Below, one piece after another: positions 1-64,000 of a DNA stretch of 64,000 bases. Every line of letters starts with the position of its first letter. Position 1 is the stretch's first letter. Below the pieces are notes generated by a model that was not told the origin of the DNA, made no database searches, and saw nothing but the letters and a program-made list of their open reading frames with translations. The DNA is taken from assembly GCF_021653975.1 (NCBI RefSeq), contig NZ_JAJKFK010000007.1, positions 1 through 64,000 of the forward strand. The letters are read 5' to 3'. A program made the translations under genes and the position numbers. This stretch comes from Amycolatopsis sp. GM8 (GTDB lineage: Bacteria > Actinomycetota > Actinomycetes > Mycobacteriales > Pseudonocardiaceae).

Positions 1-84
1 ACACGCCGGTTGCATTCAGCGTTGGGATACCGGCCACCACTCGAAGCGCTCGACGAATGGTTCACCAAACACCAAGCAGCATGA
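1..84 (+). CDS. C-terminal end of an IS3/IS481-type transposase, cut by the window edge
   Basis: Only the last 27 codons and a TGA stop are present. The translation contains RRLHSALGYRPP followed by LEALDEWF, the C-terminal end typical of rve (DDE) integrase-core transposases of the IS3/IS481 kind. The DDE catalytic residues lie outside the window, so it cannot be said whether the element is intact. The sequence after the stop to about 120 would hold the right end of the element, but its terminal repeat cannot be defined without the left end. Confidence 0.75.
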   Translation, partial: TRRLHSALGYRPPLEALDEWFTKHQAA

Positions 85-104
85 TACAGTCCGTTTGAGC
101 CGCG

Positions 105-119
105 TCCGAAATTTTCGGA
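105..119. terminator. Short inverted repeat after the transposase stop
   Basis: A perfect 7-1-7 inverted repeat (TCCGAAA, T, TTTCGGA) lies 20 bp after the transposase stop. It could be a weak terminator or part of the IS right end. There is no clear T-run, so the role is a guess. Confidence 0.3.
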
Positions 120-175
120 GCACATCAAAAGAGTGCCTTGACAAACCCGTCTTCCCGCAAGGGCGGCTTGGGATC

Positions 176-195
176 GGGGTGGGGGAGGGAGTGGG
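176..195 (+). other. G-quadruplex-type G-run tract
   Basis: Four G-runs of 3-5 bases are separated by 1-3 bases (GGGG, TG, GGGGG, A, GGG, AGT, GGG), which fits the G4 pattern. The tract begins with GATCGGGGTGGG, the same bases that close the right side of the junction elements near 16289 and 50860. It lies just downstream of the minus-strand ligase pseudogene. The role is unknown. Confidence 0.45.
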
Positions 196-220
196 CGGTG
201 GTGGCGGCTGGGCTGCGTTG

Positions 221-1389
221 TTAGCGCAGGTTTCGTTTCAGGATTTTTCCTGAGGCGTTTCTTGGTAGTTCGTTGGTGAAGCGGATTGCCTTCGGCACTT
301 TGAAGGGGGATAGGGTGGTTCGGGCGTGGGCGATCAGCTCTTCGGCGGTTACGTCCTTTTTGGACACGACCACTGCCGTGATGGCTTCGATCCATTTCTC
401 GTCTGGGACGCCGATCACCGCCACTTCGGCTACTGCCGGGTGGGTGTACAGGGCGTCCTCGACCTCGCGCGAAGCTACCAGGACGCCGCCGGTGTTGATC
501 ACGTCTTTGATTCGGTCCACGACGAAGATGTAGCCCTCATCGTCCTGACGGACGAGGTCGCCGGAGTGGAACCAACCGCCACGGAACGCGTCCGCCGTCT
601 CTTCCGGTTTGTCCCAGTAGCCTAGGCACAATTGCGGCGAGCGGTAGATCACCTCACCCAACTCGCCCGGTGGGACATCATTATCCTCACTGTCCACGAC
701 TCGCAACTCCACGAACAAGACCGGCTTTCCGGCGGAGTCCGGCCGCTGGTCATGATCGGCCGGGCCGAGAATCGTCGCGAGCGGGGCGATTTCCGATTGT
801 CCGAAACAATTGTAGAAACCCAGGTCCGGCATCGCGGAACGCAAGCGGGCGAGCACCGGGCCCGGCATGATCGAAGCACCGTAGTAAGCCTTGCGCAGCG
901 CGGGAAGTGGTGCGAAATCAGAATGGTTCGCGAGCGATCCGTGTCGGCGATCTCCACCTCGACGGACGGCACCGCACCGGACATCGCGTGCACCAGCAAC
1001 GAATCTTCGTGGTCCCGCAAAGGAATCACGCGCCCGCCCGGAATCCTGTCCGCCAGCGCGGGATCCGCCAGCATGACGGCACTCCCCGACTGGTCCAGCA
1101 GATACCGTAACTCGTCCCCGACCAGGTTGTAGTTGACCGGCACATGCACCAGCCCCGCCCGGGCACACGCCAGAAAACCGATCAGATAAGCATCCGAGTT
1201 CTTACCGTAAGCCGCGACGCGATCACCCTTGGTCAGCCCCAAGTCCAGCAAATACATGGCAGCACGGCTCACAGCATCATCAAGCTCCGCATAAGTCCAT
1301 TGCCGGTCCGCGAAACGCAACGCCGTTCGCCCGGGAACCCGCGCCGCGCTGCGCCGGAGGACGTCCGCGACGGTGCTGGAACGAATCAT
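221..1389 (-). pseudogene. Acyl-CoA synthetase (AMP-forming ligase), internally deleted and frameshifted
   Basis: The N-terminal part reads from ATG at 1389 to about 930 and is typical of fatty-acid CoA ligases (RFADRQWTYAELDDAVSRAA near the start, then YLLDQSG). The C-terminal part continues in another frame from about 933 to the TAA at 221 and carries LRKAYYGASIMP, GFYNCFGQSE, the hinge/Asp motif HSGDLV, VVDRIKDVINTGG and PRNASGKILKR. The join near 925-940 lacks the region that normally carries the TSGTTGxPKG AMP-binding loop. The two parts add up to about 385 residues against about 500 for the family, so roughly 80-115 codons are gone and the frame is shifted. No ligase activity is expected. 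It lies next to an IS fragment and is divergent from the GNAT gene. Confidence 0.88.
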
Positions 1390-1414
1390 GGCAAACCCCT
1401 CCAGGCGCCGATGC

Positions 1415-1420
1415 CATACT
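1415..1420 (+). promoter_or_regulatory. -10 box (CATACT) of a probable leaderless promoter
   Basis: CATACT lies 7 nt before the GTG at 1428 and no ribosome-binding site intervenes, which is the usual layout of actinobacterial leaderless genes. No -35 box is obvious. Confidence 0.4.
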
Positions 1421-1427
1421 CGGGTAC

Positions 1428-1874
1428 GTGATCCACATTAGACGTGCCACCGGAAAAGATGTCGAGCCGATCGTGGCCATGCTGGCCGACGACCACCTGG
1501 GCCGGCACCGCGAAACCCTCGACGATCTCGAGTCCTACCACCAGGCATTCGAAGCCATCGACGCGGATCCGAACCAGTTTCTCGCGATCGCCGAGGACGA
1601 CGGCGAGATCGTCGGGACACTGCAACTCACTTTCATTCCCGGACTTTCCCGCCAGGGCGCGACCCGCGCGCTCGTCGAGGGCGTGCGGGTTCGTGCCGAT
1701 CGTCGCGGCGGCGGGCTGGGCGCCCAGCTCATGCGGTGGGCTGTGGACGAAGCACGCGAACGCGGCTGCGCGCTCATACAGCTGACCACGGACGTCTCCC
1801 GCGTCGACGCACACCGGTTCTATCATCGCCTCGGCTTCGAACAGAGTCACCTGGGATTCAAGCTCTTGCTCTGA
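1428..1874 (+). CDS. GNAT family N-acetyltransferase
   Basis: A 148-aa single-domain acetyltransferase. The acetyl-CoA pyrophosphate loop (motif A) is RRGGGLGAQL at residues 92-101, followed by the motif B helix with DAHRFYHRLGFE at 127-138. The substrate cannot be read from the sequence. The GTG start follows a -10-like box directly, so the mRNA is probably leaderless. It is divergent from the ligase pseudogene with 38 bp between the starts and stands alone before the STAS-HATPase gene. Confidence 0.88.
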   Translation: MIHIRRATGKDVEPIVAMLADDHLGRHRETLDDLESYHQAFEAIDADPNQFLAIAEDDGEIVGTLQLTFIPGLSRQGATRALVEGVRVRADRRGGGLGAQLMRWAVDEARERGCALIQLTTDVSRVDAHRFYHRLGFEQSHLGFKLLL

Positions 1875-1948
1875 AATGTTTCGCTTAGCGACGCCACGAT
1901 GCGGGTACCCTCCTATTTAGTCCCAGCCCGCGTGGGAGGGCGCCATTC

Positions 1949-2752
1949 ATGACGAAGGAAGCCGGCCGCGTCGAGATCACACATGAGGAACTCGACGGAT
2001 GTCTGGTCGTGTACCTCGACGGGACCCTCGACTCGCTCACCTACGGAGCCGTCCGCGACTCACTGCTCACGCTGGCGCTCGAAGAACCCCGCGCCATCAT
2101 CGCGGTGCTGAGCCGCCTCGACGTCGGGCACGAATCGTTCCTCGGCGTCTTCTCCTCGGTCTGGATGCGGGTCAATGAATGGCCCGACGTCCCGATCTTC
2201 CTGGTCACCACCGACAACGACCGCCGCACCATGCTCGCCCACAGCGCGATCGCCAGATTCGTCCCCGTGCACGCCGGTATCGCCCAGGCGATCGGCGCGG
2301 CGAAAGGCGGTTCGCCACGCCGCCGCCGGCTGGCGGTCTACCCGCCCGTGCTGATGGTCTCGGCGTCGGCCCGCGACTTCGTCCGGGAAACCTGCCAGGC
2401 GTGGCAGCTCGAGGCGTGGACCGCGGACGCGCTGTGCCTCGCTTCAGAACTGGTCGAGAACGCCATTGAGCACGCCCGGACCGATCTGGAGCTCCGCCTG
2501 GAACTACACCGCGGCACACTCGCGATCGCCGTGCGCGACGGCAACCCGGCGCATCCCGTGCTGCGGCAAGGCCACGGCGGCCGCCCACACGGCTACGGCC
2601 TGCAGATCGTCGCCGACCTCGCGAAGGCGTGGGGCTGCTTGCCGGACAGGCACGGCGGCAAGGTCACCTGGGCGGTACTGACCGCCGGTCCTCGCTGGCT
2701 CGAGCGCCATCCAGCGTGGCCGGTCCCGGCCGAGCACCCCTGGCCGCGATGA
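1949..2752 (+). CDS. STAS-like plus HATPase (RsbW-type) fusion, probable anti-sigma pathway regulator
   Basis: 267 aa with two modules. Residues about 6-110 resemble a STAS/anti-sigma-antagonist fold (GCLVVYLDGTLDS). Residues about 138-255 are a serine-kinase-type HATPase: N box ELVENAIEHA at 167-176, G1 box VRDGNP at 195-200 and G2 region GRPHGYGLQIV at 211-221. RsbW-type proteins bind sigma factors and phosphorylate STAS antagonists; here kinase and STAS-like parts are in one chain. No sigma factor gene is adjacent. The start is ATG at 1949 behind a GGGAGG sequence. The stop is one base from the mnmA stop on the other strand. Confidence 0.8.
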   Translation: MTKEAGRVEITHEELDGCLVVYLDGTLDSLTYGAVRDSLLTLALEEPRAIIAVLSRLDVGHESFLGVFSSVWMRVNEWPDVPIFLVTTDNDRRTMLAHSAIARFVPVHAGIAQAIGAAKGGSPRRRRLAVYPPVLMVSASARDFVRETCQAWQLEAWTADALCLASELVENAIEHARTDLELRLELHRGTLAIAVRDGNPAHPVLRQGHGGRPHGYGLQIVADLAKAWGCLPDRHGGKVTWAVLTAGPRWLERHPAWPVPAEHPWPR

Positions 2753-2753
2753 C

Positions 2754-3845
2754 TCAGGCCGCGGTGCGGGCGATCTTCGCGCTGCCCAGCACCAGATCGC
2801 CCCGCGCGTCGGGCCGGTAGAGCACGACGACCTGGCCGGGCGCGACACCCTGCAGCGGCTCCCGCAGCTGGATCCGCACTTCGCCGTGCACGACCTCCGC
2901 GACCGCTTCGGCCGTCCCGCCGTGGGCCCGCACCTGGATCACGCACTCGGTCGGCCCGTCGAGCGGACGCTCACCGGGCCAGATGGGGCGGTCGGCCTCG
3001 ATCTCGCGCACCGCCAGCCGGTCCGCCGAACCGACCGTCACCGTGCCGGACACGGGTTCCAGCGACAGCACGTACCGCGGCTTGCCGTCCGCGGCGGGGT
3101 GCTCGACGCCGAGGCCCTTGCGCTGGCCGATGGTGAAGCCGTGCACGCCCGTGTGCCGCCCGAGCACGGCGCCGGTCTCGGCGTCGACCAGGTCGCCCGG
3201 GCGCTCGCCGAGGCGGCGCTCCAGGAACTTCTTCGTGTCCCCGTCCGGGATGAAGCAGATGTCGTGGCTGTCGGGCTTGTGCGCGACGGCGAGCCGGCGG
3301 CGCTCCGCCTCGGCCCGCACATCGGTCTTGTGCGAGTCGCCCAGCGGGAACATCGAATGCCGCAGCTGCTCGGGCGTCAGCGACGCGAGCACGTACGACT
3401 GGTCCTTGCCGTTGTCGGCGCTGCGCCGCAGCTCCGGCACACCGTCCACATGCGACAGACGCGCGTAGTGCCCGGTGGCGACCGCGTCGAAGCCCAGCGC
3501 GATCGCCTTGTCCAGCAGCGCCTCGAACTTGATCTTCTCGTTGCAGGTCACGCACGGGTTCGGGGTCCGGCCCGCGGCGTACTCGCCGACGAAGCTCTCG
3601 ATCACCTCTTCGGTGAACCGCTCGGCGAAATCCCAGACATAGAAGGGAATCCCGAGGATGTCGGCGGCGCGGCGCGCGTCGTGCGAGTCCTCGATCGTGC
3701 AGCAGCCCCGCGAACCGGTGCGCAGCGTGCCAGGTTTCGCGGACAGGGCCAGGTGCACGCCCACCACGTCATGTCCCGCGTCCACCGCACGCGCGGCGGC
3801 GACGGCCGAGTCCACTCCCCCGCTCATCGCGGCCAGTACCCGCAT
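2754..3845 (-). CDS. mnmA: tRNA-specific 2-thiouridylase MnmA
   Basis: 363 aa. It adenylates and thiolates U34 of Lys, Glu and Gln tRNAs. The PP-loop ATP site is SGGVDSA at 8-14. The two catalytic cysteines are C98 in PNPCVTC and C197 in DICFIPDG, matching the E. coli pair, and GQRKGLG and the C-terminal barrel follow. The ATG at 3845 shares one base with the TGA of the upstream cysteine desulfurase, so the sulfur donor and the thiolase are co-translated. Longer upstream reading in this frame is only the shadow of the desulfurase gene. M. tuberculosis has the same pair (Rv3024c-Rv3025c). Confidence 0.97.
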
Positions 3846-5032
3846 CACGCCCCCTTCCGCATTCCGGTCAGCCCGGCCTGGCGCGCCCGCGCGACGACCG
3901 CGCCGATCTCCCGCGCCACGGCCGCCACGTCTTCGCGCGTCGTGGTGTGCCCGAGCGAGAACCGCAGCGAACAGCGCGCGTCCGTCGGATCCGCGCCCAT
4001 GGCCAGCAGAACGTGGCTCGGCTGCGCGACCCCGGCGGTGCACGCCGACCCGGTCGAGCACTCGATTCCCTTGGCATCCAACAACATCAGCAGGCTGTCG
4101 CCCGCGCAGCCGGAGAACGTGAAGTGCGCGTTGCCGGGCAGCCGGTCCTCGCCGGGCGGCGGCCCGTTGAGCACCGCGTCCGGCACCTCGCGGCGGATCG
4201 CGTCGATCAGCTCGTCCCGCAGCCCCGCGATCTCCGCGGCCCGCGCGCGCTGCTCGCCGACACTGATCCGCACGGCCGTGGCAAACGCGTGGATCGCGGG
4301 CACGTCGAGGGTGCCGGACCGGACGTCGCGTTCCTGCCCGCCGCCGTGCAGCAGCGGCATGCATTCGGTGTCACGCGCCAGCAGCAGCGCCGCGACGCCG
4401 TACGGCCCGCCGAGCTTGTGGCCGGTCAGGGTCAGCGCGCTGGTGCCACTCGCGGCGAAGTCGATCGGCACGCCGCCCACCGCCTGCACCGCGTCGGTGT
4501 GCAGTGGGATCTCGTGCTCGGCGCAGATCCCGGCCAGCTCGGCCATCGGGTTGATGGTGCCGACCTCGTTGTTCGCCCACATGACGGTGACCAGCGCGAC
4601 GTCCGACGGGTCCTGCTCGACGGCCTTGCGCAGCGTCTCCGGCAGCACCCGGCCGTGCGCGTCCACCTCCAGCCAGGTCACCTCGGCGCCGGCCTCGTCC
4701 TCCAGCCACTGCACGGCGTCCAGCACGGCGTGATGCTCGACGACGCTCGCGATGACCCGCTTACGGGCCGGATCGGCGTGCCGGCGTGCCCAGTAGATGC
4801 CCTTTACGGCCAGATTGTCGCTTTCCGTGCCGCCGCCGGTGAAGATCACCTCGGACGGCCGGGCGCCCATCGCCTCGGCGATCGCCTCACGCGCCTCCTC
4901 GACCATCCGCCGCGCCCGCCGGCCCGAGGAATGCAGCGAGGAAGCATTGCCCACGGTGGACAGCGCTTCGCTCATCGCCGCAATGGCTTCGGGCAACATC
5001 GGAGTGGTTGCCGCATGGTCGAGATAGGTCAT
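3845..5032 (-). CDS. Cysteine desulfurase, IscS/NifS family
   Basis: 395 aa, PLP-dependent release of sulfur from L-cysteine as enzyme persulfide. The N-terminal [11 protein letters not shown] is typical. The PLP lysine is K206 in TGHKLGGP, with HTDAVQ at 178-183. The catalytic cysteine is C331 in STGSACTAG. Its position directly upstream of mnmA (TGATG overlap) points to tRNA 2-thiolation as its main task, although supply to Fe-S assembly is also possible. It starts at ATG 5032, 26 bp from the stop of the MFS gene, so read-through from that gene is possible. Confidence 0.95.
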
Positions 5033-5058
5033 CGCCTCCCCAGAGTAGTCTGTCCAAT

Positions 5059-6414
5059 TCACTCGCGGGTGGGCCACCGCCGGGTGATGAAAATGCCGAG
5101 CAGTGCGATCCCGGTCAGCACTGTGGCCAGTGCCACAACGGCATTCGACGGGTGCGCCGCGGAGGCCAGCAACCCGAGCAGCACACCGCCGAGACCCACC
5201 GTGAGCGCCGAACCGACCCACTCCCCCAGCTGCATCGCGGACGTGTTGAACCCGCGTTCGGCGACCGGCGAGAACCGGAACAGCAGCACGGTGATCGCCG
5301 GGTAGCCGGTGCCCATCCCGGCGCCGCCGATCACGCCGGCCACGAACGCGACCCAGCCCGGGAACCACGGCTGCGAAACGAACCCCAGCAGCACGAGCGA
5401 AACGGCGACGAGCACGAACCCGATCCGTAACGAGGCTTCGCGGGACCAGTCCGGGTTGCGCCCCTGCACCGCGGACGCGGCCGACCAGCCGAGCGCGGCC
5501 ACCGTCAGCGGCAGCCCGGCCAGCGCCGGCGAGTAGCCGTGCACCTGCGCCATCGTCAACGGCAGGTACGCCTCCATGCCCGTGTAGGCGCCGCCCAGGA
5601 GGGCACGTGACGCGACCACCGTCGGCAGGCCGAGCCGCGCGGTCACCGTTCCGGGTGGCAGGAGCTTGCGCAAAGCGAAACAGAGAGCGACGAAACCGCC
5701 TGCGCCGTAAGCGATCGCGAGCGGTGACGGGTGCTGCGCCGCCCAGGTGAGCGCGGCGACGCCGAGCGCGGCGGAGAAGGCGGCCGCGGTGCTCGCGCCC
5801 CGTTGCCGCTCCGCGGGTTCCGGCGGGCCGAGGCGGCGGGAGATCGGGATCAGCAGGACGAGCCCCAGCAGCGCGAGCGGTACGAGACCGAGGAAAACCC
5901 AGCGCCAGCCGAACTGCTGGGTGATCAGGCCCGCGATCGACGGGCCGATCACCGCCGGCAGGATCCAGGCGGCCGCGTTCGCGGCGTACATCACCGGGCG
6001 CTCGCGATCGGTGTAGACCAGTGCGATCAGCAGCGACACGGCGACGAGCACGGTGCCCGCGCCGAGGCCCTGCAGCACGCGGCCGCCCAGCAGCATCGCC
6101 ATGTTCTGCGCGTTCCCGCAGAGGACCAGGCCGGCGAGGAAGATCGCGGGCCCGGCGATGAGCGCCAGCGACGGGCCGCGGCGGTCGCACCACCTGCCGG
6201 ACAGGACGGTCGCGATCACGCTCGCGATGAGGAACGCGGTGAAGGGCCAGGAATACAGCGCCTGACCGTCGAGTGCGGCGACGAGCGTCGGCATCGCGGT
6301 GGCGACACCCATGCTCTCGAACGCGATGAGGGTCACGACCAAAAGACTGGCAACGGTGATGGTGCGATGCGCGGGCGTCCACAGCACCCCGCGTCCCCGC
6401 TCGGCGACGATCAC
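5059..6414 (-). CDS. MFS transporter behind a MerR-type promoter
   Basis: About 451 aa with 12-14 hydrophobic segments. GRWCDRRG between early helices is the cytoplasmic MFS loop motif and [10 protein letters not shown] resembles the conserved motif of drug:H+ antiporters, so an exporter is likely. The reading frame extends to a TTG at 6429, but the promoter places the transcription start at about 6414, where a GTG lies ([12 protein letters not shown]). I therefore take GTG 6414 as a leaderless start. The promoter has the MerR architecture with a 19-bp spacer, suggesting induction by a metal, oxidant or drug. No merR gene lies nearby. Confidence 0.85.
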
Positions 6415-6420
6415 ACCTTC

Positions 6421-6451
6421 ACCCTGCAACCTCCACCACGGTGGAGGTCAA
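6421..6451 (-). promoter_or_regulatory. MerR-type promoter/operator of the MFS gene
   Basis: On the minus strand there is TTGACC (6451-6446), a 19-nt spacer, then CAGGGT (6426-6421). A 9-2-9 inverted repeat, ACCTCCACC with GGTGGAGGT, fills 6448-6429 between and across the two boxes. A 19-bp spacer with a dyad between -35 and -10 is the hallmark of promoters activated by MerR-family regulators through DNA distortion. A transcript starting 7 nt after the -10 would begin at the GTG at 6414. Confidence 0.75.
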
Positions 6452-6468
6452 GCGCATTTCCTTGCCAC

Positions 6469-6599
6469 CAACGTCGAACTCACTGTCGTGAGCGTCGGAC
6501 TCGCCGTCCTGAGTGTCGGACTCGCGGGGGCCCGCGCGAGTCGGACGGTCAGGACGCCGAGTTGTGCGCTGGGGACGGCGAGTTGTGCGGTCGGGGCGG
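6469..6599. repeat. Class I 21-bp-period repeats with inverted copies
   Basis: Imperfect 21-bp units with the core GTCGGACTCGC appear first in one polarity, then in the opposite polarity (GCGAGTCGGAC, GGCGAGTTGTGC). The pair at 6515-6526 and 6535-6546 forms a 12-nt stem with one mismatch. The array ends at the stop codon of plsC (6600) and fills the gap before the MFS promoter. It may act as a terminator for plsC. The same family occurs at 21819-21990, 34412-34558 and 60738-60840. Confidence 0.75.
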
Positions 6600-7478
6600 C
6601 TAGAGGCCCGCGAGTTCGGCGTGGGCCGGGGCCGGGCCGGCGGAGTCCCGGCGCTGCCGTGGCAGCTGGGCGTGGCCGAGTGCGGAGTGGACGGCGGACT
6701 CGGCCAGCTGGGCGAGTTCCCGGCGGTCGGTGGCGCGGCCGGGCGCGATCTCCTCGCACACGAACACTTCCAGCACCAGCCCGCGCAACCGGGCGACCCG
6801 CAGGAGCGAGTCGATCAGCGACTCCGGGCCGATGAACGCCGGCTGCGTCGTCTCCCGCCCGTCGGCGAGGCGGTAGCGCAGGGCGAGCGGCCGCACCGGC
6901 ACCCCACCGTCGATCGCCGCCTGGAACGTCGCGGAGGTGAACCGCCCGGACGCGAGCCCGCACCAGGTCGTCCCCTCCGGCGTGACGCTCACCAGCGAAC
7001 CGCCGCGCAGGGCGTCGGCCAGCTTCGTCATCGTGGCGGGCAACGTGGAAAGCCGCTCCCGGTCGAGGAAGATGCTGCCACCGCGCGCGACCAGGCCACC
7101 GAGCACCGGCCAGTCCGCGATCTCCTGCTTGGCCAGCGCGAGCATCGGCCGGATCGCGTTGATCGCGACGATGTCCAGCCACGAGATGTGGTTGTTCACG
7201 ACGAGCGCCCCGCGCCCGGGCTCGGAGCGCCGGAAGTCCTTGCCGCCGTGCACCACCAGCCGGACGCCGAACGCCCGCAGCACCGAGGAGAAGATCAGGC
7301 GCGCCAACGGTTCCCGCAGGCCGCTGAACGCCAGCAGCGGGCTGGCGACCACCGCGGACAGCACTACGCCGACCGCCGAGCCGATCCGCAGCACGCGCTG
7401 CGGGAACGGGACCGTCGGGGCGCCGGGAGTCAAGCAGGCGTCACCGCACGGCGACGCCGGCATCCAGGCGTGGCTCAT
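6600..7478 (-). CDS. 1-acyl-glycerol-3-phosphate-type acyltransferase (PlsC/OlsA-like)
   Basis: 292 aa, membrane-associated acyltransferase. Catalytic HX4D is in NHISWLD at 96-102 (H97, D102), the acceptor-binding motif is around SIFLDRERL at 135-143, and PEGT is at 167-170. A hydrophobic segment at about 33-52 anchors it. Its ATG at 7478 overlaps the stop of the OlsB-like gene (ATGA), so the two are translationally coupled. In bacteria an OlsB N-acyltransferase paired with a PlsC-type O-acyltransferase makes ornithine lipid, so this is probably OlsA, but ordinary lysophosphatidic acid acylation cannot be excluded. The order matches M. tuberculosis Rv3026c-Rv3027c. Confidence 0.87.
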   Translation of the reverse strand: MSHAWMPASPCGDACLTPGAPTVPFPQRVLRIGSAVGVVLSAVVASPLLAFSGLREPLARLIFSSVLRAFGVRLVVHGGKDFRRSEPGRGALVVNNHISWLDIVAINAIRPMLALAKQEIADWPVLGGLVARGGSIFLDRERLSTLPATMTKLADALRGGSLVSVTPEGTTWCGLASGRFTSATFQAAIDGGVPVRPLALRYRLADGRETTQPAFIGPESLIDSLLRVARLRGLVLEVFVCEEIAPGRATDRRELAQLAESAVHSALGHAQLPRQRRDSAGPAPAHAELAGL

Positions 7479-8245
7479 TCCCCGGTCCCGAGGAAGAACT
7501 TGAGGTAGCGCTCGTCGACGTTGTGCAGGTCGAGCAGGGTGAAGAAGTCCGCGACCCCGAAGTCCGGGTCGTGCGCGGGCGGGCCGCACACCTTCGCGCC
7601 CAGCCGCGTGTAGCCCTTGATCAGCGGCGGCAGCAGGGCCCGCGACGGCCGGGCGATTTCCGAGCTGTCCCAAGGGTTCAGCGGCGTGACCCGCTGCTCG
7701 TCGGGCGCGTAGTGCTTGGCCTTGATGGTGTCCCACACCCCGGCGGCGAAGCTGCCGCCGTCGGCGAGCGCGACCGACGCGCAGCCGGCGAGGTAGCGGT
7801 GCCCGGCGAGCAGCATGTACCGGCCGATGCCGGCCCAGACCAGGCTCACCACGGCACCGGTCCGGTGGTCGGGGTGCACGCACGAACGGCCGGTCTCGAC
7901 GAGCGAGGGCCGCAGCCCGGCGAGATTCGTCAGGTCGAATTCGGTGTCGGAATACAGCTGGCCGGCCGCAGCCGCGCGATCCGGCGGCAGCATCCGGTAG
8001 GTGCCGACGATCTCGCCGCTGTTGTCCTCCCGCACGACCAGGTGGTCGCAGAACGCGTCGAATCTGTCCACATCGAGTCCGGGCTGTTCCGAGTGGAGCT
8101 CGGCACCCATCTCACCTGCGAAGACGGCATGGCGAAGCCGTTGCGCGGCAACGACTTCATCGGACTCGGAGGCGACGAGCAGCGAGTAGTGGGGACCACC
8201 ATCGGACTGCGCGTCGCTGCTGACGAGTAGCTGTGACCGCGTCAT
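7475..8245 (-). CDS. GNAT/hemolysin-type acyltransferase, OlsB-like
   Basis: 256 aa from ATG 8245 (MTRSQLLVSS). The family (Acetyltransf_5, hemolysin-like) contains OlsB, which moves a 3-hydroxyacyl group from ACP to ornithine. Visible motifs are RLRHAVFAGEMG near residue 37 and ETGRSCVHPDHRTG in the centre. It is the first gene of a two-gene operon with plsC (4-bp overlap), which supports ornithine-lipid or another lyso-lipid synthesis. Residues upstream of 8245 in the same frame are not typical of the family and overlap the probable promoter region. Confidence 0.8.
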   Translation of the reverse strand: MTRSQLLVSSDAQSDGGPHYSLLVASESDEVVAAQRLRHAVFAGEMGAELHSEQPGLDVDRFDAFCDHLVVREDNSGEIVGTYRMLPPDRAAAAGQLYSDTEFDLTNLAGLRPSLVETGRSCVHPDHRTGAVVSLVWAGIGRYMLLAGHRYLAGCASVALADGGSFAAGVWDTIKAKHYAPDEQRVTPLNPWDSSEIARPSRALLPPLIKGYTRLGAKVCGPPAHDPDFGVADFFTLLDLHNVDERYLKFFLGTGE

Positions 8246-8348
8246 ACCCCAGGTGTACCTGCGGGTGGGAAAAGACGAGGACCCCCCGGGGATGTCCACT
8301 CCGTGCACTTTATGTGAATACCGGGTTCTCAGGCTTCTCTCAGGTAAA

Positions 8349-8385
8349 CGAAGGGCCCTCCCGGACAAGCCGGAAGGGCCCTTCG
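8349..8385 (-). terminator. Strong hairpin terminator after etfA
   Basis: A long GC-rich hairpin with arms CGAAGGGCCCTCCCGG and CCGGAAGGGCCCTTCG lies just after the etfA stop. It lacks a clear T-run. It separates etfBA from the OlsB-like gene on the same strand. Confidence 0.75.
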
Positions 8386-8398
8386 ATCGGGTGAGAAC

Positions 8399-9358
8399 TC
8401 AGCCCTTGCGCTTGGCTACCTCGTCCGTGAGCTGCGGCGCGACGTTGAACAGATCGCCCACCACACCGAAGTCGGCGATCTCGAAGATCGGCGCCTCGGG
8501 GTCCTTGTTGACCGCGACGATCGTCTTCGAGGTCTGCATCCCGGCCCGGTGCTGAATCGCGCCGGAGATGCCGAGCGCGACGTACAGCTGCGGCGACACC
8601 GTCTTACCGGTCTGGCCGACCTGGAACTGCGCCGGGTAGTAGCCCGAGTCGACCGCGGCACGCGAGGCACCGACAGCCGCGCCGAGCGAGTCGGCGAGCT
8701 TCTCCACCACCTCGAACTTCTCGGCCGAACCGACGCCGCGGCCACCGGAGACCACGATCGACGCCTCGGTCAGCTCGGGACGGTCGCCACCGGCGACCGG
8801 CTCGACGCCGGTGATCTTCGCGGCCTTCGCCGCGTCGACGGCCGGCACCTCGACGGTCTCCTCGGCCGCCGCGCCCTGCGCCTCCGACGCCTCGACGGCA
8901 CCGGGGCGCACGGTGATGACCGGCACGCCGTGCCCGGCCTTGGCCTGCACCGTGTACGCGCCACCGAAGATCGACTGCTCGACGGAGCCGTCGGAGTTCA
9001 CCGCGACGACGTCGTACAGCAGCGCGCCGCCGAGGCGCACCGCGAGCCGGCCGGTGACCTCCTTGCCCTCGGCGGTCGCCGCCGCCACGATCGCCGCCGG
9101 CGAGACCTGCCCGGCCAGCTGGGCCAGCACGTCCACCTTCGGGGTCACCAGGTACTTGTCGGCGTCCTCGGACTCCGCGACGTAGACCTTCGCGGCGCCG
9201 TAGCCCGCCAGCTGCTCCTTGAACTTGCCGGCGGTGCCGGGCGCGCCCACCACGACGGCGGACGGCTCGCCCAGCTCGCGCGCGGCGGTCAGCAGCTCGA
9301 ACGTCAGTTTCTTCAGCTCGCCATTGAGATGGTCGACGAGAACCAGAACTTCAGCCAT
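8399..9358 (-). CDS. etfA: Electron transfer flavoprotein alpha subunit
   Basis: 319 aa. EtfA binds FAD and, with EtfB, carries electrons from acyl-CoA and other dehydrogenases to ETF-quinone oxidoreductase. The C-terminal FAD domain is clear: SRAAVDSGYYP, QVGQTGKTVSPQLYVALGIS and GAIQHRAGM, then the NKDPEAPIF segment. It starts at ATG 9358, 13 bp after the etfB stop. Orthologue of Rv3028c (fixB) by content and order. Confidence 0.96.
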   Translation of the reverse strand: MAEVLVLVDHLNGELKKLTFELLTAARELGEPSAVVVGAPGTAGKFKEQLAGYGAAKVYVAESEDADKYLVTPKVDVLAQLAGQVSPAAIVAAATAEGKEVTGRLAVRLGGALLYDVVAVNSDGSVEQSIFGGAYTVQAKAGHGVPVITVRPGAVEASEAQGAAAEETVEVPAVDAAKAAKITGVEPVAGGDRPELTEASIVVSGGRGVGSAEKFEVVEKLADSLGAAVGASRAAVDSGYYPAQFQVGQTGKTVSPQLYVALGISGAIQHRAGMQTSKTIVAVNKDPEAPIFEIADFGVVGDLFNVAPQLTDEVAKRKG

Positions 9359-9371
9359 TTGTCCGTCCCTC

Positions 9372-10157
9372 TCAGATGAGCTTCTGGCCGACGAGGTACT
9401 CGGCGATCTTCGAACCGCCGTCACCCTCGTCATCGACACGCTGGCCCGCGGTGCGCGGCGGCTTCGGGGCCGCCTCGGTCACCTGCGACCACGCGTTGCC
9501 CAGCCCGACCTCGCCCGCGTCGATGCCCAGATCGGCGATGGTGAACTTGTCCACCGGCTTCTTCTTGGCGGCCATGATGCCCTTGAAGGACGGGTAGCGC
9601 GGCTCGTTGATCTTCTCGCTCACGCTCACCAGCGCCGGCAGGCTCGCCTCGAGGTGGGTCAGCCCGTCCTCGGTCTCGCGGTCGGCCTTGACGCTGCCGC
9701 CCTCGACGGTCAGCTGGCGCACGTGGGTCAGCTGCGGCAGCCCCAGCAGCTCGGCCAGGATCGCGGGCACCGCCCCGGCGCGGCCGTCGGAGGCCTCGTT
9801 GCCGGCGATGACGAGGTCGTAGCCCTCGACCTTGCCGATGGCGGCGGCGAGCACCTTCGCGGTGGCGATCACGTCGGAACCGTGCAGCGCCTCGTCGGAG
9901 ACGTGGACGGCCTTGTCGGCACCCATGGACAGCGCCTTGCGGATGGCGTCGGTGGCGCGGTCGGGTCCGACCGAGATCACCGTGACCTCGCCTTCGCCGG
10001 CCTCCTTGATCTTGAGGGCCTCTTCGACGGCCTTCTCGTTGATCTCGTCGAGCACCGCGTCCGCTGATTCGCGGTCAAGCGTGTGGTCCGCATCGGCGAG
10101 CTTCCGCTCCGAATAGGTGTCCGGTACCTGCTTGACCAGGACAACAATCTTCGTCAT
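9372..10157 (-). CDS. etfB: Electron transfer flavoprotein beta subunit
   Basis: 261 aa. EtfB carries AMP and forms the ETF heterodimer. The start MTKIVVLVKQVPDT is typical. The nucleotide-binding segment (LVIAGNEASDGRAGAVPA) and the dehydrogenase recognition-loop region (EASLPALVSVSEKINEPRYPS) are present. The C-terminal tail ends EYLVGQKLI. It is the first gene of the etfBA operon and divergent from degV; the 212-bp gap holds promoters for both. Confidence 0.96.
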   Translation of the reverse strand: MTKIVVLVKQVPDTYSERKLADADHTLDRESADAVLDEINEKAVEEALKIKEAGEGEVTVISVGPDRATDAIRKALSMGADKAVHVSDEALHGSDVIATAKVLAAAIGKVEGYDLVIAGNEASDGRAGAVPAILAELLGLPQLTHVRQLTVEGGSVKADRETEDGLTHLEASLPALVSVSEKINEPRYPSFKGIMAAKKKPVDKFTIADLGIDAGEVGLGNAWSQVTEAAPKPPRTAGQRVDDEGDGGSKIAEYLVGQKLI

Positions 10158-10355
10158 GGGTCCCCTTCGACCTCCCGAGTTGAGCGCTACTTGCCAGTAC
10201 AGTAGGGAGCTTTCCCTTTCGTGGCGCGCCGAGGTGACGGCATTCACCTGGAATGACAATCTACCAGGACGATCGTCCCAATAGTTCCGGATACTATCGT
10301 GCTACTCCAAGTGCACCTCTGAGCGCTCGGGCTACACGGCGTAGACCTTTCGGGC

Positions 10356-10361
10356 TAACCT
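10356..10361 (+). promoter_or_regulatory. -10 box (TAACCT) of the leaderless degV promoter
   Basis: TAACCT is followed by 8 nt and then the GTG start at 10370, with no ribosome-binding site between. A small dyad CTAC/GTAG lies just upstream (near 10332-10345). Confidence 0.5.
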
Positions 10362-10369
10362 CACACACC

Positions 10370-11212
10370 GTGGCAACTCACGTGGCGGTAGTTACCGACT
10401 CGACCGCATCGCTGTCCGACCAGCTGATCAAGCAGTGGGGCATCAAGGTCATCCAGCTCCAGCTGCAGGTCGACGAGCGGATCGACGACGAAGGCCGGTT
10501 CGACCGGGATGAGCTCGTCGAGTCGCTCCGGGCGAACCGGCATGTCGCGACCGCGCCACCCGATCCGGGCGCGTTCTTCTGGAACTACCAGGACGCCGTG
10601 AGCGAGGGCGCGAGCGCGATCGTCAGCATCCACATCTCCGGGCGGATGTCCGCGACCGTGCAGGCCGCCCGGCAGGCCGCCGAGCAGATCCGGATCCCCG
10701 TGTACACGCTCGACAGCGGCACCGTCGGGATGAGCCTGGGCTTCGCCGTGCTGTCGGCCGCGCGGGCCGCCGCCGCGGGCGCCCACGTCAACCGCGTGAT
10801 CGAGGCGGCCGAACGACGGTTCGCCAGCACCTCCGAGCTGATCTACGTGGACACCCTCGAGTACCTGCGCCGCGGCGGCCGGATCGGCGCGGCGCAGGCG
10901 ATGCTCGGCACCGCGCTGTCGATCAAGCCGCTGCTGACGGTCAAAAGCGGTGAGGTCGCGCCACTGTCGAAGGTGCCGGGCGCGAGGCGGGCGATGAACA
11001 AGCTGGTGGAGATCGCCGCGCAGCGGGCCAACTCGCATCCGAGCGAGGTGGCGGTTTCGTGCTTCCGGCCGACGAACCGTGAGCTGTCCGTCGTCGGGCA
11101 ACTGCGGCAGCGGGTGCGCAACATGCGCGACCTGTCGATCGTCGAGTCCAGCGTCGTCGTCGGCTCGCACGTGGGCCCGGGCGCCATGAGCATCACCATT
11201 TCCCCCGTCTGA
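10370..11212 (+). CDS. DegV family fatty-acid-binding protein
   Basis: 280 aa. DegV/FakB proteins bind a free fatty acid; some present it to a fatty-acid kinase FakA. Typical motifs are VAVVTDSTASL at the N-terminus, IHISGRMSATVQAA in the first domain, YTLDSGTVGMSLGF, and IYVDTLEYLRRGGRI. No fakA (Dak-type) gene is next to it. The start is taken at GTG 10370 because the conserved domain begins at once and a -10 box sits just upstream; the longer frame from 10253 would run through the promoter. Confidence 0.9.
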   Translation: MATHVAVVTDSTASLSDQLIKQWGIKVIQLQLQVDERIDDEGRFDRDELVESLRANRHVATAPPDPGAFFWNYQDAVSEGASAIVSIHISGRMSATVQAARQAAEQIRIPVYTLDSGTVGMSLGFAVLSAARAAAAGAHVNRVIEAAERRFASTSELIYVDTLEYLRRGGRIGAAQAMLGTALSIKPLLTVKSGEVAPLSKVPGARRAMNKLVEIAAQRANSHPSEVAVSCFRPTNRELSVVGQLRQRVRNMRDLSIVESSVVVGSHVGPGAMSITISPV

Positions 11213-11279
11213 CCTCGGGAACCCCGCGGTTTCGCCGCTCGTTGGACGGGCAGCGAAACCGACATACGGGAGGAATGCA

Positions 11280-11447
11280 GTGGCCTCGCTGTTCACCAGG
11301 ATCGTCCGCCTCGCCAACACCCCGCAGGGCCGCCGCGCGATCGCGCAGGCGAAAGAGTTCGCGAACGATCCCCGGCGCCGCCAGCAGGCACAAGACGCCG
11401 TGGAGAAGGTGCGGCAGCAGCTGGCCAAGCGCCGCCGTTCGCAGTAG
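11280..11447 (+). CDS. Small basic conserved-type protein, function unknown
   Basis: 55 aa, starting GTG GCC TCG behind GGGAGGA (11270-11276). The chain (VASLFTRIVRLANTPQG at the start) is predicted helical and very rich in Arg, Gln and Lys, and ends in AKRRRSQ. A nucleic-acid or membrane-surface contact is possible, but no family is recognised. It lies 67 bp after degV on the same strand. Codon third positions are strongly G/C as in real genes here, and a good ribosome-binding site supports translation. Confidence 0.6.
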   Translation: MASLFTRIVRLANTPQGRRAIAQAKEFANDPRRRQQAQDAVEKVRQQLAKRRRSQ

Positions 11448-11533
11448 TCCACTCATTCGACCGGACCTGTAACGTTCACTAGCCGTCACCCGATAGGGTC
11501 ACCCCCAGCCGTCCGAGGCAAGGGAGCGCTGGG

Positions 11534-12352
11534 GTGACGACTACAACGCGTGAGCCGATCGGCGACGAGCAACGACTGATCGCCGAGATCAGGCGCTTCG
11601 CCGCGGCGCCGTTCGACGCGCGGCCTGCGCAGACCGCCGATGAAAACGACCTCGACCTGCGGCTTTTCCGTACGACGTACCTCCCGTCGTTCGTCGCGAG
11701 CGAGTCGCTGGAGGGCAACCAGCGGCCCGTCGAGGCGGACCTGGCGTGGCTGCGCCTGACGACGCCGGGCGGCGCGCCGACGAACCTCGGTGTGCTCGCG
11801 GTCGGCAAGGATCCGAGCGCGCACGTGGCGGGCGCGTACGTGCAGTTCGTCCGGTATCAGGGGCTGGACCTGGGCTCGCCGGTCGGTGACCAGCACGAGC
11901 TGCGCGGAAACCTGGTGGGCACCGCGACCCGGCTGAGCGCGCTGCTGAGCGCGAACCTGCGCACGAAGCTCACCGAGGGCGAGGGCCTTTTCCGCGAAGA
12001 GACGCTGCCGGACTACCCGCTGGAGGCACTGCGCGAGACGTGCATGAACGCGCTCATGCATCGCGACTACGAGCGGTCGAACGCGCCGGTGCGCATCGCG
12101 TGGTTCGACGACCGGATCGAGGTGACCAACCCGGGCGGCCCGTACGGCCAGGTTCGGGCGGACAACTTCGACCGGGTCAGCGACTACCGGAACCCCGGGC
12201 TGGCCAGGGCGATGAAGGCGCTGGGGTACGTGAACCGGTTCGGGCGCGGGATCTGGCGCATCCGCGCGGCCATGGCGCGGGCGGGCAGCCCGGTGCCGGA
12301 CTTCCACGTCGACGACTCGTCGTGGTCGGTCGTCTTGCGGAAATGGCCGTGA
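11534..12352 (+). CDS. ATP-binding protein of the AlbA_2/HATPase_c_4 (Schlafen-like regulator) type
   Basis: 272 aa. The C-terminal half is a GHKL-type ATP fold: N box ETCMNALMHRDY at 168-179 (N172), EVTNPGG at 196-202, RNPGLA at 219-224 and FGRGI at 236-240. These are the marks of the ATPase half of 'putative transcriptional regulator/RecG-like' proteins. The N-terminal half has EGNQRPVEADLAWLRL and lies where AlbA_2 would be, but is weakly conserved. GTG start. A DNA-binding or regulatory role is inferred from the family only. Confidence 0.78.
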   Translation: MTTTTREPIGDEQRLIAEIRRFAAAPFDARPAQTADENDLDLRLFRTTYLPSFVASESLEGNQRPVEADLAWLRLTTPGGAPTNLGVLAVGKDPSAHVAGAYVQFVRYQGLDLGSPVGDQHELRGNLVGTATRLSALLSANLRTKLTEGEGLFREETLPDYPLEALRETCMNALMHRDYERSNAPVRIAWFDDRIEVTNPGGPYGQVRADNFDRVSDYRNPGLARAMKALGYVNRFGRGIWRIRAAMARAGSPVPDFHVDDSSWSVVLRKWP

Positions 12353-12363
12353 GCTTCACCCGC

Positions 12364-12369
12364 TAGGGT
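12364..12369 (+). promoter_or_regulatory. -10 box (TAGGGT) of the leaderless methyltransferase-GH57 operon
   Basis: TAGGGT is followed by 7 nt and the GTG at 12377. It lies just after the stop of the upstream ATP-binding protein gene, so the next two genes have their own promoter. Confidence 0.5.
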
Positions 12370-12376
12370 CGGGCGG

Positions 12377-13150
12377 GTGACGACCTCATCCGCACGCACC
12401 GAGGCGCTGCACCTCACCGGGGAACGCACCGTGCCGGGCATCCCGGAGGAGAACTACTGGTTCCGCCGGCATGAGGCCGCCTATCTCGCGCTGCTGCCGT
12501 ACTGCGCGGGCGCGATCGTGCTGGAAGCCGGGTGCGGGGAGGGTTACGGCGCCGCGCTCATCGCGGAGCGCGCGGCCCGGGTACTGGCGCTGGACTACGA
12601 CGAACCGACCGTGCGGCATGTCGCTCGGCGTTATCCACAGCTGGGGACAGTCCGGGGAAATCTCGCCTTCCTGCCGCTCGGATCGTCCACTGTGGACGTC
12701 GTGGCGAACTTCCAGGTCATCGAACATCTCTGGGACCAGGGCGGTTTCCTCGCCGAATGCCGTCGCGTGCTGCGGCCCGGCGGGCGGCTCATCGTGACCA
12801 CGCCGAACCGGCTGACGTTCACCCCCGACAGCGACACCCCGCTCAACCCGTACCACACCCGCGAGCTGGAACCGTCCGAAATGGACGAACTGCTGCGCGG
12901 CGCCGGGTTCGAAGTCGAGCTCCTGCACGGCTTGCGGCACGGCCCGGGCGTGCGGGCGCTCGACGAACGCTACGGCGGCTCGATCATCGACGCCCAGCTG
13001 GACGTCGTGCTGGGGCAACTGCCCGGGCAGGCCGAGTGGCCCGCCGAGCTGCTCGCCGACATCGCCGCGATCCGCGCGAGCGACTTCGAGATCGCCGGGG
13101 ACGACCTGGAGCAGTCTCTCGACCTGATCGCGGTGGCGGTGCGACCGTGA
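12377..13150 (+). CDS. Class I SAM-dependent methyltransferase (Rv3030-like)
   Basis: 257 aa. The SAM-binding motif I is VLEAGCGEGYGAAL at 48-61; the acidic motif II end is ALDYDEPT, and VVANFQVIEHLWDQ and LRPGGRLIVTTPN follow. Context is informative: it overlaps a GH57 gene by GTGA, and a GT4 follows. This trio has the order of M. tuberculosis Rv3030-Rv3032, linked to methylglucose lipopolysaccharide (polymethylated polysaccharide) synthesis. I infer an O-methyltransferase acting on an alpha-glucan, but the substrate cannot be read from the sequence. Confidence 0.85.
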   Translation: MTTSSARTEALHLTGERTVPGIPEENYWFRRHEAAYLALLPYCAGAIVLEAGCGEGYGAALIAERAARVLALDYDEPTVRHVARRYPQLGTVRGNLAFLPLGSSTVDVVANFQVIEHLWDQGGFLAECRRVLRPGGRLIVTTPNRLTFTPDSDTPLNPYHTRELEPSEMDELLRGAGFEVELLHGLRHGPGVRALDERYGGSIIDAQLDVVLGQLPGQAEWPAELLADIAAIRASDFEIAGDDLEQSLDLIAVAVRP

Positions 13151-14601
13151 GTGCCGAGGGCACGTTCTGCCTTGTCCTGCACAGTCATCTGCCGTGGCTG
13201 CCGCACCACGGCTCCTGGCCGGTCGGCGAGGAATGGCTGTACCAGGCCTGGGCGCATTCGTACCTGCCGGTCGTCGACCTGTTGCGCCGCTTCGCCGGCG
13301 AGGGCCGGCGCGATGTGCTCACGCTCGGCGTCACGCCCGTGCTCGCCGCGCAGCTGGACGACCCGTACAGCCTGCGCGCGTTCCACGAGTGGCTCGGCCA
13401 CTGGCAGCTGCGCGCGCTGCAGGCGAGCACGTTGTGGCGCGACGACCCGCTGTTGCGGGATCTGGGCGCCGCCGAGCATCGAGCCGCGCTGAAGGCGACC
13501 GAGACGCTGGAAACCCAGTGGCGGCACGGGTTCTCGCCGGTCCTGCGGTCTCTTGTGGACAGTTGGACGGTCGAGCTGATCGGTGGGCCGCTGACGCACC
13601 CGTTCCAGCCGCTGCTGGACGAGCGGATCCGCTCGTTCGCGCTGCGCTCCGGTCTGGACGACACCGCGCTGCGGACCGGCCACCGCCCGGAGGGCATCTG
13701 GGCGCCCGAGTGTGGTTACGCGCCCGGGATGGAGGACGGCTACGCGGCGGCCGGGGTCGAGCGGTTCCTGGTGGACGGCCCGTCGCTGCGCGGTGACACG
13801 TCGGCCGCGCGCCCGGTCGGCTCGTCGGACGTCGTCTGCTTCGGGCGGGACCTGGAGGTCACGTACCGGGTGTGGTCGCCGAAGGCCGGCTATCCCGGGC
13901 ACGTGAACTACCGCGATTTCCACACCTGGGCGCACGAAGTCGGCGTGAAGCCGTCGCGGGTCACCGGCCATCATGTCGCTCCGCAGGACAAGGCGCCCTA
14001 CGATCCGGCGCTGGCCGCGGACACTTTGCGGGTGCACGTCAAGGATTTCGTGGACACGGTGGTGACCCGGCTGCGCCGCCTGCGCGCGCGGCACGGGCGG
14101 GAGGCGCTGGTCGTCGCCGCCTATGACACCGAACTGTTCGGGCACTGGTGGCACGAGGGCCCGGCGTGGCTCGAGGGAATCCTGCGCGCGCTGCCGGAAG
14201 CCGGGGTGCGGGTCACCACGCTGCGGGGCGCGCTGGACGCCGGTCACCTGGGTGCGCCGGTCGACCTGCCGGCTTCGTCGTGGGGCTCGGGCAAGGACTG
14301 GCGGGTGTGGGACGGTGCGCAGGTCGCGGACATGGTCGAGGACAACGCCGCGCTGCAGCGTCGCCTGCTGGCCGTGCGGCCGGGCCCGTTCCCCGATGCC
14401 AGGCTGGATCTCGCGGTCAACGAGGCGATGCTGGCGCTGTCGAGCGACTGGGCGTTCATGGTCACCAAGGACTCGGCGGCCGACTATGCCCGCCGCCGGG
14501 CGCGGGTGCACACGGACCGGTTCGATGCGCTCGTGCGCGGTGAGACCGTGTTACCGCTGGAAGACCGCGTGTTCGGGCATTTGGACGCACGCCTGATGTG
14601 A
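13147..14601 (+). CDS. Glycoside hydrolase family 57 (branching-enzyme type, Rv3031-like)
   Basis: 484 aa. GH57 proteins are retaining alpha-glucan enzymes; this subtype includes 1,4-alpha-glucan branching enzymes. The start carries the HSHLPWLPHH motif, the nucleophile is E188 in GIWAPECGY and the acid/base is D327 in YDTELFGHWWHEG. W/SS-rich segments (SSWGSGKDWRVW) near 405-420 are usual in branching types. It starts at GTG 13147, overlapping the methyltransferase stop. It probably shapes the glucan that the neighbours methylate and extend. Confidence 0.93.
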   Translation: MSAEGTFCLVLHSHLPWLPHHGSWPVGEEWLYQAWAHSYLPVVDLLRRFAGEGRRDVLTLGVTPVLAAQLDDPYSLRAFHEWLGHWQLRALQASTLWRDDPLLRDLGAAEHRAALKATETLETQWRHGFSPVLRSLVDSWTVELIGGPLTHPFQPLLDERIRSFALRSGLDDTALRTGHRPEGIWAPECGYAPGMEDGYAAAGVERFLVDGPSLRGDTSAARPVGSSDVVCFGRDLEVTYRVWSPKAGYPGHVNYRDFHTWAHEVGVKPSRVTGHHVAPQDKAPYDPALAADTLRVHVKDFVDTVVTRLRRLRARHGREALVVAAYDTELFGHWWHEGPAWLEGILRALPEAGVRVTTLRGALDAGHLGAPVDLPASSWGSGKDWRVWDGAQVADMVEDNAALQRRLLAVRPGPFPDARLDLAVNEAMLALSSDWAFMVTKDSAADYARRRARVHTDRFDALVRGETVLPLEDRVFGHLDARLM

Positions 14602-14631
14602 GTGTCTTTCGGACCTAAGTTGACTAGTGAG

Positions 14632-14637
14632 TAACCT
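14632..14637 (+). promoter_or_regulatory. -10 box (TAACCT) of the GT4 gene
   Basis: TAACCT lies 6 nt before the ATG at 14644 with no ribosome-binding site between, so the glycosyltransferase is probably leaderless and separately transcribed from the GH57 operon. Confidence 0.45.
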
Positions 14638-14643
14638 CGGTCC

Positions 14644-15897
14644 ATGCGCGTGCTGATGTTGTCCTGGGAGTACCCGCCGGTCGTCGTCGGCGGTCTCGCA
14701 CGTCATGTGCACGCGCTCGCGCGGTACCTGGCACGCGACGGGCATGAGGTCGTCGTGCTGTGCCGGCATGTGGCGGGTACCGACGCGCAGACGCACCCGA
14801 CGACCGACCGGATCGTCGACGGGGTGCGGGTGATCCGGGTGGCCGAGGACCCGATGCACGTCACGTTCGAGCAAGATCTGATCGCGTGGACGCTCGCGAT
14901 GGGCCACGCCATGGTGCGGCGGGGTCTTGAGCTGCTGCGCACCTGGCAGCCGGATGTTGTGCACGCACACGACTGGCTCGTGGCGCATCCGGCGATCGCG
15001 CTCGCCGAGGCCGCGGGCAAGCCACTGGTCGGGACCATCCACGCGACCGAGGCCGGCCGGCATTCGGGGTGGTTGTCGTACCCGCTGAACCAGCAGGTCC
15101 ACTCGGCGGAGTGGTGGCTGGCCAACCGCGCGGATGAGCTGATCACCTGTTCCCAGGCGATGCGTACCGAGGTCGCAGGTTTGTTCGAGGTCCAGGCCGA
15201 TGAGATCACCGTGATCCACAACGGCATCGAGGAGCGCGGCTGGCGTGTCCCCTCCAGCGAAATCGCCCGTGCCCGGTCGGAGTTCGCGCCCGATGGGGAG
15301 CCGCTGTTATTGTTTTTTGGGCGGCTAGAATGGGAAAAAGGCGTTCAAGACCTGCTGGCCGCGCTACCCTCAATTCGCCGTGACCACCCCGGCACGCGTC
15401 TCGTCGTCGCCGGCCGGGGTCGGCATCAGGAAGAATTGGTCGCCCAGGCGCGGAAACTGCGGGTCCGGCGGGCCGTACACTTTGCTGGGCACCTTCCGGA
15501 CCGGGAGCTTCGGACCGCATTATGTGCGGCCGATGCCGTTGTATTGCCCAGCAGATATGAGCCGTTCGGCATTGTCGCATTGGAAGCCGCTGCCGCCGAA
15601 GCCCCGCTCGTTGCGTCGACGGCGGGTGGACTGGGCGAGGTGGTTGTCGACGGCATCACCGGCCTCGCTTTCGAACCGGGTGACAGCGCCGCGATCCGTC
15701 GTGCGGTCGACTCCGTCCTGCGGGACCGGAAGTCCGCCAAACGCCGAGCCCGCACCGCCCGCGCCCGCCTGGCCGAAGACTTCGACTGGGCCCGCATCGC
15801 CGAAGCCACCGTGGCCGTGTACCGAAAAGCCCGCGTCGCCGAACAAGAACACCTCGGCCGCCCCAAAATCCCGACGGGCAACGCCTTCGCCCCGTAA
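14644..15897 (+). CDS. Family 4 glycosyltransferase (alpha-glucosyltransferase, Rv3032-like)
   Basis: 417 aa, GT-B fold. The N-terminus has the glycogen-synthase-like SWEYPPVVVGGLARHV loop; the C-terminal domain has FGRLEWEKGVQDLL and the EX7E motif in SRYEPFGIVALEAAA, followed by STAGGLGEVV. In mycobacteria Rv3032 elongates alpha-1,4-glucan for glycogen and methylglucose lipopolysaccharide. A short stretch near 15301-15345 is less GC-rich than the rest but stays in frame. The gene is followed by a 718-bp intergenic block of repeats. Confidence 0.93.
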   Translation: MRVLMLSWEYPPVVVGGLARHVHALARYLARDGHEVVVLCRHVAGTDAQTHPTTDRIVDGVRVIRVAEDPMHVTFEQDLIAWTLAMGHAMVRRGLELLRTWQPDVVHAHDWLVAHPAIALAEAAGKPLVGTIHATEAGRHSGWLSYPLNQQVHSAEWWLANRADELITCSQAMRTEVAGLFEVQADEITVIHNGIEERGWRVPSSEIARARSEFAPDGEPLLLFFGRLEWEKGVQDLLAALPSIRRDHPGTRLVVAGRGRHQEELVAQARKLRVRRAVHFAGHLPDRELRTALCAADAVVLPSRYEPFGIVALEAAAAEAPLVASTAGGLGEVVVDGITGLAFEPGDSAAIRRAVDSVLRDRKSAKRRARTARARLAEDFDWARIAEATVAVYRKARVAEQEHLGRPKIPTGNAFAP

Positions 15898-15907
15898 GGA
15901 AGCCTCG

Positions 15908-16095
15908 CAGCGGGCCACTCGCTCGCGCAGCGGGCAAACTCACCCGCGCCACCGGCAAACTCACCGACGCCACGGGCAAACACGCCAGCGCCACCGGCAA
16001 ACACGCCGACGCAGCAAGCAAACACGCTCGCGCAGCCCGCAAACTCACGCGCGCGGCAAGCCAACACGCCCGCGCAGCGGGCAAACACGCCGGAG
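15908..16095 (+). repeat. Class II 21-bp tandem repeat array, about nine units
   Basis: From 15928 the array keeps an exact 21-bp period (units begin at 15928, 15949, 15970, 15991, 16012, 16033, 16054 and 16075). The conserved core is GGCAAACTCACC or GGCAAACACGCC. All copies here have the same polarity. It lies 10 bp after the GT4 stop. The family recurs at 45198-45330, 50644-50687 and 57394-57470. 21 bp is two helical turns, so each unit faces the same side of the DNA. Confidence 0.85.
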
Positions 16096-16145
16096 CCGGA
16101 ACCTGGCAGCCGGAACCTGGCAACGGCACGCAACCACCAACCCAG

Positions 16146-16169
16146 CCCACCCACACCTCCCCCAACCCC
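16146..16169 (-). other. C-rich tract, G-quadruplex potential on the minus strand
   Basis: On the minus strand G-runs of 4, 5, 3 and 3 bases are separated by short loops. The same tract stands at 50716-50739. It forms the left border of the four-way-junction element; CCCCGAT at its end can pair with ATCGGGG at 16290-16296. Confidence 0.4.
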
Positions 16170-16183
16170 GATAGAAAGCCGCC

Positions 16184-16278
16184 CTAGCGGTTGGCACGTC
16201 GTGTCAAGGGTGACCGCGCCAGCGGTCATCGCGATAGCGACGCCGAAGGCGCCCTTGACGCGGCGTGCCAACCGTTAG
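16184..16278. ncRNA. 95-nt four-way-junction element, copy 1
   Basis: A 27-bp closing stem (16184-16210 with 16252-16278) encloses three hairpins that abut exactly: TGACCGC/GCGGTCA with a 4-nt loop (16211-16228), TCGC/GCGA (16229-16240) and CGCC/GGCG with a GAA loop (16241-16251). No base is unpaired between helices. Mismatches in the stem are all G-U type. Copy 2 (50754-50848) differs in the 3' arm only at positions that keep pairing. No open frame, promoter or known RNA family is recognised. It could be an RNA, a DNA cruciform or a mobile-element end. Confidence 0.55.
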
Positions 16279-16315
16279 ACGATCAGGCGATCGGGGTGGG
16301 CCGCTACCCCAGACC

Positions 16316-16355
16316 CCGGCGCGAAGCGCCGGAACCCTCGCGCTTCGCGCGAGGG
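16316..16355. repeat. Two adjacent perfect hairpins
   Basis: CCGGCGC/GCGCCGG with a GAA loop (16316-16332) is followed by CCCTCGCGC/GCGCGAGGG with a TTC loop (16335-16355), then an A-rich run GGAAAAGAGAAAAAG. The second hairpin has a counterpart near 50901-50922. They join the junction element to the 226-bp element. Confidence 0.6.
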
Positions 16356-16367
16356 GAAAAGAGAAAA

Positions 16368-16593
16368 AGATGTCCTCGCCGGACGGGCAGGCTCCAGGAT
16401 GACTGACCCCAAGGGATCTCACCTTGAGTGGGTGGTTGAGTTGGGTGGTCATCCCGTCGCCTGCGGTTTTCGAATATCACTTTTCCTCAGAGCCGCAAGC
16501 ATTGGTCAGTCAGGCGCAAGCCGGGCAGGAAGGTTGCGGCCCTGACGAAAAGTGATCGTTCCTGTGACAGGCGACGGGATGACCACCCAACTC
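16368..16593 (-). repeat. 226-bp intergenic element with 156-bp inverted repeat, copy 1
   Basis: The last 156 bp (16438-16593) is a long inverted repeat. The outer 26-nt arms at 16438-16463 and 16568-16593 are perfect complements. Inner stems are ATCACTTTTC/GAAAAGTGAT and a 12-nt stem around GCCGCAA/TTGCGGC with one mismatch; the remaining loop is variable. The first 70 bp (16368-16437) is conserved but not part of the large stem. It ends 22 bp from the stop codon of the minus-strand gene at 16616. Copies 2 and 3 have exactly the same length. Small frames inside it are a consequence of the conserved sequence, not genes. Confidence 0.85.
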
Positions 16594-16615
16594 GCCCCCT
16601 GGGCGTTCCGCCCCC

Positions 16616-17071
16616 CTAAAAGACCGGCAGCGCCTTCCCCCGCTCCTCCACCGACCTCGGCCCAAAAATACGCCGCTCGCCCTCCCCAATCCTCACATCA
16701 TTAATACTCGCCTCGCGCCGGCGCATCAGGCCGTCGTCGCTGAATTCCCACAGTTCGTTGCCGTAGCTGCGGTACCACTGCCCCGACGCGTCGTGGCATT
16801 CGTACTGGAAACGTACCGCGATCCGGTTCCCGTGGAAGCCCCAGAGTTCCTTGCGCAGCGCGTAGTCCAGTTCGCGGTTCCATTTGCCCGTCAAGAACTT
16901 CACGATCGCGGCACGCCCGACGACATGCTGGTCGCGGTTACGCCACACCGAGTCTTCGGTGTAGGCCAGTGCGACCTTCTCGGGGTCACGCGTGTTCCAG
17001 GCGTCTTCCGCGGCCTGGACCTTCTGCGCGGCGGTGGTCTCGTCGAACGGCGGGAATGGTGGGCGGCTCAT
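16616..17071 (-). CDS. Nuclear transport factor 2-like protein, DUF1348
   Basis: 151 aa, one cystatin/NTF2-like domain. The DUF1348 pattern is clear: [61 protein letters not shown] and the end [10 protein letters not shown]. Members are small soluble proteins without an assigned reaction. The start is taken at ATG 17071, where family similarity begins. It is monocistronic, with a hairpin upstream at 17115-17152 separating it from aceB. Confidence 0.85.
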
Positions 17072-17114
17072 GATCCCGAGCATAGAGAACCAGCGTTCTC
17101 CTCGCCAGTGCGAA

Positions 17115-17152
17115 ACAGGCCCGGTGGAGGTTGGGGACCCCACCGGGCCTGT
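17115..17152 (-). terminator. Hairpin between aceB and the DUF1348 gene
   Basis: A perfect 13-bp stem (ACAGGCCCGGTGG with CCACCGGGCCTGT) and a 12-nt loop lies about 70 bp after the aceB stop. It has no T-run but should form a stable terminator for aceB. Confidence 0.65.
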
Positions 17153-17185
17153 GACCGCGCTGTCCGGCCAGAGATCAGCGCGAGC

Positions 17186-17214
17186 CGTTTTCCCTGTCAG
17201 GAGGAGGGAAAACG
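17186..17214 (-). terminator. Second hairpin directly after the aceB stop
   Basis: A perfect 10-bp stem (CGTTTTCCCT with AGGGAAAACG, 9-nt loop) lies 5 bp after the aceB stop codon. The A/T-rich lower stem resembles an intrinsic terminator with its U-tract folded into the stem. Confidence 0.6.
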
Positions 17215-17219
17215 ACCAG

Positions 17220-18818
17220 TCAGAGATCCGTCAGATACCGGGCATACGCACCGGTCGTCAGGAACCCGGGCAACCGCTCGCCCAGCGCCGTTTCGACGAA
17301 GATCTTCCGGGCATCGTCCAGGCGACCAGCACCGACATCCGCCCGCACCGAGGCCATCTCCTCGTCCAGCCACGACGAAACCAGCTCCGGCGTCACCGCG
17401 GTACCGTCGTCGAGTTTCGTGCCGTTGCGGATCCATTGCCACACCTGGCAACGAACGATCTCGGCCGTCGCGGCGTCTTCCATCAGGTTGAAGATCGCCG
17501 CCGCACCGGTCCCGCGCAGCCACGAGTCGATGTAGCGCAGCGCCACGTTGATGTTGGAGCGAACACCCTTCTCGGTGACTTCACCGCCGGCGCTCGCCAC
17601 GTTGAGCAAGTCGTCCTCGGAGACCGAGACGTCATCACGCAAGCGTCCGAGCTGGTTGGGCCAGCCGCCGAGCACCTCGGTGAACACCTCGTCGCACACC
17701 GGCACGAGACCCGGGTGCGCGACCCAGGAACCATCGAAACCGTCACCGGCCTCGCGTTCCTTGTCCTGCCGCACCTTGTCGAAGGCAATGGCGTTCGCCT
17801 CGGGGTCCTTGCTCGGGATGAACGCCGCCATCCCGCCGATCGCGTAGGCGCCGCGCTTGTGGCAGGTGCTCACCAGCAGCTCGGTGTAGGCCCGCATGAA
17901 CGGCACCGTCATCGTCACCTGCGCCCGGTCCGGCAGCACGAAGTCCGCACCGTGCTCGGCGAAGTTCTTGATCATCGAGAAGATGTAGTCCCAGCGCCCG
18001 GCGTTGAGGCCCGACGCGTGCTCCCGCAGCTCGTACAGGATCTCGTCCATCTCGAACGCCGCGGTGATCGTCTCGATCAGCACGGTGGCCCGGACGGTGC
18101 CCCGCGGGATACCGAGTTCCCGTTGCGCCATCAGGAAAACATCGTTCCACAGCCGCGCCTCGAGGTGGCTCTCCAGCTTCGGCAGGTAGAAGTACGGCCC
18201 GGTCCCCCGCGCGATCAGCTGACGCGCGTTGTGGAAGAAGTACAGCCCGAAGTCCACCAGGCTCGCCGACACCGGACGGCCGTCGATGCGGATGTGCTTC
18301 TCCACCAGGTGCCAGCCACGCGGCCGCGCGACGATCGTGGCGGGGCTGTCGGCGATCGCGTAGTGCTTGTCCCCCACCGAAAAGTCGATCCCGCGCCGGA
18401 TCGCGTCGCGCAGGTTCAGCTGCCCGCCGATGATGTTGGCCCAGGTCGGCGACGTCGCGTCCTCGAAGTCCGCGAGCCACACCTTCGCGCCGGAGTTCAG
18501 CGCGTTGACCGTCATCTTCCGGTCGGTGGGGCCGGTGATCTCGACCCGCCGGTCCTCCAGGCCGGGCGCCGCGGGCGCCACCTGCCACGAGGAGTCGTTG
18601 CGCAGCCACCGGGTCTCCGGCAGGAAACCGAGCGGCCGCTCACCCGACGCGAGCTTCTCCCGCCGCTGCCGCCGCGCGTCGAGCAGTTCCCGGCGCCGGC
18701 CGGCGAAAGCGTTGTCCAGCTTGGCGATGAAGTCCACCGCGGCCGGGGTGAGGATCTCGTCGAACCGGTCCCCGCCGGGACCGGCGACCTCGATGCGGGA
18801 CGCGAACCTGCTAGCCAT
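17220..18818 (-). CDS. aceB: Malate synthase A
   Basis: 532 aa, the usual length for the A form. It condenses glyoxylate with acetyl-CoA to malate, the second step of the glyoxylate shunt. Family marks include [28 protein letters not shown], the catalytic region [25 protein letters not shown] and the C-terminal [10 protein letters not shown]. Start ATG 18818, behind AGGAGGAGT. It lies 67 bp downstream of aceA on the same strand with a hairpin between. Mycobacteria mostly use the G form (glcB), so an A-form next to aceA is informative. Confidence 0.96.
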
Positions 18819-18839
18819 GACGACTCCTCCTAGGAGCTG

Positions 18840-18877
18840 GGGGCCGGTGCCTCCCCCGAAACGAAGGCACCGGCCCC
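18840..18877 (-). terminator. Hairpin between aceA and aceB
   Basis: A perfect 13-bp GC-rich stem, GGGGCCGGTGCCT with AGGCACCGGCCCC, starts about 8 bp after the aceA stop and 21 bp before the aceB start. It probably reduces read-through, making aceA more abundant than aceB, or stabilises the aceA 3' end. Confidence 0.7.
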
Positions 18878-18885
18878 GGGAAAAC

Positions 18886-20163
<1,278 letters not shown>

Positions 20164-20176
20164 GAGATGTCTCCAC

Positions 20177-20193
20177 CTTTGCAAACTTTGCGA
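20177..20193. promoter_or_regulatory. Candidate RamB operator (CTTTGCAAACTTTGCGA)
   Basis: The site holds two overlapping TTTGC/GCAAA half-motifs just upstream of the aceA start. RamB sites in corynebacteria and mycobacteria contain ACTTTGCAAA-like sequences (from memory). Looser copies lie near 20254-20270 (TTTGCCAATTTCTGCG) and 20291-20315 (GGTTGCGAACTCCCG). The position between aceA and ramB suits regulation of both. Confidence 0.6.
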
Positions 20194-20389
20194 TGAGTCG
20201 CGTCCTGGCATTGACCATGACATGGCCTGGGAAAACAACGCCACAGCTCCAATTTGCCAATTTCTGCGAATTTTCCGTAGCATGTTGTGAAGGTTGCGAA
20301 CTCCCGCTTCGCAGCTGCTGAAAACCTTCGTGACTGAACCGGTTCCGTGATCGGTCAGGCCGGGAAGATCTCCGATCGAGAGGCGTGGA

Positions 20390-21814
20390 ATGGACAAAAC
20401 CTTCGCCGGGGCGAAGCTCCGTCATCTCCGGGAAAGCCGGTCGATGAGCCAGGCCGACGCCGCCCGGCTGCTGGATATCAGCCCCAGCTACCTCAACCAG
20501 ATCGAGCACAACTCCCGCCCGCTGACCGTGCCGGTGCTGCTGCGCATCACCGAGGCGTTCGGCGTGGACACCGAGTTCTTCGCCAACAACGACACCGCGC
20601 GCCTGGTCGCGGACGTGCGCGAAGCGATGCTCGACGAGGCCGTCGGCATCGAGGCCACCACCAGCGAGCTGAACGACCTGGCGACGAACCTGCCGACCGT
20701 CGCGCAGGCGCTGGTGAAGCTGCACCGCAGCTACCGCAACGCGGTCGAGACCACGGCCGCGCTGGTCACCGAGAACGGCATGGGCCTGCACGGCAGCGCC
20801 GCGGCGCCGCTGCCGCACGAGGAGGTCCGGGACTTCTTCTACGAGCGCGAGAACTACGTCGCCGAGCTGGACGAGCGCGCCGAGCAGCTGGCCGGCGAAA
20901 TCGACCTGCGCCGCGGCAGCGTGCACCAGGCGCTGCTGGACAGGCTCGCTGGGCACTACGGGGTCCGGGTCACGAGCGAGGGCTTGGACGAGGCGGCCGG
21001 CCAGCAGCACCGGTACGAGCCCGGTGCGCGGGTGTTGCGCATGGCGCCGAGCCTGCGGGTCGGGCAGCGGGCGTTCCGGATGGCGTCGCAGATCGCGCTG
21101 CTCGAGTACGACGACCTGATCACCGAGCTGGCGGACTCGTGGGCGTTCTCGGGCCCGGCGGCGCGCTCGCTCGGGCGGGTCGGGCTGGCGAACTACTTCG
21201 CGGGCGCGCTGATCCTGCCGTACGGCCCGTTCGTGTCCATGGCGGAGAAGTACCGGTACGACATCGAGCGCCTGTGCGACCATTTCGGCGTCGGGTTCGA
21301 GACGGTGTGCCACCGGCTGTCCACGTTGCAGCGACCCAAGATGCGCGGGGTGCCGTTCTCGTTCGTGCGGGTCGATCGCGCGGGGAACATGTCGAAACGC
21401 CAGTCCGCGGCGGGTTTCCACTTCTCACGGGTCGGCGGCGCGTGTCCACTGTGGAACATCTACGAGGCGTTCACCGCGCCGGGCAAGATCATCACGCAGA
21501 TCGCGACGCTGCCGGACGGCAAGAGCTACTTCTGGATCGCCCGGACGATCGCGCGCAACATCGGCGGGTACGGCAGCCCGGGCAAGATGTTCAGCGTCGG
21601 CCTCGGCTGCGAGCTGCGGCACGCGCGGCGGCTGGTGTACTCGACGGGCCTGGACCTGGACGATCGCGCGGCCGCGACGCCGATCGGGATGGGCTGCAAG
21701 GTGTGCGACCGCCCGGCCTGCCCGCAACGCGCGTTCCCCACCATCGGCAAGCAGCTCACGGTCGACGAGAACACCAGCACCTTCGTCCCTTACCCGGCCG
21801 TCCCCAAGACCTGA
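20390..21814 (+). CDS. ramB: RamB-type acetate/glyoxylate regulator
   Basis: 474 aa. The N-terminal XRE helix-turn-helix (about 8-62, [20 protein letters not shown]) binds DNA. The middle resembles the ImmA/IrrE-like region but has no HEXXH, so no protease activity is expected. The C-terminal part is the short-chain acyl-CoA regulator domain and ends with a cysteine cluster, [15 protein letters not shown] at 435-449. In Corynebacterium RamB represses aceA, aceB and acetate genes; in mycobacteria it controls icl1. Divergence from aceA supports the same role here. Confidence 0.92.
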
Positions 21815-21818
21815 CCGC

Positions 21819-21990
21819 CCGCGAGTCCGACGCTCGCGACGACGAGTCCGACACCGGAGACGGCGAGTCCAACACCAGGGACGGCGAGTCCGACACTCGT
21901 GCGGCGCGGGTCCTCCGGGGTGCCCCATGAGTGTCGAACTCGCTGTACTGAACGTCGAACTCGGCGTATCGGGCGTCGGACTCGCGGGGG
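21819..21990. repeat. Class I 21-bp repeats, four forward and three inverted units
   Basis: Four 21-bp units with the core GCGAGTCCGAC run forward from 21819, then about 30 bp of spacer, then three units in the opposite polarity (core GTCGAACTCGC). The facing pair 21886-21898 and 21929-21941 forms a 13-nt stem with one mismatch. The block fills the whole gap between two convergent genes (ramB and DUF2332), so a two-way terminator role is likely. Confidence 0.8.
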
Positions 21991-22935
21991 TCAGAGCCAG
22001 TCGAGCCAGGTGCCGTGCGGGTCGGTGAGGGCGATCGGGCGGTGGTCGCGCGCGAGGACGCAGCCGTCGCGGGCGATCACCGCGTCGTGCTCTCGGGAGA
22101 TGCCGGGGGTCACGCGCGGCGACTCGTTCGACAGCCAGACCGCGCCCGACTCCGCGACCGCGGCGGCGAACGCCTCCCGGTCCGCGGCTTCGCGCACGTA
22201 CATCATGACCGCCGTGTGGAACACCACCAGTGTCGCGTCGCGGGGCGCTTCCGCTGCCAGGGCAAGGAAATCGGCGCGCAGGTCACCGCGGTGCACCGGC
22301 GGCGGGTCGCGGCGGGCGATCTCCAGCGCGCCACGCAGCCGCGGGATCCGCTCCTCCTCCCCCGGCCAGATCAGCGCCTCCAGCCACGCGCAGTCATCCG
22401 GGTCCCGCACGTCGAGCGGGTTCAGGTCGAGCCCGGCACGCCACACCACGTCCGGCACCCGGGACGGCAACGGCGTGGCGTCGTTGGCTGTGCACGGCAG
22501 CATCAGCTCACCGGGGATCCGCACCCGGCCGTAGTCGTACCCGTACCGGTCCGGCTGCAGGCACAATCCCGCCGAGGCCCCGACTTCCAGCAGTGCCAAC
22601 GGTTGTGGCAGCGAAGCGAGCGCGGGCAACAAGGTCGCGCACCGCGCCGGCTCGTTGGTCTGCGTCGCCCGCGCCAGCATCACGTCACGGATCTCGCCGG
22701 TGCGGTCGGCGAACGAGGCGCGGAACGACGGCCAGTCCCGGATCGGCCCGCACAGGTACTGCACGGCGCCGTACAGGATGTTCGGCTGCCACTTCACCGG
22801 TGGCAGCGCGGCGAGAAACGCGAGCACCTCCCGATCGTCGGCCACCCGCATCGAGATGTCGGTGTAGACCGGGGACCGCCCGCCCGTCTCGATCTCGCCG
22901 AACCGCCGGTAGATCCGGGCCACTGTCTCGGTCAC
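21991..22935 (-). CDS. DUF2332 family protein
   Basis: 314 aa, GTG start at 22935. The family is common in actinobacteria and has no assigned reaction. Conserved pieces include LLEVGASAGLCL, which resembles a SAM-binding glycine loop, WRAGLDLNPLDV, and LVVFHTAVMMYV. A methyltransferase-like fold is possible but the usual acidic motif II is not evident. It lies 3 bp after the hexapeptide acyltransferase gene and probably shares its transcript. Confidence 0.8.
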   Translation of the reverse strand: MTETVARIYRRFGEIETGGRSPVYTDISMRVADDREVLAFLAALPPVKWQPNILYGAVQYLCGPIRDWPSFRASFADRTGEIRDVMLARATQTNEPARCATLLPALASLPQPLALLEVGASAGLCLQPDRYGYDYGRVRIPGELMLPCTANDATPLPSRVPDVVWRAGLDLNPLDVRDPDDCAWLEALIWPGEEERIPRLRGALEIARRDPPPVHRGDLRADFLALAAEAPRDATLVVFHTAVMMYVREAADREAFAAAVAESGAVWLSNESPRVTPGISREHDAVIARDGCVLARDHRPIALTDPHGTWLDWL

Positions 22936-22938
22936 CGG

Positions 22939-23694
22939 CTAGCCCTCGCCCAGGGTCTGCCGCAGCGCGTTGTCCGCCTTGCGGGCCATGTCCTTGATCG
23001 CTTCGCGCCGCGCGGTGTCGGCCTCGTAGTCCGCGCGACGGTCCCGCACCACGCGCGCCGGCGAGCCGACCGCGATCGCGTAGTCCGGGATGTCGCCGCG
23101 CACCACCGCGTGTGCCCCCAGCACGACGCCCCGGCCGACGCGCGTGCCGCGCAGCACCGAGACCTTCGTGCCGATCCACGTGTCCGGCCCGATCCGCACG
23201 GGCGACTTGACGATGCCCTGGTCCTTGATCGGCAGGTGGATATCGCTGGTCACGTGGTCGAAATCGCAGATGTACACCCAGTCCGCGACGAGCGTGGCCG
23301 CGCCGAGTTCGATGTCGAGGTAGCAGTTGATCACGTTCTGCCGCCCGAACACGGCCTTGTCCCCGATCCGCAGCGAACCCTCGTGGCAGCGGATCGCGTT
23401 GCCGTCACCGATGTGCACCCAGCGGCCGATCTCCAGGCGCCCGTATCCGGGACGGCAGTGGATCTCGACGTCCTTGCCGAGGAACACCATGCCCCGCAGG
23501 ATGATGTGTGGGTTGGCGAGCCGGAACTTCAGCAACCGCCAGTACCGCACGAGGTACCACGGCGTGTAGGCGCGGTTGCGCAGCACCCAGCGCAGCGACT
23601 CGGCGGTCAGGAACCGCGCCTGCCGAGGGTCCCGCTTCGCCCGCCGCCAAGCCCCCAGCCGGGAAAGCACGGGCGATCCCCACATGGATGTCAT
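22939..23694 (-). CDS. Hexapeptide-repeat (LbH) acyltransferase, Rv3034c-like
   Basis: 251 aa. After a basic N-terminal region (WVLRNRAYTPWYLVRYWRLL) come left-handed beta-helix turns from about 65 to 205: LGKDVEIHCRPGYGRLEIG, FGRQNVINCYLDIELG, then WIGTKVSVLRGTRVGRGVVLG and PDYAIAVGSPARVV, the usual end of maltose/galactoside O-acetyltransferases. In M. tuberculosis a similar gene follows the Rv3030-Rv3032 cluster, so it may acylate the methylated glucan made by the genes at 12-16 kb; this is inference. It starts 11 bp from the divergent nucleoside hydrolase. Confidence 0.85.
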   Translation of the reverse strand: MTSMWGSPVLSRLGAWRRAKRDPRQARFLTAESLRWVLRNRAYTPWYLVRYWRLLKFRLANPHIILRGMVFLGKDVEIHCRPGYGRLEIGRWVHIGDGNAIRCHEGSLRIGDKAVFGRQNVINCYLDIELGAATLVADWVYICDFDHVTSDIHLPIKDQGIVKSPVRIGPDTWIGTKVSVLRGTRVGRGVVLGAHAVVRGDIPDYAIAVGSPARVVRDRRADYEADTARREAIKDMARKADNALRQTLGEG

Positions 23695-23699
23695 AGGTT
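23694..23699 (+). promoter_or_regulatory. -10 box (TAGGTT) of the nucleoside hydrolase, overlapping the divergent start
   Basis: TAGGTT lies 6 nt before the ATG at 23706. Its first base is the first base of the divergent acyltransferase start codon, so the -35 region of this promoter must lie inside the acyltransferase coding sequence. Confidence 0.45.
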
Positions 23700-23705
23700 G
23701 ACAGT

Positions 23706-24683
23706 ATGCCGAGGAAACTCATCATCGACACGGACCCGGGCGTGGACGACGCGTTCGCGATCTCGCTCGCCGCGCTGAGCGAGGACGTCGACCTGCTCGG
23801 CGTGACAACGGTCTTCGGCAACGTCCCGTTGGAGAACACCACGCGCAACGCCCTGCGCGTGCTGCAGTTGTGCGGCCGCGCCGACGTCCCGGTCGCGGCC
23901 GGTGCGCACCGCCCGCTGGTGCATCCGCAGATCGCCCGCGCCGGACACGTGCACGGCATGGACGGGCTCTCCGGCCGGTCCGCCGCGCTGCCCGAGCCGG
24001 AGCGCGAACTCGAGCCCGGCGGCGCGGTCGGGTTGCTGGTTTCCTTGCTGGAAGCGGCGGACGAGCCCGTGACGATCACGCCGATCGGGCCGATGACCAA
24101 CATCGCCCTGCTGCTCGCCGCGCACCCGCACGTCAAGCCGAAGATCGACCGGATCGTGCTGATGGGCGGCGGGGTCGACCGCGGCAACAGCACGGCCGCG
24201 GCGGAGTTCAACATCTGGAGCGACCCGGAGGCGGCCCGGCGGGTGCTCGTCGAAGAGGACGTGCCGTGCGTGATGGTGCCCCTCGACCTGACCTACCGGT
24301 GCGCCGTCGACACCGCGTGGCTGGGAAAGCTCGCCTCGACCGGCCCGATCGGCGCCGCGCTCGAAGCGCTCACCCCGGACTACCTCGCCTCCTACCGGCG
24401 CGCGCTCGGCTGGGACGGGATCGTGCTGCACGACGCGGTCGCGGTGGCCGAAGCGATCAGCCCCGGCATCCTGCGCACCGAGTCGTACCCGATCGAGGTC
24501 GACACGACGTTCGGGCCTGGGCGCGGCGCCACCCTCGTCGACCGCCGGCTGCCCGGCATGCGCGGCGAAGGTGAGGGCGCGACCGCCCAGGGCGCCGTTC
24601 AGGTCGCGGTGGATACCGACGTGAACGGCCTTGGGGAGTTCGTGCTAGGCCGGCTCACGAGGCCCACGGCTGCGGCATCCTGA
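23706..24683 (+). CDS. Inosine-uridine preferring nucleoside hydrolase
   Basis: 325 aa. It hydrolyses the N-glycosidic bond of ribonucleosides to base and ribose. The Ca2+-binding N-terminal motif is DTDPGVDD at 8-15; ITPIGPMTNIALLL, VLMGGGVDRGN, EFNIWSDPEAA and the catalytic LHDAVAVAEA follow in the expected order. The last 29 bp overlap the convergent pRiA4b-domain gene. It is probably leaderless. Confidence 0.92.
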   Translation: MPRKLIIDTDPGVDDAFAISLAALSEDVDLLGVTTVFGNVPLENTTRNALRVLQLCGRADVPVAAGAHRPLVHPQIARAGHVHGMDGLSGRSAALPEPERELEPGGAVGLLVSLLEAADEPVTITPIGPMTNIALLLAAHPHVKPKIDRIVLMGGGVDRGNSTAAAEFNIWSDPEAARRVLVEEDVPCVMVPLDLTYRCAVDTAWLGKLASTGPIGAALEALTPDYLASYRRALGWDGIVLHDAVAVAEAISPGILRTESYPIEVDTTFGPGRGATLVDRRLPGMRGEGEGATAQGAVQVAVDTDVNGLGEFVLGRLTRPTAAAS

Positions 24684-26136
24684 GCCGGGCGAGCTGCCGG
24701 TCCACCTCCGTGTCCTGCACTGACACGCAGGCCGGGTAGCGCACGCCGGGGTCGGGGTCGACGATCTTCTCGCACGTCACCCGGTACTCCCACGGCTGCG
24801 CGAGGTCGTAGGCGTAGGTGAGCCCGTTACCGGGCCGCGGGAACACTTTGGACAGTCGCAACTCGTGCTCGTCCCGGTGATCAGCCAAGCCGTAGAAGGG
24901 ATCCGAGTAGCGGGCACCGTCCACTTCGAACGCGTGCAGCTCGTCGCCCCGGTGACCGGTGACGATCCGGATGACGTGGTGCAGCGTGCCGAGCGTGGTC
25001 CCGGCCGGCACCAGCACCCGCCACCAGTCCTCGCCGCGCGCGATCTTCAGCTGCTGCACGCGCACCCGGAAGTTCGCCGTGGTCAGCGCGCCGTGCAGCG
25101 CGCGGGCGCCGGGATGATCACTGTCTTCGAGCACGGCCAGCCCACCGCTGTCGCGGACGTAGTGAAACGCGTCCTCAAGACCACGCCGGGCCCGCGCGGC
25201 CAGCGCGTACTCGGTGATCAGCCAGCGGCGTTGCGCGCCGTCGACGCCACGCCCTTCGCCCCAGCTCTTCAGCGCGGCCATCGCGTGCGCGCGCAAGTTC
25301 TTGTACCGCAAGCAGTTCCGCCACGCGGGAAGCGCTTCCCCGCCGAACCCGGCGACCACGTCGACGGCCGCGACCCGCTCGACCGGTGCCGCGTATTCCG
25401 CCGCGTACAGCAGTTGCGCCGCGCCGTAGACCGGGCGGCGGTCATCGAACCAGCGCAGCGCGAGCCGCCAGGCCTCGTCCTCCGGCAAGGGCGCGAGCCG
25501 GGCGAGCATTTCGGCCGCGGGCAGGTCCGGCGTGACGGACTCGGGCGCGCGGGCCTCGAACTTCTCGTGTGCCCAGCGGCCGAGCGCGGTCAGCTGCTTT
25601 TCCTTGTCCAGCGCGCCGAAAATGGTCAGCAGGGTGACCGCGTCGGCGACCGGCAACTCCCCGGTCTGCCGGAAGGATTTGTAGGCGGTCCCGGCGTCCT
25701 CGTACTCGGCGACGATGTCGGCTACGGATTCCAGCGGGGTCTCGTCGGCCGCGGCGGTGAGCACCGCCCGGCAGAGGGTGCACGCGCCGCGGCGGTCCCG
25801 GTCGTGCGACTCGGCGGCGAGCACCGCGTCCAGCCCGGTCAGCCACAGCTGCGCCGGGTCACCGTCCACTTCGCACGCGACCGCCTTCGCGGTGCCGACC
25901 TCGATCAGCCCGGCGGCCTCCGCGGCGACCCACGGCCAGTGGATCGGCGGCACGTCCGCGGCGGTGCGGACCTTCGCGGGCACCTGCACGCCGAGCGCGG
26001 CCGCGGCGGCCGGCAGCTGCGAGGGCTTCAGAACCCCTTTGGCCGTAACGGGTTTACCCCGACCGACCCAGTGCTTGAGCTTGATCGCGTGCGACAGCCC
26101 CCGGCCGGCCAAGGTCGAGATCTGGGACGTCGTCAC
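24655..26136 (-). CDS. Protein with C-terminal pRiA4b ORF-3-like domain
   Basis: 493 aa. Residues about 350-480 match the plasmid pRiA4b ORF-3-like domain: VQQLKIARGEDWWRVLVPAGTT, TLHHVIRIVTGH and VFPRPGNGLTYAYDL, then the usual WEYRVTCEKI. The N-terminal 340 residues are helical and alanine-rich with no family I recognise; CTLC at about 140-143 is a lone CxxC. The domain is common in actinobacteria and on mobile DNA, but no function is known. Its 3' end overlaps the nucleoside hydrolase by 29 bp. Confidence 0.75.
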   Translation of the reverse strand: MTTSQISTLAGRGLSHAIKLKHWVGRGKPVTAKGVLKPSQLPAAAAALGVQVPAKVRTAADVPPIHWPWVAAEAAGLIEVGTAKAVACEVDGDPAQLWLTGLDAVLAAESHDRDRRGACTLCRAVLTAAADETPLESVADIVAEYEDAGTAYKSFRQTGELPVADAVTLLTIFGALDKEKQLTALGRWAHEKFEARAPESVTPDLPAAEMLARLAPLPEDEAWRLALRWFDDRRPVYGAAQLLYAAEYAAPVERVAAVDVVAGFGGEALPAWRNCLRYKNLRAHAMAALKSWGEGRGVDGAQRRWLITEYALAARARRGLEDAFHYVRDSGGLAVLEDSDHPGARALHGALTTANFRVRVQQLKIARGEDWWRVLVPAGTTLGTLHHVIRIVTGHRGDELHAFEVDGARYSDPFYGLADHRDEHELRLSKVFPRPGNGLTYAYDLAQPWEYRVTCEKIVDPDPGVRYPACVSVQDTEVDRQLARLRMPQPWAS

Positions 26137-26264
26137 GCGGAGAGATTAGGCCGGGGCCGATTTTCGCCGATCAGCGGGTTGAGGTGGCCGCCGGTATTGA
26201 TCATGAACGCCGGAATGCGTGAATGCGCGATCGCATTGTGTGAAGGCGTTCGGTTCGTGCTCGC

Positions 26265-26270
26265 TTGACA
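26265..26270 (+). promoter_or_regulatory. -35-like TTGACA upstream of the GNAT gene
   Basis: A perfect TTGACA lies 32 bp before the ATG at 26303. Seventeen bases further on is AAGCGT, a poor -10. The 166-bp gap it sits in is AT-richer than its surroundings. Confidence 0.35.
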
Positions 26271-26302
26271 CAACCGCCGTCACGGACAAGCGTCTTTTCG
26301 TA

Positions 26303-26839
26303 ATGGCAGAGATGCGAGTGGAACCAGCGCGGGCAGCCGACGCCGACGACATTCTCGCCGTGCACATCGCCGCCCGGAGCAGCTACTACCGCGGATTCCA
26401 GGCGGAGGAGGTCACGGCGCGGCAGAACACGCGCGATCCCGAGTTGTACGCGGGCATCATCCGCCGGCGGGACCGGGTGGTGCGGGTCGCGCGACTCGGC
26501 GAGGAGGTGGTCGGGTTCCTGATGATCGGGCCCTGTTACTACCCCGAACCGGACCCCGCTGTCACGTCGGAGCTGTACCAGATCCACGTGCAGCCGGATT
26601 TCTTCCGCCGCGGCATCGGCACGGCGTTGCACGACGAGGCGGTCTCGGTGTGGCAAGCGGCCGGGGTCGCCGTCGCGCGCTTGTGGGTCTGGGACTTCAA
26701 CACGCGGGCGCAGGCCTTTTACCACGCGCGCGGCTGGGTGCAGGATGGGCGGCACCCGCCGGGCGGGCCGGTGATCGGCGAACACCGGATGCTCGGCTAC
26801 GTACTGGACCTGGGGAACGTGTGCGCGGTGAACGACTGA
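26303..26839 (+). CDS. GNAT family N-acetyltransferase
   Basis: 178 aa from ATG 26303 (MAEMRVEPARAADADDILAVH). Motif A is FFRRGIGTALHDEA and the motif B region is FYHARGW, typical of GNAT enzymes. Extension to 26219 would run through the promoter-like region and is not favoured. Its 3' end overlaps the start of the following alpha/beta hydrolase by 19 bp. Substrate unknown. Confidence 0.88.
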   Translation: MAEMRVEPARAADADDILAVHIAARSSYYRGFQAEEVTARQNTRDPELYAGIIRRRDRVVRVARLGEEVVGFLMIGPCYYPEPDPAVTSELYQIHVQPDFFRRGIGTALHDEAVSVWQAAGVAVARLWVWDFNTRAQAFYHARGWVQDGRHPPGGPVIGEHRMLGYVLDLGNVCAVND

Positions 26840-27594
26840 ACGACGGGTTGTCCGTGACGACGACCGGCAGTGGGCCGCCGCTGGTCGTCCTGCCCGGCTT
26901 GGGGCAGGGTGCGGACCTGTCCGTGCGGGTGCCGCGTTCGGTGGCCCGGTCGAGCACCATGCTCGCCACCGGTTTCCACCGCACGGTTCACACGATCCAC
27001 CGTCCGCCGCACCCGCCCGCGGGGATGACGATCGCCGATCTGGCGGGCTGGCATGCGACCGCGCTGCGGGAACGGTTCGGGGAGCCGGTGGACGTCATGG
27101 GCACCTCGGCGGGTGGAGTCACGGCCCTTCAGCTGGTGCTGGACCATCCGGGAACCGTGCGGCGCCTGGCACTCTGCACCGCCGCGAGCCGGATCGGCGA
27201 GGACGGTCTGCGTGGGCTTCTGCGACTGGTGGGGCGGGAGCGCGAAGGACGCTCCGGCGCCTGGCTCGGCAGCGGGCTGATCGCGCACGGTCCGGTGCGC
27301 GTGCTGGCCGCAACCACGTTCGGCCTGGCCGGGCGCGCGCCACGCGCCCCTGGTGAGGCGGCGCTCGTCGAGGCCGCCCGGGGCTGGGACGTGACCGGGC
27401 GGCTCGGTGAGATCCGCGTGCCCGCACTGGTGGTGGGCGGGAGCCGGGACCGGATCGTGCCGCCCGGCCTGTTGCGCGCCACCGCGTCCGGTATCCCGGG
27501 GGCGCGCCTGGTGCTGCTACGCGGCCGGGGGCATTTCACCGCACTGCTCGATCCACGGCTGGGGTCGGCGATCAGGACCTTCCTCGACGGCTAG
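26821..27594 (+). CDS. Alpha/beta hydrolase
   Basis: 257 aa. The oxyanion segment is LVVLPGLGQG, the nucleophile elbow MGTSAGG carries the serine, the acid lies near GGSRDRIVPP and the histidine is in GRGHFTAL near the C-terminus, so the triad is complete. GTG start at 26821 inside the end of the GNAT gene, implying translational coupling. The stop overlaps the stop of the convergent HxlR gene by 4 bp. Substrate unknown. Confidence 0.87.
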   Translation: MRGERLNDGLSVTTTGSGPPLVVLPGLGQGADLSVRVPRSVARSSTMLATGFHRTVHTIHRPPHPPAGMTIADLAGWHATALRERFGEPVDVMGTSAGGVTALQLVLDHPGTVRRLALCTAASRIGEDGLRGLLRLVGREREGRSGAWLGSGLIAHGPVRVLAATTFGLAGRAPRAPGEAALVEAARGWDVTGRLGEIRVPALVVGGSRDRIVPPGLLRATASGIPGARLVLLRGRGHFTALLDPRLGSAIRTFLDG

Positions 27595-28232
27595 AGCGGC
27601 TCCGGCCGCGGAAAGCACTTCACGAACCGCTCGAACACCGCCCGCTTGCCGATCAGCCGCAGGTCGCCGTCACGCTCGGCAGCGGTGCTCTCGCGCCCAC
27701 CGAAAACCAAGGCGCGCAACATTTTCGCGGCCATCTCGGCGACGACGTCCGGCCGTTCGGCGGCGCCTCTCGCGACCTCCAGCCGCCCGTCGACCGCCAC
27801 CACGTGGAAGACATCGCCGTCGAAATTCAGTTCGCAGTCGAAGTCCGGCCCCGGCACGTAGGTGGTCTTCAGCGCGAGCATCAGCGCGTCGATGCTCAGC
27901 TCCGGTCCGGGCTTGAACGACGTGCGGCTGCCCCACCGGCCCAGCTCGATGAGCACCGGCTCCAGCGCGGCGCCCCGCTCGGTCAGCTCGTAGGCGCGCG
28001 CGCTCGCGGGCGGGCCGAGTTTGCGCGTGCGGATCAGACCGGCCTGGTCGAGGTCGCGAAGCCGCTGGGACAGCACGTTCTGGCTGATGCCGGGCAGGCC
28101 GCGCACCAGGTCGGTGAACCGCTTCGCGCCGAACAGCAGCTCGCGCACGACGAGCAGCGTCCACCGCTCACCCACCAGGTCCAGGGCCCGGGCGACCCCG
28201 CACGGATCGTCATAACTACGCACGCTCCGCAT
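27591..28232 (-). CDS. HxlR family transcriptional regulator
   Basis: 213 aa. The HxlR winged helix covers about 8-95: YDDPCGVARALDLVGERWTL with the conserved early cysteine, FTDLVRGLPGISQNVLSQRL and RAYELTERG. The C-terminal half (about 110-205) resembles a sterol-carrier-like ligand domain seen in longer HxlR proteins. HxlR proteins often sense aldehydes, quinones or thiol stress. It is divergent from the PPOX-type gene with a dyad operator between them, so that operon is its likely target. Confidence 0.9.
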   Translation of the reverse strand: MRSVRSYDDPCGVARALDLVGERWTLLVVRELLFGAKRFTDLVRGLPGISQNVLSQRLRDLDQAGLIRTRKLGPPASARAYELTERGAALEPVLIELGRWGSRTSFKPGPELSIDALMLALKTTYVPGPDFDCELNFDGDVFHVVAVDGRLEVARGAAERPDVVAEMAAKMLRALVFGGRESTAAERDGDLRLIGKRAVFERFVKCFPRPEPL

Positions 28233-28247
28233 TGTAGCTTGCCTTTT

Positions 28248-28263
28248 AGGAGTATCTACTCCT
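28248..28263. promoter_or_regulatory. Dyad operator between HxlR gene and PPOX operon
   Basis: AGGAGTA and TACTCCT form a perfect 7-2-7 inverted repeat in the 42-bp divergent gap; a further TTAGGAG half-site follows at 28268-28274, directly before the ATG at 28275. The position would let HxlR control both directions. Confidence 0.65.
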
Positions 28264-28274
28264 AGATTAGGAGC

Positions 28275-28775
28275 ATGACGACAGACACACTTCCCCAGGG
28301 CGATCTCCGGCTGCTCGAATCCGACATCGCCCGGAACATGCTGAACTCGACCGAACTGGCCCGCCTCGCCTACGTCGCGCCGGACGGCACGCCGCGGGTG
28401 TTCCCGATGCTTTTCCGCTGGAACGGCGAGGAAGTCGTGTTCGCGGCTTTCGCCGGCACGGCCAAGCTGACGGCGCTGCGGGCGCGTCCGGACGTCGCGA
28501 TCACGATCGACGTCGCGGGCCCGCCGCCCCAGGTGCTGCTCGTGCGCGGCCGCGCGGAGGTGACCTATTTCGACGGCGTCGCACCCGACTACGCCGCCAT
28601 GCAGGAGCGGTACTTCGGGCCGGAACAGGCCGCCGCCGGTCTCGCGGAGATCGACAAGCCCGGCCTCCGCATGGCCCGGATCGCCATCCGGCCGGCGTGG
28701 GTCGGCACCTTCGACTTCATGACCCGCTTCCCGGGTGGCCTCAGCGCCGAAGAGTTCGCGCGGCGCGGGCAATGA
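28275..28775 (+). CDS. Pyridoxamine 5'-phosphate oxidase-like flavin/F420 protein
   Basis: 166 aa, split-barrel (PPOX) fold. LARLAYVAPDGTPRVFPMLF at the start, FAAFAGTAKLTALRARPDVAIT and LVRGRAEV are typical for class F420 or FMN/heme-binding small members. The cofactor cannot be decided from the sequence. The ATG immediately follows the TTAGGAG half-site. It overlaps the next hydrolase gene by ATGA and is probably under the divergent HxlR regulator. Confidence 0.85.
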   Translation: MTTDTLPQGDLRLLESDIARNMLNSTELARLAYVAPDGTPRVFPMLFRWNGEEVVFAAFAGTAKLTALRARPDVAITIDVAGPPPQVLLVRGRAEVTYFDGVAPDYAAMQERYFGPEQAAAGLAEIDKPGLRMARIAIRPAWVGTFDFMTRFPGGLSAEEFARRGQ

Positions 28776-29419
28776 GCACGTTCGTCCTCATCCCCGGCGC
28801 GGGCGGGCAGGCGTGGTACTGGCACCGCGTGGTGCCCGAACTCGAAGCCCGTGGTCACGATGCGATTGCCGTGGACCTGCCTGCGGGTGACGATTCCGCC
28901 GGACTGGCCGAGTACGCCGACGTCGTGGTCGACGCGATCGGCGACCGGTCGGGCCTCGTTCTGGTGGCGCAGTCGATGGGCGGATTCACCGCACCGATGG
29001 TGTGCGAACGCGTGCCGGCCGACCTGCTGGTCCTGGTGAACGCGATGACCCCGCGCCCCGGCGAGTCACCGGGCGAATGGTGGGCGAACACGGGCCACGA
29101 CCAGCTGATCGAGAACTTCGACCTGCTGGAGTTCTTCTTCCACGACGTGCCGCCCGAGGTCACCGCGGAGGCGATGGCCGCGGGTGAAGTGCCCCAGTCA
29201 GGCACGCCGTTCGCGAAGCCGTGGCCGCTGGCGAAATGGCCGGACGTGCGCACGAAGTTCTTGCAGGGCAGCGACGACCGGTTCTTCCCACCGGACTTCC
29301 AACGGCCGCTCGTGCGCGAACGGCTCGGCCTGGAGCTGGACGAGATGCCGGGCGGGCACCTCGTCGCGTTGAGCCGCCCGAAGGACCTCGCCGAACGGCT
29401 CGTGAATTATCTCGGCTAG
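28772..29419 (+). CDS. Alpha/beta hydrolase (EstC/salicylate-esterase-like)
   Basis: 215 aa from ATG 28772, overlapping the PPOX stop. FVLIPGAGGQAWYWHRVVPEL at the N-terminus and the nucleophile elbow AQSMGGF fit the short-chain esterase/hydroxynitrile-lyase branch; the acid lies in GSDDRFF and the histidine in MPGGHLVALS. Together with PPOX and HxlR it forms a small inducible unit, perhaps for detoxification. The stop overlaps the stop of the convergent aldehyde dehydrogenase. Confidence 0.87.
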   Translation: MSTFVLIPGAGGQAWYWHRVVPELEARGHDAIAVDLPAGDDSAGLAEYADVVVDAIGDRSGLVLVAQSMGGFTAPMVCERVPADLLVLVNAMTPRPGESPGEWWANTGHDQLIENFDLLEFFFHDVPPEVTAEAMAAGEVPQSGTPFAKPWPLAKWPDVRTKFLQGSDDRFFPPDFQRPLVRERLGLELDEMPGGHLVALSRPKDLAERLVNYLG

Positions 29420-30900
29420 GCGTAGTCGGCGGGACGACCGTCCAGGATCACGGTTTTGGTCTCCAGGAACGGAAGCAGCCCTTCGAGACCGCCCTCGCGG
29501 CCGATGCCCGACTGCTTGAACCCGCCGAACGCGATGCCGAAGTCGGTGCGCATCGCGTTGTGGCCGACGGTGCCGGAACGCAGCTGCCGCGCGACAGCGC
29601 GGGCACGGTCGAGATCAGGGGTGAACACCGACGCGTTGAGCCCGTAGACCGTGTCGTTGGCGAGCGCCACGGCGTGGGCCTCGTCGTCGGCGGGGATCAC
29701 GGTGAGCACCGGCCCGAAGATCTCCTCCTGCGCGATGGTCGAGGAGTTGTCCACGTTGCCGAACACGGTGGGCTCGATGAACCAGCCCCGGTCGAGGTCC
29801 GCCGGGCGGCCGCCGCCGGTGGCCAGCACCGCGCCGTCCGCGATGCCCTTCGCGATGTAGCCCTCGACCCGGTCCCGCTGCCGGCGCGCGGCGAGCGGGC
29901 CCATCTGTGTCCGCTCGTCGAACGGGTCACCGACGCGCACTTGGGAGAACGTGCCGGCGAGCGCCTCGACGAGCTCGTCGTGCCGGTTGCGCGTCACGAC
30001 GATCCGGGTCAGCGACGAGCAGACCTGCCCGGACAGGAAGCATTCCGCGCTCGACAGCGTGCCCGCCGCGGCTGCGAGGTCCGCGTCGTCGAGGATCACC
30101 GCGGCCGACTTGCCGCCGAGTTCGAGGGTGCAGCGCGCGATCCGTTCCCCGCACAGCGAAGCGATCCGCCGCCCGGCCGCGGTCGAGCCGGTGAAGGTGA
30201 TCTTGTCCACGCGCGGGTCGCGGACCAGCAGCTCGGACACCTCGCGGTCGGCGGTGACGACGTTGAGCACACCCGCCGGCAACCCCACCGCCTCGGCGAT
30301 CTCGGCCACCAGGTAGCCCTCGCCCGGCGCCTCCGGCGAGCATTTCAGGACGACGGTGCAGCCGGCCAGCAGCGCGGGCGCGATCTTGTAGGTGATCAGG
30401 CTCATCGGCGCGTTCCACGGGATGATCGCGCCGACGACCCCGACCGGCTCGCGGACGAGCAGCCCGAACTCGCCGACGGTCGGCTGCGCCGGCTCCTCGA
30501 ACGGGTAGGTGTCGGCGAGACCCGCGTAGAACTCGAACGTGCGCGCCGCGTTCTTCCCGCCGCCGCGCGCGATCGCATGCAGCACACCGGATTCCCGTGG
30601 CCAGATCTGGCCGATGTCCGCGGTCCGCTCGCGCAGGCCCGCCGCGATCGCCCGGAGGTACTCGGCGCGCTGGGCATGCGTCAGCCGTGGCCACGGTCCT
30701 TCGTCGAAGGCCTCGCGCGCGGCACCCACGGCCCGCGACATGTCGGGCGCCTGCGCCTCGGCGACCCGGAAGAACAGCTCCTCGGTCGTGGAATCGGTCA
30801 CCTCGATCGTCGAGTCGGACGAAGGCTCGACCCACTTGCCGCCGATGAAGAACCGATCCGCGTTACGCAGCGGGGCCTTGAGGTCGTCCGCCAGGCTCAT
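29416..30900 (-). CDS. Aldehyde dehydrogenase (NAD(P)+)
   Basis: 494 aa. Catalytic residues are all present: N163 in PWNAP, E260 in LELGGKSA and C294 in GQVCSS; the cofactor region FTGSTAAGR and the C-terminal GGFKQSGIGREGG are also in place. It oxidises an unknown aldehyde. ATG 30900 is favoured over a GTG 24 bp upstream. It is divergent from a second aldehyde dehydrogenase at 31049; the shared 148-bp gap contains ACTAGT/ACTAG half-sites. Confidence 0.93.
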   Translation of the reverse strand: MSLADDLKAPLRNADRFFIGGKWVEPSSDSTIEVTDSTTEELFFRVAEAQAPDMSRAVGAAREAFDEGPWPRLTHAQRAEYLRAIAAGLRERTADIGQIWPRESGVLHAIARGGGKNAARTFEFYAGLADTYPFEEPAQPTVGEFGLLVREPVGVVGAIIPWNAPMSLITYKIAPALLAGCTVVLKCSPEAPGEGYLVAEIAEAVGLPAGVLNVVTADREVSELLVRDPRVDKITFTGSTAAGRRIASLCGERIARCTLELGGKSAAVILDDADLAAAAGTLSSAECFLSGQVCSSLTRIVVTRNRHDELVEALAGTFSQVRVGDPFDERTQMGPLAARRQRDRVEGYIAKGIADGAVLATGGGRPADLDRGWFIEPTVFGNVDNSSTIAQEEIFGPVLTVIPADDEAHAVALANDTVYGLNASVFTPDLDRARAVARQLRSGTVGHNAMRTDFGIAFGGFKQSGIGREGGLEGLLPFLETKTVILDGRPADYA

Positions 30901-30923
30901 TCGTGGCCTCCCGATCGTGGACA

Positions 30924-30944
30924 CTAGTCACAGTGTTACTAGCC
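30924..30944. promoter_or_regulatory. ACTAGT...ACTAG inverted half-sites between two ALDH genes
   Basis: Arms CTAGT and ACTAG are separated by 9 nt in the divergent promoter region, with a further CTAGCCTAGCC next to them. This fits a dimeric repressor site, for instance TetR type, but no such gene is adjacent. Confidence 0.35.
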
Positions 30945-31048
30945 TAGCCTAAAAGAGGGTACCGAAGCCGAGCAAGCGACAATTGTCGATGCGCGCCCGG
31001 AATCGATGTCCTGTTGTGCCACAGCGAAATCGGGCTCATCGTGACGTC

Positions 31049-32482
31049 ATGGAGATGACCCTGCTCATCAATGGCGAAGAGCGGACCTGCGCCGGTTCGT
31101 TCGAGGTTCACGATCCCGCGCGCGAAGGGGAAATCGTCGGACAGGCCGCTGCCGCGTCGGCCGCCGACGCCGAAGACGCGGTCGGCGCCGCGCAGGCCGC
31201 ATGGCCCGCCTGGGCCGCGTTGTCCGCCACCGAGCGCGCCCAGCTCGCGCTGAAAGCGCTCGACGGCCTGGATGCCGACACCGGCGAGATCGCCGAGATT
31301 CTCTCGCGGGAGAACGGGAAAGTCCGCTTCGAAGCGGAACTCGACCTGCAGGGCTTCCTCGGCCGGTTCCACCAGGCGGCCGCGTTCGCGCCCGCGCTCG
31401 ACGAACCCGGGCGGATCGACGGCCCGCCGTTCGCGACCACCATCGAGCACGTCCCTGCCGGCGTGGTCACGATCATCGTCCCGTTCAACTGGCCGCTCGC
31501 GATTCTGGCGGCGAGCCTGCCGTATGCGTTGATGGCGGGGAACACCGTCGTCGTGAAGCCGCCGCCGACCACGCCGCTTTCGATGGTGCGGACGCTGCGG
31601 CAGGTCGCGCTCGCGCTGCCGCCCGGTGTGCTGAACGTCGTCACCGGCGCCGACGAGGTGGTCGGTCCGGTCGTGGTCGGGGACCCGCGCGTCAAACATG
31701 TGTGCTTCACCGGCAGCGTCGGCGCCGGCCGCCGGATCATGGCGATGGCGACGCCGAACCTGACCCGGGTCACGCTGGAACTCGGCGGCAACGACCCCGC
31801 GATCGTGCTCGGCGACGCCGTCCTCGACGAGGCCGCGCTCGGCCGCCTCGCGTCCGCGACGTTCATGACCACGGGCCAGGTGTGCATGGCGGTCAAGCGG
31901 CTCTACGTGCCGCGCCGCCGGTTCGACGAGGTCGTGTCCGGGCTGCGGACGGTGCTGGCGGGCACGCGGGTCGGCTGCGGCCTGGACCCCGGCGTGACGA
32001 TGGGGCCGCTGCACACCCGCCGTCAGCGCGATTTCGTCGTCGAACTCCGTGACGAGGCAAGGAATGCCGGCGCCGAGGTGACCGAGTTCGGCGAGTACGC
32101 CGGCACGGACGGGCACGACGGGCACTACCTGCTGCCCGCGCTCGTCCTCGATCCGCCGCGCGACACGAGGATCGTCACGGAGGAGCAGTTCGGCCCCGTG
32201 CTGCCGGTACTCCCCTACGACGACGAAGCCGAGGCTGTCGCGCAGGCGAACGACACGTGGTCGGGACTGTGCTCGTCGGTCTGGTCCGGCGACACCGAGC
32301 ACGCCATGGCGGTCGCGAAGCAGCTGCGCACCGGGGTCACGTTCTTCAACAACCACAGCGCGACCGCGGTCGACGAGCGCGCCCCGTTCGGCGGGTTCAA
32401 CCAGAGCGGCCTTGGCCGGGAACTCGGCATGGAAGGACTGCTGGAATTCACCGAGACGCACGTCCTGAGCGTGCCGAGCTGA
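31049..32482 (+). CDS. Aldehyde dehydrogenase
   Basis: 477 aa. N147 in PFNWPL, E244 in LELGGNDP and C279 in GQVCMA give a complete active site; NAD region FTGSVGAGRR; C-terminal GGFNQSGLGRELG. It is clearly different from the ALDH at 29416, so this is not a recent duplication. The two are divergent and may serve one pathway. The last 35 bp overlap the end of the convergent PadR gene. Confidence 0.93.
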   Translation: MEMTLLINGEERTCAGSFEVHDPAREGEIVGQAAAASAADAEDAVGAAQAAWPAWAALSATERAQLALKALDGLDADTGEIAEILSRENGKVRFEAELDLQGFLGRFHQAAAFAPALDEPGRIDGPPFATTIEHVPAGVVTIIVPFNWPLAILAASLPYALMAGNTVVVKPPPTTPLSMVRTLRQVALALPPGVLNVVTGADEVVGPVVVGDPRVKHVCFTGSVGAGRRIMAMATPNLTRVTLELGGNDPAIVLGDAVLDEAALGRLASATFMTTGQVCMAVKRLYVPRRRFDEVVSGLRTVLAGTRVGCGLDPGVTMGPLHTRRQRDFVVELRDEARNAGAEVTEFGEYAGTDGHDGHYLLPALVLDPPRDTRIVTEEQFGPVLPVLPYDDEAEAVAQANDTWSGLCSSVWSGDTEHAMAVAKQLRTGVTFFNNHSATAVDERAPFGGFNQSGLGRELGMEGLLEFTETHVLSVPS

Positions 32483-32981
32483 GCAGCTCCGCCACGAAGC
32501 CGAGCGCTGCTTGCGCGCTGCTGTGCCGCCATGCCGTGAGCACCGTGGCGAAACCCTCGCCGTGCCGGCGTTCCGCGGCCAGCGCGGCGACGATCGGCAG
32601 CAGGATGTCATGCTGGCTCCGCAGCATGGCGCGCGGGTCGAGCCCGAGCCGGTCCAGCAGCGCGAGCTTCATCAGCAGGACCGAACGGAAGTCGCGGACG
32701 TGCTCGACCGGCCGCCGCAGCCAGGCGTCGACCTCCCGGCGGCCGGTCTTCGTCAGCGCGAACACTGTCCTTTGTGGACCCGAAGCGGCCTTGACGGACG
32801 CCGGTGCGATCAGCGCTTCGGACTCCAGGCGGCCCAGCGCGCGGTAGATCATCGGGCGGGGAATGTGCCAGACCCGGCCGAGCTCACCATCCGGGCCGGT
32901 CAGCGCGGCGATGGCGAAGCCGTGCCGCGGCTCCTCGCGCAGCAGCGCGAGGACCGTCCACTCGGCCAGCCCCCATTCCAT
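32448..32981 (-). CDS. PadR family transcriptional regulator
   Basis: 177 aa. The PadR winged helix covers about 5-85: WTVLALLREEPRHGFAIAAL, RPMIYRALGRLESEALI and TKTGRREVDAWL. The C-terminal helical dimer region follows. PadR proteins usually repress efflux or phenolic-stress genes. The nearest candidates are the overlapping aldehyde dehydrogenase and itself; no clear operator is visible. Confidence 0.9.
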   Translation of the reverse strand: MEWGLAEWTVLALLREEPRHGFAIAALTGPDGELGRVWHIPRPMIYRALGRLESEALIAPASVKAASGPQRTVFALTKTGRREVDAWLRRPVEHVRDFRSVLLMKLALLDRLGLDPRAMLRSQHDILLPIVAALAAERRHGEGFATVLTAWRHSSAQAALGFVAELLSSARSGRASR

Positions 32982-33000
32982 GCGGTGCAGCGTAGAGACC

Positions 33001-33420
33001 TCAGCCGGCGCTGAGCGAGACCTCGGTCGACTTGACGAGCGCGACCACCGAGGCGCCTTCGGAAAGCCCCAGCTCGGTCGCCGCGTCCTTGGTGATCGCC
33101 GCGGTCAGTTCGCCGCCGTCGACCGCGATCTTCACCGTGGCCATGGCGCCGCCGGTGGCGACCGCGGCCACCCGGCCGGGCAGCTGGTTGCGGATGCTGA
33201 TGCCCGGCACCGGGCCGGTGGCCACGGACACCTCGGTCGACTTGATCAGCACCCGCACCGCGGCCCCTTCCGCGATGCCGAGGTCCTCGACCGCCTCGCG
33301 GGTGATCGCGGCGGTGATCTCCTGCCCGCCGGCCAGCCGCGTCCGGACGGTCGCCATCACCTCACCGGTGGTGACCGCGGTGACGGTGCCGTCGAACTGG
33401 TTGCGGATGCTCAGGCTCAT
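33001..33420 (-). CDS. Molbindin: two TOBE (Mop) domains
   Basis: 139 aa made of two similar Mop repeats, SIRNQFDGTVTAVTTGEV (about 3-20) and SIRNQLPGRVAAVATGGA (about 75-92). Each is followed by ITAAIT or LTAAIT and then VLIKSTEVS or ALVKSTEVS. Such stand-alone proteins bind molybdate or tungstate and act as stores or sensors. The neighbour at 33458 has a molybdopterin-oxidoreductase-like fold, so a link to molybdenum is plausible. No mod transporter is in the window. Confidence 0.88.
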   Translation of the reverse strand: MSLSIRNQFDGTVTAVTTGEVMATVRTRLAGGQEITAAITREAVEDLGIAEGAAVRVLIKSTEVSVATGPVPGISIRNQLPGRVAAVATGGAMATVKIAVDGGELTAAITKDAATELGLSEGASVVALVKSTEVSLSAG

Positions 33421-33457
33421 GGCCCGGACTGTAATCGCCCGGCCGCCGCGCCGCAGC

Positions 33458-34324
33458 TCAGCCGGCCTGCAGTGTCACCACGCCGGAAACGTAGCGCCCG
33501 CCCTTAACGTCACCGTCGGGCACCAGGCGGGGCCGATCCAGCGGCACCCCATCCTCCACAGTGGACAGCAGCAGCGGGCGGCCGCCGGCCTTGGCCTCGC
33601 CGAGCGTGACGGCCGCGCCGTAGCCGTCATCGCCGACGGCGACCACGGAAGTGTCCGGCAGGGGCGGGATTCCCGCGACGAGCAGGACCGTGCTCAGTGC
33701 CGGGCCGGTTTCGTCGTGGGTCTCCGAGGCGGTGCCCGCGAGGAAGCTGACGTGCACGGTCCGGGCGGGCAGGCGGGCCAGCAGCCAGCCGGGCAGGGTG
33801 ACCGTCCGATGCGGCCCGATAATCCGGACGGCGCCCGGTGCGACGTCCGCGGCGCTCGCCGTGGAGACGCTGACCCGGACCGCGGTGACGTCGGTCAGGC
33901 TGCGACTCCGGTCGCGGTCACCCGGCACGATGAGCCCGATCTTGTTGCCGGGCAAGGAGAACAGCACGGCGGGGTGGTTGCCGAACGCCGGGTCCAGCTC
34001 GCCGAGCGCGAACGTCGTGGACTGCCCGTGGCCGCCGGTGACGCGGACGAGCGCGCGCAGGGACGTGTTCTTGCCCGGCGGCAGGATCGGCGCGGCCTTG
34101 GTGACGACCGCGTAGAGGCTGGTGCCGGTGACCGTGCGCGGGGAGTTGGTGACGGGATAGCTGGTTTCGCCCAGCTGGGCGAGATCGGCCGCCGTGTAGT
34201 CGGCGGGTGCGCTCACCTGGCCGCCGACGTCGACCGTCGCGGTGGCGGCCGCGGCCGCGGGGACACCGGTGAACAGCAGCACGGCGCCGACGCCGATCGC
34301 CGTCAGGGAGCGGAACCAAGCCAT
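33458..34324 (-). CDS. Secreted protein with oxidoreductase molybdopterin-binding-like fold
   Basis: 288 aa. An N-terminal signal peptide is likely (hydrophobic GVGAVLLFTGVPAAAAA, cut after about residue 26). The rest resembles the sulfite-oxidase-type molybdopterin-binding fold in weak form: VGGQVSAPADYTAADLAQLG, VRVTGGHGQSTTFALGELDP and VVAVGDDGYGAAVTLGEA. The cysteine that normally ligates molybdenum is not seen, so cofactor binding is doubtful. It lies 37 bp upstream of the molbindin gene on the same strand and probably forms an operon with it. Confidence 0.65.
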   Translation of the reverse strand: MAWFRSLTAIGVGAVLLFTGVPAAAAATATVDVGGQVSAPADYTAADLAQLGETSYPVTNSPRTVTGTSLYAVVTKAAPILPPGKNTSLRALVRVTGGHGQSTTFALGELDPAFGNHPAVLFSLPGNKIGLIVPGDRDRSRSLTDVTAVRVSVSTASAADVAPGAVRIIGPHRTVTLPGWLLARLPARTVHVSFLAGTASETHDETGPALSTVLLVAGIPPLPDTSVVAVGDDGYGAAVTLGEAKAGGRPLLLSTVEDGVPLDRPRLVPDGDVKGGRYVSGVVTLQAG

Positions 34325-34411
34325 GGCCGCACACTACCGGCGCCGGACCCGCGAAAACAGCGCGAATTCCGCGAACGCCCCGCACCCGCGGCGCAATCCC
34401 CCGCCCCGCTC

Positions 34412-34558
34412 CGCGAGTCCGACCCCGCGCGGCGGCGAGTCCGACCCCCGCGACACCGAGTCCGACACCCGCGACGGCGAGTCAGACATTCACGACACCG
34501 AGTCCGACCCGCGCGACGCCGAGTCCGACATTCAAGACAGCGAACCCGACCCCGCGGC
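34412..34558 (+). repeat. Class I 21-bp tandem repeats, seven units in one polarity
   Basis: Seven units keep an exact 21-bp period from 34412, with the core CGAGTCCGAC. All units have the same polarity here. Because 21 is seven codons, a frame stays open and reads an acidic heptad repeat (ESDPRDT-like), but nothing else supports a protein. The array lies between the 3' end of the DUF2277 gene and the 5' end of the secreted protein gene. Confidence 0.82.
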
Positions 34559-34570
34559 GCGGCCGCGGGG
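34550..34570 (-). terminator. GC-rich hairpin after the DUF2277 gene
   Basis: A perfect 9-bp stem, CCCCGCGGC with GCCGCGGGG and a 3-nt loop, lies 10 bp after the DUF2277 stop. It partly overlaps the last class I repeat unit. Confidence 0.6.
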
Positions 34571-34580
34571 CGGCGGGGAC

Positions 34581-34844
34581 TCAGCGGGCCATGCGTGCCC
34601 GGACCTCGGGCCGCCGCAGCGGTGGCACCGTGGCCGGCGGATTGCGGCGGGCGGGCAGCTCACTGAGCAGCCGCGTGGTCACGGCGGCGATCTCGGCGAC
34701 CGCGGCCTCGAAAGGATCGCGGGTCGCGTCGGTGAGGGTCTGCACGCCGGTCACCTTGCGCGCGTACTGACGTGCGGCGGCCTCGATCTCCTCCGCCGTC
34801 GCGGCCGGCTCGAGGCCGCGCAGGACCGTGATGTTTCGGCACAT
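34581..34844 (-). CDS. DUF2277 family protein
   Basis: 87 aa from ATG 34844. The start MCRNITVLRGLEPAATAEEI and ARQYARKVTGVQTLT are diagnostic of DUF2277, and the PPLRRPEVRARMAR end is typical. Function unknown; the family is small, soluble and widespread in actinobacteria. It is divergent from marR; their promoters share a 70-bp gap. Confidence 0.88.
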   Translation of the reverse strand: MCRNITVLRGLEPAATAEEIEAAARQYARKVTGVQTLTDATRDPFEAAVAEIAAVTTRLLSELPARRNPPATVPPLRRPEVRARMAR

Positions 34845-34878
34845 GCGTCCGAGCGTACTTCCCACACGAAGCTGAGCC

Positions 34879-34908
34879 TTGCTAATAGCTCCTATTGAGA
34901 GCTATATT
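34879..34908 (+). promoter_or_regulatory. marR operon promoter overlapped by a dyad operator
   Basis: TTGCTA (34879-34884), an 18-nt spacer and TATATT (34903-34908) form the promoter. The inverted repeat ATAGCTC / GAGCTAT (34885-34891 and 34899-34905) fills the spacer and covers the -10. The GTG start at 34915 follows 6 nt after the -10, so the transcript is leaderless. A MarR dimer bound here would block RNA polymerase, so autoregulation is likely. Confidence 0.7.
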
Positions 34909-34914
34909 CACGAC

Positions 34915-35370
34915 GTGGACCACACGTCACTCGCCGAGAGCCTGATGGCGGCGATCGCCGGACTGCGCCGCCGGGTCCGGCGACGCGTCGCCGCTCAGGC
35001 CGGGCTCGAGCCGCCGATGCGCGCGGCGCAGATCGAGCTGCTCCGCGCGGTCGAGAAGGAGCCGGGCATCGGCGTCGCCGCCGCGGCGCGAAACCTCCAC
35101 CTGGCGGGCAACTCCGTCAGCACACTGGTCAACCAGCTCGTCGAGACCGGGATGCTGCACCGCCACATCGACTCGGCGGACCGGCGCGCGGTCCGGCTCG
35201 AGCTGACCCCCGCCGCACACGAGCGGCTCACCACCTGGCGGCGCACGAGAACCGAGTACGTGGCGGGCAAGCTCGCCGAACTGTCCGAAGTGGACCGAGA
35301 CGCCATCGCCGGCGCGCTGCCCGCGTTCGGCCGCCTGCTGACCGCCATCGAGGAGGACGGACATGACTGA
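34915..35370 (+). CDS. MarR family regulator of a downstream ABC exporter
   Basis: 151 aa from GTG 34915 (VDHTSLAESLMAAIAGLRRR). The winged helix has PPMRAAQIELLRAVEKEPG, LHLAGNSVSTLVNQL and the wing IDSADRRAVRLELT. The reading frame extends to 34879, but that stretch is the promoter. The stop overlaps the ABC ATPase start by 8 bp, so regulator and transporter form one transcript, a common layout for drug-inducible exporters. Confidence 0.9.
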   Translation: MDHTSLAESLMAAIAGLRRRVRRRVAAQAGLEPPMRAAQIELLRAVEKEPGIGVAAAARNLHLAGNSVSTLVNQLVETGMLHRHIDSADRRAVRLELTPAAHERLTTWRRTRTEYVAGKLAELSEVDRDAIAGALPAFGRLLTAIEEDGHD

Positions 35371-36175
35371 CCTCGACAGCCGGCAACCACCGGCCATCCG
35401 CTGTACCGGTATCCGGCACGCCTTCGGCGACAAGGTCGCGGTCGACGGGATCGACCTGGAGATCCCCACCGGGCAGGTGTTCGGCCTGCTCGGCCCGAAC
35501 GGCGCCGGCAAGACCACGACCATCCGCATGATCACCACACTGCTCCCGGTCACCCAGGGCACCGTCGAGGTGTTCGGCCTCGACGTCAAACGCCGGATGG
35601 CCGTGCGCCGGCTCATCGGCTATGTCCCGCAACAACTTTCGGCAGACGGCACGCTCACCGGCCGGGAGAACGTCGCCCTCTTCGCGCGGCTTTTCGACGT
35701 GCCGAGACGGCAGCGCAACGAGCGTGTCGCCGAGGTGCTCGACGCCGTCGGGCTCACCGACGACGCGGACCGCCAGGCGTCCGGCTACTCGGGCGGCATG
35801 ATCCGCCGCCTCGAACTCGCGCAGGCGCTGGTCAGCTCACCGCACCTGCTGATCCTCGACGAGCCCACGATCGGCCTCGACCCGGTCGCGCGCTCGAACG
35901 TCTGGCAGCGCATCGAGCAGATCCGCGCCGAGACCGGCATGACCGTGCTGGTCACCACCCACTACATGGACGAGGCCGAGCAGTACTGCGAACGCATCGC
36001 CCTGATGCACCGCGGCCGGATCCGCGCGCTCGGCACGCCAGCCGAACTCGAAGCCGAGCTCGGCCCCGAGTCCACATTGGACGACGTGTTCCGCGCCGTG
36101 ACCGGCGACCAGCTCGACGAAGGAGGGATCCGCGATGTCCGCGCCGCTCGCCGCACCGCCCGTCGCCTGGGCTAA
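35363..36175 (+). CDS. ABC transporter ATP-binding protein (DrrA type)
   Basis: 270 aa. Walker A GPNGAGKTT at 44-52, signature SGGMI at 143-147 and Walker B LLILDEPT at 162-169; the H-loop lies in VTTHYMDEAEQ. The C-terminal segment GPESTLDDVFRAVTG is usual for DrrA/CcmA-type exporters. It overlaps the permease gene by 41 bp, so the two are tightly coupled. A drug or lipid exporter is likely. Confidence 0.94.
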   Translation: MTDLDSRQPPAIRCTGIRHAFGDKVAVDGIDLEIPTGQVFGLLGPNGAGKTTTIRMITTLLPVTQGTVEVFGLDVKRRMAVRRLIGYVPQQLSADGTLTGRENVALFARLFDVPRRQRNERVAEVLDAVGLTDDADRQASGYSGGMIRRLELAQALVSSPHLLILDEPTIGLDPVARSNVWQRIEQIRAETGMTVLVTTHYMDEAEQYCERIALMHRGRIRALGTPAELEAELGPESTLDDVFRAVTGDQLDEGGIRDVRAARRTARRLG

Positions 36176-36956
36176 CCCCGGACCGCTCGGGCAGCTCCGC
36201 CTGCTGCTGTCCCGGGTCGGCACGATGTGCCTGGTAGAACTGCAGAAGCTGCGCCGGGACCGGTCGGAGCTGGTGACCCGGGCGATCCAGCCCGCGCTGT
36301 GGCTGCTGATCTTCGGCGAGACGTTCACCCGGATCCGGGCGATCCCGACCGGGAACATCCCGTACCTGGACTACCTCGCACCCGGCATTCTCGCCCAGTC
36401 GGCACTGTTCATCGCGATCTTCTACGGCATCCAGATCATCTGGGAACGCGACGCCGGCGTGCTCGCGAAACTCCTCGTCACGCCGACGCCCCGCGCGGCT
36501 TTGGTGGCGGGCAAGGCTTTCGCGGCCGGGTTGCGCGCGCTCGTGCAGGCGGTGATGGTGCTGATCCTGGCCGCGATACTCGGCGTGGGGCTGACCGCGA
36601 ACCCGCTCAAGCTCATCGCGATGGCCATCGCGCTCGTGCTCGGTTCGGCGTTCTTCTGCTGTCTGTCCATTGTGATCGCCGGGCTCGTGCTGTCCCGCGA
36701 ACGGCTCATGGGCATCGGCCAGGCGATCACGATGCCGCTGTTCTTCGCCTCCAACGCGCTCTATCCGGTCGACATCATGCCCGGCTGGCTGCGGGTGCTC
36801 AACCACATCAACCCGCTCAGCTACGAGGTCGAGCTCCTGCGCGGACTGCTGATCGGCACCCCCGCCCGGTACGGGCTGTGCTTCGGGGTGCTCGTCGGCA
36901 CGCTGGCGGTCGCGGTCGCCGTGGCCTCGGCGCTGCTGGGCCGGCTGGCACGCTGA
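36135..36956 (+). CDS. ABC transporter permease (ABC-2/DrrB type)
   Basis: 273 aa with six predicted membrane segments: about 50-65, 80-105, 130-155, 160-185, a segment around 195-215 and a last at 245-268. The ABC-2 motif region ITMPLFFASNALYPVDIMP and the loop WERDAGVLAKLLVTPTPR before the third helix are typical. It partners the ATPase encoded just upstream. Confidence 0.92.
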   Translation: MSAPLAAPPVAWANPGPLGQLRLLLSRVGTMCLVELQKLRRDRSELVTRAIQPALWLLIFGETFTRIRAIPTGNIPYLDYLAPGILAQSALFIAIFYGIQIIWERDAGVLAKLLVTPTPRAALVAGKAFAAGLRALVQAVMVLILAAILGVGLTANPLKLIAMAIALVLGSAFFCCLSIVIAGLVLSRERLMGIGQAITMPLFFASNALYPVDIMPGWLRVLNHINPLSYEVELLRGLLIGTPARYGLCFGVLVGTLAVAVAVASALLGRLAR

Positions 36957-37015
36957 GGTTTGGCGCGGTCACGGCCCGGGTACTCCCCGGCCCCACGAAC
37001 AAAGGGGACGGGAGC

Positions 37016-37483
37016 ATGGCCACTTCGAATGACATCCGGGTCCAGGGATTGCAACCGGTGCAGGTCCTCGCGGGGCTGGTGGGCCTGGTTTACCTGGTGT
37101 TCGGCATTTTCGGCCTCATCCGCACGGGGTTCGGCAATTTCGCCGGGCAGCATGACGTGCTGGTGTTCGGCTTCATGATCAACCCGATGCACGCCGTGGT
37201 GAACGTGGTGGCCGGGGCGCTGGGCCTGGTGATGGCGCTAAGCTCCGGCCTCGCCCGCACCTACGGCTGGATCCTGTTCATCGGTTTCGGGCTGCTCGGG
37301 GTCTGGGGCCTGATGATCACCGGGCTGATCACGTCGAACCCCCTGTCGGGCTGGGGCAACCCGCTCAACCTCAACGACAACGACAACTGGCTGCACCTCG
37401 GGACCGCGGTGGTGGGCCTCATCATCGCGATCCTCCCGGCACGCAAACGCCTGCATGCCCCGACGCCGTCGCCCGCGCACTGA
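37016..37483 (+). CDS. DUF4383 membrane protein
   Basis: 155 aa with four hydrophobic segments (about 16-38, 50-73, 82-102, 126-143). The family pattern is present: GLVYLVFGIFGLIRTG, NPMHAVVNVVAGALGL, and NDNDNWLHLGTAV before the last helix. Function unknown; such proteins are common in actinobacterial membranes. Start ATG 37016 follows GGGGACGGGAGC. It is 59 bp after the permease and may be a separate unit. Confidence 0.86.
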   Translation: MATSNDIRVQGLQPVQVLAGLVGLVYLVFGIFGLIRTGFGNFAGQHDVLVFGFMINPMHAVVNVVAGALGLVMALSSGLARTYGWILFIGFGLLGVWGLMITGLITSNPLSGWGNPLNLNDNDNWLHLGTAVVGLIIAILPARKRLHAPTPSPAH

Positions 37484-37507
37484 CGCGGTGATGGCAGACT
37501 ACTCCGC

Positions 37508-38248
37508 GTGAGCGGAACGGTTCTGGTGCTGGGCGGACGTAGTGAGATCGGCCTCGCGGTCGCGCAACGGCTCGTGGAGCCCGGCCGCACGATCGTGCTC
37601 GCCGCCCGGCGCAGCGACGACCTCGACGAGCAGGAAGCCTTGCTGCGCAAGGCGGGCGCCGAAAACGTCGCACGCGTCGAGTTCGACGCGGACGACCTCG
37701 CGCGGCACCGGCCCGTGCTGGACGACGTGATCGCCCGGCACGGGCCGCTCGACGTCGTGGTCGTGGCGTTCGGCATCCTCGGCAACCAGCAGCGCGCCGA
37801 GACCGACGCCGCGCACGCCGCGGCCGTCGTGCACACCGACTATCTCGCGCATGTGCACGTGCTCACCGAGATCGTGAACGTGCTGCGCGCGCAGGAGCAC
37901 GGCCGGATCGTGGTGTTCTCCTCCGTCGCCGGTGTCCGCGTGCGCAAGGCCAACTACGTGTACGGCTCGGCGAAGGCCGGGCTGGACGGGTTCGCGAGCG
38001 GCCTCGCCGACACCCTGCACGGCGGCCCGGTCCGGCTTCTCCTTGTCCGGCCGGGCTTCGTGATCGGCCGGATGACCGAAGGCATGACACCGGCACCGTT
38101 CTCCAGCACCCCCGACCAGGTCGCCGACGCGACCGTCGCGGCGTTGCGGCGCGGGCGCGGCGAGGTGTGGGTCCCCGCCGTGCTCCGCCCCGTCTACTTC
38201 GTCATGCGACTGCTTCCTCGGATCGTGTGGCGCCGGCTGCCGCGCTGA
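37508..38248 (+). CDS. Short-chain dehydrogenase/reductase, DprE2-like
   Basis: 246 aa Rossmann enzyme. The cofactor loop is GGRSEIG at 9-15 in place of the usual TGxxxGxG. S139, Y152 and K156 (YGSAK) give the catalytic set. The GGRSEIG form and length resemble DprE2, which with DprE1 makes the arabinose donor for cell-wall arabinan. No dprE1 gene is adjacent, so the role is not secure. The last 47 bp overlap the 3' end of the convergent MFS gene. Confidence 0.8.
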   Translation: MSGTVLVLGGRSEIGLAVAQRLVEPGRTIVLAARRSDDLDEQEALLRKAGAENVARVEFDADDLARHRPVLDDVIARHGPLDVVVVAFGILGNQQRAETDAAHAAAVVHTDYLAHVHVLTEIVNVLRAQEHGRIVVFSSVAGVRVRKANYVYGSAKAGLDGFASGLADTLHGGPVRLLLVRPGFVIGRMTEGMTPAPFSSTPDQVADATVAALRRGRGEVWVPAVLRPVYFVMRLLPRIVWRRLPR

Positions 38249-39602
38249 CCGGGGCGAGCGCGCCGTCCGCGTCCGGTGGCAGCCGCTTCTGCACCCGGCC
38301 GAGCGCGAACAGCAACCCGCACATCACCAGCGGGAACAGCGCGAACACGAAGAACGTGCCGCGCGCGCCGATGCCGCCGTCCATGATCACGCCGGCCAGC
38401 CACGGCCCGAGCATCGCGCCGAGCTTCGCGACCGAGGTCGCCCACGCGCCGCCGTTCGCGCGGATCGCGGGCCGGTAGAAGATGCTCGAAATGCTGTGCA
38501 TGCCGCCGTGCCCGCCGATGATGAACACGTGCGCGACCAGCAGCACCACGATGTAGAGAGCCGGTCCCAGCGGCGCGAGCCCGATCAGCAGCAGGCACGG
38601 CACCCCGAGCAGCGGCATGAACGCGATGGTGCCCGCGCCGCGCTTGTCGATGAACCGGCCGATCAGCAGCTGCCCGGCCGCACCCGCGACCGACGCGCAG
38701 GCCGCGATCGTGGCGGCCGCCGCGGTCGAGAAACCCAGGCGCTCGTTGAGGATCGGACCCCAGAACGCGAGGTAGAACACCACCGCCGAGGAACAGATGT
38801 AGGCGATCCAGAGCAGCGTGGTGATGGCGCGGAGCTTGTCGGAGAACAGCTGCACCGGGTTGAACCGCTTCTTGTCCACCAGCCCCGCGACGAACCGGGT
38901 GCCCTCGGCGAACTTCAGCGACGGATCGATGCGGCGCAGGATCTTCGCGATGCGGTCCTGCTTGATGTCCTTCTGTGCCAGGAACTTCACCGATTCCGGC
39001 AGCACGAGCACCACCGGGATCACCGCCAGCAGTGACGCCACGCCACCGGCCACGAACACCGATTCCCAGCCATAGCGCGGGATCAGCACGTTGGACACCG
39101 GTCCCCCGGCGGCACTGCCGAGGCTGTAGCCGATCATGATGATCACCACGGAGGTGGACCGGAACCGGGCCGGCGCGAACTCGGTGTTGAGTGCCCAGGC
39201 CAGCGGCAGCATCCCGCCCAGGAACAGCCCGGCGACGAACCGCAGCACCGCGAGCTGGGTGTAGTCCTGGGCGAACACGAACACGATCATGAAGATGCCG
39301 AACCCGATGGTCGCCACCATGATCGACGGGCGGCGGCCGAGCCGGTCACCGAGATACCCGAGACCGAGGCCGCCGATCAGGGTGCCGAGCAGGCCGATGG
39401 TGCCGAGCGTGCCGAGCTGGGTGTCGGTCAGGTGGTAGGCGCTCTTGATGTAGCGGCCGGCGAACGACAGGATCTGCAGGTCGAAGCCGTCGAGGAAGGT
39501 GATGGCCCAGGACACCGCGAACAGGCTGATCCAGAACCTGCCCGCGCGTTGTCGTTCGATGATCGGATAGACGTCCACGGTCGGTGCGGTCGGCGAAGCC
39601 AC
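38202..39602 (-). CDS. MFS transporter, aromatic acid:H+ symporter type
   Basis: 466 aa, 12 predicted helices. GFDLQILSFA in helix 1, [11 protein letters not shown] in loop 2-3 and the central cytoplasmic loop fit the AAHS family, which imports aromatic or other small carboxylic acids. GTG start at 39602 behind AAGGAG. It is the last gene of a four-gene operon with aconitase X and a FAD oxidoreductase, so it probably imports the substrate they degrade. Confidence 0.88.
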   Translation of the reverse strand: MASPTAPTVDVYPIIERQRAGRFWISLFAVSWAITFLDGFDLQILSFAGRYIKSAYHLTDTQLGTLGTIGLLGTLIGGLGLGYLGDRLGRRPSIMVATIGFGIFMIVFVFAQDYTQLAVLRFVAGLFLGGMLPLAWALNTEFAPARFRSTSVVIIMIGYSLGSAAGGPVSNVLIPRYGWESVFVAGGVASLLAVIPVVLVLPESVKFLAQKDIKQDRIAKILRRIDPSLKFAEGTRFVAGLVDKKRFNPVQLFSDKLRAITTLLWIAYICSSAVVFYLAFWGPILNERLGFSTAAAATIAACASVAGAAGQLLIGRFIDKRGAGTIAFMPLLGVPCLLLIGLAPLGPALYIVVLLVAHVFIIGGHGGMHSISSIFYRPAIRANGGAWATSVAKLGAMLGPWLAGVIMDGGIGARGTFFVFALFPLVMCGLLFALGRVQKRLPPDADGALAPVSAAAGATRSEEAVA

Positions 39603-39645
39603 TGGTCACACTCCTTTGTGCGGCAAGACTTGTAGCGAAAAACGG

Positions 39646-40056
39646 CTACTCGGCCGGTTTGATCTCGACGATGCCCGCGCCGGCGTCGACGCGGACCCAG
39701 TCCCCGCAGGAGATCACCTCCACCGGGTCACGGTCGAACCCCGTCATGCTCGGCACGCGCGTGACGACGGCGCCCAGCGCGACCTTCGTGGTGATGTTCG
39801 TGAACAGCATCGCGAGCGGCGCGGTGCCCGCGAGGCGCGTGCTCTGGAAGAACCCGGACCAGCCCGAAGATCCTTTGGCGCCGGGGAAAACCAGGATCTT
39901 GCCGGTGAAACACACGCCGAACAGCTCGTGCCGCCGCTCGATGATCACGCCCTTCGCGGGATCGATCCCGCCCCAGCCGGAGATGGTCTCGTGCGACACG
40001 AGCGCCTCGCCCTCGGCGATCCCCGGGACCACTTTCCTGCCGTGTAAGAGAATCAC
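39646..40056 (-). CDS. Aconitase X small (swivel) subunit, DUF126
   Basis: 136 aa. VVPGIAEGEALVSHETISGWGGIDPAKG and GKILVFPGAKGSSGW are typical for the swivelling domain that closes on the large subunit. The start is GTG 40056, overlapping the TGA of the large subunit (GTGA). Two-subunit aconitase X enzymes dehydrate a hydroxy acid; characterised cases are cis-3-hydroxy-L-proline dehydratase and archaeal mevalonate-5-phosphate dehydratase. The substrate here is not known. Confidence 0.9.
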   Translation of the reverse strand: MILLHGRKVVPGIAEGEALVSHETISGWGGIDPAKGVIIERRHELFGVCFTGKILVFPGAKGSSGWSGFFQSTRLAGTAPLAMLFTNITTKVALGAVVTRVPSMTGFDRDPVEVISCGDWVRVDAGAGIVEIKPAE

Positions 40057-41324
40057 AGTTCCCCCGTCCAGCGGCCGGTGACCGCGGCGTTGACGCAGTC
40101 TTCGAGCGTGCCGAACCAGGCCTCGATGCCGAGGATCGCGGGCAGGTAGTGCGCTTGCTTCGCTGAGTCGGTCGCGAACACCTTCGTCCCGGGCGGGGCC
40201 GAGCGGGACATCGCCGGGCACGAGTCCGACAGCACGCGCCCGCCCGCCTTTTCGATGATCTCCGTGTACCCACTGCGATCCGCGACGACCTTGAGCGCCC
40301 GCGGCACCATCAGCCACAGCTGCGCCTTGAGCTTTCGCCCGTCCAAAGCCCTTGCCGCGCGCCAGATCTGGTCGATCGACGCGTGCGGGCACCCGAGCAG
40401 CACGAAGTCGACGGCGGTGTTGTCGCCCTGGGAGTTCAGCAGCTCGTACATCCGCCGACGCTCGGCTTGTCCATAGTGGACCGACTCGGGAAGCTTCGCC
40501 GAACCGAACGCCGCTTCGACCGTCGGCGCTTCCGGGGTGACACCGGGGATGTGGTACATCTCGACACCACCGCTGGACGCCGCCGCGGCGCCGAAATGCT
40601 TGAGGTCCACCAGTTCCGGCTGCCCGAAGTCGCCGACGATCACCGGCCGCTCCTCCTGCACGAGGTCGCCCGCGAAGTAGCCGAGCATGCCCCAGTCCAG
40701 GAAGCTCTTGACCGGCACCCGCACGTCGATCAGGTGCGTGCCGCGGCGGTTTTCCTCATGATGGTTGCCCCAGCAGGGAATCTTGCCGGTGACGCTCGCG
40801 GCCCCGGTGGACGCGCCGCCCTCGCAGTTCGTGCGCGCGCCGAGTACCGAATTGGCGTAGACGACGGCGGAGGACTCCATCCACGCGATGTGTTCGCCGC
40901 GCACGGGCAGGTTCCCCACCTGATACGGCGTGCAGGTGGCGAGGATGTTGACGCCTTTGCGGCCGTAGAAGGATTCCGCGTCGGACTGCAGCTCGACATA
41001 CTGCTTCGGGTACGGCGCGATGCCCACCGAGTCGTCGCTGAACCCGTGTTGCAGCTGGCAGGTCGGGACCTTCATCCCCGGAACCTCGAACTCCTCGTCG
41101 GAATCGAGATTGATCACCGCGTACGCCTTGTCCCAGCCGTATTCGGCCACCAGCTTGGCCTTCGCGGGCGACGGCTGGGTCATCGTGCCGGCCACGTTTC
41201 GGGTGTCGCACAACCGTTCGCAGTCCAGCGCTTCGCCGTAGCGCACGAGCAGATCCATCGCGGCGGCCACGGCGGGGCCTTCAGCGCCGTCGCGCATGGC
41301 CTTCTCGTCGTCCGTCAGTTTCAT
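40053..41324 (-). CDS. Aconitase X large (catalytic) subunit, DUF521
   Basis: 423 aa from ATG 41324 (MKLTDDEKAMRDGAEGPAVA). Family marks are LATCTPYQVGNLPVRGEH, TNCEGGAST with a probable cluster- or metal-binding cysteine, KIPCWGNHHEENRRGTH, LLGCPHASIDQI and SDSCPAMS. Operon context with MFS and FAD oxidoreductase suggests catabolism of an imported acid. The usual companion of hydroxyproline-type enzymes, a pyrroline-2-carboxylate reductase, is not present here. Confidence 0.92.
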   Translation of the reverse strand: MKLTDDEKAMRDGAEGPAVAAAMDLLVRYGEALDCERLCDTRNVAGTMTQPSPAKAKLVAEYGWDKAYAVINLDSDEEFEVPGMKVPTCQLQHGFSDDSVGIAPYPKQYVELQSDAESFYGRKGVNILATCTPYQVGNLPVRGEHIAWMESSAVVYANSVLGARTNCEGGASTGAASVTGKIPCWGNHHEENRRGTHLIDVRVPVKSFLDWGMLGYFAGDLVQEERPVIVGDFGQPELVDLKHFGAAAASSGGVEMYHIPGVTPEAPTVEAAFGSAKLPESVHYGQAERRRMYELLNSQGDNTAVDFVLLGCPHASIDQIWRAARALDGRKLKAQLWLMVPRALKVVADRSGYTEIIEKAGGRVLSDSCPAMSRSAPPGTKVFATDSAKQAHYLPAILGIEAWFGTLEDCVNAAVTGRWTGEL

Positions 41325-41419
41325 GCCGGCATCTCCCTTTCCGCCAGGATCACGATTCCGGTCACCGTGAGCAAGAAGACATTCGTCGCGTGTCCATATC
41401 GGACAGTCCGAGCACGCGC

Positions 41420-42706
41420 TCAGTCCAGGTTCGCCGCGAGCCGGTCGTGCAGGTCGCCCGGCCGGACGTCGTGCACGCTCTCCTTGCCCGCGAGGTCGAG
41501 CGCGTGCGCGGCCCCCGCACCCATCGCGGCGCACGGACCCATCACGCGGATGCTCGACAGCGCCGCGGCGTCGCCGTCGACACAGCGGCCCGCCGCGACG
41601 AGGTTGTGCACGTCCGGCGGGAGCATGCTGCGCAACGGCACGTAGTGCACGTGCTCGGCCTCGAACAACTCCCAGACGTAGCCCTCGGGCCGGTCGTGCA
41701 GTTCGATCGGCCAGGCCGTGCGGGCGACCGAGTCGTCGAAGCGGTGGCCGGTGCGCACCTCGTCCAAGGTCAGCTGGTGCGACGCCGCGAGCCACCGCGT
41801 CTGGCGGCGGCCCGGAAAGCCGTAAGCGCGCACTTTGGCCTCACCAAAGGCTTTCGGGTACTCCGTGCGCAGGAAACGCACGACGCGGTCGGCTTGCGCC
41901 TTGCCCTCCAGTTGCGCGTCGGACGCCTCGACGGGATCCAGCGGCGCCTCGATATGCGTCATGTTCATGACCGCGGTGTTGCGGCCCGGGAAGAAGAACG
42001 CGAGCCCGTCATGCCGCATCAGGCCGTATTCCGCGGCCTTCTCGTCGACGCGCGCGGCGAGTTCCGTCGCCTCCGGCTTATGGGTTTCGTCGAGGTGCTC
42101 CAGGATGATCTGCTGCGAGCCGTAGATCGTGCGCTCGGGGATGCGGCACGGCAGCCCGGCCTCCCACGCGAGCGCGGCGTCACCGGTCGAGTCGACGAAC
42201 CCGGTCGCGCGCACGGACAGATTGCCGTAGCGGGAAGCGAACGACACCGACTCGACCCGGCCGTCGTACACCTCGACCTGTTGAATGACGGCGCCGAGAA
42301 CGACCCTGATGCCCAGCTTGCGGATCCGCTCCTCGATCCAGCGGCCGAGCACGACCTCGTCGTACTGCACGGTCATCGTGTGGCCGCGGTTGAAATGCAG
42401 GTCCCCGGTCGGCCCCAGGTCGGCGAAGATCTCGTCGAATATCCCGTGGGTGAGCTGCCGGTAGTCCGGCGCGTTGCCGAACACCCCGCAGAACAGGCCG
42501 ATCAGCGAGTTCACCATCTGCCCGCCCAGCACCGGCAGCGAGTCGACCAGCACGACGTCACGCCCGAGCTTCGCGCTCTCGATGGCCGCGGACGTCCCGG
42601 CGACCCCGGCGCCGACGATGCACACGTCGGCGGTGATCTCGTGCACCGGCGCCCGCGCCGGCTTACGGACGGTCCGGACCTGAAGCTGGGTAAGCGGGTG
42701 GGGCAT
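41420..42706 (-). CDS. FAD-dependent oxidoreductase (PF12831 type)
   Basis: 428 aa. The FAD dinucleotide loop GAGVAG is at 32-37 within ADVCIVGAGVAGTSAAIESA. The segment LVDSLPVLGGQMVNSLIG follows and the second nucleotide motif TGFVDSTGDAALA lies in the centre. The C-terminal LVAAGRCVDGDAAALSSIRV closes the FAD site. Members oxidise or isomerise various hydroxylated acids; the substrate is unknown. It is the first gene of the operon, with AGGAG upstream of ATG 42706. Confidence 0.87.
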   Translation of the reverse strand: MPHPLTQLQVRTVRKPARAPVHEITADVCIVGAGVAGTSAAIESAKLGRDVVLVDSLPVLGGQMVNSLIGLFCGVFGNAPDYRQLTHGIFDEIFADLGPTGDLHFNRGHTMTVQYDEVVLGRWIEERIRKLGIRVVLGAVIQQVEVYDGRVESVSFASRYGNLSVRATGFVDSTGDAALAWEAGLPCRIPERTIYGSQQIILEHLDETHKPEATELAARVDEKAAEYGLMRHDGLAFFFPGRNTAVMNMTHIEAPLDPVEASDAQLEGKAQADRVVRFLRTEYPKAFGEAKVRAYGFPGRRQTRWLAASHQLTLDEVRTGHRFDDSVARTAWPIELHDRPEGYVWELFEAEHVHYVPLRSMLPPDVHNLVAAGRCVDGDAAALSSIRVMGPCAAMGAGAAHALDLAGKESVHDVRPGDLHDRLAANLD

Positions 42707-42810
42707 CGACGCTCCTGTCAGCGGTGACCGGTATCACGTCGACCCTAAAAACCGTTGTGCCCCTAAGAGAAATAACTCCTTCGGCTACCCACCATCAATC
42801 CGGTTTATGG

Positions 42811-43629
42811 TCAGCCGCCCAGCAGGCCGCCGACCAGGCCCCCGACACCGTCGACGACCCCGCCGAGCAGGCCGCCGTCGTTGCCGGGCGGCTGGGTGCC
42901 GGTGGTCGGGCTCGTCTGGTGCGCGGGCTGCTGAGGCGCCGGGCTGCTGGTGCTCGTGGACGGCGGGTCGTCGGACCTCGGCGTCGTGGTCGTCGTCGTA
43001 CTCGTGGACGACGAGTCCTGCGCCGGCTGGGTCACGACGGGCGCGCCGGTGGACTGGGGCTGCTGCTCCGTCTGGCTGCCGCCGCTCGCCTGGCTGCCGC
43101 CGGCGGCCTGCGTCCGCCCACGCACCGTGCCGCTGCCGGCCGGGGTGGTCTTCTTGGCCTCGACCCCTCCGAGGGCGGTGCTGCCCGGGGTCGGGGTGTC
43201 GCTGGACGCGAGGCTCGGGGGGCTGGCCAGCTGGCTCGTCTTCGGCTGCTCCGGCGGGACGTACCCGCCACCCGCACCGCCCGGTGCAGAAGCCGCGCTG
43301 TCGTGCAGCTGGCCGGTCGTCAGCGCGGTCACGGCGATGCCGGCCAGCGCGGCGACCCCGGCTGCGATCGCGCCCACCTTGCCGGCCTTGCGGCGGTCCC
43401 AGCGTCCTTCTCGGCGCAGTAGCTCGACGACCGGGATGCGGTCGGTCGGGGTGTCATCGATCGAGGGGACCTTCGCGGGCTTCGGCGTCTTCGGGGTTTT
43501 CACGGCCGGAAGCTCCTGCGTCATGCCCTCACGCCGCAGCAGTTCGTAGACGGTCAGCTGATCACTTCCGTCACCCTGCCGGGGGTTCATGTTGTTGCTC
43601 GGCACGCTCACAGGCCCTTCGTTCGTCAC
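42811..43629 (-). CDS. Membrane-anchored protein with duplicated ELLRREG motif
   Basis: 272 aa. The cytoplasmic part (1-82) has two copies of a short motif, VYELLRREG at 27-35 and VVELLRREG at 67-75. One membrane helix follows at about 84-105. The outside part is low-complexity Ser/Thr/Pro/Gln and Gly, ending in a glycine-rich hydrophobic tail (GLLGGVVDGVGGLVGG). This is a type II or tail-inserted envelope protein. I know the ELLRREG motif from other actinobacterial membrane proteins but not its function. GTG start. Confidence 0.7.
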   Translation of the reverse strand: MTNEGPVSVPSNNMNPRQGDGSDQLTVYELLRREGMTQELPAVKTPKTPKPAKVPSIDDTPTDRIPVVELLRREGRWDRRKAGKVGAIAAGVAALAGIAVTALTTGQLHDSAASAPGGAGGGYVPPEQPKTSQLASPPSLASSDTPTPGSTALGGVEAKKTTPAGSGTVRGRTQAAGGSQASGGSQTEQQPQSTGAPVVTQPAQDSSSTSTTTTTTPRSDDPPSTSTSSPAPQQPAHQTSPTTGTQPPGNDGGLLGGVVDGVGGLVGGLLGG

Positions 43630-43782
43630 TGTCCGCGGTATCCTTTACCAGCGTTACCAGTTCGTTGTCATCATAGTGATCACAGTCACAGCCGTTCGTG
43701 AGAATTTTCGACGATGAGTGACATCGGGGTAGCGGAAATGCCCTTACGGGAAAGCCGTACCGTGGGGAACGGAGGTGTGGTC

Positions 43783-43965
43783 ATGCCGGAGCTCAACCCG
43801 TTCCGCTGGGCGGCGCGCTTTGCCGACTGGTTCGAGCAACGCGGCGTTTACGTGCCCGGCGAGGACAACCACACCATCGATCCGTGGCGCGACTTCGGCT
43901 GGCTGATCGCGGTCTGGGTGGTCGCGGTCGGCGGCATCATCCTGTTTTTCGCGCTCGCGACGTGA
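43783..43965 (+). CDS. Small single-helix membrane protein
   Basis: 60 aa from ATG 43783, behind GGAGGT at 43771-43776. It has an amphipathic, Trp/Arg-rich N-terminal half (NPFRWAARFADWFEQRGVYV), the segment GEDNHTIDPWRDFGW, and a membrane helix at about 37-58. An earlier ATG at 43714 has no ribosome-binding site. Function unknown; such proteins are common in Pseudonocardiaceae. Confidence 0.7.
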   Translation: MPELNPFRWAARFADWFEQRGVYVPGEDNHTIDPWRDFGWLIAVWVVAVGGIILFFALAT

Positions 43966-44156
43966 GGTAGTGACCGCGCTCACGGCCGGTGCCACTCCGA
44001 TCACGGATCGGCCACAGCCCTACACCAGGTGCGCGTCAACCCCGCGCGGTCACTCGCCGTCGCGCGCGAGGACCGCCAGAGTGGACGAGTCCCGGCAGAA
44101 GTGCCTACCCCGAACGGCCCAGCCGGAACCTTGTGACGAGCAAAGGAAGAGCCGCT

Positions 44157-44699
44157 GTGCGCACCCCGAGGCACGCTCTGATCGCGGCTGCCCTCATCGG
44201 GCTGGCCGCGTGTGGCGCGCCCGTACCGTCGGGCACCGCCGCCCGGGATGACCTGGGCAATAGCGTCGGCAGCCCGGCGCTGCAGGCCGCGCCGGCGCCC
44301 GCGCAGCAGATCGTCGACTTCGGCGGGCAGTACCGGTTCGACGACGGGCTCACGATCACCGTGTCCACCCCGAAGTCCTTCCGCCCCAGCACGAACGCCT
44401 ATCCGCACAGTGACCGCGCGGTCGCCTTCGAGATCGCGATCGCCAACGGCGGGTCACAGCCGTACCGCCTGTCCGGCCTGTCCGTCTCCGCGACGGTCGG
44501 CGGTTCCTCGGCGAAGCAGGTCGTCGATCCGACGCAGGGCTACAGCGGCATCGTCGACGCGGGCAAGGACCTGCCTACGGGGCGTGATGTGCGGGTGACG
44601 GTCGCGTTCGCGGTCGCCGAGCAGCCGGCCGAGATGCGCATGTCACTGCGGCCCACCGCGACCAGTTCCGTCGTCGCCGTTTACTGTGGTTCGGCCTGA
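44157..44699 (+). CDS. Putative lipoprotein with DUF4352-like domain
   Basis: 180 aa. The signal HALIAAALIGLAAC ends in a lipobox with C19 as the lipid-attachment residue. The mature part has an immunoglobulin-like beta pattern (LTITVSTPKSF, AVAFEIAIANGGSQPYRLS, VRVTVAFAVAEQPAEMRMSL), as in DUF4352 lipoproteins. Start GTG 44157 behind AAAGGAAGAG. Located on the outer face of the membrane; ligand unknown. Confidence 0.8.
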   Translation: MRTPRHALIAAALIGLAACGAPVPSGTAARDDLGNSVGSPALQAAPAPAQQIVDFGGQYRFDDGLTITVSTPKSFRPSTNAYPHSDRAVAFEIAIANGGSQPYRLSGLSVSATVGGSSAKQVVDPTQGYSGIVDAGKDLPTGRDVRVTVAFAVAEQPAEMRMSLRPTATSSVVAVYCGSA

Positions 44700-44717
44700 C
44701 CGGCTACTCTCGCTTGC

Positions 44718-45188
44718 ATGCAGCGTTTGGCCACCGGTGACCCGGCTCCCGATTTCACCCTGACCGACAGCGAAGGCAACAAGGTCTCGCTGTCCGATTA
44801 CCGTGGGCAACGGGTTGTCGTGTACTTCTACCCCGCGGCCGGCACGCCCGGCTGCACCAAACAGGCGTGCGACTTCCGGGACAACCTGGCAGAGTTGAAT
44901 GATGCCGGTTACCAGGTGCTCGGCATCTCGCCGGACAAGCCGGAAAAGCTGGCGAAGTTCGTCGCCGCGCAGAACCTGACGTTCCCGCTACTCTCGGATC
45001 CGGAAAAGACCGTGCTCAACGAGTGGAGCGCGTTCGGCGAGAAGAAGAACTACGGCCGCGTCATCCAGGGCGTCATCCGGTCCACGTTCGTCGTCGACCC
45101 CGAGGGCAAGATCGAGAAGGCGCTGTACAACGTCCGCGCCACCGGCCACGTAGCCAAACTGCTCAAGGACCTCTCGATCACCAGCTGA
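44718..45188 (+). CDS. bcp: Thiol peroxidase, Bcp/PrxQ family
   Basis: 156 aa. It reduces organic and hydrogen peroxides with electrons from thioredoxin. Peroxidatic C46 in AGTPGCTKQACDF is followed by resolving C51, the PrxQ alpha-2 type. FYPAAGTPG and LSDPEKTVLNEWSAFGEKKNYG are typical. It lies 18 bp after the lipoprotein gene and is followed by a 551-bp repeat-rich gap. Confidence 0.95.
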   Translation: MQRLATGDPAPDFTLTDSEGNKVSLSDYRGQRVVVYFYPAAGTPGCTKQACDFRDNLAELNDAGYQVLGISPDKPEKLAKFVAAQNLTFPLLSDPEKTVLNEWSAFGEKKNYGRVIQGVIRSTFVVDPEGKIEKALYNVRATGHVAKLLKDLSITS

Positions 45189-45197
45189 CCACAGGCC

Positions 45198-45330
45198 GTG
45201 TTTGCCCGCCACGTCGGTGAGTTTGCTCCCCGCGTCGATGGCTTGGCGTCGCACGCGGCCAACACGCCAGCGCGGCCAGCCAACACGCCAGCGCAAGCGG
45301 CCAACACGCCGGCCGCACCCGGCAACAAAC
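45198..45330. repeat. Class II 21-bp repeats with inverted copies
   Basis: Two units in inverted polarity (GTTTGCCCGCCACG, GTTTGCTCCC) come first, then degenerate forward units with GGCCAACACGCC cores. It begins 9 bp after the bcp stop. The inverted pair could act as a terminator for bcp. Confidence 0.7.
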
Positions 45331-45346
45331 CCAAGCGCCGCCACCG

Positions 45347-45396
45347 CCCACCCCCTCCCCCATCCGCGAACACTCAAAGATCGGGGCGGGGGAGGG
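45347..45396. repeat. C-rich/G-rich arms without the four-way junction
   Basis: A C-rich arm (45347-45364) and a G-rich arm (45379-45396) are roughly complementary and enclose only about 14 nt. In the other two modules the matching arms enclose the 95-nt junction element. This copy may have lost the element or never gained it. From here to 45494 the gap holds A-rich sequence (CAAAAGATCAAAAG) and no gene. Confidence 0.5.
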
Positions 45397-45494
45397 CCTG
45401 CGCCGGGATGAGGGCGCTCCGCGCCCGGTTTCCGTGGGTCCGGCAGGGCACTTGCAGGGAGCCAAAAGCCAAAGATCAAAAGCAAAAGATCAAA

Positions 45495-45720
45495 AGATGT
45501 CCTCGCCGGACGGGCTGGCTCCGGGATGAGGGGGCCCAGGGGATCTCACCTTGGGTGGGTGGTCGAGTTGGGTGGTCATCCCGTCGCCTGCGGTTTTCGA
45601 ATATCACTTTTCGCCAGAGCCGCAAGCTTTGTGTTCTCGGCCGCAAGCCGGGTACGGATGTTGCGGCCCTGACGAAAAGTGATCGTGCCGGTTTCAGGCG
45701 ACGGGATGACCACCCAACTC
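45495..45720 (-). repeat. 226-bp intergenic element with 156-bp inverted repeat, copy 2
   Basis: Same length and structure as the copies at 16368 and 50933. The 156-bp inverted repeat is 45565-45720 with perfect 26-nt outer arms (45565-45590, 45695-45720). The inner ATCACTTTTC/GAAAAGTGAT stem is kept. The first 70 bp shows most of the differences from the other copies. It ends 19 bp from the rdgB stop. Confidence 0.85.
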
Positions 45721-45739
45721 ACACACGGTGCGGCTTTCC

Positions 45740-46339
45740 CTAAAGCTCCCGCAGGTGCGGCAACAATGCCCTCAAGGCGCGGCCTCGATGCGATACCTCG
45801 TCCTTTTCCGCGGGGTCCAGTTCCGCCGAAGTACGGACCTCTCCCTCTGGGACGAAGATCGGATCGTAGCCGAAACCGTTGGTGCCACGGGGTTTCCGTG
45901 CGAGGGAACCACGCCACTCGCCCCGGACGACGGATTCCTCGCCGCCTGGGACGACCAGTGCGGCCGCGCAGACGAAGGCCGCGCCCATGCGCTCGTCCGG
46001 GGTGTCGGAGGTCTGCGCCAGCACCAGTTCCAGGTTCGCCCGGTCATCACCGTGCCGGCCCGCCCATCGGGCGGACAGGACGCCGGGCATGCCGTTCAGG
46101 GCGTCCACCGCGATACCGGAATCGTCGGCGACAGAAGGCAATCCGGTGGCGGCAGCCGCGTCGCGGGCTTTCGCCAGGGCGTTCGCTTCGAAGGTCGCGC
46201 CCGTCTCCGGCGCCTCCTCGAATTCCTCGACGTCACTGAGCCCGAGCACCTCGATGCTCGAAATCCCTTGTGCGTCAAGGATTCTGCGCAGCTCTTCCAG
46301 CTTTTTCGCGTTGCGGGTCGCCAGTAGTACGCGCGTCAC
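45740..46339 (-). CDS. rdgB: XTP/dITP pyrophosphatase (RdgB/HAM1)
   Basis: 199 aa. It removes dITP, XTP and other non-standard purine triphosphates. [17 protein letters not shown] at the start, the [21 protein letters not shown] helix, [14 protein letters not shown] with the catalytic Asp pair and [12 protein letters not shown] are all in place. Start GTG 46339 overlaps the rph stop (GTGA). M. tuberculosis has the same rph-rdgB pair (Rv1340-Rv1341). Confidence 0.96.
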
Positions 46340-47115
46340 TTCGAGCTCTTCGATTTCTTGCCGGCGCGGGGCTCGGGCAACTCGCCGGGGTAGGGCAGGT
46401 CGAGCGCCGCCGTCTGCTTGCGGGTCAACTCGGCGCAGCCGGCCTGCGCGAGGTCCAGCATCTTGTCCAAAGTGGACCGCGTGAAGGTGGCACCCTCTCC
46501 GGTGCCCTGCACCTCGATGAGCGTGCCGGCGTCGGTCGCCACCACGTTCAGGTCCACCTCGGCGCGCGAGTCCTCCTCGTACGGCAGGTCCAGCCGCACC
46601 CGGCCGTCGACCACGCCGACGCTGATCGCGGACACCATCGCCGAGAGCGGCTTCGGGTCGGCGAGCCGGCCGGCCGCACCGAGCCAGGTGACGGCGTCGT
46701 GCAGCGCGACATAACCACCGGTGATCGCCGCCGTGCGGGTGCCGCCGTCGGCCTGGATGACATCGCAGTCGAGCTGGATCGTGTTCTCGCCCAGCGCGGA
46801 CAGGTCGATGCACGCCCGCAGCGAGCGGCCGATCAGCCGGCTGATCTCGTGCGTACGCCCGCCGATCCGGCCCTTGACCGACTCGCGGTCGCTGCGGTCG
46901 TGGGTGGCCGAGGGCAGCATCGCATACTCCGCCGTGACCCAGCCCAGCCCCGACCCGGTCCGCCACCGCGGCACGCCTTCGGTCACGCTCGCGGCGCACA
47001 GCACCCGGGTCTTGCCGAACTCGATCAGCACCGACCCGGCCGGCCAGTCCTGGAACCCCCGCGTGATCGTCACTTCGCGGAGCTCGTCGTCGTTCCTACC
47101 GTCTTTTCGTGCCAC
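46336..47115 (-). CDS. rph: Ribonuclease PH
   Basis: 259 aa. A phosphorolytic 3'-5' exoribonuclease that trims tRNA precursors. [18 protein letters not shown], the arginine-rich [37 protein letters not shown] and the active-site region near [18 protein letters not shown] are typical. The basic C-terminal tail AGKKSKSSK is extra. GTG 47115 lies 6 nt after a TAACCT box (47127-47122, minus strand), so the rph-rdgB mRNA is probably leaderless. Confidence 0.97.
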
Positions 47116-47216
47116 GCGTGGAGGTTATTCCGCGACCCTGAGCGCCTCGATCAGGGGTTACCTTGTACCGCTCGTGAACGTCTTTCATGGGTAGCGACTC
47201 GAGACGGGGGCCAGAG

Positions 47217-48350
47217 ATGAACACCGCGGTGATCGCCGGTGCCGGGATCGGCGGACTGTCCGCCGCGATCGCCCTGCGCAAGGCCGGCTGGCGGGTGCGA
47301 GTGCTGGAGCGGGCACCGGTTCCCGGGGAGGTCGGGGCCGGGATCTCGCTGTGGCCGAACGCGGCGCGGGCATTGGCGGAGCTGGGCGCCGGTCAGCTCC
47401 TCGACCACGGAACGGTGCAGGACGGCATGGGCCTGCGCGCGCCCGGCGGGCGATGGTTGTTCCGCTCGTCCGCGGCGACGGGGGTGTCGCTCGTGCACCG
47501 GGCCGAGCTGCACAGGCAGTTGCGGGACCTGCTGCCGGCTGAAGTCGTGGTGCCCGGCGCGACGGTCGTGGACGTGGTGCAGGACGCCCGTTCGGCGACG
47601 GCCCGCTACCTGGTCGATGGCAGCGAGCACGCGCTGACGGCGGACGTCGTGATCGGGGCGGACGGCCTGCGCAGCCGGACCCGCGAGGCGCAGTGGCCCG
47701 CCGCACCGTCGCCGCGCTATACCGGGTTCACCGCGTGGCGCGGGGTCACCGACGAGCCCTTCGCGCTGACCGAGCTGTCGGAAACGTGGGGCCGGGGCGC
47801 GGATTTCGGGTTGACCCAGCTCGCGGACGGCCGCGTGTACTGGTTCGGCACGAGCAACGCCCCGGAGGGCGCCCCATCCGGCGACAACCACGCGGAAGTG
47901 CTGACCCGCTTTGGTCACTGGCACGACCCGATCGGCGCGGTGATCCGGGCGACGGCACCGGATTCGGTGCTGCGTCACGACGTTTACCAGCAACCGCGGC
48001 CACTTCCGCGGTTCGCCAACGACCGGGTCGCGCTGCTCGGCGATGCCGCGCATGCCATGACGCCGAACCTGGGGCAAGGAGCATGCCTGGCCTTGGAGGA
48101 CGCCGTGGTCCTCGGCGCGGAACTCGCCGGCGCGGACGACGTCACCCTTGCGCTGCAACGGTATGACGCCGCCCGGCGGCCCCGGACACAGCGGCTGTCC
48201 GCGTTGTCGGACCGGATGGCACGGTTGGTCCAGGCGGAGAACCCGGTCGTGGTCGCGCTTCGCTCGGCGTTGGTGGCCGCGATCCCCGCCCGGCTGGGCG
48301 CGGCCAACCTCACCCGCAACGCACGGTGGACCGCCCCTCAGATTTCGTAG
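47217..48350 (+). CDS. FAD-dependent monooxygenase (PHBH/UbiH family)
   Basis: 377 aa. FAD loop GAGIGG at 8-13, the DG motif VVIGADGLRSRTR in the centre and the GD motif LLGDAAHAMTPNLGQGA near residue 280 define a class A flavin monooxygenase. Substrate unknown (aromatic or polyketide ring hydroxylation is usual). It lies between rph and the MBL gene, which are adjacent in M. tuberculosis, and points the other way, so it looks inserted. The 3' end overlaps the MBL gene by 13 bp. Confidence 0.9.
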   Translation: MNTAVIAGAGIGGLSAAIALRKAGWRVRVLERAPVPGEVGAGISLWPNAARALAELGAGQLLDHGTVQDGMGLRAPGGRWLFRSSAATGVSLVHRAELHRQLRDLLPAEVVVPGATVVDVVQDARSATARYLVDGSEHALTADVVIGADGLRSRTREAQWPAAPSPRYTGFTAWRGVTDEPFALTELSETWGRGADFGLTQLADGRVYWFGTSNAPEGAPSGDNHAEVLTRFGHWHDPIGAVIRATAPDSVLRHDVYQQPRPLPRFANDRVALLGDAAHAMTPNLGQGACLALEDAVVLGAELAGADDVTLALQRYDAARRPRTQRLSALSDRMARLVQAENPVVVALRSALVAAIPARLGAANLTRNARWTAPQIS

Positions 48351-49111
48351 GTCGCACCCTGCTCGACCAGGCGCGCGCCGGGGAACTCGGCCATGGCCTC
48401 GTCGAGGATCGCGACCCGGTCGGTCCACGGCGCCACGTGCGTCAGCAGCACCCGGCCCACGTCACCCCGGCGGGCGAGCGTCCCGGCCTGCTTCCCGGAC
48501 AGGTGCACCCCGGCCGGCCGCTCGGGCGCGTCGGTCCAGGTCGCCTCGGCAAGCAGCACGTCGGCGCCGCGGGCGAGCTCGTCGAGGCTGTCGCACGGGC
48601 CGGTGTCCCCCGTGTACGCGAGCGTCCGGCCGCCGTGGCTGATGCGCACGCCGAACGCTTCGGTCGGATGGTCCACCAGGATCGCCTGCACCTCGAACGG
48701 GCCGATCCGGGTCGGGCCGTTCAGCACATGGAAGGCGAAGACGTCCGAGAGATCCGTCTCGGCGAGCTCGGCGTCGTTGGGCGCATACGCTTTCGCCAGC
48801 CGCTCCGGCGCGTTCTTCGGCGCGTACACTGGCAGCTTGTGCTCGGACACGTCGAACGGCGGGTTCGGGTGGTAGCGGCGCCACACGGTCAGCGCACCGA
48901 AATCAGAGCAGTGATCCGGGTGCAGGTGCGAGAGCACGAGGGCTCCGAGGTCGAAGGGGTCGTGCCGGTGCTGCAGTTCGGCAAGCGTGCCGTTGCCGAG
49001 GTCGAGGCCCAGCAGGAAACCCTCGGCCTCGACGAGGTAGCCGGACGCGGCCTTGCCGGGCCCAGGAACGCTGCCGGAGCAGCCGAGAATCGTCAGTCGC
49101 ACGTCCGACAC
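48338..49111 (-). CDS. MBL-fold phosphodiesterase, Rv1339-like
   Basis: 257 aa metallo-beta-lactamase fold. Metal ligands are in HLHPDH at 62-67, in LAYTGDTGPCDSL (second-site Asp) and in the late LLTHVAPWT. The M. tuberculosis orthologue by order, Rv1339, is reported to hydrolyse cyclic nucleotides (from memory). It lies 9 bp after murI on the same strand, so it ends the rhomboid-murI-MBL operon. Confidence 0.88.
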   Translation of the reverse strand: MSDVRLTILGCSGSVPGPGKAASGYLVEAEGFLLGLDLGNGTLAELQHRHDPFDLGALVLSHLHPDHCSDFGALTVWRRYHPNPPFDVSEHKLPVYAPKNAPERLAKAYAPNDAELAETDLSDVFAFHVLNGPTRIGPFEVQAILVDHPTEAFGVRISHGGRTLAYTGDTGPCDSLDELARGADVLLAEATWTDAPERPAGVHLSGKQAGTLARRGDVGRVLLTHVAPWTDRVAILDEAMAEFPGARLVEQGATYEI

Positions 49112-49120
49112 GATGCCACG

Positions 49121-49921
49121 TCAGCGCGTTGCCGGCGAAAGGACGCCGGGCGCGAACCCCATGAACCGCTGTGCCAGCCGGGCGAACGGCTCGGGCGAAC
49201 CGGTCGCGATGAACTCGTGCCGGGGCTCGCCGTCGCGCTCCGCGAGCAGGTCCTGTTCGGTCAGCACCCGGACGAGGTCCTTGGCGGTTTCCTCCGCGCT
49301 GGACACGAGGGTCACGTCGGGCCCCATGACGATCTGGAGCACGCCGGTGAGCAGCGGATAATGGGTGCAGCCGAGCACGAGGGTGTCGACTTCCGCGCGT
49401 AGCAACGGTTCCAGATACCCCTGGGCCAGACCGAGGATCTGCCGCCCGGACGTGATGCCGCGCTCCACGAAGTCGACGAAGCGCGGGCAGGCGATACTGC
49501 TGATGGTCACGTCGCGCGCCGCCGCGAACGCGTCGTCGTACGCTCGGGACCGGACTGTGCCTTCGGTGCCGATCACGCCGATGCGCCCGGTGTGGGTCGC
49601 CGCGACCGCGCGCCGGACGGCGGGGAGCACTACCTCGATCACCGGAACGTCGTACCGTTCGCGTGCGTCGCGCAGGCAGGCGGCGGACGCCGTGTTGCAG
49701 GCGATCACCAGCGCCTTGACCCCGCCGTCGACCATCTCGTCCATCGCCGCCAGCGCCAGCTCCCGCGCCCGCGCGATGGGGAGCGGGCCGTACGGGTTGT
49801 GCGCGGTGTCGCCGACGTAGCGAAGCTGCTCGTGCGGAAGCTGTTCGAGGATCGCGCGGGCGACGGTCAACCCACCAACGCCGGAATCGAACACGCCGAT
49901 CGGAGAGCGACCATTGATCAC
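49121..49921 (-). CDS. murI: Glutamate racemase
   Basis: 266 aa. It makes D-glutamate for peptidoglycan. The N-terminal [10 protein letters not shown] at 11-20 and the two catalytic cysteines, C75 in IACNTASA and a second in LGCTHYPLL, are present. GTG start at 49921 overlaps the rhomboid stop (GTGA). Expected to be essential, which matters because direct repeats flank this block. Confidence 0.96.
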
Positions 49922-50550
49922 ACCTCGACGGTACCGGAGGCCTTCTTCGCCTTCGCCCGGTCGGCCCTGGCCGCGAGCCAGGCCGCGATGACCCCGCCGA
50001 GCGCGCCGAACACGTGCGCCTGCCAGGAGATGCCCGGGTTGCCGGGCAGGAGGCCCCACAGCGTCCCGCCCCAGATCAGCAACAGGACCGCGGCGATGAC
50101 CAGTTGTCCGAATGACTTGTTGAAGATCCCGCGGACCAGCAGATACGCGAGCCACCCGAACGCGAGGCCCGATGCGCCGATCGTCGACGTGCCACTGTCA
50201 CCGGTGAGCCATACGCCGAGGCCGCTGACCACCCAGATCAGTGCGGTGACGGCGATCCATCGGGTGAGGCCGGACGCCATCGCGAGGAAACCGAAGACCA
50301 GGATCGGGATCGTGTTGCTGAACAGGTGCGTCCAGCTACCGTGCAAGACGGGCGCCCACACTATGCCGTCGAGCCCGGACAGCGTTCTCGGGACGACTCC
50401 CTCACCGTCGAGGCGGTGATGCAACCCGGTGTCGACGAGCTCGATCAGGTACAACAGGGCGGTGAACGCGAGCACCACGATGCCCGCGGACTTGTACTTC
50501 ACCGGCAGAATCCGCTTGGCGGGGTCCGCGGGCGCAGGCAGCGTGCTCAT
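49918..50550 (-). CDS. Rhomboid family intramembrane serine protease
   Basis: 210 aa with six predicted helices. The catalytic serine is in GASGLAFG and the histidine in [12 protein letters not shown]; the [14 protein letters not shown] loop matches rhomboid helix 2. The start is ATG 50550, since GGAGGG (50552-50557) stands just before it and overlaps a possible GTG at 50559. It heads the rhomboid-murI-MBL operon. Orthologue of Rv1337 by order. Confidence 0.9.
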
Positions 50551-50643
50551 GCCCTCCACGGTACTGACCTGGGAAGACCGCGACCTCGGGTGAAAACCCT
50601 GAAATCAGATGCTGCGCGCTCGTCGTTGCCACACGTCGCCGCG

Positions 50644-50687
50644 CAGCGGGCAAACTCACCGACACAGCGAGCAAACACGCCCGCACC
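50644..50687 (+). repeat. Class II 21-bp repeats, two units
   Basis: Two units (cores GGGCAAACTCACC and GAGCAAACACGCC) stand about 95 bp upstream of the rhomboid start, at the left end of the third composite module. Confidence 0.65.
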
Positions 50688-50715
50688 TGGCAACGAAACG
50701 CAACAACGAAAGCAG

Positions 50716-50739
50716 CCCACCCACACCTCCCCCAACCCC
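50716..50739 (-). other. C-rich tract, G-quadruplex potential on the minus strand
   Basis: Identical to the tract at 16146-16169 and in the same place relative to the junction element. Confidence 0.4.
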
Positions 50740-50753
50740 GATAGAAAGCCGCC

Positions 50754-50848
50754 CTAGCGGTTGGCACGTCGTGTCAAGGGTGACCGCGCCAGCGGTCATC
50801 GCGATAGCGACGCCGAAGGCGCCCTTGATACGACGTGCCAACCGTTAG
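50754..50848. ncRNA. 95-nt four-way-junction element, copy 2
   Basis: Same layout as copy 1: 27-bp closing stem (50754-50780 with 50822-50848) and hairpins at 50781-50798, 50799-50810 and 50811-50821. The 5' arm and the three hairpins are identical to copy 1. In the 3' arm three bases differ, and each still pairs with the unchanged 5' arm through a standard or G-U pair. Whether it is transcribed is not known. Confidence 0.55.
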
Positions 50849-50932
50849 ACGATCGGCGATCGGGGTGGGCCCGGCGGACAACATCGCGCGGAGCGCGACG
50901 CCCCTCGCGCGGAGCACGAGGGAAAGAGAAAA

Positions 50933-51158
50933 AGATGTCCTCGCCGGACGGGCAGGCTCCAGGATGACTGACCCCAAGGGATCTCACCTTGGGTGGGTGG
51001 TTGAGTTGGGTGGTCATCCCGTCGCCTGCGGTTTTCGAATATCACTTTTCCTCAGGGCCGCAAGCTTTGTGTTCTCGGCTGCGCGCCGGGCAGGAAGGTT
51101 GCGGCCCTGACGAAAAGTGATCGTTCCTGTTTCAGGCGACGGGATGACCACCCAACTC
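50933..51158 (-). repeat. 226-bp intergenic element with 156-bp inverted repeat, copy 3
   Basis: Inverted repeat 51003-51158 with perfect 26-nt outer arms (51003-51028, 51133-51158), the ATCACTTTTC/GAAAAGTGAT stem and a perfect 12-nt inner stem TCAGGGCCGCAA/TTGCGGCCCTGA. It ends 12 bp from the cysM stop. It differs from copy 1 mainly in the loop (51065-51090), and lies 5.4 kb from copy 2 in the same orientation. Confidence 0.85.
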
Positions 51159-51170
51159 GGCCCCTGGGCT

Positions 51171-52404
<1,234 letters not shown>

Positions 52405-52456
52405 GGTCGGTTACCTCCGCTTGAGTTCTGTAGGGCAGACGTCGGGAACGGTCGAG

Positions 52457-52879
52457 TTATTCCGCCTCGACTACCTCGACGGGCTCCTCGGTGATGACGC
52501 CTTCCACGATCCGGTACGAGCGAAACTCGTGCTCCTCGGGGTCCCTGGTGGAGACCAGCACGTAGTGCGCGCCCGGTTCGGAGGCGTAGGACACGTCGGT
52601 GCGCGACGGGTAGGCCTCGGTGGCGGTGTGCGAGTGGTAGATCACGACCGGTACCTCGTCGTTCGCGTCCATCTCGCGGTACAGCTTGAGCAGGTCGGCC
52701 GAGTCGAACTCGTAGAACGTGGGCGAGCGGGCCGCGTTGAGCATCGGGATGAACCGGAGCGGCCGGTCCGAGCCCTCGGGGCCCGCGATCACCCCGCACG
52801 CCTCGTCCGGATGGTCCCGGCGCGCGTGCGCGACGATCTCATCGACGAGGTCACGGTGGATCCGAAGCACGTCCGTCAT
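52457..52879 (-). CDS. mec: JAMM/MPN+ metallopeptidase Mec
   Basis: 140 aa. Zinc site: E26 in DEACG, H82 and H84 in YHSHT and D95 in PSRTD. Mec removes cysteine from the CysO-cysteine adduct made by CysM. The linked mec-cysO-cysM order matches Rv1334-Rv1336. Here it may have a second task, trimming the AR tail of CysO. There are 52 bp between it and cysO. Confidence 0.94.
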   Translation of the reverse strand: MTDVLRIHRDLVDEIVAHARRDHPDEACGVIAGPEGSDRPLRFIPMLNAARSPTFYEFDSADLLKLYREMDANDEVPVVIYHSHTATEAYPSRTDVSYASEPGAHYVLVSTRDPEEHEFRSYRIVEGVITEEPVEVVEAE

Positions 52880-52894
52880 CTTACGGGCCGGACG

Positions 52895-53893
52895 TCAGGT
52901 GTCCACAGAGTGAGACTCACCACCAGGGAACACCTCCGGCCAGACATCCCGGTACGCGGGCACGCCCGCGGTCTCCACGGCGGTGAGCAGCCCGTGCACC
53001 ATCGCCCGGGCGAAGACGCGCGCCGCGGCCGAGCACAGCGCGTCCAGCGTGACCACCCGGGCGCCCTCGTCCGACGGCAGCTCCCGCTCGCCGGTCGCGA
53101 GCGCGAAGACCGTGTCCCCGTCGAACATCGTGTGCGCGGGCCGGACGGCACGGGCCAGGCCGTCCTGCGCGGCGACCGCGAGCCGCCGGCATTCCGCCTT
53201 CGACAGGGCCGCGTCCACGGCGACCACGCCGATTGTCGTGTTCAGCATCGTCCGGTCCGGCGTGGGCTTCTCGCCGGGCCGATCCGGCCACACCACCCCG
53301 AAATCGCCGTGATCCGCCGCGAAAGGGCGGCCAGTGTCGTACGAAACCGCTTCACCGGCCGCGTTCACGACCGCGAGCGCGCCGACCGTGTAGCCGTTCA
53401 CCGCTTCGCTGGCACTGCCGACACCGCCCTTGAGCGACCCCACCGTCGCGCCCGCGCCTGCCCCGACGCAACCCTGCGCGACGGGCCCGGCGACAGCCGC
53501 TTCGCAAGCGGCGTAACCGAAAGACGCGTCCGGGCGGTTGCCCCAGTCACTGCGCGGCAGGTCGAAGATCACCGCCGCGGGCACGATCGGCACCACCTCG
53601 TGCGCCGCCACGCCGACCCGCACCCCGTGGTTACGCTCCCCCAGCCACCGCATCACACCGTCCGCCGCGGCCAGGCCGTACGCACTGCCGCCGGACAGGC
53701 AGATCGCGTTCGCCCGCTGGACCAGGTTTTCCGGCTCCAGCACATCCGTCTCGCGCGTGCCGGGCGCGCCGCCGCGCTGGTCGACCGCCCCGGTCGCGCC
53801 CTCGGGCACGAGCACCACGGTCGTGCCGGTCGCCCAGCCGTCCCCGAGCCGCTCGTAGTGCCCGACGAGCACCCCCGGCACGTCGGTGATCAC
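52895..53893 (-). CDS. P1 family (S58, DmpA-like) peptidase
   Basis: 332 aa, Ntn-hydrolase fold made by self-cleavage. Conserved pieces are [13 protein letters not shown] at the start, LSGGSAYGLAAADGVMRWL, the processing region CVGAGAGATVGSLKGGVGSAS and MLNTTIGVVAVDAALSKAE. Members are aminopeptidases or amidases; the true substrate is unknown. GTG 53893 overlaps the DUF2017 stop (GTGA). Orthologue of Rv1333 by order. Confidence 0.9.
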   Translation of the reverse strand: MITDVPGVLVGHYERLGDGWATGTTVVLVPEGATGAVDQRGGAPGTRETDVLEPENLVQRANAICLSGGSAYGLAAADGVMRWLGERNHGVRVGVAAHEVVPIVPAAVIFDLPRSDWGNRPDASFGYAACEAAVAGPVAQGCVGAGAGATVGSLKGGVGSASEAVNGYTVGALAVVNAAGEAVSYDTGRPFAADHGDFGVVWPDRPGEKPTPDRTMLNTTIGVVAVDAALSKAECRRLAVAAQDGLARAVRPAHTMFDGDTVFALATGERELPSDEGARVVTLDALCSAAARVFARAMVHGLLTAVETAGVPAYRDVWPEVFPGGESHSVDT

Positions 53894-54447
53894 GCGGTCA
53901 GCGCCTCGACCAGGCTCTCCTGCACGTAGGTGAGCCAGTGGTAGACGCCCAGATGTGGCGAGCGCGGGTCGTCCTCGGGCAGCTGCTCCGGCATGTCCTC
54001 GGTGACGTCGAGCGCGGTACCCAGCGCGAGCCGCACGTCGTTCAGCGCCGACAGCCACGCATCGGCCTGCTCGACGGTCAGCCGGACATTCCCGCCGTCG
54101 CGCGGCAATGTCTCCATGACGACCTGCGCCACCCCGACCTTCGCGTCGACCACTTCCGGCTCGTGGATCGAGCGCAGCACGCCCGCCGAGTCGAGGTCCT
54201 CTTTACTGGGGTTGTCCGGGTCGAGCTTGTGGTAGTCGGGCAGCAACCGCGAAAGCACCGGGTCGTTGGGCGACTCCGAAGGACCCGCCTTGATCCCGGT
54301 CAGCTCCGCGAGCGGATCCTGCGGGGTCTCCTCGGCGCGCGCCTGCAGCATGTCCTCGAGCTGGCTCACCAGCCCGCGCAGCACGGCCGCCTCCTGCTGT
54401 TCGAAGCCGCCCTGCAGCTGGCCGCCGCGCCGTTTCCATGCCTTCAC
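53890..54447 (-). CDS. DUF2017 family protein
   Basis: 185 aa from GTG 54447, overlapping the clpS stop. The start [32 protein letters not shown] and [21 protein letters not shown] are typical. The family always lies next to clpS in actinobacteria and has no assigned function; a link to ClpP adaptor work is only a guess. Orthologue of Rv1332 by order. Confidence 0.88.
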
Positions 54448-54740
54448 GGCTGCTCCATCGTTGCCCACAGCCCCGCGGCGTGGAGTCGGGTGACGTCGCC
54501 TTCGACCTTTTCCTTCGAACCGGACGACACGATCGCCCGGCCCTTGTGATGCACGTCCAGCATCAGCTTCGTGGCGTGGTCCCGGCTGTATCCGAACAGC
54601 TTCTGGAACACATACGTCACGTACGACATCAGGTTGACCGGGTCGTTCCAGACGACGGTCTGCCACGGTCTGTCCACGGCCCCCATTTCCGCACCGGTTG
54701 GCTCAACCTGCGTCTGTTCGGCGTCGACAGGCGTGGTCAT
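54444..54740 (-). CDS. clpS: ATP-dependent Clp protease adaptor ClpS
   Basis: 98 aa. It brings N-end-rule substrates to ClpAP/Clp[24 protein letters not shown] carries the N-degron pocket residues (N32, D33) and [16 protein letters not shown] follows. The N-terminal 25 residues are the flexible extension. ATG 54740; divergent from pncB with 87 bp between. Confidence 0.95.
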
Positions 54741-54815
54741 ACGAACATGGTGTCACGGAACCAGCACCGGGTGGCCGGGCGGTCGGTCCGTTCGGGTGAT
54801 CACGCACCTACCTCA

Positions 54816-54821
54816 TAGGCT
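54816..54821 (+). promoter_or_regulatory. -10 box (TAGGCT) of leaderless pncB
   Basis: TAGGCT is followed by 6 nt and the ATG at 54828, with no ribosome-binding site. Confidence 0.5.
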
Positions 54822-54827
54822 GACACC

Positions 54828-56135
54828 ATGTCCCTCGCAGAGACACAGGGCAGCACGGCACTGCTCACCGATCACTACGAGCTGACCATGCTCGCCAGTG
54901 CCCTCGCGGACGACACGGGCGACCGGCCGTGCGTGTTCGAGGTGTTCGCCCGCCGGCTGCCCGAGGGGCGCCGGTACGGCGTGGTCGCGGGCACCGGCCG
55001 GGTCCTGGACGCGATCGCCGATTTCCGGTTCACCGACGCCGAAATCGCCCAGCTGGGCTCGACCGCGGTGGTCGACGACGCGACGCTGGCCTGGCTCGCC
55101 GACTACGAGTTCACCGGAGACATCGAGGGGTACGCCGAGGGCGAGCTGTACTTCCCCGGCTCCCCCATCCTGACCGTCCGCGGCAGCTTCAACGAAGCAG
55201 TCCTGCTGGAAACCCTGGTGCTGTCGGTGCTCAACCACGACAGCGCGATCGCCTCGGCCGCAGCGCGCATGTCCGCCGCCGCGCACGGCAGGCCGATCAT
55301 CGAGATGGGCAGCCGCCGCACGCACGAGTACGCCGCGGTCGCCGCGGCCCGCGCCGCCTACCTGGCCGGGTTCGCCACCACGTCGAACCTCGAAGCCGGC
55401 CGTCGCTACGGCATCCCGACGCGTGGCACCGTCGCGCACGCTTTCATGCTGCTGCACGACTCCGAAGAGGACGCCTTCCGGGCCCAGGTCGAGAAAATGG
55501 GCACGGACACCACGTTGCTGGTGGACACTTACGACATCACCAAAGGCATCGAGAACGCGGTCCGCGTGGCGGGCCCCGAGCTGGGCGCGATCAGGATCGA
55601 CTCCGGCGACGTCGGAGTGCTGGCCCGCAAGGCGCGCGAGCAGCTCGACTCGCTCGGCGCCCGCGACACCCGCATCGTCGTCTCGGGCGATCTCGACGAG
55701 CACGCGATCGCCGCGCTGCGGGCGGAACCGGTCGACGCGTACGGGGTCGGCACCTCGGTGGTCACCGGGTCCGGCGCGCCGACGGCCAGCATGGTCTACA
55801 AGCTCGTCGAGGTCGACGGCCGCCCGGTCGCCAAGCGCAGCGAGAACAAGGCGTCGCGGGGCGGCCAGAAGACCGCGCTGCGCCGGCACAAACCGACCGG
55901 CACCGCGATCGAGGAGATCGTCTACCCGACGAACTGCCCGATCGAACTGGGCGCCTACGACCGGCCGCTGCAGATCCCGCTGATGACCGGCGGACGGCCC
56001 GTCGACGACCTGCCGTCGCTCGACGACGCACGCGAACGGCTCCGGTATTGCCTCGTCAGCCTGCCGTGGGAAGGCTTGAAACTGTCCCGCGGCGAACCCG
56101 CGATCCCCACCGTGTTCCTCCAGGAGGAGAAATGA
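54828..56135 (+). CDS. pncB: Nicotinate phosphoribosyltransferase
   Basis: 435 aa. It converts nicotinic acid and PRPP to nicotinate mononucleotide in NAD salvage. LLTDHYELTMLASAL at the start, EFTGDIEGYAEGELYFPG, the MGSRRTHEYAAVAAARAAY region and RIDSGDVGVLARKAREQLD are typical. It is followed by pncA with ATGA overlap, so the two salvage steps nicotinamide to NaMN are coupled. Orthologue of Rv1330c. Confidence 0.96.
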   Translation: MSLAETQGSTALLTDHYELTMLASALADDTGDRPCVFEVFARRLPEGRRYGVVAGTGRVLDAIADFRFTDAEIAQLGSTAVVDDATLAWLADYEFTGDIEGYAEGELYFPGSPILTVRGSFNEAVLLETLVLSVLNHDSAIASAAARMSAAAHGRPIIEMGSRRTHEYAAVAAARAAYLAGFATTSNLEAGRRYGIPTRGTVAHAFMLLHDSEEDAFRAQVEKMGTDTTLLVDTYDITKGIENAVRVAGPELGAIRIDSGDVGVLARKAREQLDSLGARDTRIVVSGDLDEHAIAALRAEPVDAYGVGTSVVTGSGAPTASMVYKLVEVDGRPVAKRSENKASRGGQKTALRRHKPTGTAIEEIVYPTNCPIELGAYDRPLQIPLMTGGRPVDDLPSLDDARERLRYCLVSLPWEGLKLSRGEPAIPTVFLQEEK

Positions 56136-56704
56136 CCAACGCGCTGATCGTCGTGGACGTGCAGAACGACTTCTGTGAAGGCGGTTCGCTCGGGATCAAC
56201 GGCGGCGCGGACACGGCCGCGAAGATCACCGAGTACCTCGCCGCGGGTGGCTACGACCACGTGGCCGCGACCCGCGACTATCACATCGACCCGGGCGCGC
56301 ATTTCAGCGACAACCCCGACTTCGTGCGGTCGTGGCCGCGGCACTGCGAAGCGGGCACCGCGGGCGCGTCGTTCCACCCCGCGCTGGACGTCGGCCCGAT
56401 CGCGGCGGTGTTCTCCAAGGGCCAGTACAGCGACGGCTACTCGGGTTTCGAGGGGCACACGGACGCCGGCGACGGGCTCGCCGAGTGGCTGCGGGCCCGC
56501 GACGTGACCACAGTGGACGTCGTCGGGATCGCGATGGACTTCTGCGTCCGCGCGACCGCGCTCGACGCCGCGCGAGCGGGCTTCGCCACGCGGGTGCTGC
56601 TCGACTTCACCGCGGGCGCCACCCAGGCGACGGTCGACAAGGCGATCGCCGACCTGCGCGAGGCCGGGGTCGAACTCACGGGGAGCCCGCGGGTGGGCGG
56701 ATGA
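56132..56704 (+). CDS. pncA: Nicotinamidase / pyrazinamidase
   Basis: 190 aa isochorismatase-fold amidase, nicotinamide to nicotinate. The triad is D9 (IVVDVQNDF), K96 (FSKGQY) and C138 (MDFCVRA); metal ligands D49, H51, H57 and H71 are in RDYHIDPGAHF and WPRHC. These nearly match the M. tuberculosis PncA numbering. Its product is the substrate of PncB just upstream. In M. tuberculosis pncA is elsewhere (Rv2043c), so the linkage here is a local feature. Confidence 0.95.
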   Translation: MTNALIVVDVQNDFCEGGSLGINGGADTAAKITEYLAAGGYDHVAATRDYHIDPGAHFSDNPDFVRSWPRHCEAGTAGASFHPALDVGPIAAVFSKGQYSDGYSGFEGHTDAGDGLAEWLRARDVTTVDVVGIAMDFCVRATALDAARAGFATRVLLDFTAGATQATVDKAIADLREAGVELTGSPRVGG

Positions 56705-57363
56705 TCCGCGCCACGCTGAAGAAGCACAACATCCGCTTCCGCGAGCGGCTCGCGGCGAGCAAGGTGATCGCGATCCTGCGCGCGGAGGACACCGAGTACT
56801 TCGCCGACGTCGCGCAGGTGCTGTACGACTCGGGGATCCGCGTGATCGAGGCCGCGCTGACCACGCCGGGCGCACTCGACGCGATCACGCAGATGCAGGT
56901 GGAGCTGGGCCAGGACGCGCTGGTCGGCGCCGGCAGCGTCCGCACGGTGTCCGATGTGGACAGTTGCGCCGCGACCGGGGTGGACTTCCTGGTCACGGCG
57001 ACGTTCTCGGCCGAGGTGCTGGACCGGGCGCAGCAGTACGGGCTGCCGGTCGTGTGCGGGGCGCTGACGCCGACCGAGATCGAGGCCGCGTGGCGCCGTG
57101 GTGCGGCGGTGGTGAAGGTGTTCCCGGTCGGCCCGTCGGGCGGGGTCGGCTACCTGCGGGCGGTGCGCGCGCCGCTGCCGGAGATCCCGCTGGTGCCGGC
57201 CGGCGGCATCGCCATGGGCGAGGTCGAGGCCTACCTGGGGGCAGGTGCCTTCGCGGTGGGGGCCGCGACCCCGCTCATCGGCGATTCCGTCTGCGGCGGC
57301 CGCCTCGACGAACTCGCCGAGCGCGCCTCCCAGCTGGCCGCGCTCGCCGGCAAGTTCGTCTAG
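56701..57363 (+). CDS. KDPG/KHG-type aldolase
   Basis: 220 aa class I aldolase. The Schiff-base lysine is K139 in AVVKVFPVGP; E50 in RVIEAALTTP is the proton shuttle, and GAGSVRTVSDV and PAGGIAMGEVEAYLGAGAFAVG bind phosphate. It could cleave 2-keto-3-deoxy-6-phosphogluconate or 4-hydroxy-2-oxoglutarate. It overlaps pncA by ATGA, yet no Entner-Doudoroff gene is next to it, so its place in an NAD-salvage operon is odd. Confidence 0.9.
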   Translation: MIRATLKKHNIRFRERLAASKVIAILRAEDTEYFADVAQVLYDSGIRVIEAALTTPGALDAITQMQVELGQDALVGAGSVRTVSDVDSCAATGVDFLVTATFSAEVLDRAQQYGLPVVCGALTPTEIEAAWRRGAAVVKVFPVGPSGGVGYLRAVRAPLPEIPLVPAGGIAMGEVEAYLGAGAFAVGAATPLIGDSVCGGRLDELAERASQLAALAGKFV

Positions 57364-57393
57364 CTTCGCGTCCCGCGCGCGTGTTCGCCGCCT

Positions 57394-57470
57394 GCGTCGG
57401 TGAGTTGGCCGCGCCCGGCGCAAACTCACCGACGCAGCGGGCAAACTCACCGACGTGGCGGGCCAACACG
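57394..57470. repeat. Class II 21-bp repeats forming a hairpin between convergent genes
   Basis: GCGTCGGTGAGTT (57394-57406) and AACTCACCGACGC (57423-57435) form a perfect 13-bp stem; further forward units with GGCAAACTCACC and GGCCAACACGG follow up to the stop of the next gene. Likely a two-way terminator for the aldolase and the secreted protein gene. Confidence 0.75.
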
Positions 57471-57475
57471 GCGGG

Positions 57476-58126
57476 CTAGCCGCCGAAGGGGTCGCAGGCC
57501 GCGCTGCCGACCAGGATGTCGCCCGAGGCCGGGCCGCCCTGCGGGAACAGCTTGATGTGCATCGCGTTCGTGACCAGGCTGCCGTCGGCCGGGGTCGGCA
57601 CGATCAGCTCGTTCAGCACGACCTCGGCCATCGGCGGGTCACCCGCGGCCCGGCCCGGGATCGTGGTCACGTAGTTCGGCGGAATCGACGCCGGCACCGT
57701 GATGCCGGTGACCGCGCCCAGCTCCATCGACCCGTTGCTGCCGTTCTCCGTCGTGTTGCAGCCGGACTTGAAGGTCCGTGCGCTGATCATCGGGCCGCCG
57801 AACTGCCGCAGCACCGTCGTCTGGAACCGCGCGCCGCTCACCTGCACCGACACCGTGCCGTCCGCATTGCGGGTGCAGCTGGTGCTGGACAGGCCGTACT
57901 TCGTGGTGTCGAACGTGACCGGATCCGTCCGGTTCTGCTGCGTCCCGCCGATCGAGCAGGGCGCGATCGGGTCGGCGTGCGTCGTCTGGGCGCCGATCAC
58001 GACGTGCACGGCACCCACCGACCCGGCACCGGTCCCGATCTCGTCGTTCGGCTGCGCCTGCGCCGTCGCCGGAATCGCCGCCAGGAACAACGCCGACGCC
58101 GCCACGATCCCCTTTGCCCCCACCAT
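57476..58126 (-). CDS. Secreted protein, choice-of-anchor-P-like
   Basis: 216 aa from ATG 58126, behind GAAAGGAGCT. The signal peptide GIVAASALFLAAIPATAQA is likely cut near residue 25. The mature part is beta-rich with three or four cysteines (CSIGGTQ, STSCTRN, FKSGCNTTENG, SAACDPFGG) that could form disulfides. It resembles actinobacterial 'choice-of-anchor P' secreted proteins, which are of unknown role; I am only moderately sure. Confidence 0.68.
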   Translation of the reverse strand: MVGAKGIVAASALFLAAIPATAQAQPNDEIGTGAGSVGAVHVVIGAQTTHADPIAPCSIGGTQQNRTDPVTFDTTKYGLSSTSCTRNADGTVSVQVSGARFQTTVLRQFGGPMISARTFKSGCNTTENGSNGSMELGAVTGITVPASIPPNYVTTIPGRAAGDPPMAEVVLNELIVPTPADGSLVTNAMHIKLFPQGGPASGDILVGSAACDPFGG

Positions 58127-58284
58127 CGCCAGCTCCTTTCGAAAAGTGATCTTCCTCCGGCCACCCTGCCGGGGTCGCCGGCCGGGCACAGTCCGGACCA
58201 CTCGGACGAGTGGATCTCGCAGGTCCTTCACGTCCGGCGCGGCTGCCGGATTTCTGTCGGCGGGCCCGGGTACCGTTTGTTCCC

Positions 58285-60333
58285 GTGCCGTCCCCTGCCG
58301 ACCTCCCTGGTGTCAACGAACTCCTCACGCATGCGGTGGAGGCGCTCGGCGGCGCGGAACGCCACGGGCAGGTGCAGATGGCCGAAGCCGTCGGGCGCTC
58401 GCTGCGCACCGGCGAGCATCTCGCCGTGCAGGCCGGCACCGGCACCGGCAAGTCGCTGGCGTACCTGGTGCCCGCGATCCGGCACGCGATCGTCAAGGAC
58501 ACCACGGTCGTCGTCTCCACGGCGACGATCGCCCTGCAGCGCCAGCTGGTCGACCGCGACCTGCCGCGGCTGGCGAAGGCGCTGAAGAAACCGCTCGGCC
58601 GCGAGCCCACGTTCGCGATCCTCAAGGGCCGCCGCAACTACCTGTGCCTGCACCGCCTGGACTCCGGCGCGCCGGAGGAGCCCGAGGATCCGGGCCTGTT
58701 CGACCCGTTCGCGGTGTCACGGCTGGGCAAGGAGGTCGGGCGGCTGCGCGAATGGGCGTCGGACACCGAGACCGGTGACCGCGACGAGCTGGTGCCCGGC
58801 GTCACCGAGCAGGCGTGGCGCCAGGTTTCGGTGTCCGCCAAGGAATGCCTGGGGGTCTCGCGCTGCCCGATCGGCACCGACTGCTTCGCCGAGCAGGCCC
58901 GCGCGCAGGCCGGGCGCGCCGATGTCGTGGTCACCAACCACGCGCTGCTGGCGATCGACGCGTTGCAGGGCTACCAGGTGCTGCCGGAGCACGACCTGGT
59001 GATCGTCGACGAGGCGCACGAGCTGGTGGACCGGGTGACGTCGGTGGCCACCGGCGAGCTGACCGCGTCCGCCGTCGCGATCGCGGTGCGCCGCTGCGGA
59101 AAGCTGATCGACGCCGATATCGCGGACCGGCTGCAGGAGGCCAGCGAAGGCCTGGCGATGATCATCGAGGACCTGCCGGCGGGCCGGATGGACACGCTGC
59201 CCAAGCCGGTGGGCGGCGCCGTCACCGCGGTCCGCGACGGCGCGCACGCCTGCATCACCGCGCTCGGGTCGGAGCGCAAGGAGGACGTCACCGACGCCAC
59301 GGCCCGCAAGCTCGCGCGGTCGCAGCTGGAGGAGGTGCACGACACCGCGGTCCGGCTGCTCGAAGCGTTCGACGAGGACACGGCGCACCAGCGCGACGTG
59401 GTGTGGCTGTCGTCCGATCGTTACGGCATGAGCAACCGCCCGCCGTCGCTGCACGTCGCGCCGCTGTCGGTCGCGGGCCTGTTGCGGGAGCGCGTGTTCG
59501 GCACGGCCACGACCGTCCTGACGTCCGCGACGCTGACCCTCGGCGGCGCGTTCGACACGCTCGCGCGGCAGTGGGGCCTGCCACCGGCGCAGACGAAGGT
59601 GGAAAAGGCCCCCGGCACGGCGACGGACAAGGCGCCGCCCGCGGACGACGACGTCGTCAAGTGGACAGGCCTGGACGTCGGCTCGCCGTTCGATCACCGT
59701 CGCAACGGCATCCTGTACGTGGCCAAGCACCTGCCGGCGCCCGGCCGCGACGGACTCCAACCGTCCACATTGGACGAGATCGCGGAGCTGATCGACGCCG
59801 CGGGCGGCCGCGCCCTCGGCCTGTTCTCGTCGATGCGCGCGGCGAAACAGGCCACCGAACAGCTGCGCGAGCGCGTCAAGCACCCGATCCTGTGCCAGGG
59901 CGACGATTCGACGTCACTGCTGGTGAGCAAGTTCGCCGAGGACACCCGGACCTGCCTGTTCGGCACGCTGTCGCTGTGGCAGGGCGTCGACGTGCCGGGG
60001 CCCTCGCTGCAGCTGGTGATCGTCGACCGGATCCCGTTCCCGCGCCCGGACGATCCGGTGTCCTCGGCCCGGCAGCGCGCGGTGGAAGCCCGTGGTGGCA
60101 ACGGTTTCCTCACCGTGGCGGCCACGCACGCGGCGCTGCTGCTCGCGCAGGGCACCGGCCGGCTGCACAGGTCGGTCGCGGACAAGGGCGTCGTGGCGGT
60201 GCTGGACTCGCGGCTGGCGACGGCCCGGTACTCGAACTTCCTGAAGGCTTCGCTGCCGCCGTTCTGGCCGACGACCGACCCGGAAGTGGCCCGCGCGGCG
60301 CTGCGCAGGCTCGATGCCGCTGCCCCGGCATAA
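58285..60333 (+). CDS. dinG: ATP-dependent DNA helicase DinG (XPD-like)
   Basis: 682 aa. Walker A GTGTGKS at 51-57; four cysteines for the 4Fe-4S cluster at 121, 188, 194 and 200; DEAH at 242-245. C-terminal motifs LGLFSSMRAAKQ, LWQGVDVPGP, VDRIPFPRPDDP and GTGRLHRS follow. It is a 5'-3' helicase acting on D-loops, R-loops and G4 structures. The start GTG 58285 is 8 nt after TACCGT, so it is probably leaderless. Orthologue of Rv1329c. Confidence 0.94.
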   Translation: MPSPADLPGVNELLTHAVEALGGAERHGQVQMAEAVGRSLRTGEHLAVQAGTGTGKSLAYLVPAIRHAIVKDTTVVVSTATIALQRQLVDRDLPRLAKALKKPLGREPTFAILKGRRNYLCLHRLDSGAPEEPEDPGLFDPFAVSRLGKEVGRLREWASDTETGDRDELVPGVTEQAWRQVSVSAKECLGVSRCPIGTDCFAEQARAQAGRADVVVTNHALLAIDALQGYQVLPEHDLVIVDEAHELVDRVTSVATGELTASAVAIAVRRCGKLIDADIADRLQEASEGLAMIIEDLPAGRMDTLPKPVGGAVTAVRDGAHACITALGSERKEDVTDATARKLARSQLEEVHDTAVRLLEAFDEDTAHQRDVVWLSSDRYGMSNRPPSLHVAPLSVAGLLRERVFGTATTVLTSATLTLGGAFDTLARQWGLPPAQTKVEKAPGTATDKAPPADDDVVKWTGLDVGSPFDHRRNGILYVAKHLPAPGRDGLQPSTLDEIAELIDAAGGRALGLFSSMRAAKQATEQLRERVKHPILCQGDDSTSLLVSKFAEDTRTCLFGTLSLWQGVDVPGPSLQLVIVDRIPFPRPDDPVSSARQRAVEARGGNGFLTVAATHAALLLAQGTGRLHRSVADKGVVAVLDSRLATARYSNFLKASLPPFWPTTDPEVARAALRRLDAAAPA

Positions 60334-60387
60334 GGCACGAATCGGCACGGGGCTACGGTGAAGTGAATGACAGCACAAAGGAGCGCC

Positions 60388-60729
60388 GTGTCTCAGGACT
60401 CGCCTCGCGCGAAATCGCGCACGGTCAGTGTCGACGACATCGGGGTGCGCCGCCAGCTCGCCGACGGGAGCGAGGAGTCGGTCACCTGGGCGGAGCTGTC
60501 CGCCGTGGTGGTCAGGGTGATCCCCGAAGGCCCGTGGAACGAGGATGTGTTCCTGATGCTGGCCGGCGCCGACGGCCACGGCACGGCGGTGCCGAGCGGT
60601 GACCCGGCCGCGGATGCCCTCATCGAGCGCCTACAGACTCTGCCCGGTTTCGACAACGACAAGTTCGTCGAGGCGATGACCACCGACGCCGACAAGGCGT
60701 ACGTCGTCTGGAAGTCCGAGTCCAACTAG
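60388..60729 (+). CDS. Small conserved-type protein, function unknown
   Basis: 113 aa from GTG 60388, behind AAAGGAG at 60377-60383; an ATG at 60367 is a weaker choice. The chain is acidic: VSVDDIGVRRQLADGSEESV, WAELSAVVVRVIPEGPWNED, FLMLAGADGHGTAVPSG and GFDNDKFVEAM. It could be a PH-like or small beta fold, as in 'DUF' proteins beside dinG in actinobacteria, but no family is recognised. The stop is followed by class I repeats. Confidence 0.72.
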   Translation: MSQDSPRAKSRTVSVDDIGVRRQLADGSEESVTWAELSAVVVRVIPEGPWNEDVFLMLAGADGHGTAVPSGDPAADALIERLQTLPGFDNDKFVEAMTTDADKAYVVWKSESN

Positions 60730-60737
60730 CCCGCCCG

Positions 60738-60840
60738 GCTGTCGAACTCACCGTCGCGAGCGTCGGACTCGCGGTTCCCGACGTCGGACTCGCGCGTGCG
60801 CCCGCGAGTCGTACGTTCAGGACGGCGAGTTCTGCGTTCG
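60738..60840. repeat. Class I 21-bp repeats with inverted copies
   Basis: Three units in one polarity (cores GTCGAACTC, GTCGGACTCGC) meet two units in the other (GCGAGTCGTAC, GGCGAGTTCTG). The pair 60783-60794 and 60803-60814 gives a 12-nt stem with one mismatch. The block fills the gap between two convergent genes. Confidence 0.78.
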
Positions 60841-60841
60841 G

Positions 60842-61246
60842 TCAGGCTGTCGGGAACTCTTCGGTCACCGGGATGCCCTTCTTCAAGGTGCGGCTGACGG
60901 TGCAGAGCTTGTCGATCGCCCGGTCGACGGCTTCCGCGAGCGCCTTCCGGTCGTCCTCGGCCAGGCTCGACACGTCCACGTCGAACTTCACGTGCACCGC
61001 GTCCAGCTCCGAAGCGCCCTCACGCCGGTCCGCGGACACCTCGACCCGGAACTTCGAGTCGTCGCCGATCCGCCGCGTGATCAGGTGCTCCGCGGTCACC
61101 GCCGAGCAGCCCGCCGCGGCGACCTGCAGCAGTTCCGCGGGCGAGAACGCGCCCTCGGCGCCCTTGCGCCCCAGCCGAACCTCGGCACCCCGCTCGTTGC
61201 GGCCGACGAACTCGTGCTCCCCGACCCGTTGCACCTCGAGACCCAT
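60842..61246 (-). CDS. OsmC/Ohr family peroxidase-like protein
   Basis: 134 aa. The two redox cysteines are C47 in AAAGCSAVTAEHL and C115 in DKLCTVSRTL. OsmC-type proteins reduce organic hydroperoxides, and the VSRTLKKGIPV end is typical. The start is ATG 61246. It stands alone and convergent to the 113-aa gene. Confidence 0.92.
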   Translation of the reverse strand: MGLEVQRVGEHEFVGRNERGAEVRLGRKGAEGAFSPAELLQVAAAGCSAVTAEHLITRRIGDDSKFRVEVSADRREGASELDAVHVKFDVDVSSLAEDDRKALAEAVDRAIDKLCTVSRTLKKGIPVTEEFPTA

Positions 61247-61298
61247 GGCTACTCCCTTCCACCGGCGCCAACCGCGCACCGGGACCTGATGTTCCCGG

Positions 61299-63379
<2,081 letters not shown>

Positions 63380-64000
63380 TCACTGCTCCGAAGCGTTGTC
63401 CTTGCGGTGGGACCCGGGGATGACTCCCTCGGTGATCGCCTGGGACGGCGCCTTGTGCCCGTTCTCCAGCTTCGGCTTGCCGGTGAAGGTGATCTCGCCT
63501 TCGGTGTGCAGCCGCTCCACCATGTGCGGGTAGTGCAGCTCGAACGCCGGGCGCTCGGAGCGGATCCGGGGCAGCTCGGTGAAGTTGTGCCGCGGCGGCG
63601 GGCAGCTGGTGGCCCATTCGAGCGAGTTGCCGTAGCCCCACGGGTCGTCGACCGTGACCAGCTCACCGTAGCGGTAGCTCTTGAACACGTTGTAGATGAA
63701 CGGCAGCGTGGACGCGCCGAGGATGTACGCGCCGATCGTGGAGATCGTGTTCAGCGTGGTGAACCCGTCCGTGGGCAGGTAGTCGGCGTACCGACGGGGC
63801 ATGCCCTCCGCGCCGAGCCAGTGCTGCACCAGGAACGTGGTGTGGAAGCCGATGAACGTGGTCCAGAAGTGGAGCTTGCCCAGCTTCTCGTCCATCATCC
63901 GGCCGGTGATCTTCGGGAACCAGAAGTAGATCCCGGCGAACGTCGCGAACACGATCGTGCCGTAGAGCACGTAGTGGAAGTGCGCCACCACGAAGTAGCT
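63380..64000 (-). CDS. ctaD: Cytochrome c oxidase subunit I (3' part, runs off the window)
   Basis: The C-terminal 206 codons or so are present; the 5' part is outside. The last heme and copper histidine motif [11 protein letters not shown] is at the edge, followed by the transmembrane helices around [31 protein letters not shown] and [14 protein letters not shown], and the typical [16 protein letters not shown]. The subunit holds heme a, heme a3 and CuB of the aa3 oxidase. Its position next to serB matches M. tuberculosis. Confidence 0.97.

What the first reader, a model, noticed from the sequence alone, without database searches (positions are those of the whole stretch)
16368..16593. A 226-bp element with a 156-bp inverted repeat occurs three times with no length change
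Copies at 16368-16593, 45495-45720 and 50933-51158 are all exactly 226 bp, and in each the inverted repeat is the last 156 bp. The 26-nt outer arms are perfect complements in all copies, as is the inner ATCACTTTTC/GAAAAGTGAT stem, while the central loop varies. All three have the same orientation and end 12-22 bp from the stop codon of a minus-strand gene (DUF1348, rdgB, cysM). Stem conservation with a free loop suggests selection on structure. I recognise no named family. It could be a non-autonomous mobile element (MITE), a strong terminator or 3'-end stabiliser, or a structured RNA.
Basis: seen in the sequence. Interest (0 to 1): 0.82.

Follow-up and report, generated by a model that had tools for sequence, protein, structure and literature searches.

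The report
Dispersed hairpin kin of conjugative elements
The window holds three of about 35 copies of a long folded DNA repeat that sits between the ends of neighbouring genes in an Amycolatopsis genome and is related to a hairpin carried by integrating conjugative elements, which suggests that a piece of a mobile element's own control DNA has become a repeat family in its own right.

Summary
Confirmed, and larger than reported. The genome holds 35 near-full copies; a 16-mer of the outer arm matches 70 times exactly, always in pairs, with no lone arm. Matches occur in 17 of 19 genomes of the genus (Amycolatopsis). Each copy is a 70-bp left module plus a 156-bp hairpin (IR1), usually preceded by a second palindrome (IR2). 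IR1 covaries: 20 of 44 pairs change on both sides. Of 114 copies with both neighbours called, 79 lie between convergent genes. Two sites have clean empty counterparts with stop codons 8 and 18 bp apart. Orthologous copies are hardly more alike than random cross-genome copies, and copies are mosaics, so they evolve in concert. In other genera the module is found inside pSAM2-type AICEs near attR (RepSA in 13 of 20 neighbourhoods), opposite to repSA in 21 of 21. Best reading: a dispersed non-coding relative of an AICE cis-acting hairpin, perhaps its single-strand origin. Function and route of spread are unproven. It fails MITE tests and matches no Rfam family.

The parts
15906..16091 (+). 21-nt tandem repeat array (about 9 units) after the stop of the left-hand glycosyltransferase gene; neighbour of copy 1, probably not part of the unit
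16155..16300 (+). Copy 1: second long palindrome (IR2); outer arms 16155-16174 and 16289-16300, inner arms 16187-16210 and 16252-16277
16368..16437 (+). Copy 1: left module, the part also found alone and conserved in AICE copies
16438..16593 (-). Copy 1: IR1 hairpin; outer arms 16438-16463 and 16568-16593, internal loop 12/11 nt, inner arms 16476-16498 and 16534-16556; wobbles are tolerated more on the minus strand
16616..17143 (-). DUF1348 gene whose stop lies 22 bp from copy 1
45351..45396 (+). Copy 2: shortened IR2 (outer arms kept, inner stem missing)
45495..45720 (-).
50725..50869 (+). Copy 3: IR2
50933..51158 (-). Copy 3: left module (50933-51002) plus IR1 hairpin (51003-51158), between a rhomboid gene (49918-50559, -) and the stop of a cysM-like gene (51171-52121, -)

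Best explanation
The 226-bp repeat is the right-hand part of a non-coding unit of up to about 0.5 kb (IR2 palindrome, GC-rich hairpins, left module, IR1 hairpin) that descends from, or shares an ancestor with, a cis-acting hairpin locus of pSAM2-type AICEs. In AICEs the locus sits towards the end of the element, near attR, and most likely works as part of the rolling-circle replication origin, best guess the single-strand origin: the displaced strand folds and is recognised by a host or element protein. In this Amycolatopsis genus the unit has become a dispersed family. Copies entered the gaps between gene 3' ends, above all between convergent genes, and are kept alike within each genome by recombination (gene conversion) while structure and outer arms stay constrained. 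Shown: copy number, structure and covariation, site gain or loss, concerted evolution, homology to the AICE locus and its place and polarity there. Inferred: origin function, insertion through a single-stranded intermediate, and mobilisation in trans by an AICE replication protein.
For: 35 copies and 70 of 70 exact arm 16-mers; matches in 17 of 19 genus genomes, own included. Covariation: 20 of 44 pairs changed on both sides, score 0.211 against 0.085 shuffled and at most 0.061 when slid. Gain or loss: G015 has 508 bp between two convergent stops that are 8 bp apart in G006; G011 has relatives of the window's glycosyltransferase (87%) and DUF1348 (85%) genes with stops 18 bp apart. Concerted evolution: seven G000-G005 orthologous pairs are 0.75-0.81 identical (mean 0.79) against 0.769 for all cross pairs and 0.845 within G000; in only 2 of 40 orthologous pairs is each copy the other's closest among copies held; all four gametes at 523 of 820 site pairs. 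AICE link: 55 of 150 family genomes and 28 of 46 genera match the IR1 covariance model; 13 of 20 neighbourhoods fetched hold RepSA, 12 of them TraSA (Pfam RepSA and FtsK in L229); in 10 of 12 loci with a tRNA the tRNA's 3' part recurs 0.2-2.8 kb beyond the hairpin. In the genus 8 of 10 RepSA regions of this AICE subtype carry it and 0 of 10 of the other (Fisher p 0.0007). repSA is opposite in 21 of 21. Wobbles favour the minus strand: 106 against 8 in chromosomal copies (40 against 8 genome-by-pair events) and 62 against 16 in family copies; this is the polarity of the rep mRNA and hence (textbook, recalled) of displaced rolling-circle DNA.
Against: No origin activity was tested, and no similarity to a known sso was found: the AICE locus gave one 33-base chance-like plasmid match, the window copy none in plasmids or phages. 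Chromosomal copies are on average only 57-73% identical to AICE copies of the genus, so they are not recent offshoots. RNA folding energy does not favour the minus strand in chromosomal copies (51 of 128; p 0.14), only in the AICE/family set (21 of 29; p 0.003). In G005 alone the wobble bias nearly vanishes (14 to 12), and IR2 shows no consistent strand preference. Mutational strand bias or arm-to-arm correction could mimic part of the wobble bias and covariation. No target-site duplication was shown. Seven of 20 neighbourhoods lack RepSA, though several hold integrase or GntR pieces; in 2 of 12 loci with a tRNA no att repeat was found.
Confidence: 0.5

Rival explanations
1. A 3'-UTR RNA element: the long hairpin in the transcript of the right-hand gene stops transcription, is an RNase III site or protects the mRNA 3' end; its copies are kept at gene ends for that reason.
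For: 112 of 127 chromosomal copies with a called right-hand gene face that gene's stop, 96 of these within 60 bp; wobbles favour the strand of that transcript; strong covariation.
Against: AICE and family copies keep structure and strand bias although only 2 of 21 have a called gene reading in within 100 bp; most genomes lack it at the two sites examined (17 of 19 and 15 of 19); 13 copies lie downstream of the left gene only; no canonical terminator was predicted at the hairpin.
Confidence: 0.2
2. An ordinary MITE: non-autonomous derivative of a DNA transposon with 26-bp terminal inverted repeats.
For: Small, non-coding, inverted-repeat ends, multi-copy, intergenic, clean empty sites.
Against: The inverted repeat covers only the last 156 bp, while the left module and usually IR2 are co-inherited; none of 70 arms lies outside a pair in the own genome; an inner stem with covariation is unusual for a MITE; no target duplication seen; AICE homology is unexplained.
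Confidence: 0.1
3. A transfer (clt-like) site read by the AICE FtsK-type TraSA, with chromosomal copies acting as clt-like chromosomal sites that steer mobilisation of the chromosome.
For: In the genus present only with one AICE subtype, defined by TraSA and the 126-aa protein (8 of 10 against 0 of 10); TraB of pSVH1 is reported to bind chromosomal clt-like regions (passage of PMC3218068).
Against: clt sites are described as short direct repeats (recalled), not hairpins; no orientation bias along replichores for the listed copies of three genomes (19 of 30, 11 of 20, 4 of 8; p 0.2 or more).
Confidence: 0.12
4. Covariation is an artefact of arm-to-arm correction (quasi-palindrome repair or gene conversion) and the repeats are neutral.
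For: Extensive recombination between copies; inverted repeats can be corrected from each other.
Against: The 12/11-nt internal loop has stayed non-complementary in the aligned copies (by eye); the arm 16-mer is exact in 70 of 70 places while other parts differ; the module is conserved in many genera.
Confidence: 0.08

Closest known systems
pSAM2-type AICEs (actinomycete integrative and conjugative elements, RepSA/TraSA)
   Same: A homologous module (left module plus IR1) lies inside them near attR in other genera and in AICEs of this genus.
   Different: The window copies carry no genes, are dispersed in about 35 places, and form a separate sequence subfamily.
Single-strand origins of rolling-circle plasmids and of ICEBs1 (PMC4595007, passages read)
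   Same: About 200-bp foldable intergenic region, orientation-specific; here fixed polarity to rep and conserved folding.
   Different: No sequence similarity shown and no activity tested; ICEBs1 sso1 is a single site between nicK and ydcS.
DSO-gene-SSO mobilisation in staphylococcal rolling-circle plasmids (PMC5037232, abstract read)
   Same: Model in which origin sequences without a transposase mobilise DNA.
   Different: That model moves a gene between plasmids; here non-coding units lie in chromosomes.
REP/BIME and other small dispersed palindromic repeats (PMC2817692 and PMC1590033, search listings only)
   Same: Intergenic, multi-copy, palindromic, mosaic combinations.
   Different: Far longer (226 bp to about 0.5 kb), with a two-stem covarying structure; a RAYT partner was not searched for.
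Correia/NEMIS and ERIC elements (recalled)
   Same: Short inverted-repeat elements of 100-160 bp near genes.
   Different: Different phyla, not compared by sequence here, and no target duplication shown here.

Membership tests
MITE | terminal inverted repeats at both ends of the unit | tested here: not met
   The repeat bounds only the 156-bp hairpin; left module and usually IR2 are inherited with it.
MITE | autonomous element with the same ends in the genome | tested here: not met
   70 of 70 arm hits are 35 short pairs; one mismatch allowed (own genome only).
MITE | target-site duplication | tested here: inconclusive
   Empty sites found, but the nearest empty relative is about 11% diverged there.
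REP/BIME | palindromic units of 20-40 nt | tested here: not met
   Unit is 226 bp or more.
REP/BIME | linked RAYT transposase | not tested
   No search for RAYT was made.
Rolling-circle single-strand origin | conserved foldable hairpin in an element with a rolling-circle initiator | tested here: met
   RepSA in 13 of 20 family neighbourhoods; consensus structure.
Rolling-circle single-strand origin | fixed polarity relative to rep, structure on the displaced strand | tested here: met
   21 of 21 opposite to repSA; wobble bias 62 to 16 on the matching strand. The polarity of the displaced strand is recalled, not tested.
Rolling-circle single-strand origin | priming activity in one orientation | not testable with these tools
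   Needs an experiment.
Intrinsic terminator | GC-rich short stem-loop directly followed by a T run | tested here: not met
   At copy 1 no site predicted at the hairpin; one at 16044-16026 in the 21-nt repeats, shuffles mean 1.3. Copies 2 and 3 were not scanned.
Known Rfam RNA family | match above the gathering score | tested here: not met
   Copy 1 region and 20 family loci: three tRNAs above the gathering score, the rest below it.
AICE clt site | binding by TraSA/TraB to short repeats | not testable with these tools
   Only association with an AICE subtype and lack of chromosomal polarity.

The most novel reading that the evidence does not exclude
Origin-derived mobile repeats: a rolling-circle origin region of an integrating conjugative element has become a gene-free, dispersed parasite of the chromosome that is copied into gaps between convergent genes by the element's HUH-type initiator acting in trans on single-stranded DNA, and is homogenised within each genome, so that conjugative elements have spawned SINE-like repeats in bacteria.
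Probability: 0.22. Interest if true: 0.9.

Novelty: new variant of a known kind. Interest (0 to 1): 0.68.

Why it matters
Bacterial small repeats are normally traced to transposons or to REP/RAYT pairs. Here the only relative found is a cis-acting hairpin of AICEs, conserved in position and polarity in several genera; among the papers listed in my library searches none was seen to describe it. It gives a concrete candidate for an AICE origin or transfer site, an example of within-genome concerted evolution of about 35 dispersed 226-bp repeats, and a testable route by which conjugative elements may seed chromosomal repeats. The repeats also lie at contig breaks and mark convergent gene ends across Amycolatopsis, a genus of antibiotic producers.

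Tried and rejected
Rfam on the window copy and on 20 family loci: no relevant family. Autonomous transposon with the same ends: none in the own genome. KOPS-like polarity along replichores: none for the listed copies of three genomes. IR2 strand test: inconsistent between subtypes (GT to AC 11:1, 3:5, 18:25, 15:32). Folding-energy comparison of strands: no difference in chromosomal copies with RNA parameters (with DNA parameters the minus strand is the more stable in 78 of 128). Plasmid and phage collections: one 33-base plasmid match for the AICE locus, none for the window copy. Integron attC sites were considered because of the position after stop codons and the strand-specific hairpin, but no integron integrase was looked for and AICE homology explains more. 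A candidate nick motif in the left palindrome of AICE copies (18 of 29 loci) was found in only 1 of 118 chromosomal copies, so it is not used as evidence. Literature searches listed no paper on such a repeat in Amycolatopsis or on an sso in an AICE; only the listed papers were looked at, and the pSAM2 origin paper (Hagege 1993) is not held.

Full report
OBSERVATION. The three copies are as described: 226 bp each, perfect identical 26-nt outer arms, the same inner stem, variable loop, and ends 22, 19 and 12 bp from minus-strand stop codons. The minus strand of copy 1 folds at -128.7 kcal/mol as RNA, z = -8.8, with 0 of 200 shuffles as good; as DNA z = -8.8.

COPY NUMBER. The genome (8.16 Mb, 22 contigs) holds 35 near-full-length copies plus four left-end fragments. 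Only 40 of 55 first-look candidates were scored, but a pattern search of the outer arm gave the same number: 35 forward and 35 reverse hits of a 16-mer, all 70 without mismatch though one was allowed, all in pairs. The left-module pattern gave 43 hits with up to two mismatches against 5 for the reversed control. Seventeen of 19 genomes of the genus, own included, have matches, from 1 or 2 (G008, G018) to more than 70 (both strands of a copy can count). Record titles name Amycolatopsis sacchari, deserti, bartoniae, pithecellobii and thermalba; contig lengths equate these with G012, G006, G005, G010 and G014.

ANATOMY. From left to right: a second long palindrome (IR2, about 145 bp), GC-rich short hairpins or an A-rich stretch, the left module (about 70 bp), and IR1 (156 bp: 26-bp outer stem, 12/11-nt internal loop, 23-nt inner stem with a mismatch in G000 copies, variable loop). 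The right arm of IR2 was found by pattern in 24 of 32 own-genome copies with enough left flank (the pattern misses some, such as L010, which one search finds), at a near-constant distance. L036-L039 have unrelated left flanks. Places with the left module but no arms exist, and one G006 site keeps only the outer stem with a short loop.

STRUCTURE. On 60 copies chosen for diversity from 128 aligned ones, 20 of 44 pairs have a change on both sides, 97.9% of cells pair, and the covariation score is 0.211 against 0.085 in shuffles, with no shuffle reaching any of the five measures. The structure was derived from the same alignment, which favours it over slid versions. Counting A-C against G-T on the plus strand over all 128 copies gives 106 to 8, or 40 to 8 when each genome-pair combination counts once; per genome it ranges from 14 to 12 (G005) to 14 to 2 (G003). 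In 21 family copies it is 62 to 16, at 26 against 10 positions. Wobbles are thus tolerated more on the minus strand, but RNA folding energies differ only in the AICE/family set (21 of 29, p 0.003) and not in chromosomal copies (51 of 128, p 0.14). A mutational strand bias is a possible alternative.

GENOMIC PLACE. With my own gene caller, of 128 near-full-length copies (35 own, 93 from selected loci of other genomes), 114 had genes called on both sides: 79 convergent, 33 tandem, 2 divergent. The right-hand neighbour ends towards the element in 112 of 127 copies with one called, median 27 bp, 96 within 60 bp. For the 35 own copies: 22 convergent, 8 tandem, 2 divergent, 3 with no left gene called.

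GAIN AND LOSS. In about 330 kb syntenic between G006 and G015 there are five element sites: two full in both, one full in G015 and cleanly absent in G006, one full in G015 and reduced to the outer stem in G006, one full in G006 and, by eye, only a remnant beside an N run in G015. At the clean site G006 has the two stop codons 8 bp apart and G015 has 508 bp between them. Across 19 genomes that site is filled in G015 and G007, shows an arm at a contig end in G017, a left-module remnant in G009, and gives no hit in the other 15 (the gene is split over two contigs in G011). At the window's DUF1348 site 2 of 19 genomes have a hit, G000 and G001. Whether the other neighbour gene is the same was checked only for G011, which keeps the glycosyltransferase (87% identical) with stops 18 bp apart. 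Insertion is the simpler reading at both sites, but losses are also seen.

CONCERTED EVOLUTION. Flanking proteins show many shared positions between species, by one or both neighbours. Orthologous copies are hardly more alike than random cross-genome copies: the seven G000-G005 pairs are 0.75-0.81 (mean 0.79) against 0.769, while copies within G000 average 0.845. In 2 of 40 orthologous pairs, both between the close genomes G015 and G017 (0.972, 0.918), is each copy the other's closest among the copies held. Within G000, 523 of 820 pairs of two-state sites show all four combinations, including 99 of 150 pairs at least 120 nt apart. Gene conversion between copies is the simplest reading; repeated re-insertion at favoured sites is not excluded.

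AICE LINK. A covariance model of IR1 matched 55 of 150 genomes of the family, 28 of 46 genera, mostly with 1-4 matches outside this genus (both strands of a copy can count), and in a sample of 249 genomes of the order only members of this family (14 genomes; stricter filters in both). Of 24 family loci returned, 21 match from the left module on. I fetched 20-kb surroundings of 20 family copies (19 from other genera, one from G008 of this genus). RepSA was found in 13 of 20 and TraSA in 12. In L229 the order is tRNA-Pro, integrase, HTH_17 (Xis-like), RepSA (PF20199, E 3e-152), DUF2637, FtsK-type TraSA, a 126-130-aa protein without a Pfam family, GntR-UTRA regulator, DUF218 cargo, hairpin, att repeat. 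Of 12 loci with a tRNA, 10 show the tRNA's 3' part again 0.2-2.8 kb beyond the hairpin, and L225 and L230 do not; in L239 the enclosed remnant is only 2.7 kb. In this genus I fetched 20 of the 44 listed RepSA hits (the 21 best but one). Ten are of the subtype with TraSA and the 126-aa protein, and 8 of these carry the module; of the other 10 none does, apart from one chromosomal copy 16 kb away. The hairpin is opposite to repSA in 21 of 21. Seven of the eight AICE copies of the genus resemble each other (means 0.83-0.88, one outlier at 0.61) and the best AICE copies of other genera (0.86-0.91), but average only 0.57-0.73 to chromosomal copies, so the two are old sister lineages.

MECHANISM. 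The AICE position, the polarity to repSA and the strand on which wobbles are tolerated fit a structure used on displaced single-stranded DNA in rolling-circle replication, best guess a single-strand origin. ssos are orientation-specific regions, active when single-stranded, that recruit host RNA polymerase or primase, and one is proven in ICEBs1 (PMC4595007, passages). That AICEs carry an origin and a RepSA initiator with HUH-type motifs, and transfer as double-stranded DNA through Tra and clt, is from PMC3218068 (passages). How units reach chromosomal sites is not shown; a precedent for origin-flanked mobility without a transposase is the DSO-gene-SSO model (PMC5037232, abstract).

ALTERNATIVES. 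A 3'-UTR role is possible today but does not explain AICE copies or patchy occurrence. A classical MITE fails two tests. A clt-like site lacks polarity support. Neutral arm correction conflicts with the stable internal loop.

Noticed in passing
L078, L084, L090 (G005, A. bartoniae), left of the element: Three copies of a 99.7-100% identical IS110-family transposase gene (PF01548) are inserted at the same point in the terminal loop of IR2, so an IS110 member appears to use this repeat as its target, reminiscent of IS621 in REP sequences (recalled).
   Followed up: partly
window 15906-16091, 45250-45327, 50612-50708, 57420-57467: Arrays of a 21-nt repeat (GGCAAACTCACCGACGCC-like); a 15-nt core has 60 hits in the genome against 1 in the reversed control.
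   Followed up: partly
window 6472-6600, 21821-21896, 34414-34560, 60725-60841: A second family of 21-nt repeats with a different sequence (GAGTCCGACACCCGCGACG-like), in both orientations.
   Followed up: no
AICE and AICE-remnant loci, 145-173 nt left of the left module (65 nt in L232): A nearly invariant pyrimidine-rich motif, mostly ending in CTTGTTCAAGG, in 18 of 29 loci; a candidate initiator nick region.
   Followed up: partly
G154 (L202), genus g16: Another genus has five places with the hairpin (10 matches, each place on both strands); the one examined has the chromosomal-type sequence and lies between convergent sdhB-like and subtilase-like genes.
   Followed up: no
L235 (G079), oriented positions 9832 and 11410: Two AICE-type hairpins 1.6 kb apart, one before and one beyond the att repeat, suggesting tandem remnants.
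   Followed up: no
G012 contigs C14, C15, C17, C24, C39, C67: Contigs end about 70-490 bases from the element, so assemblies seem to break at it and copy numbers in draft genomes are minima.
   Followed up: no
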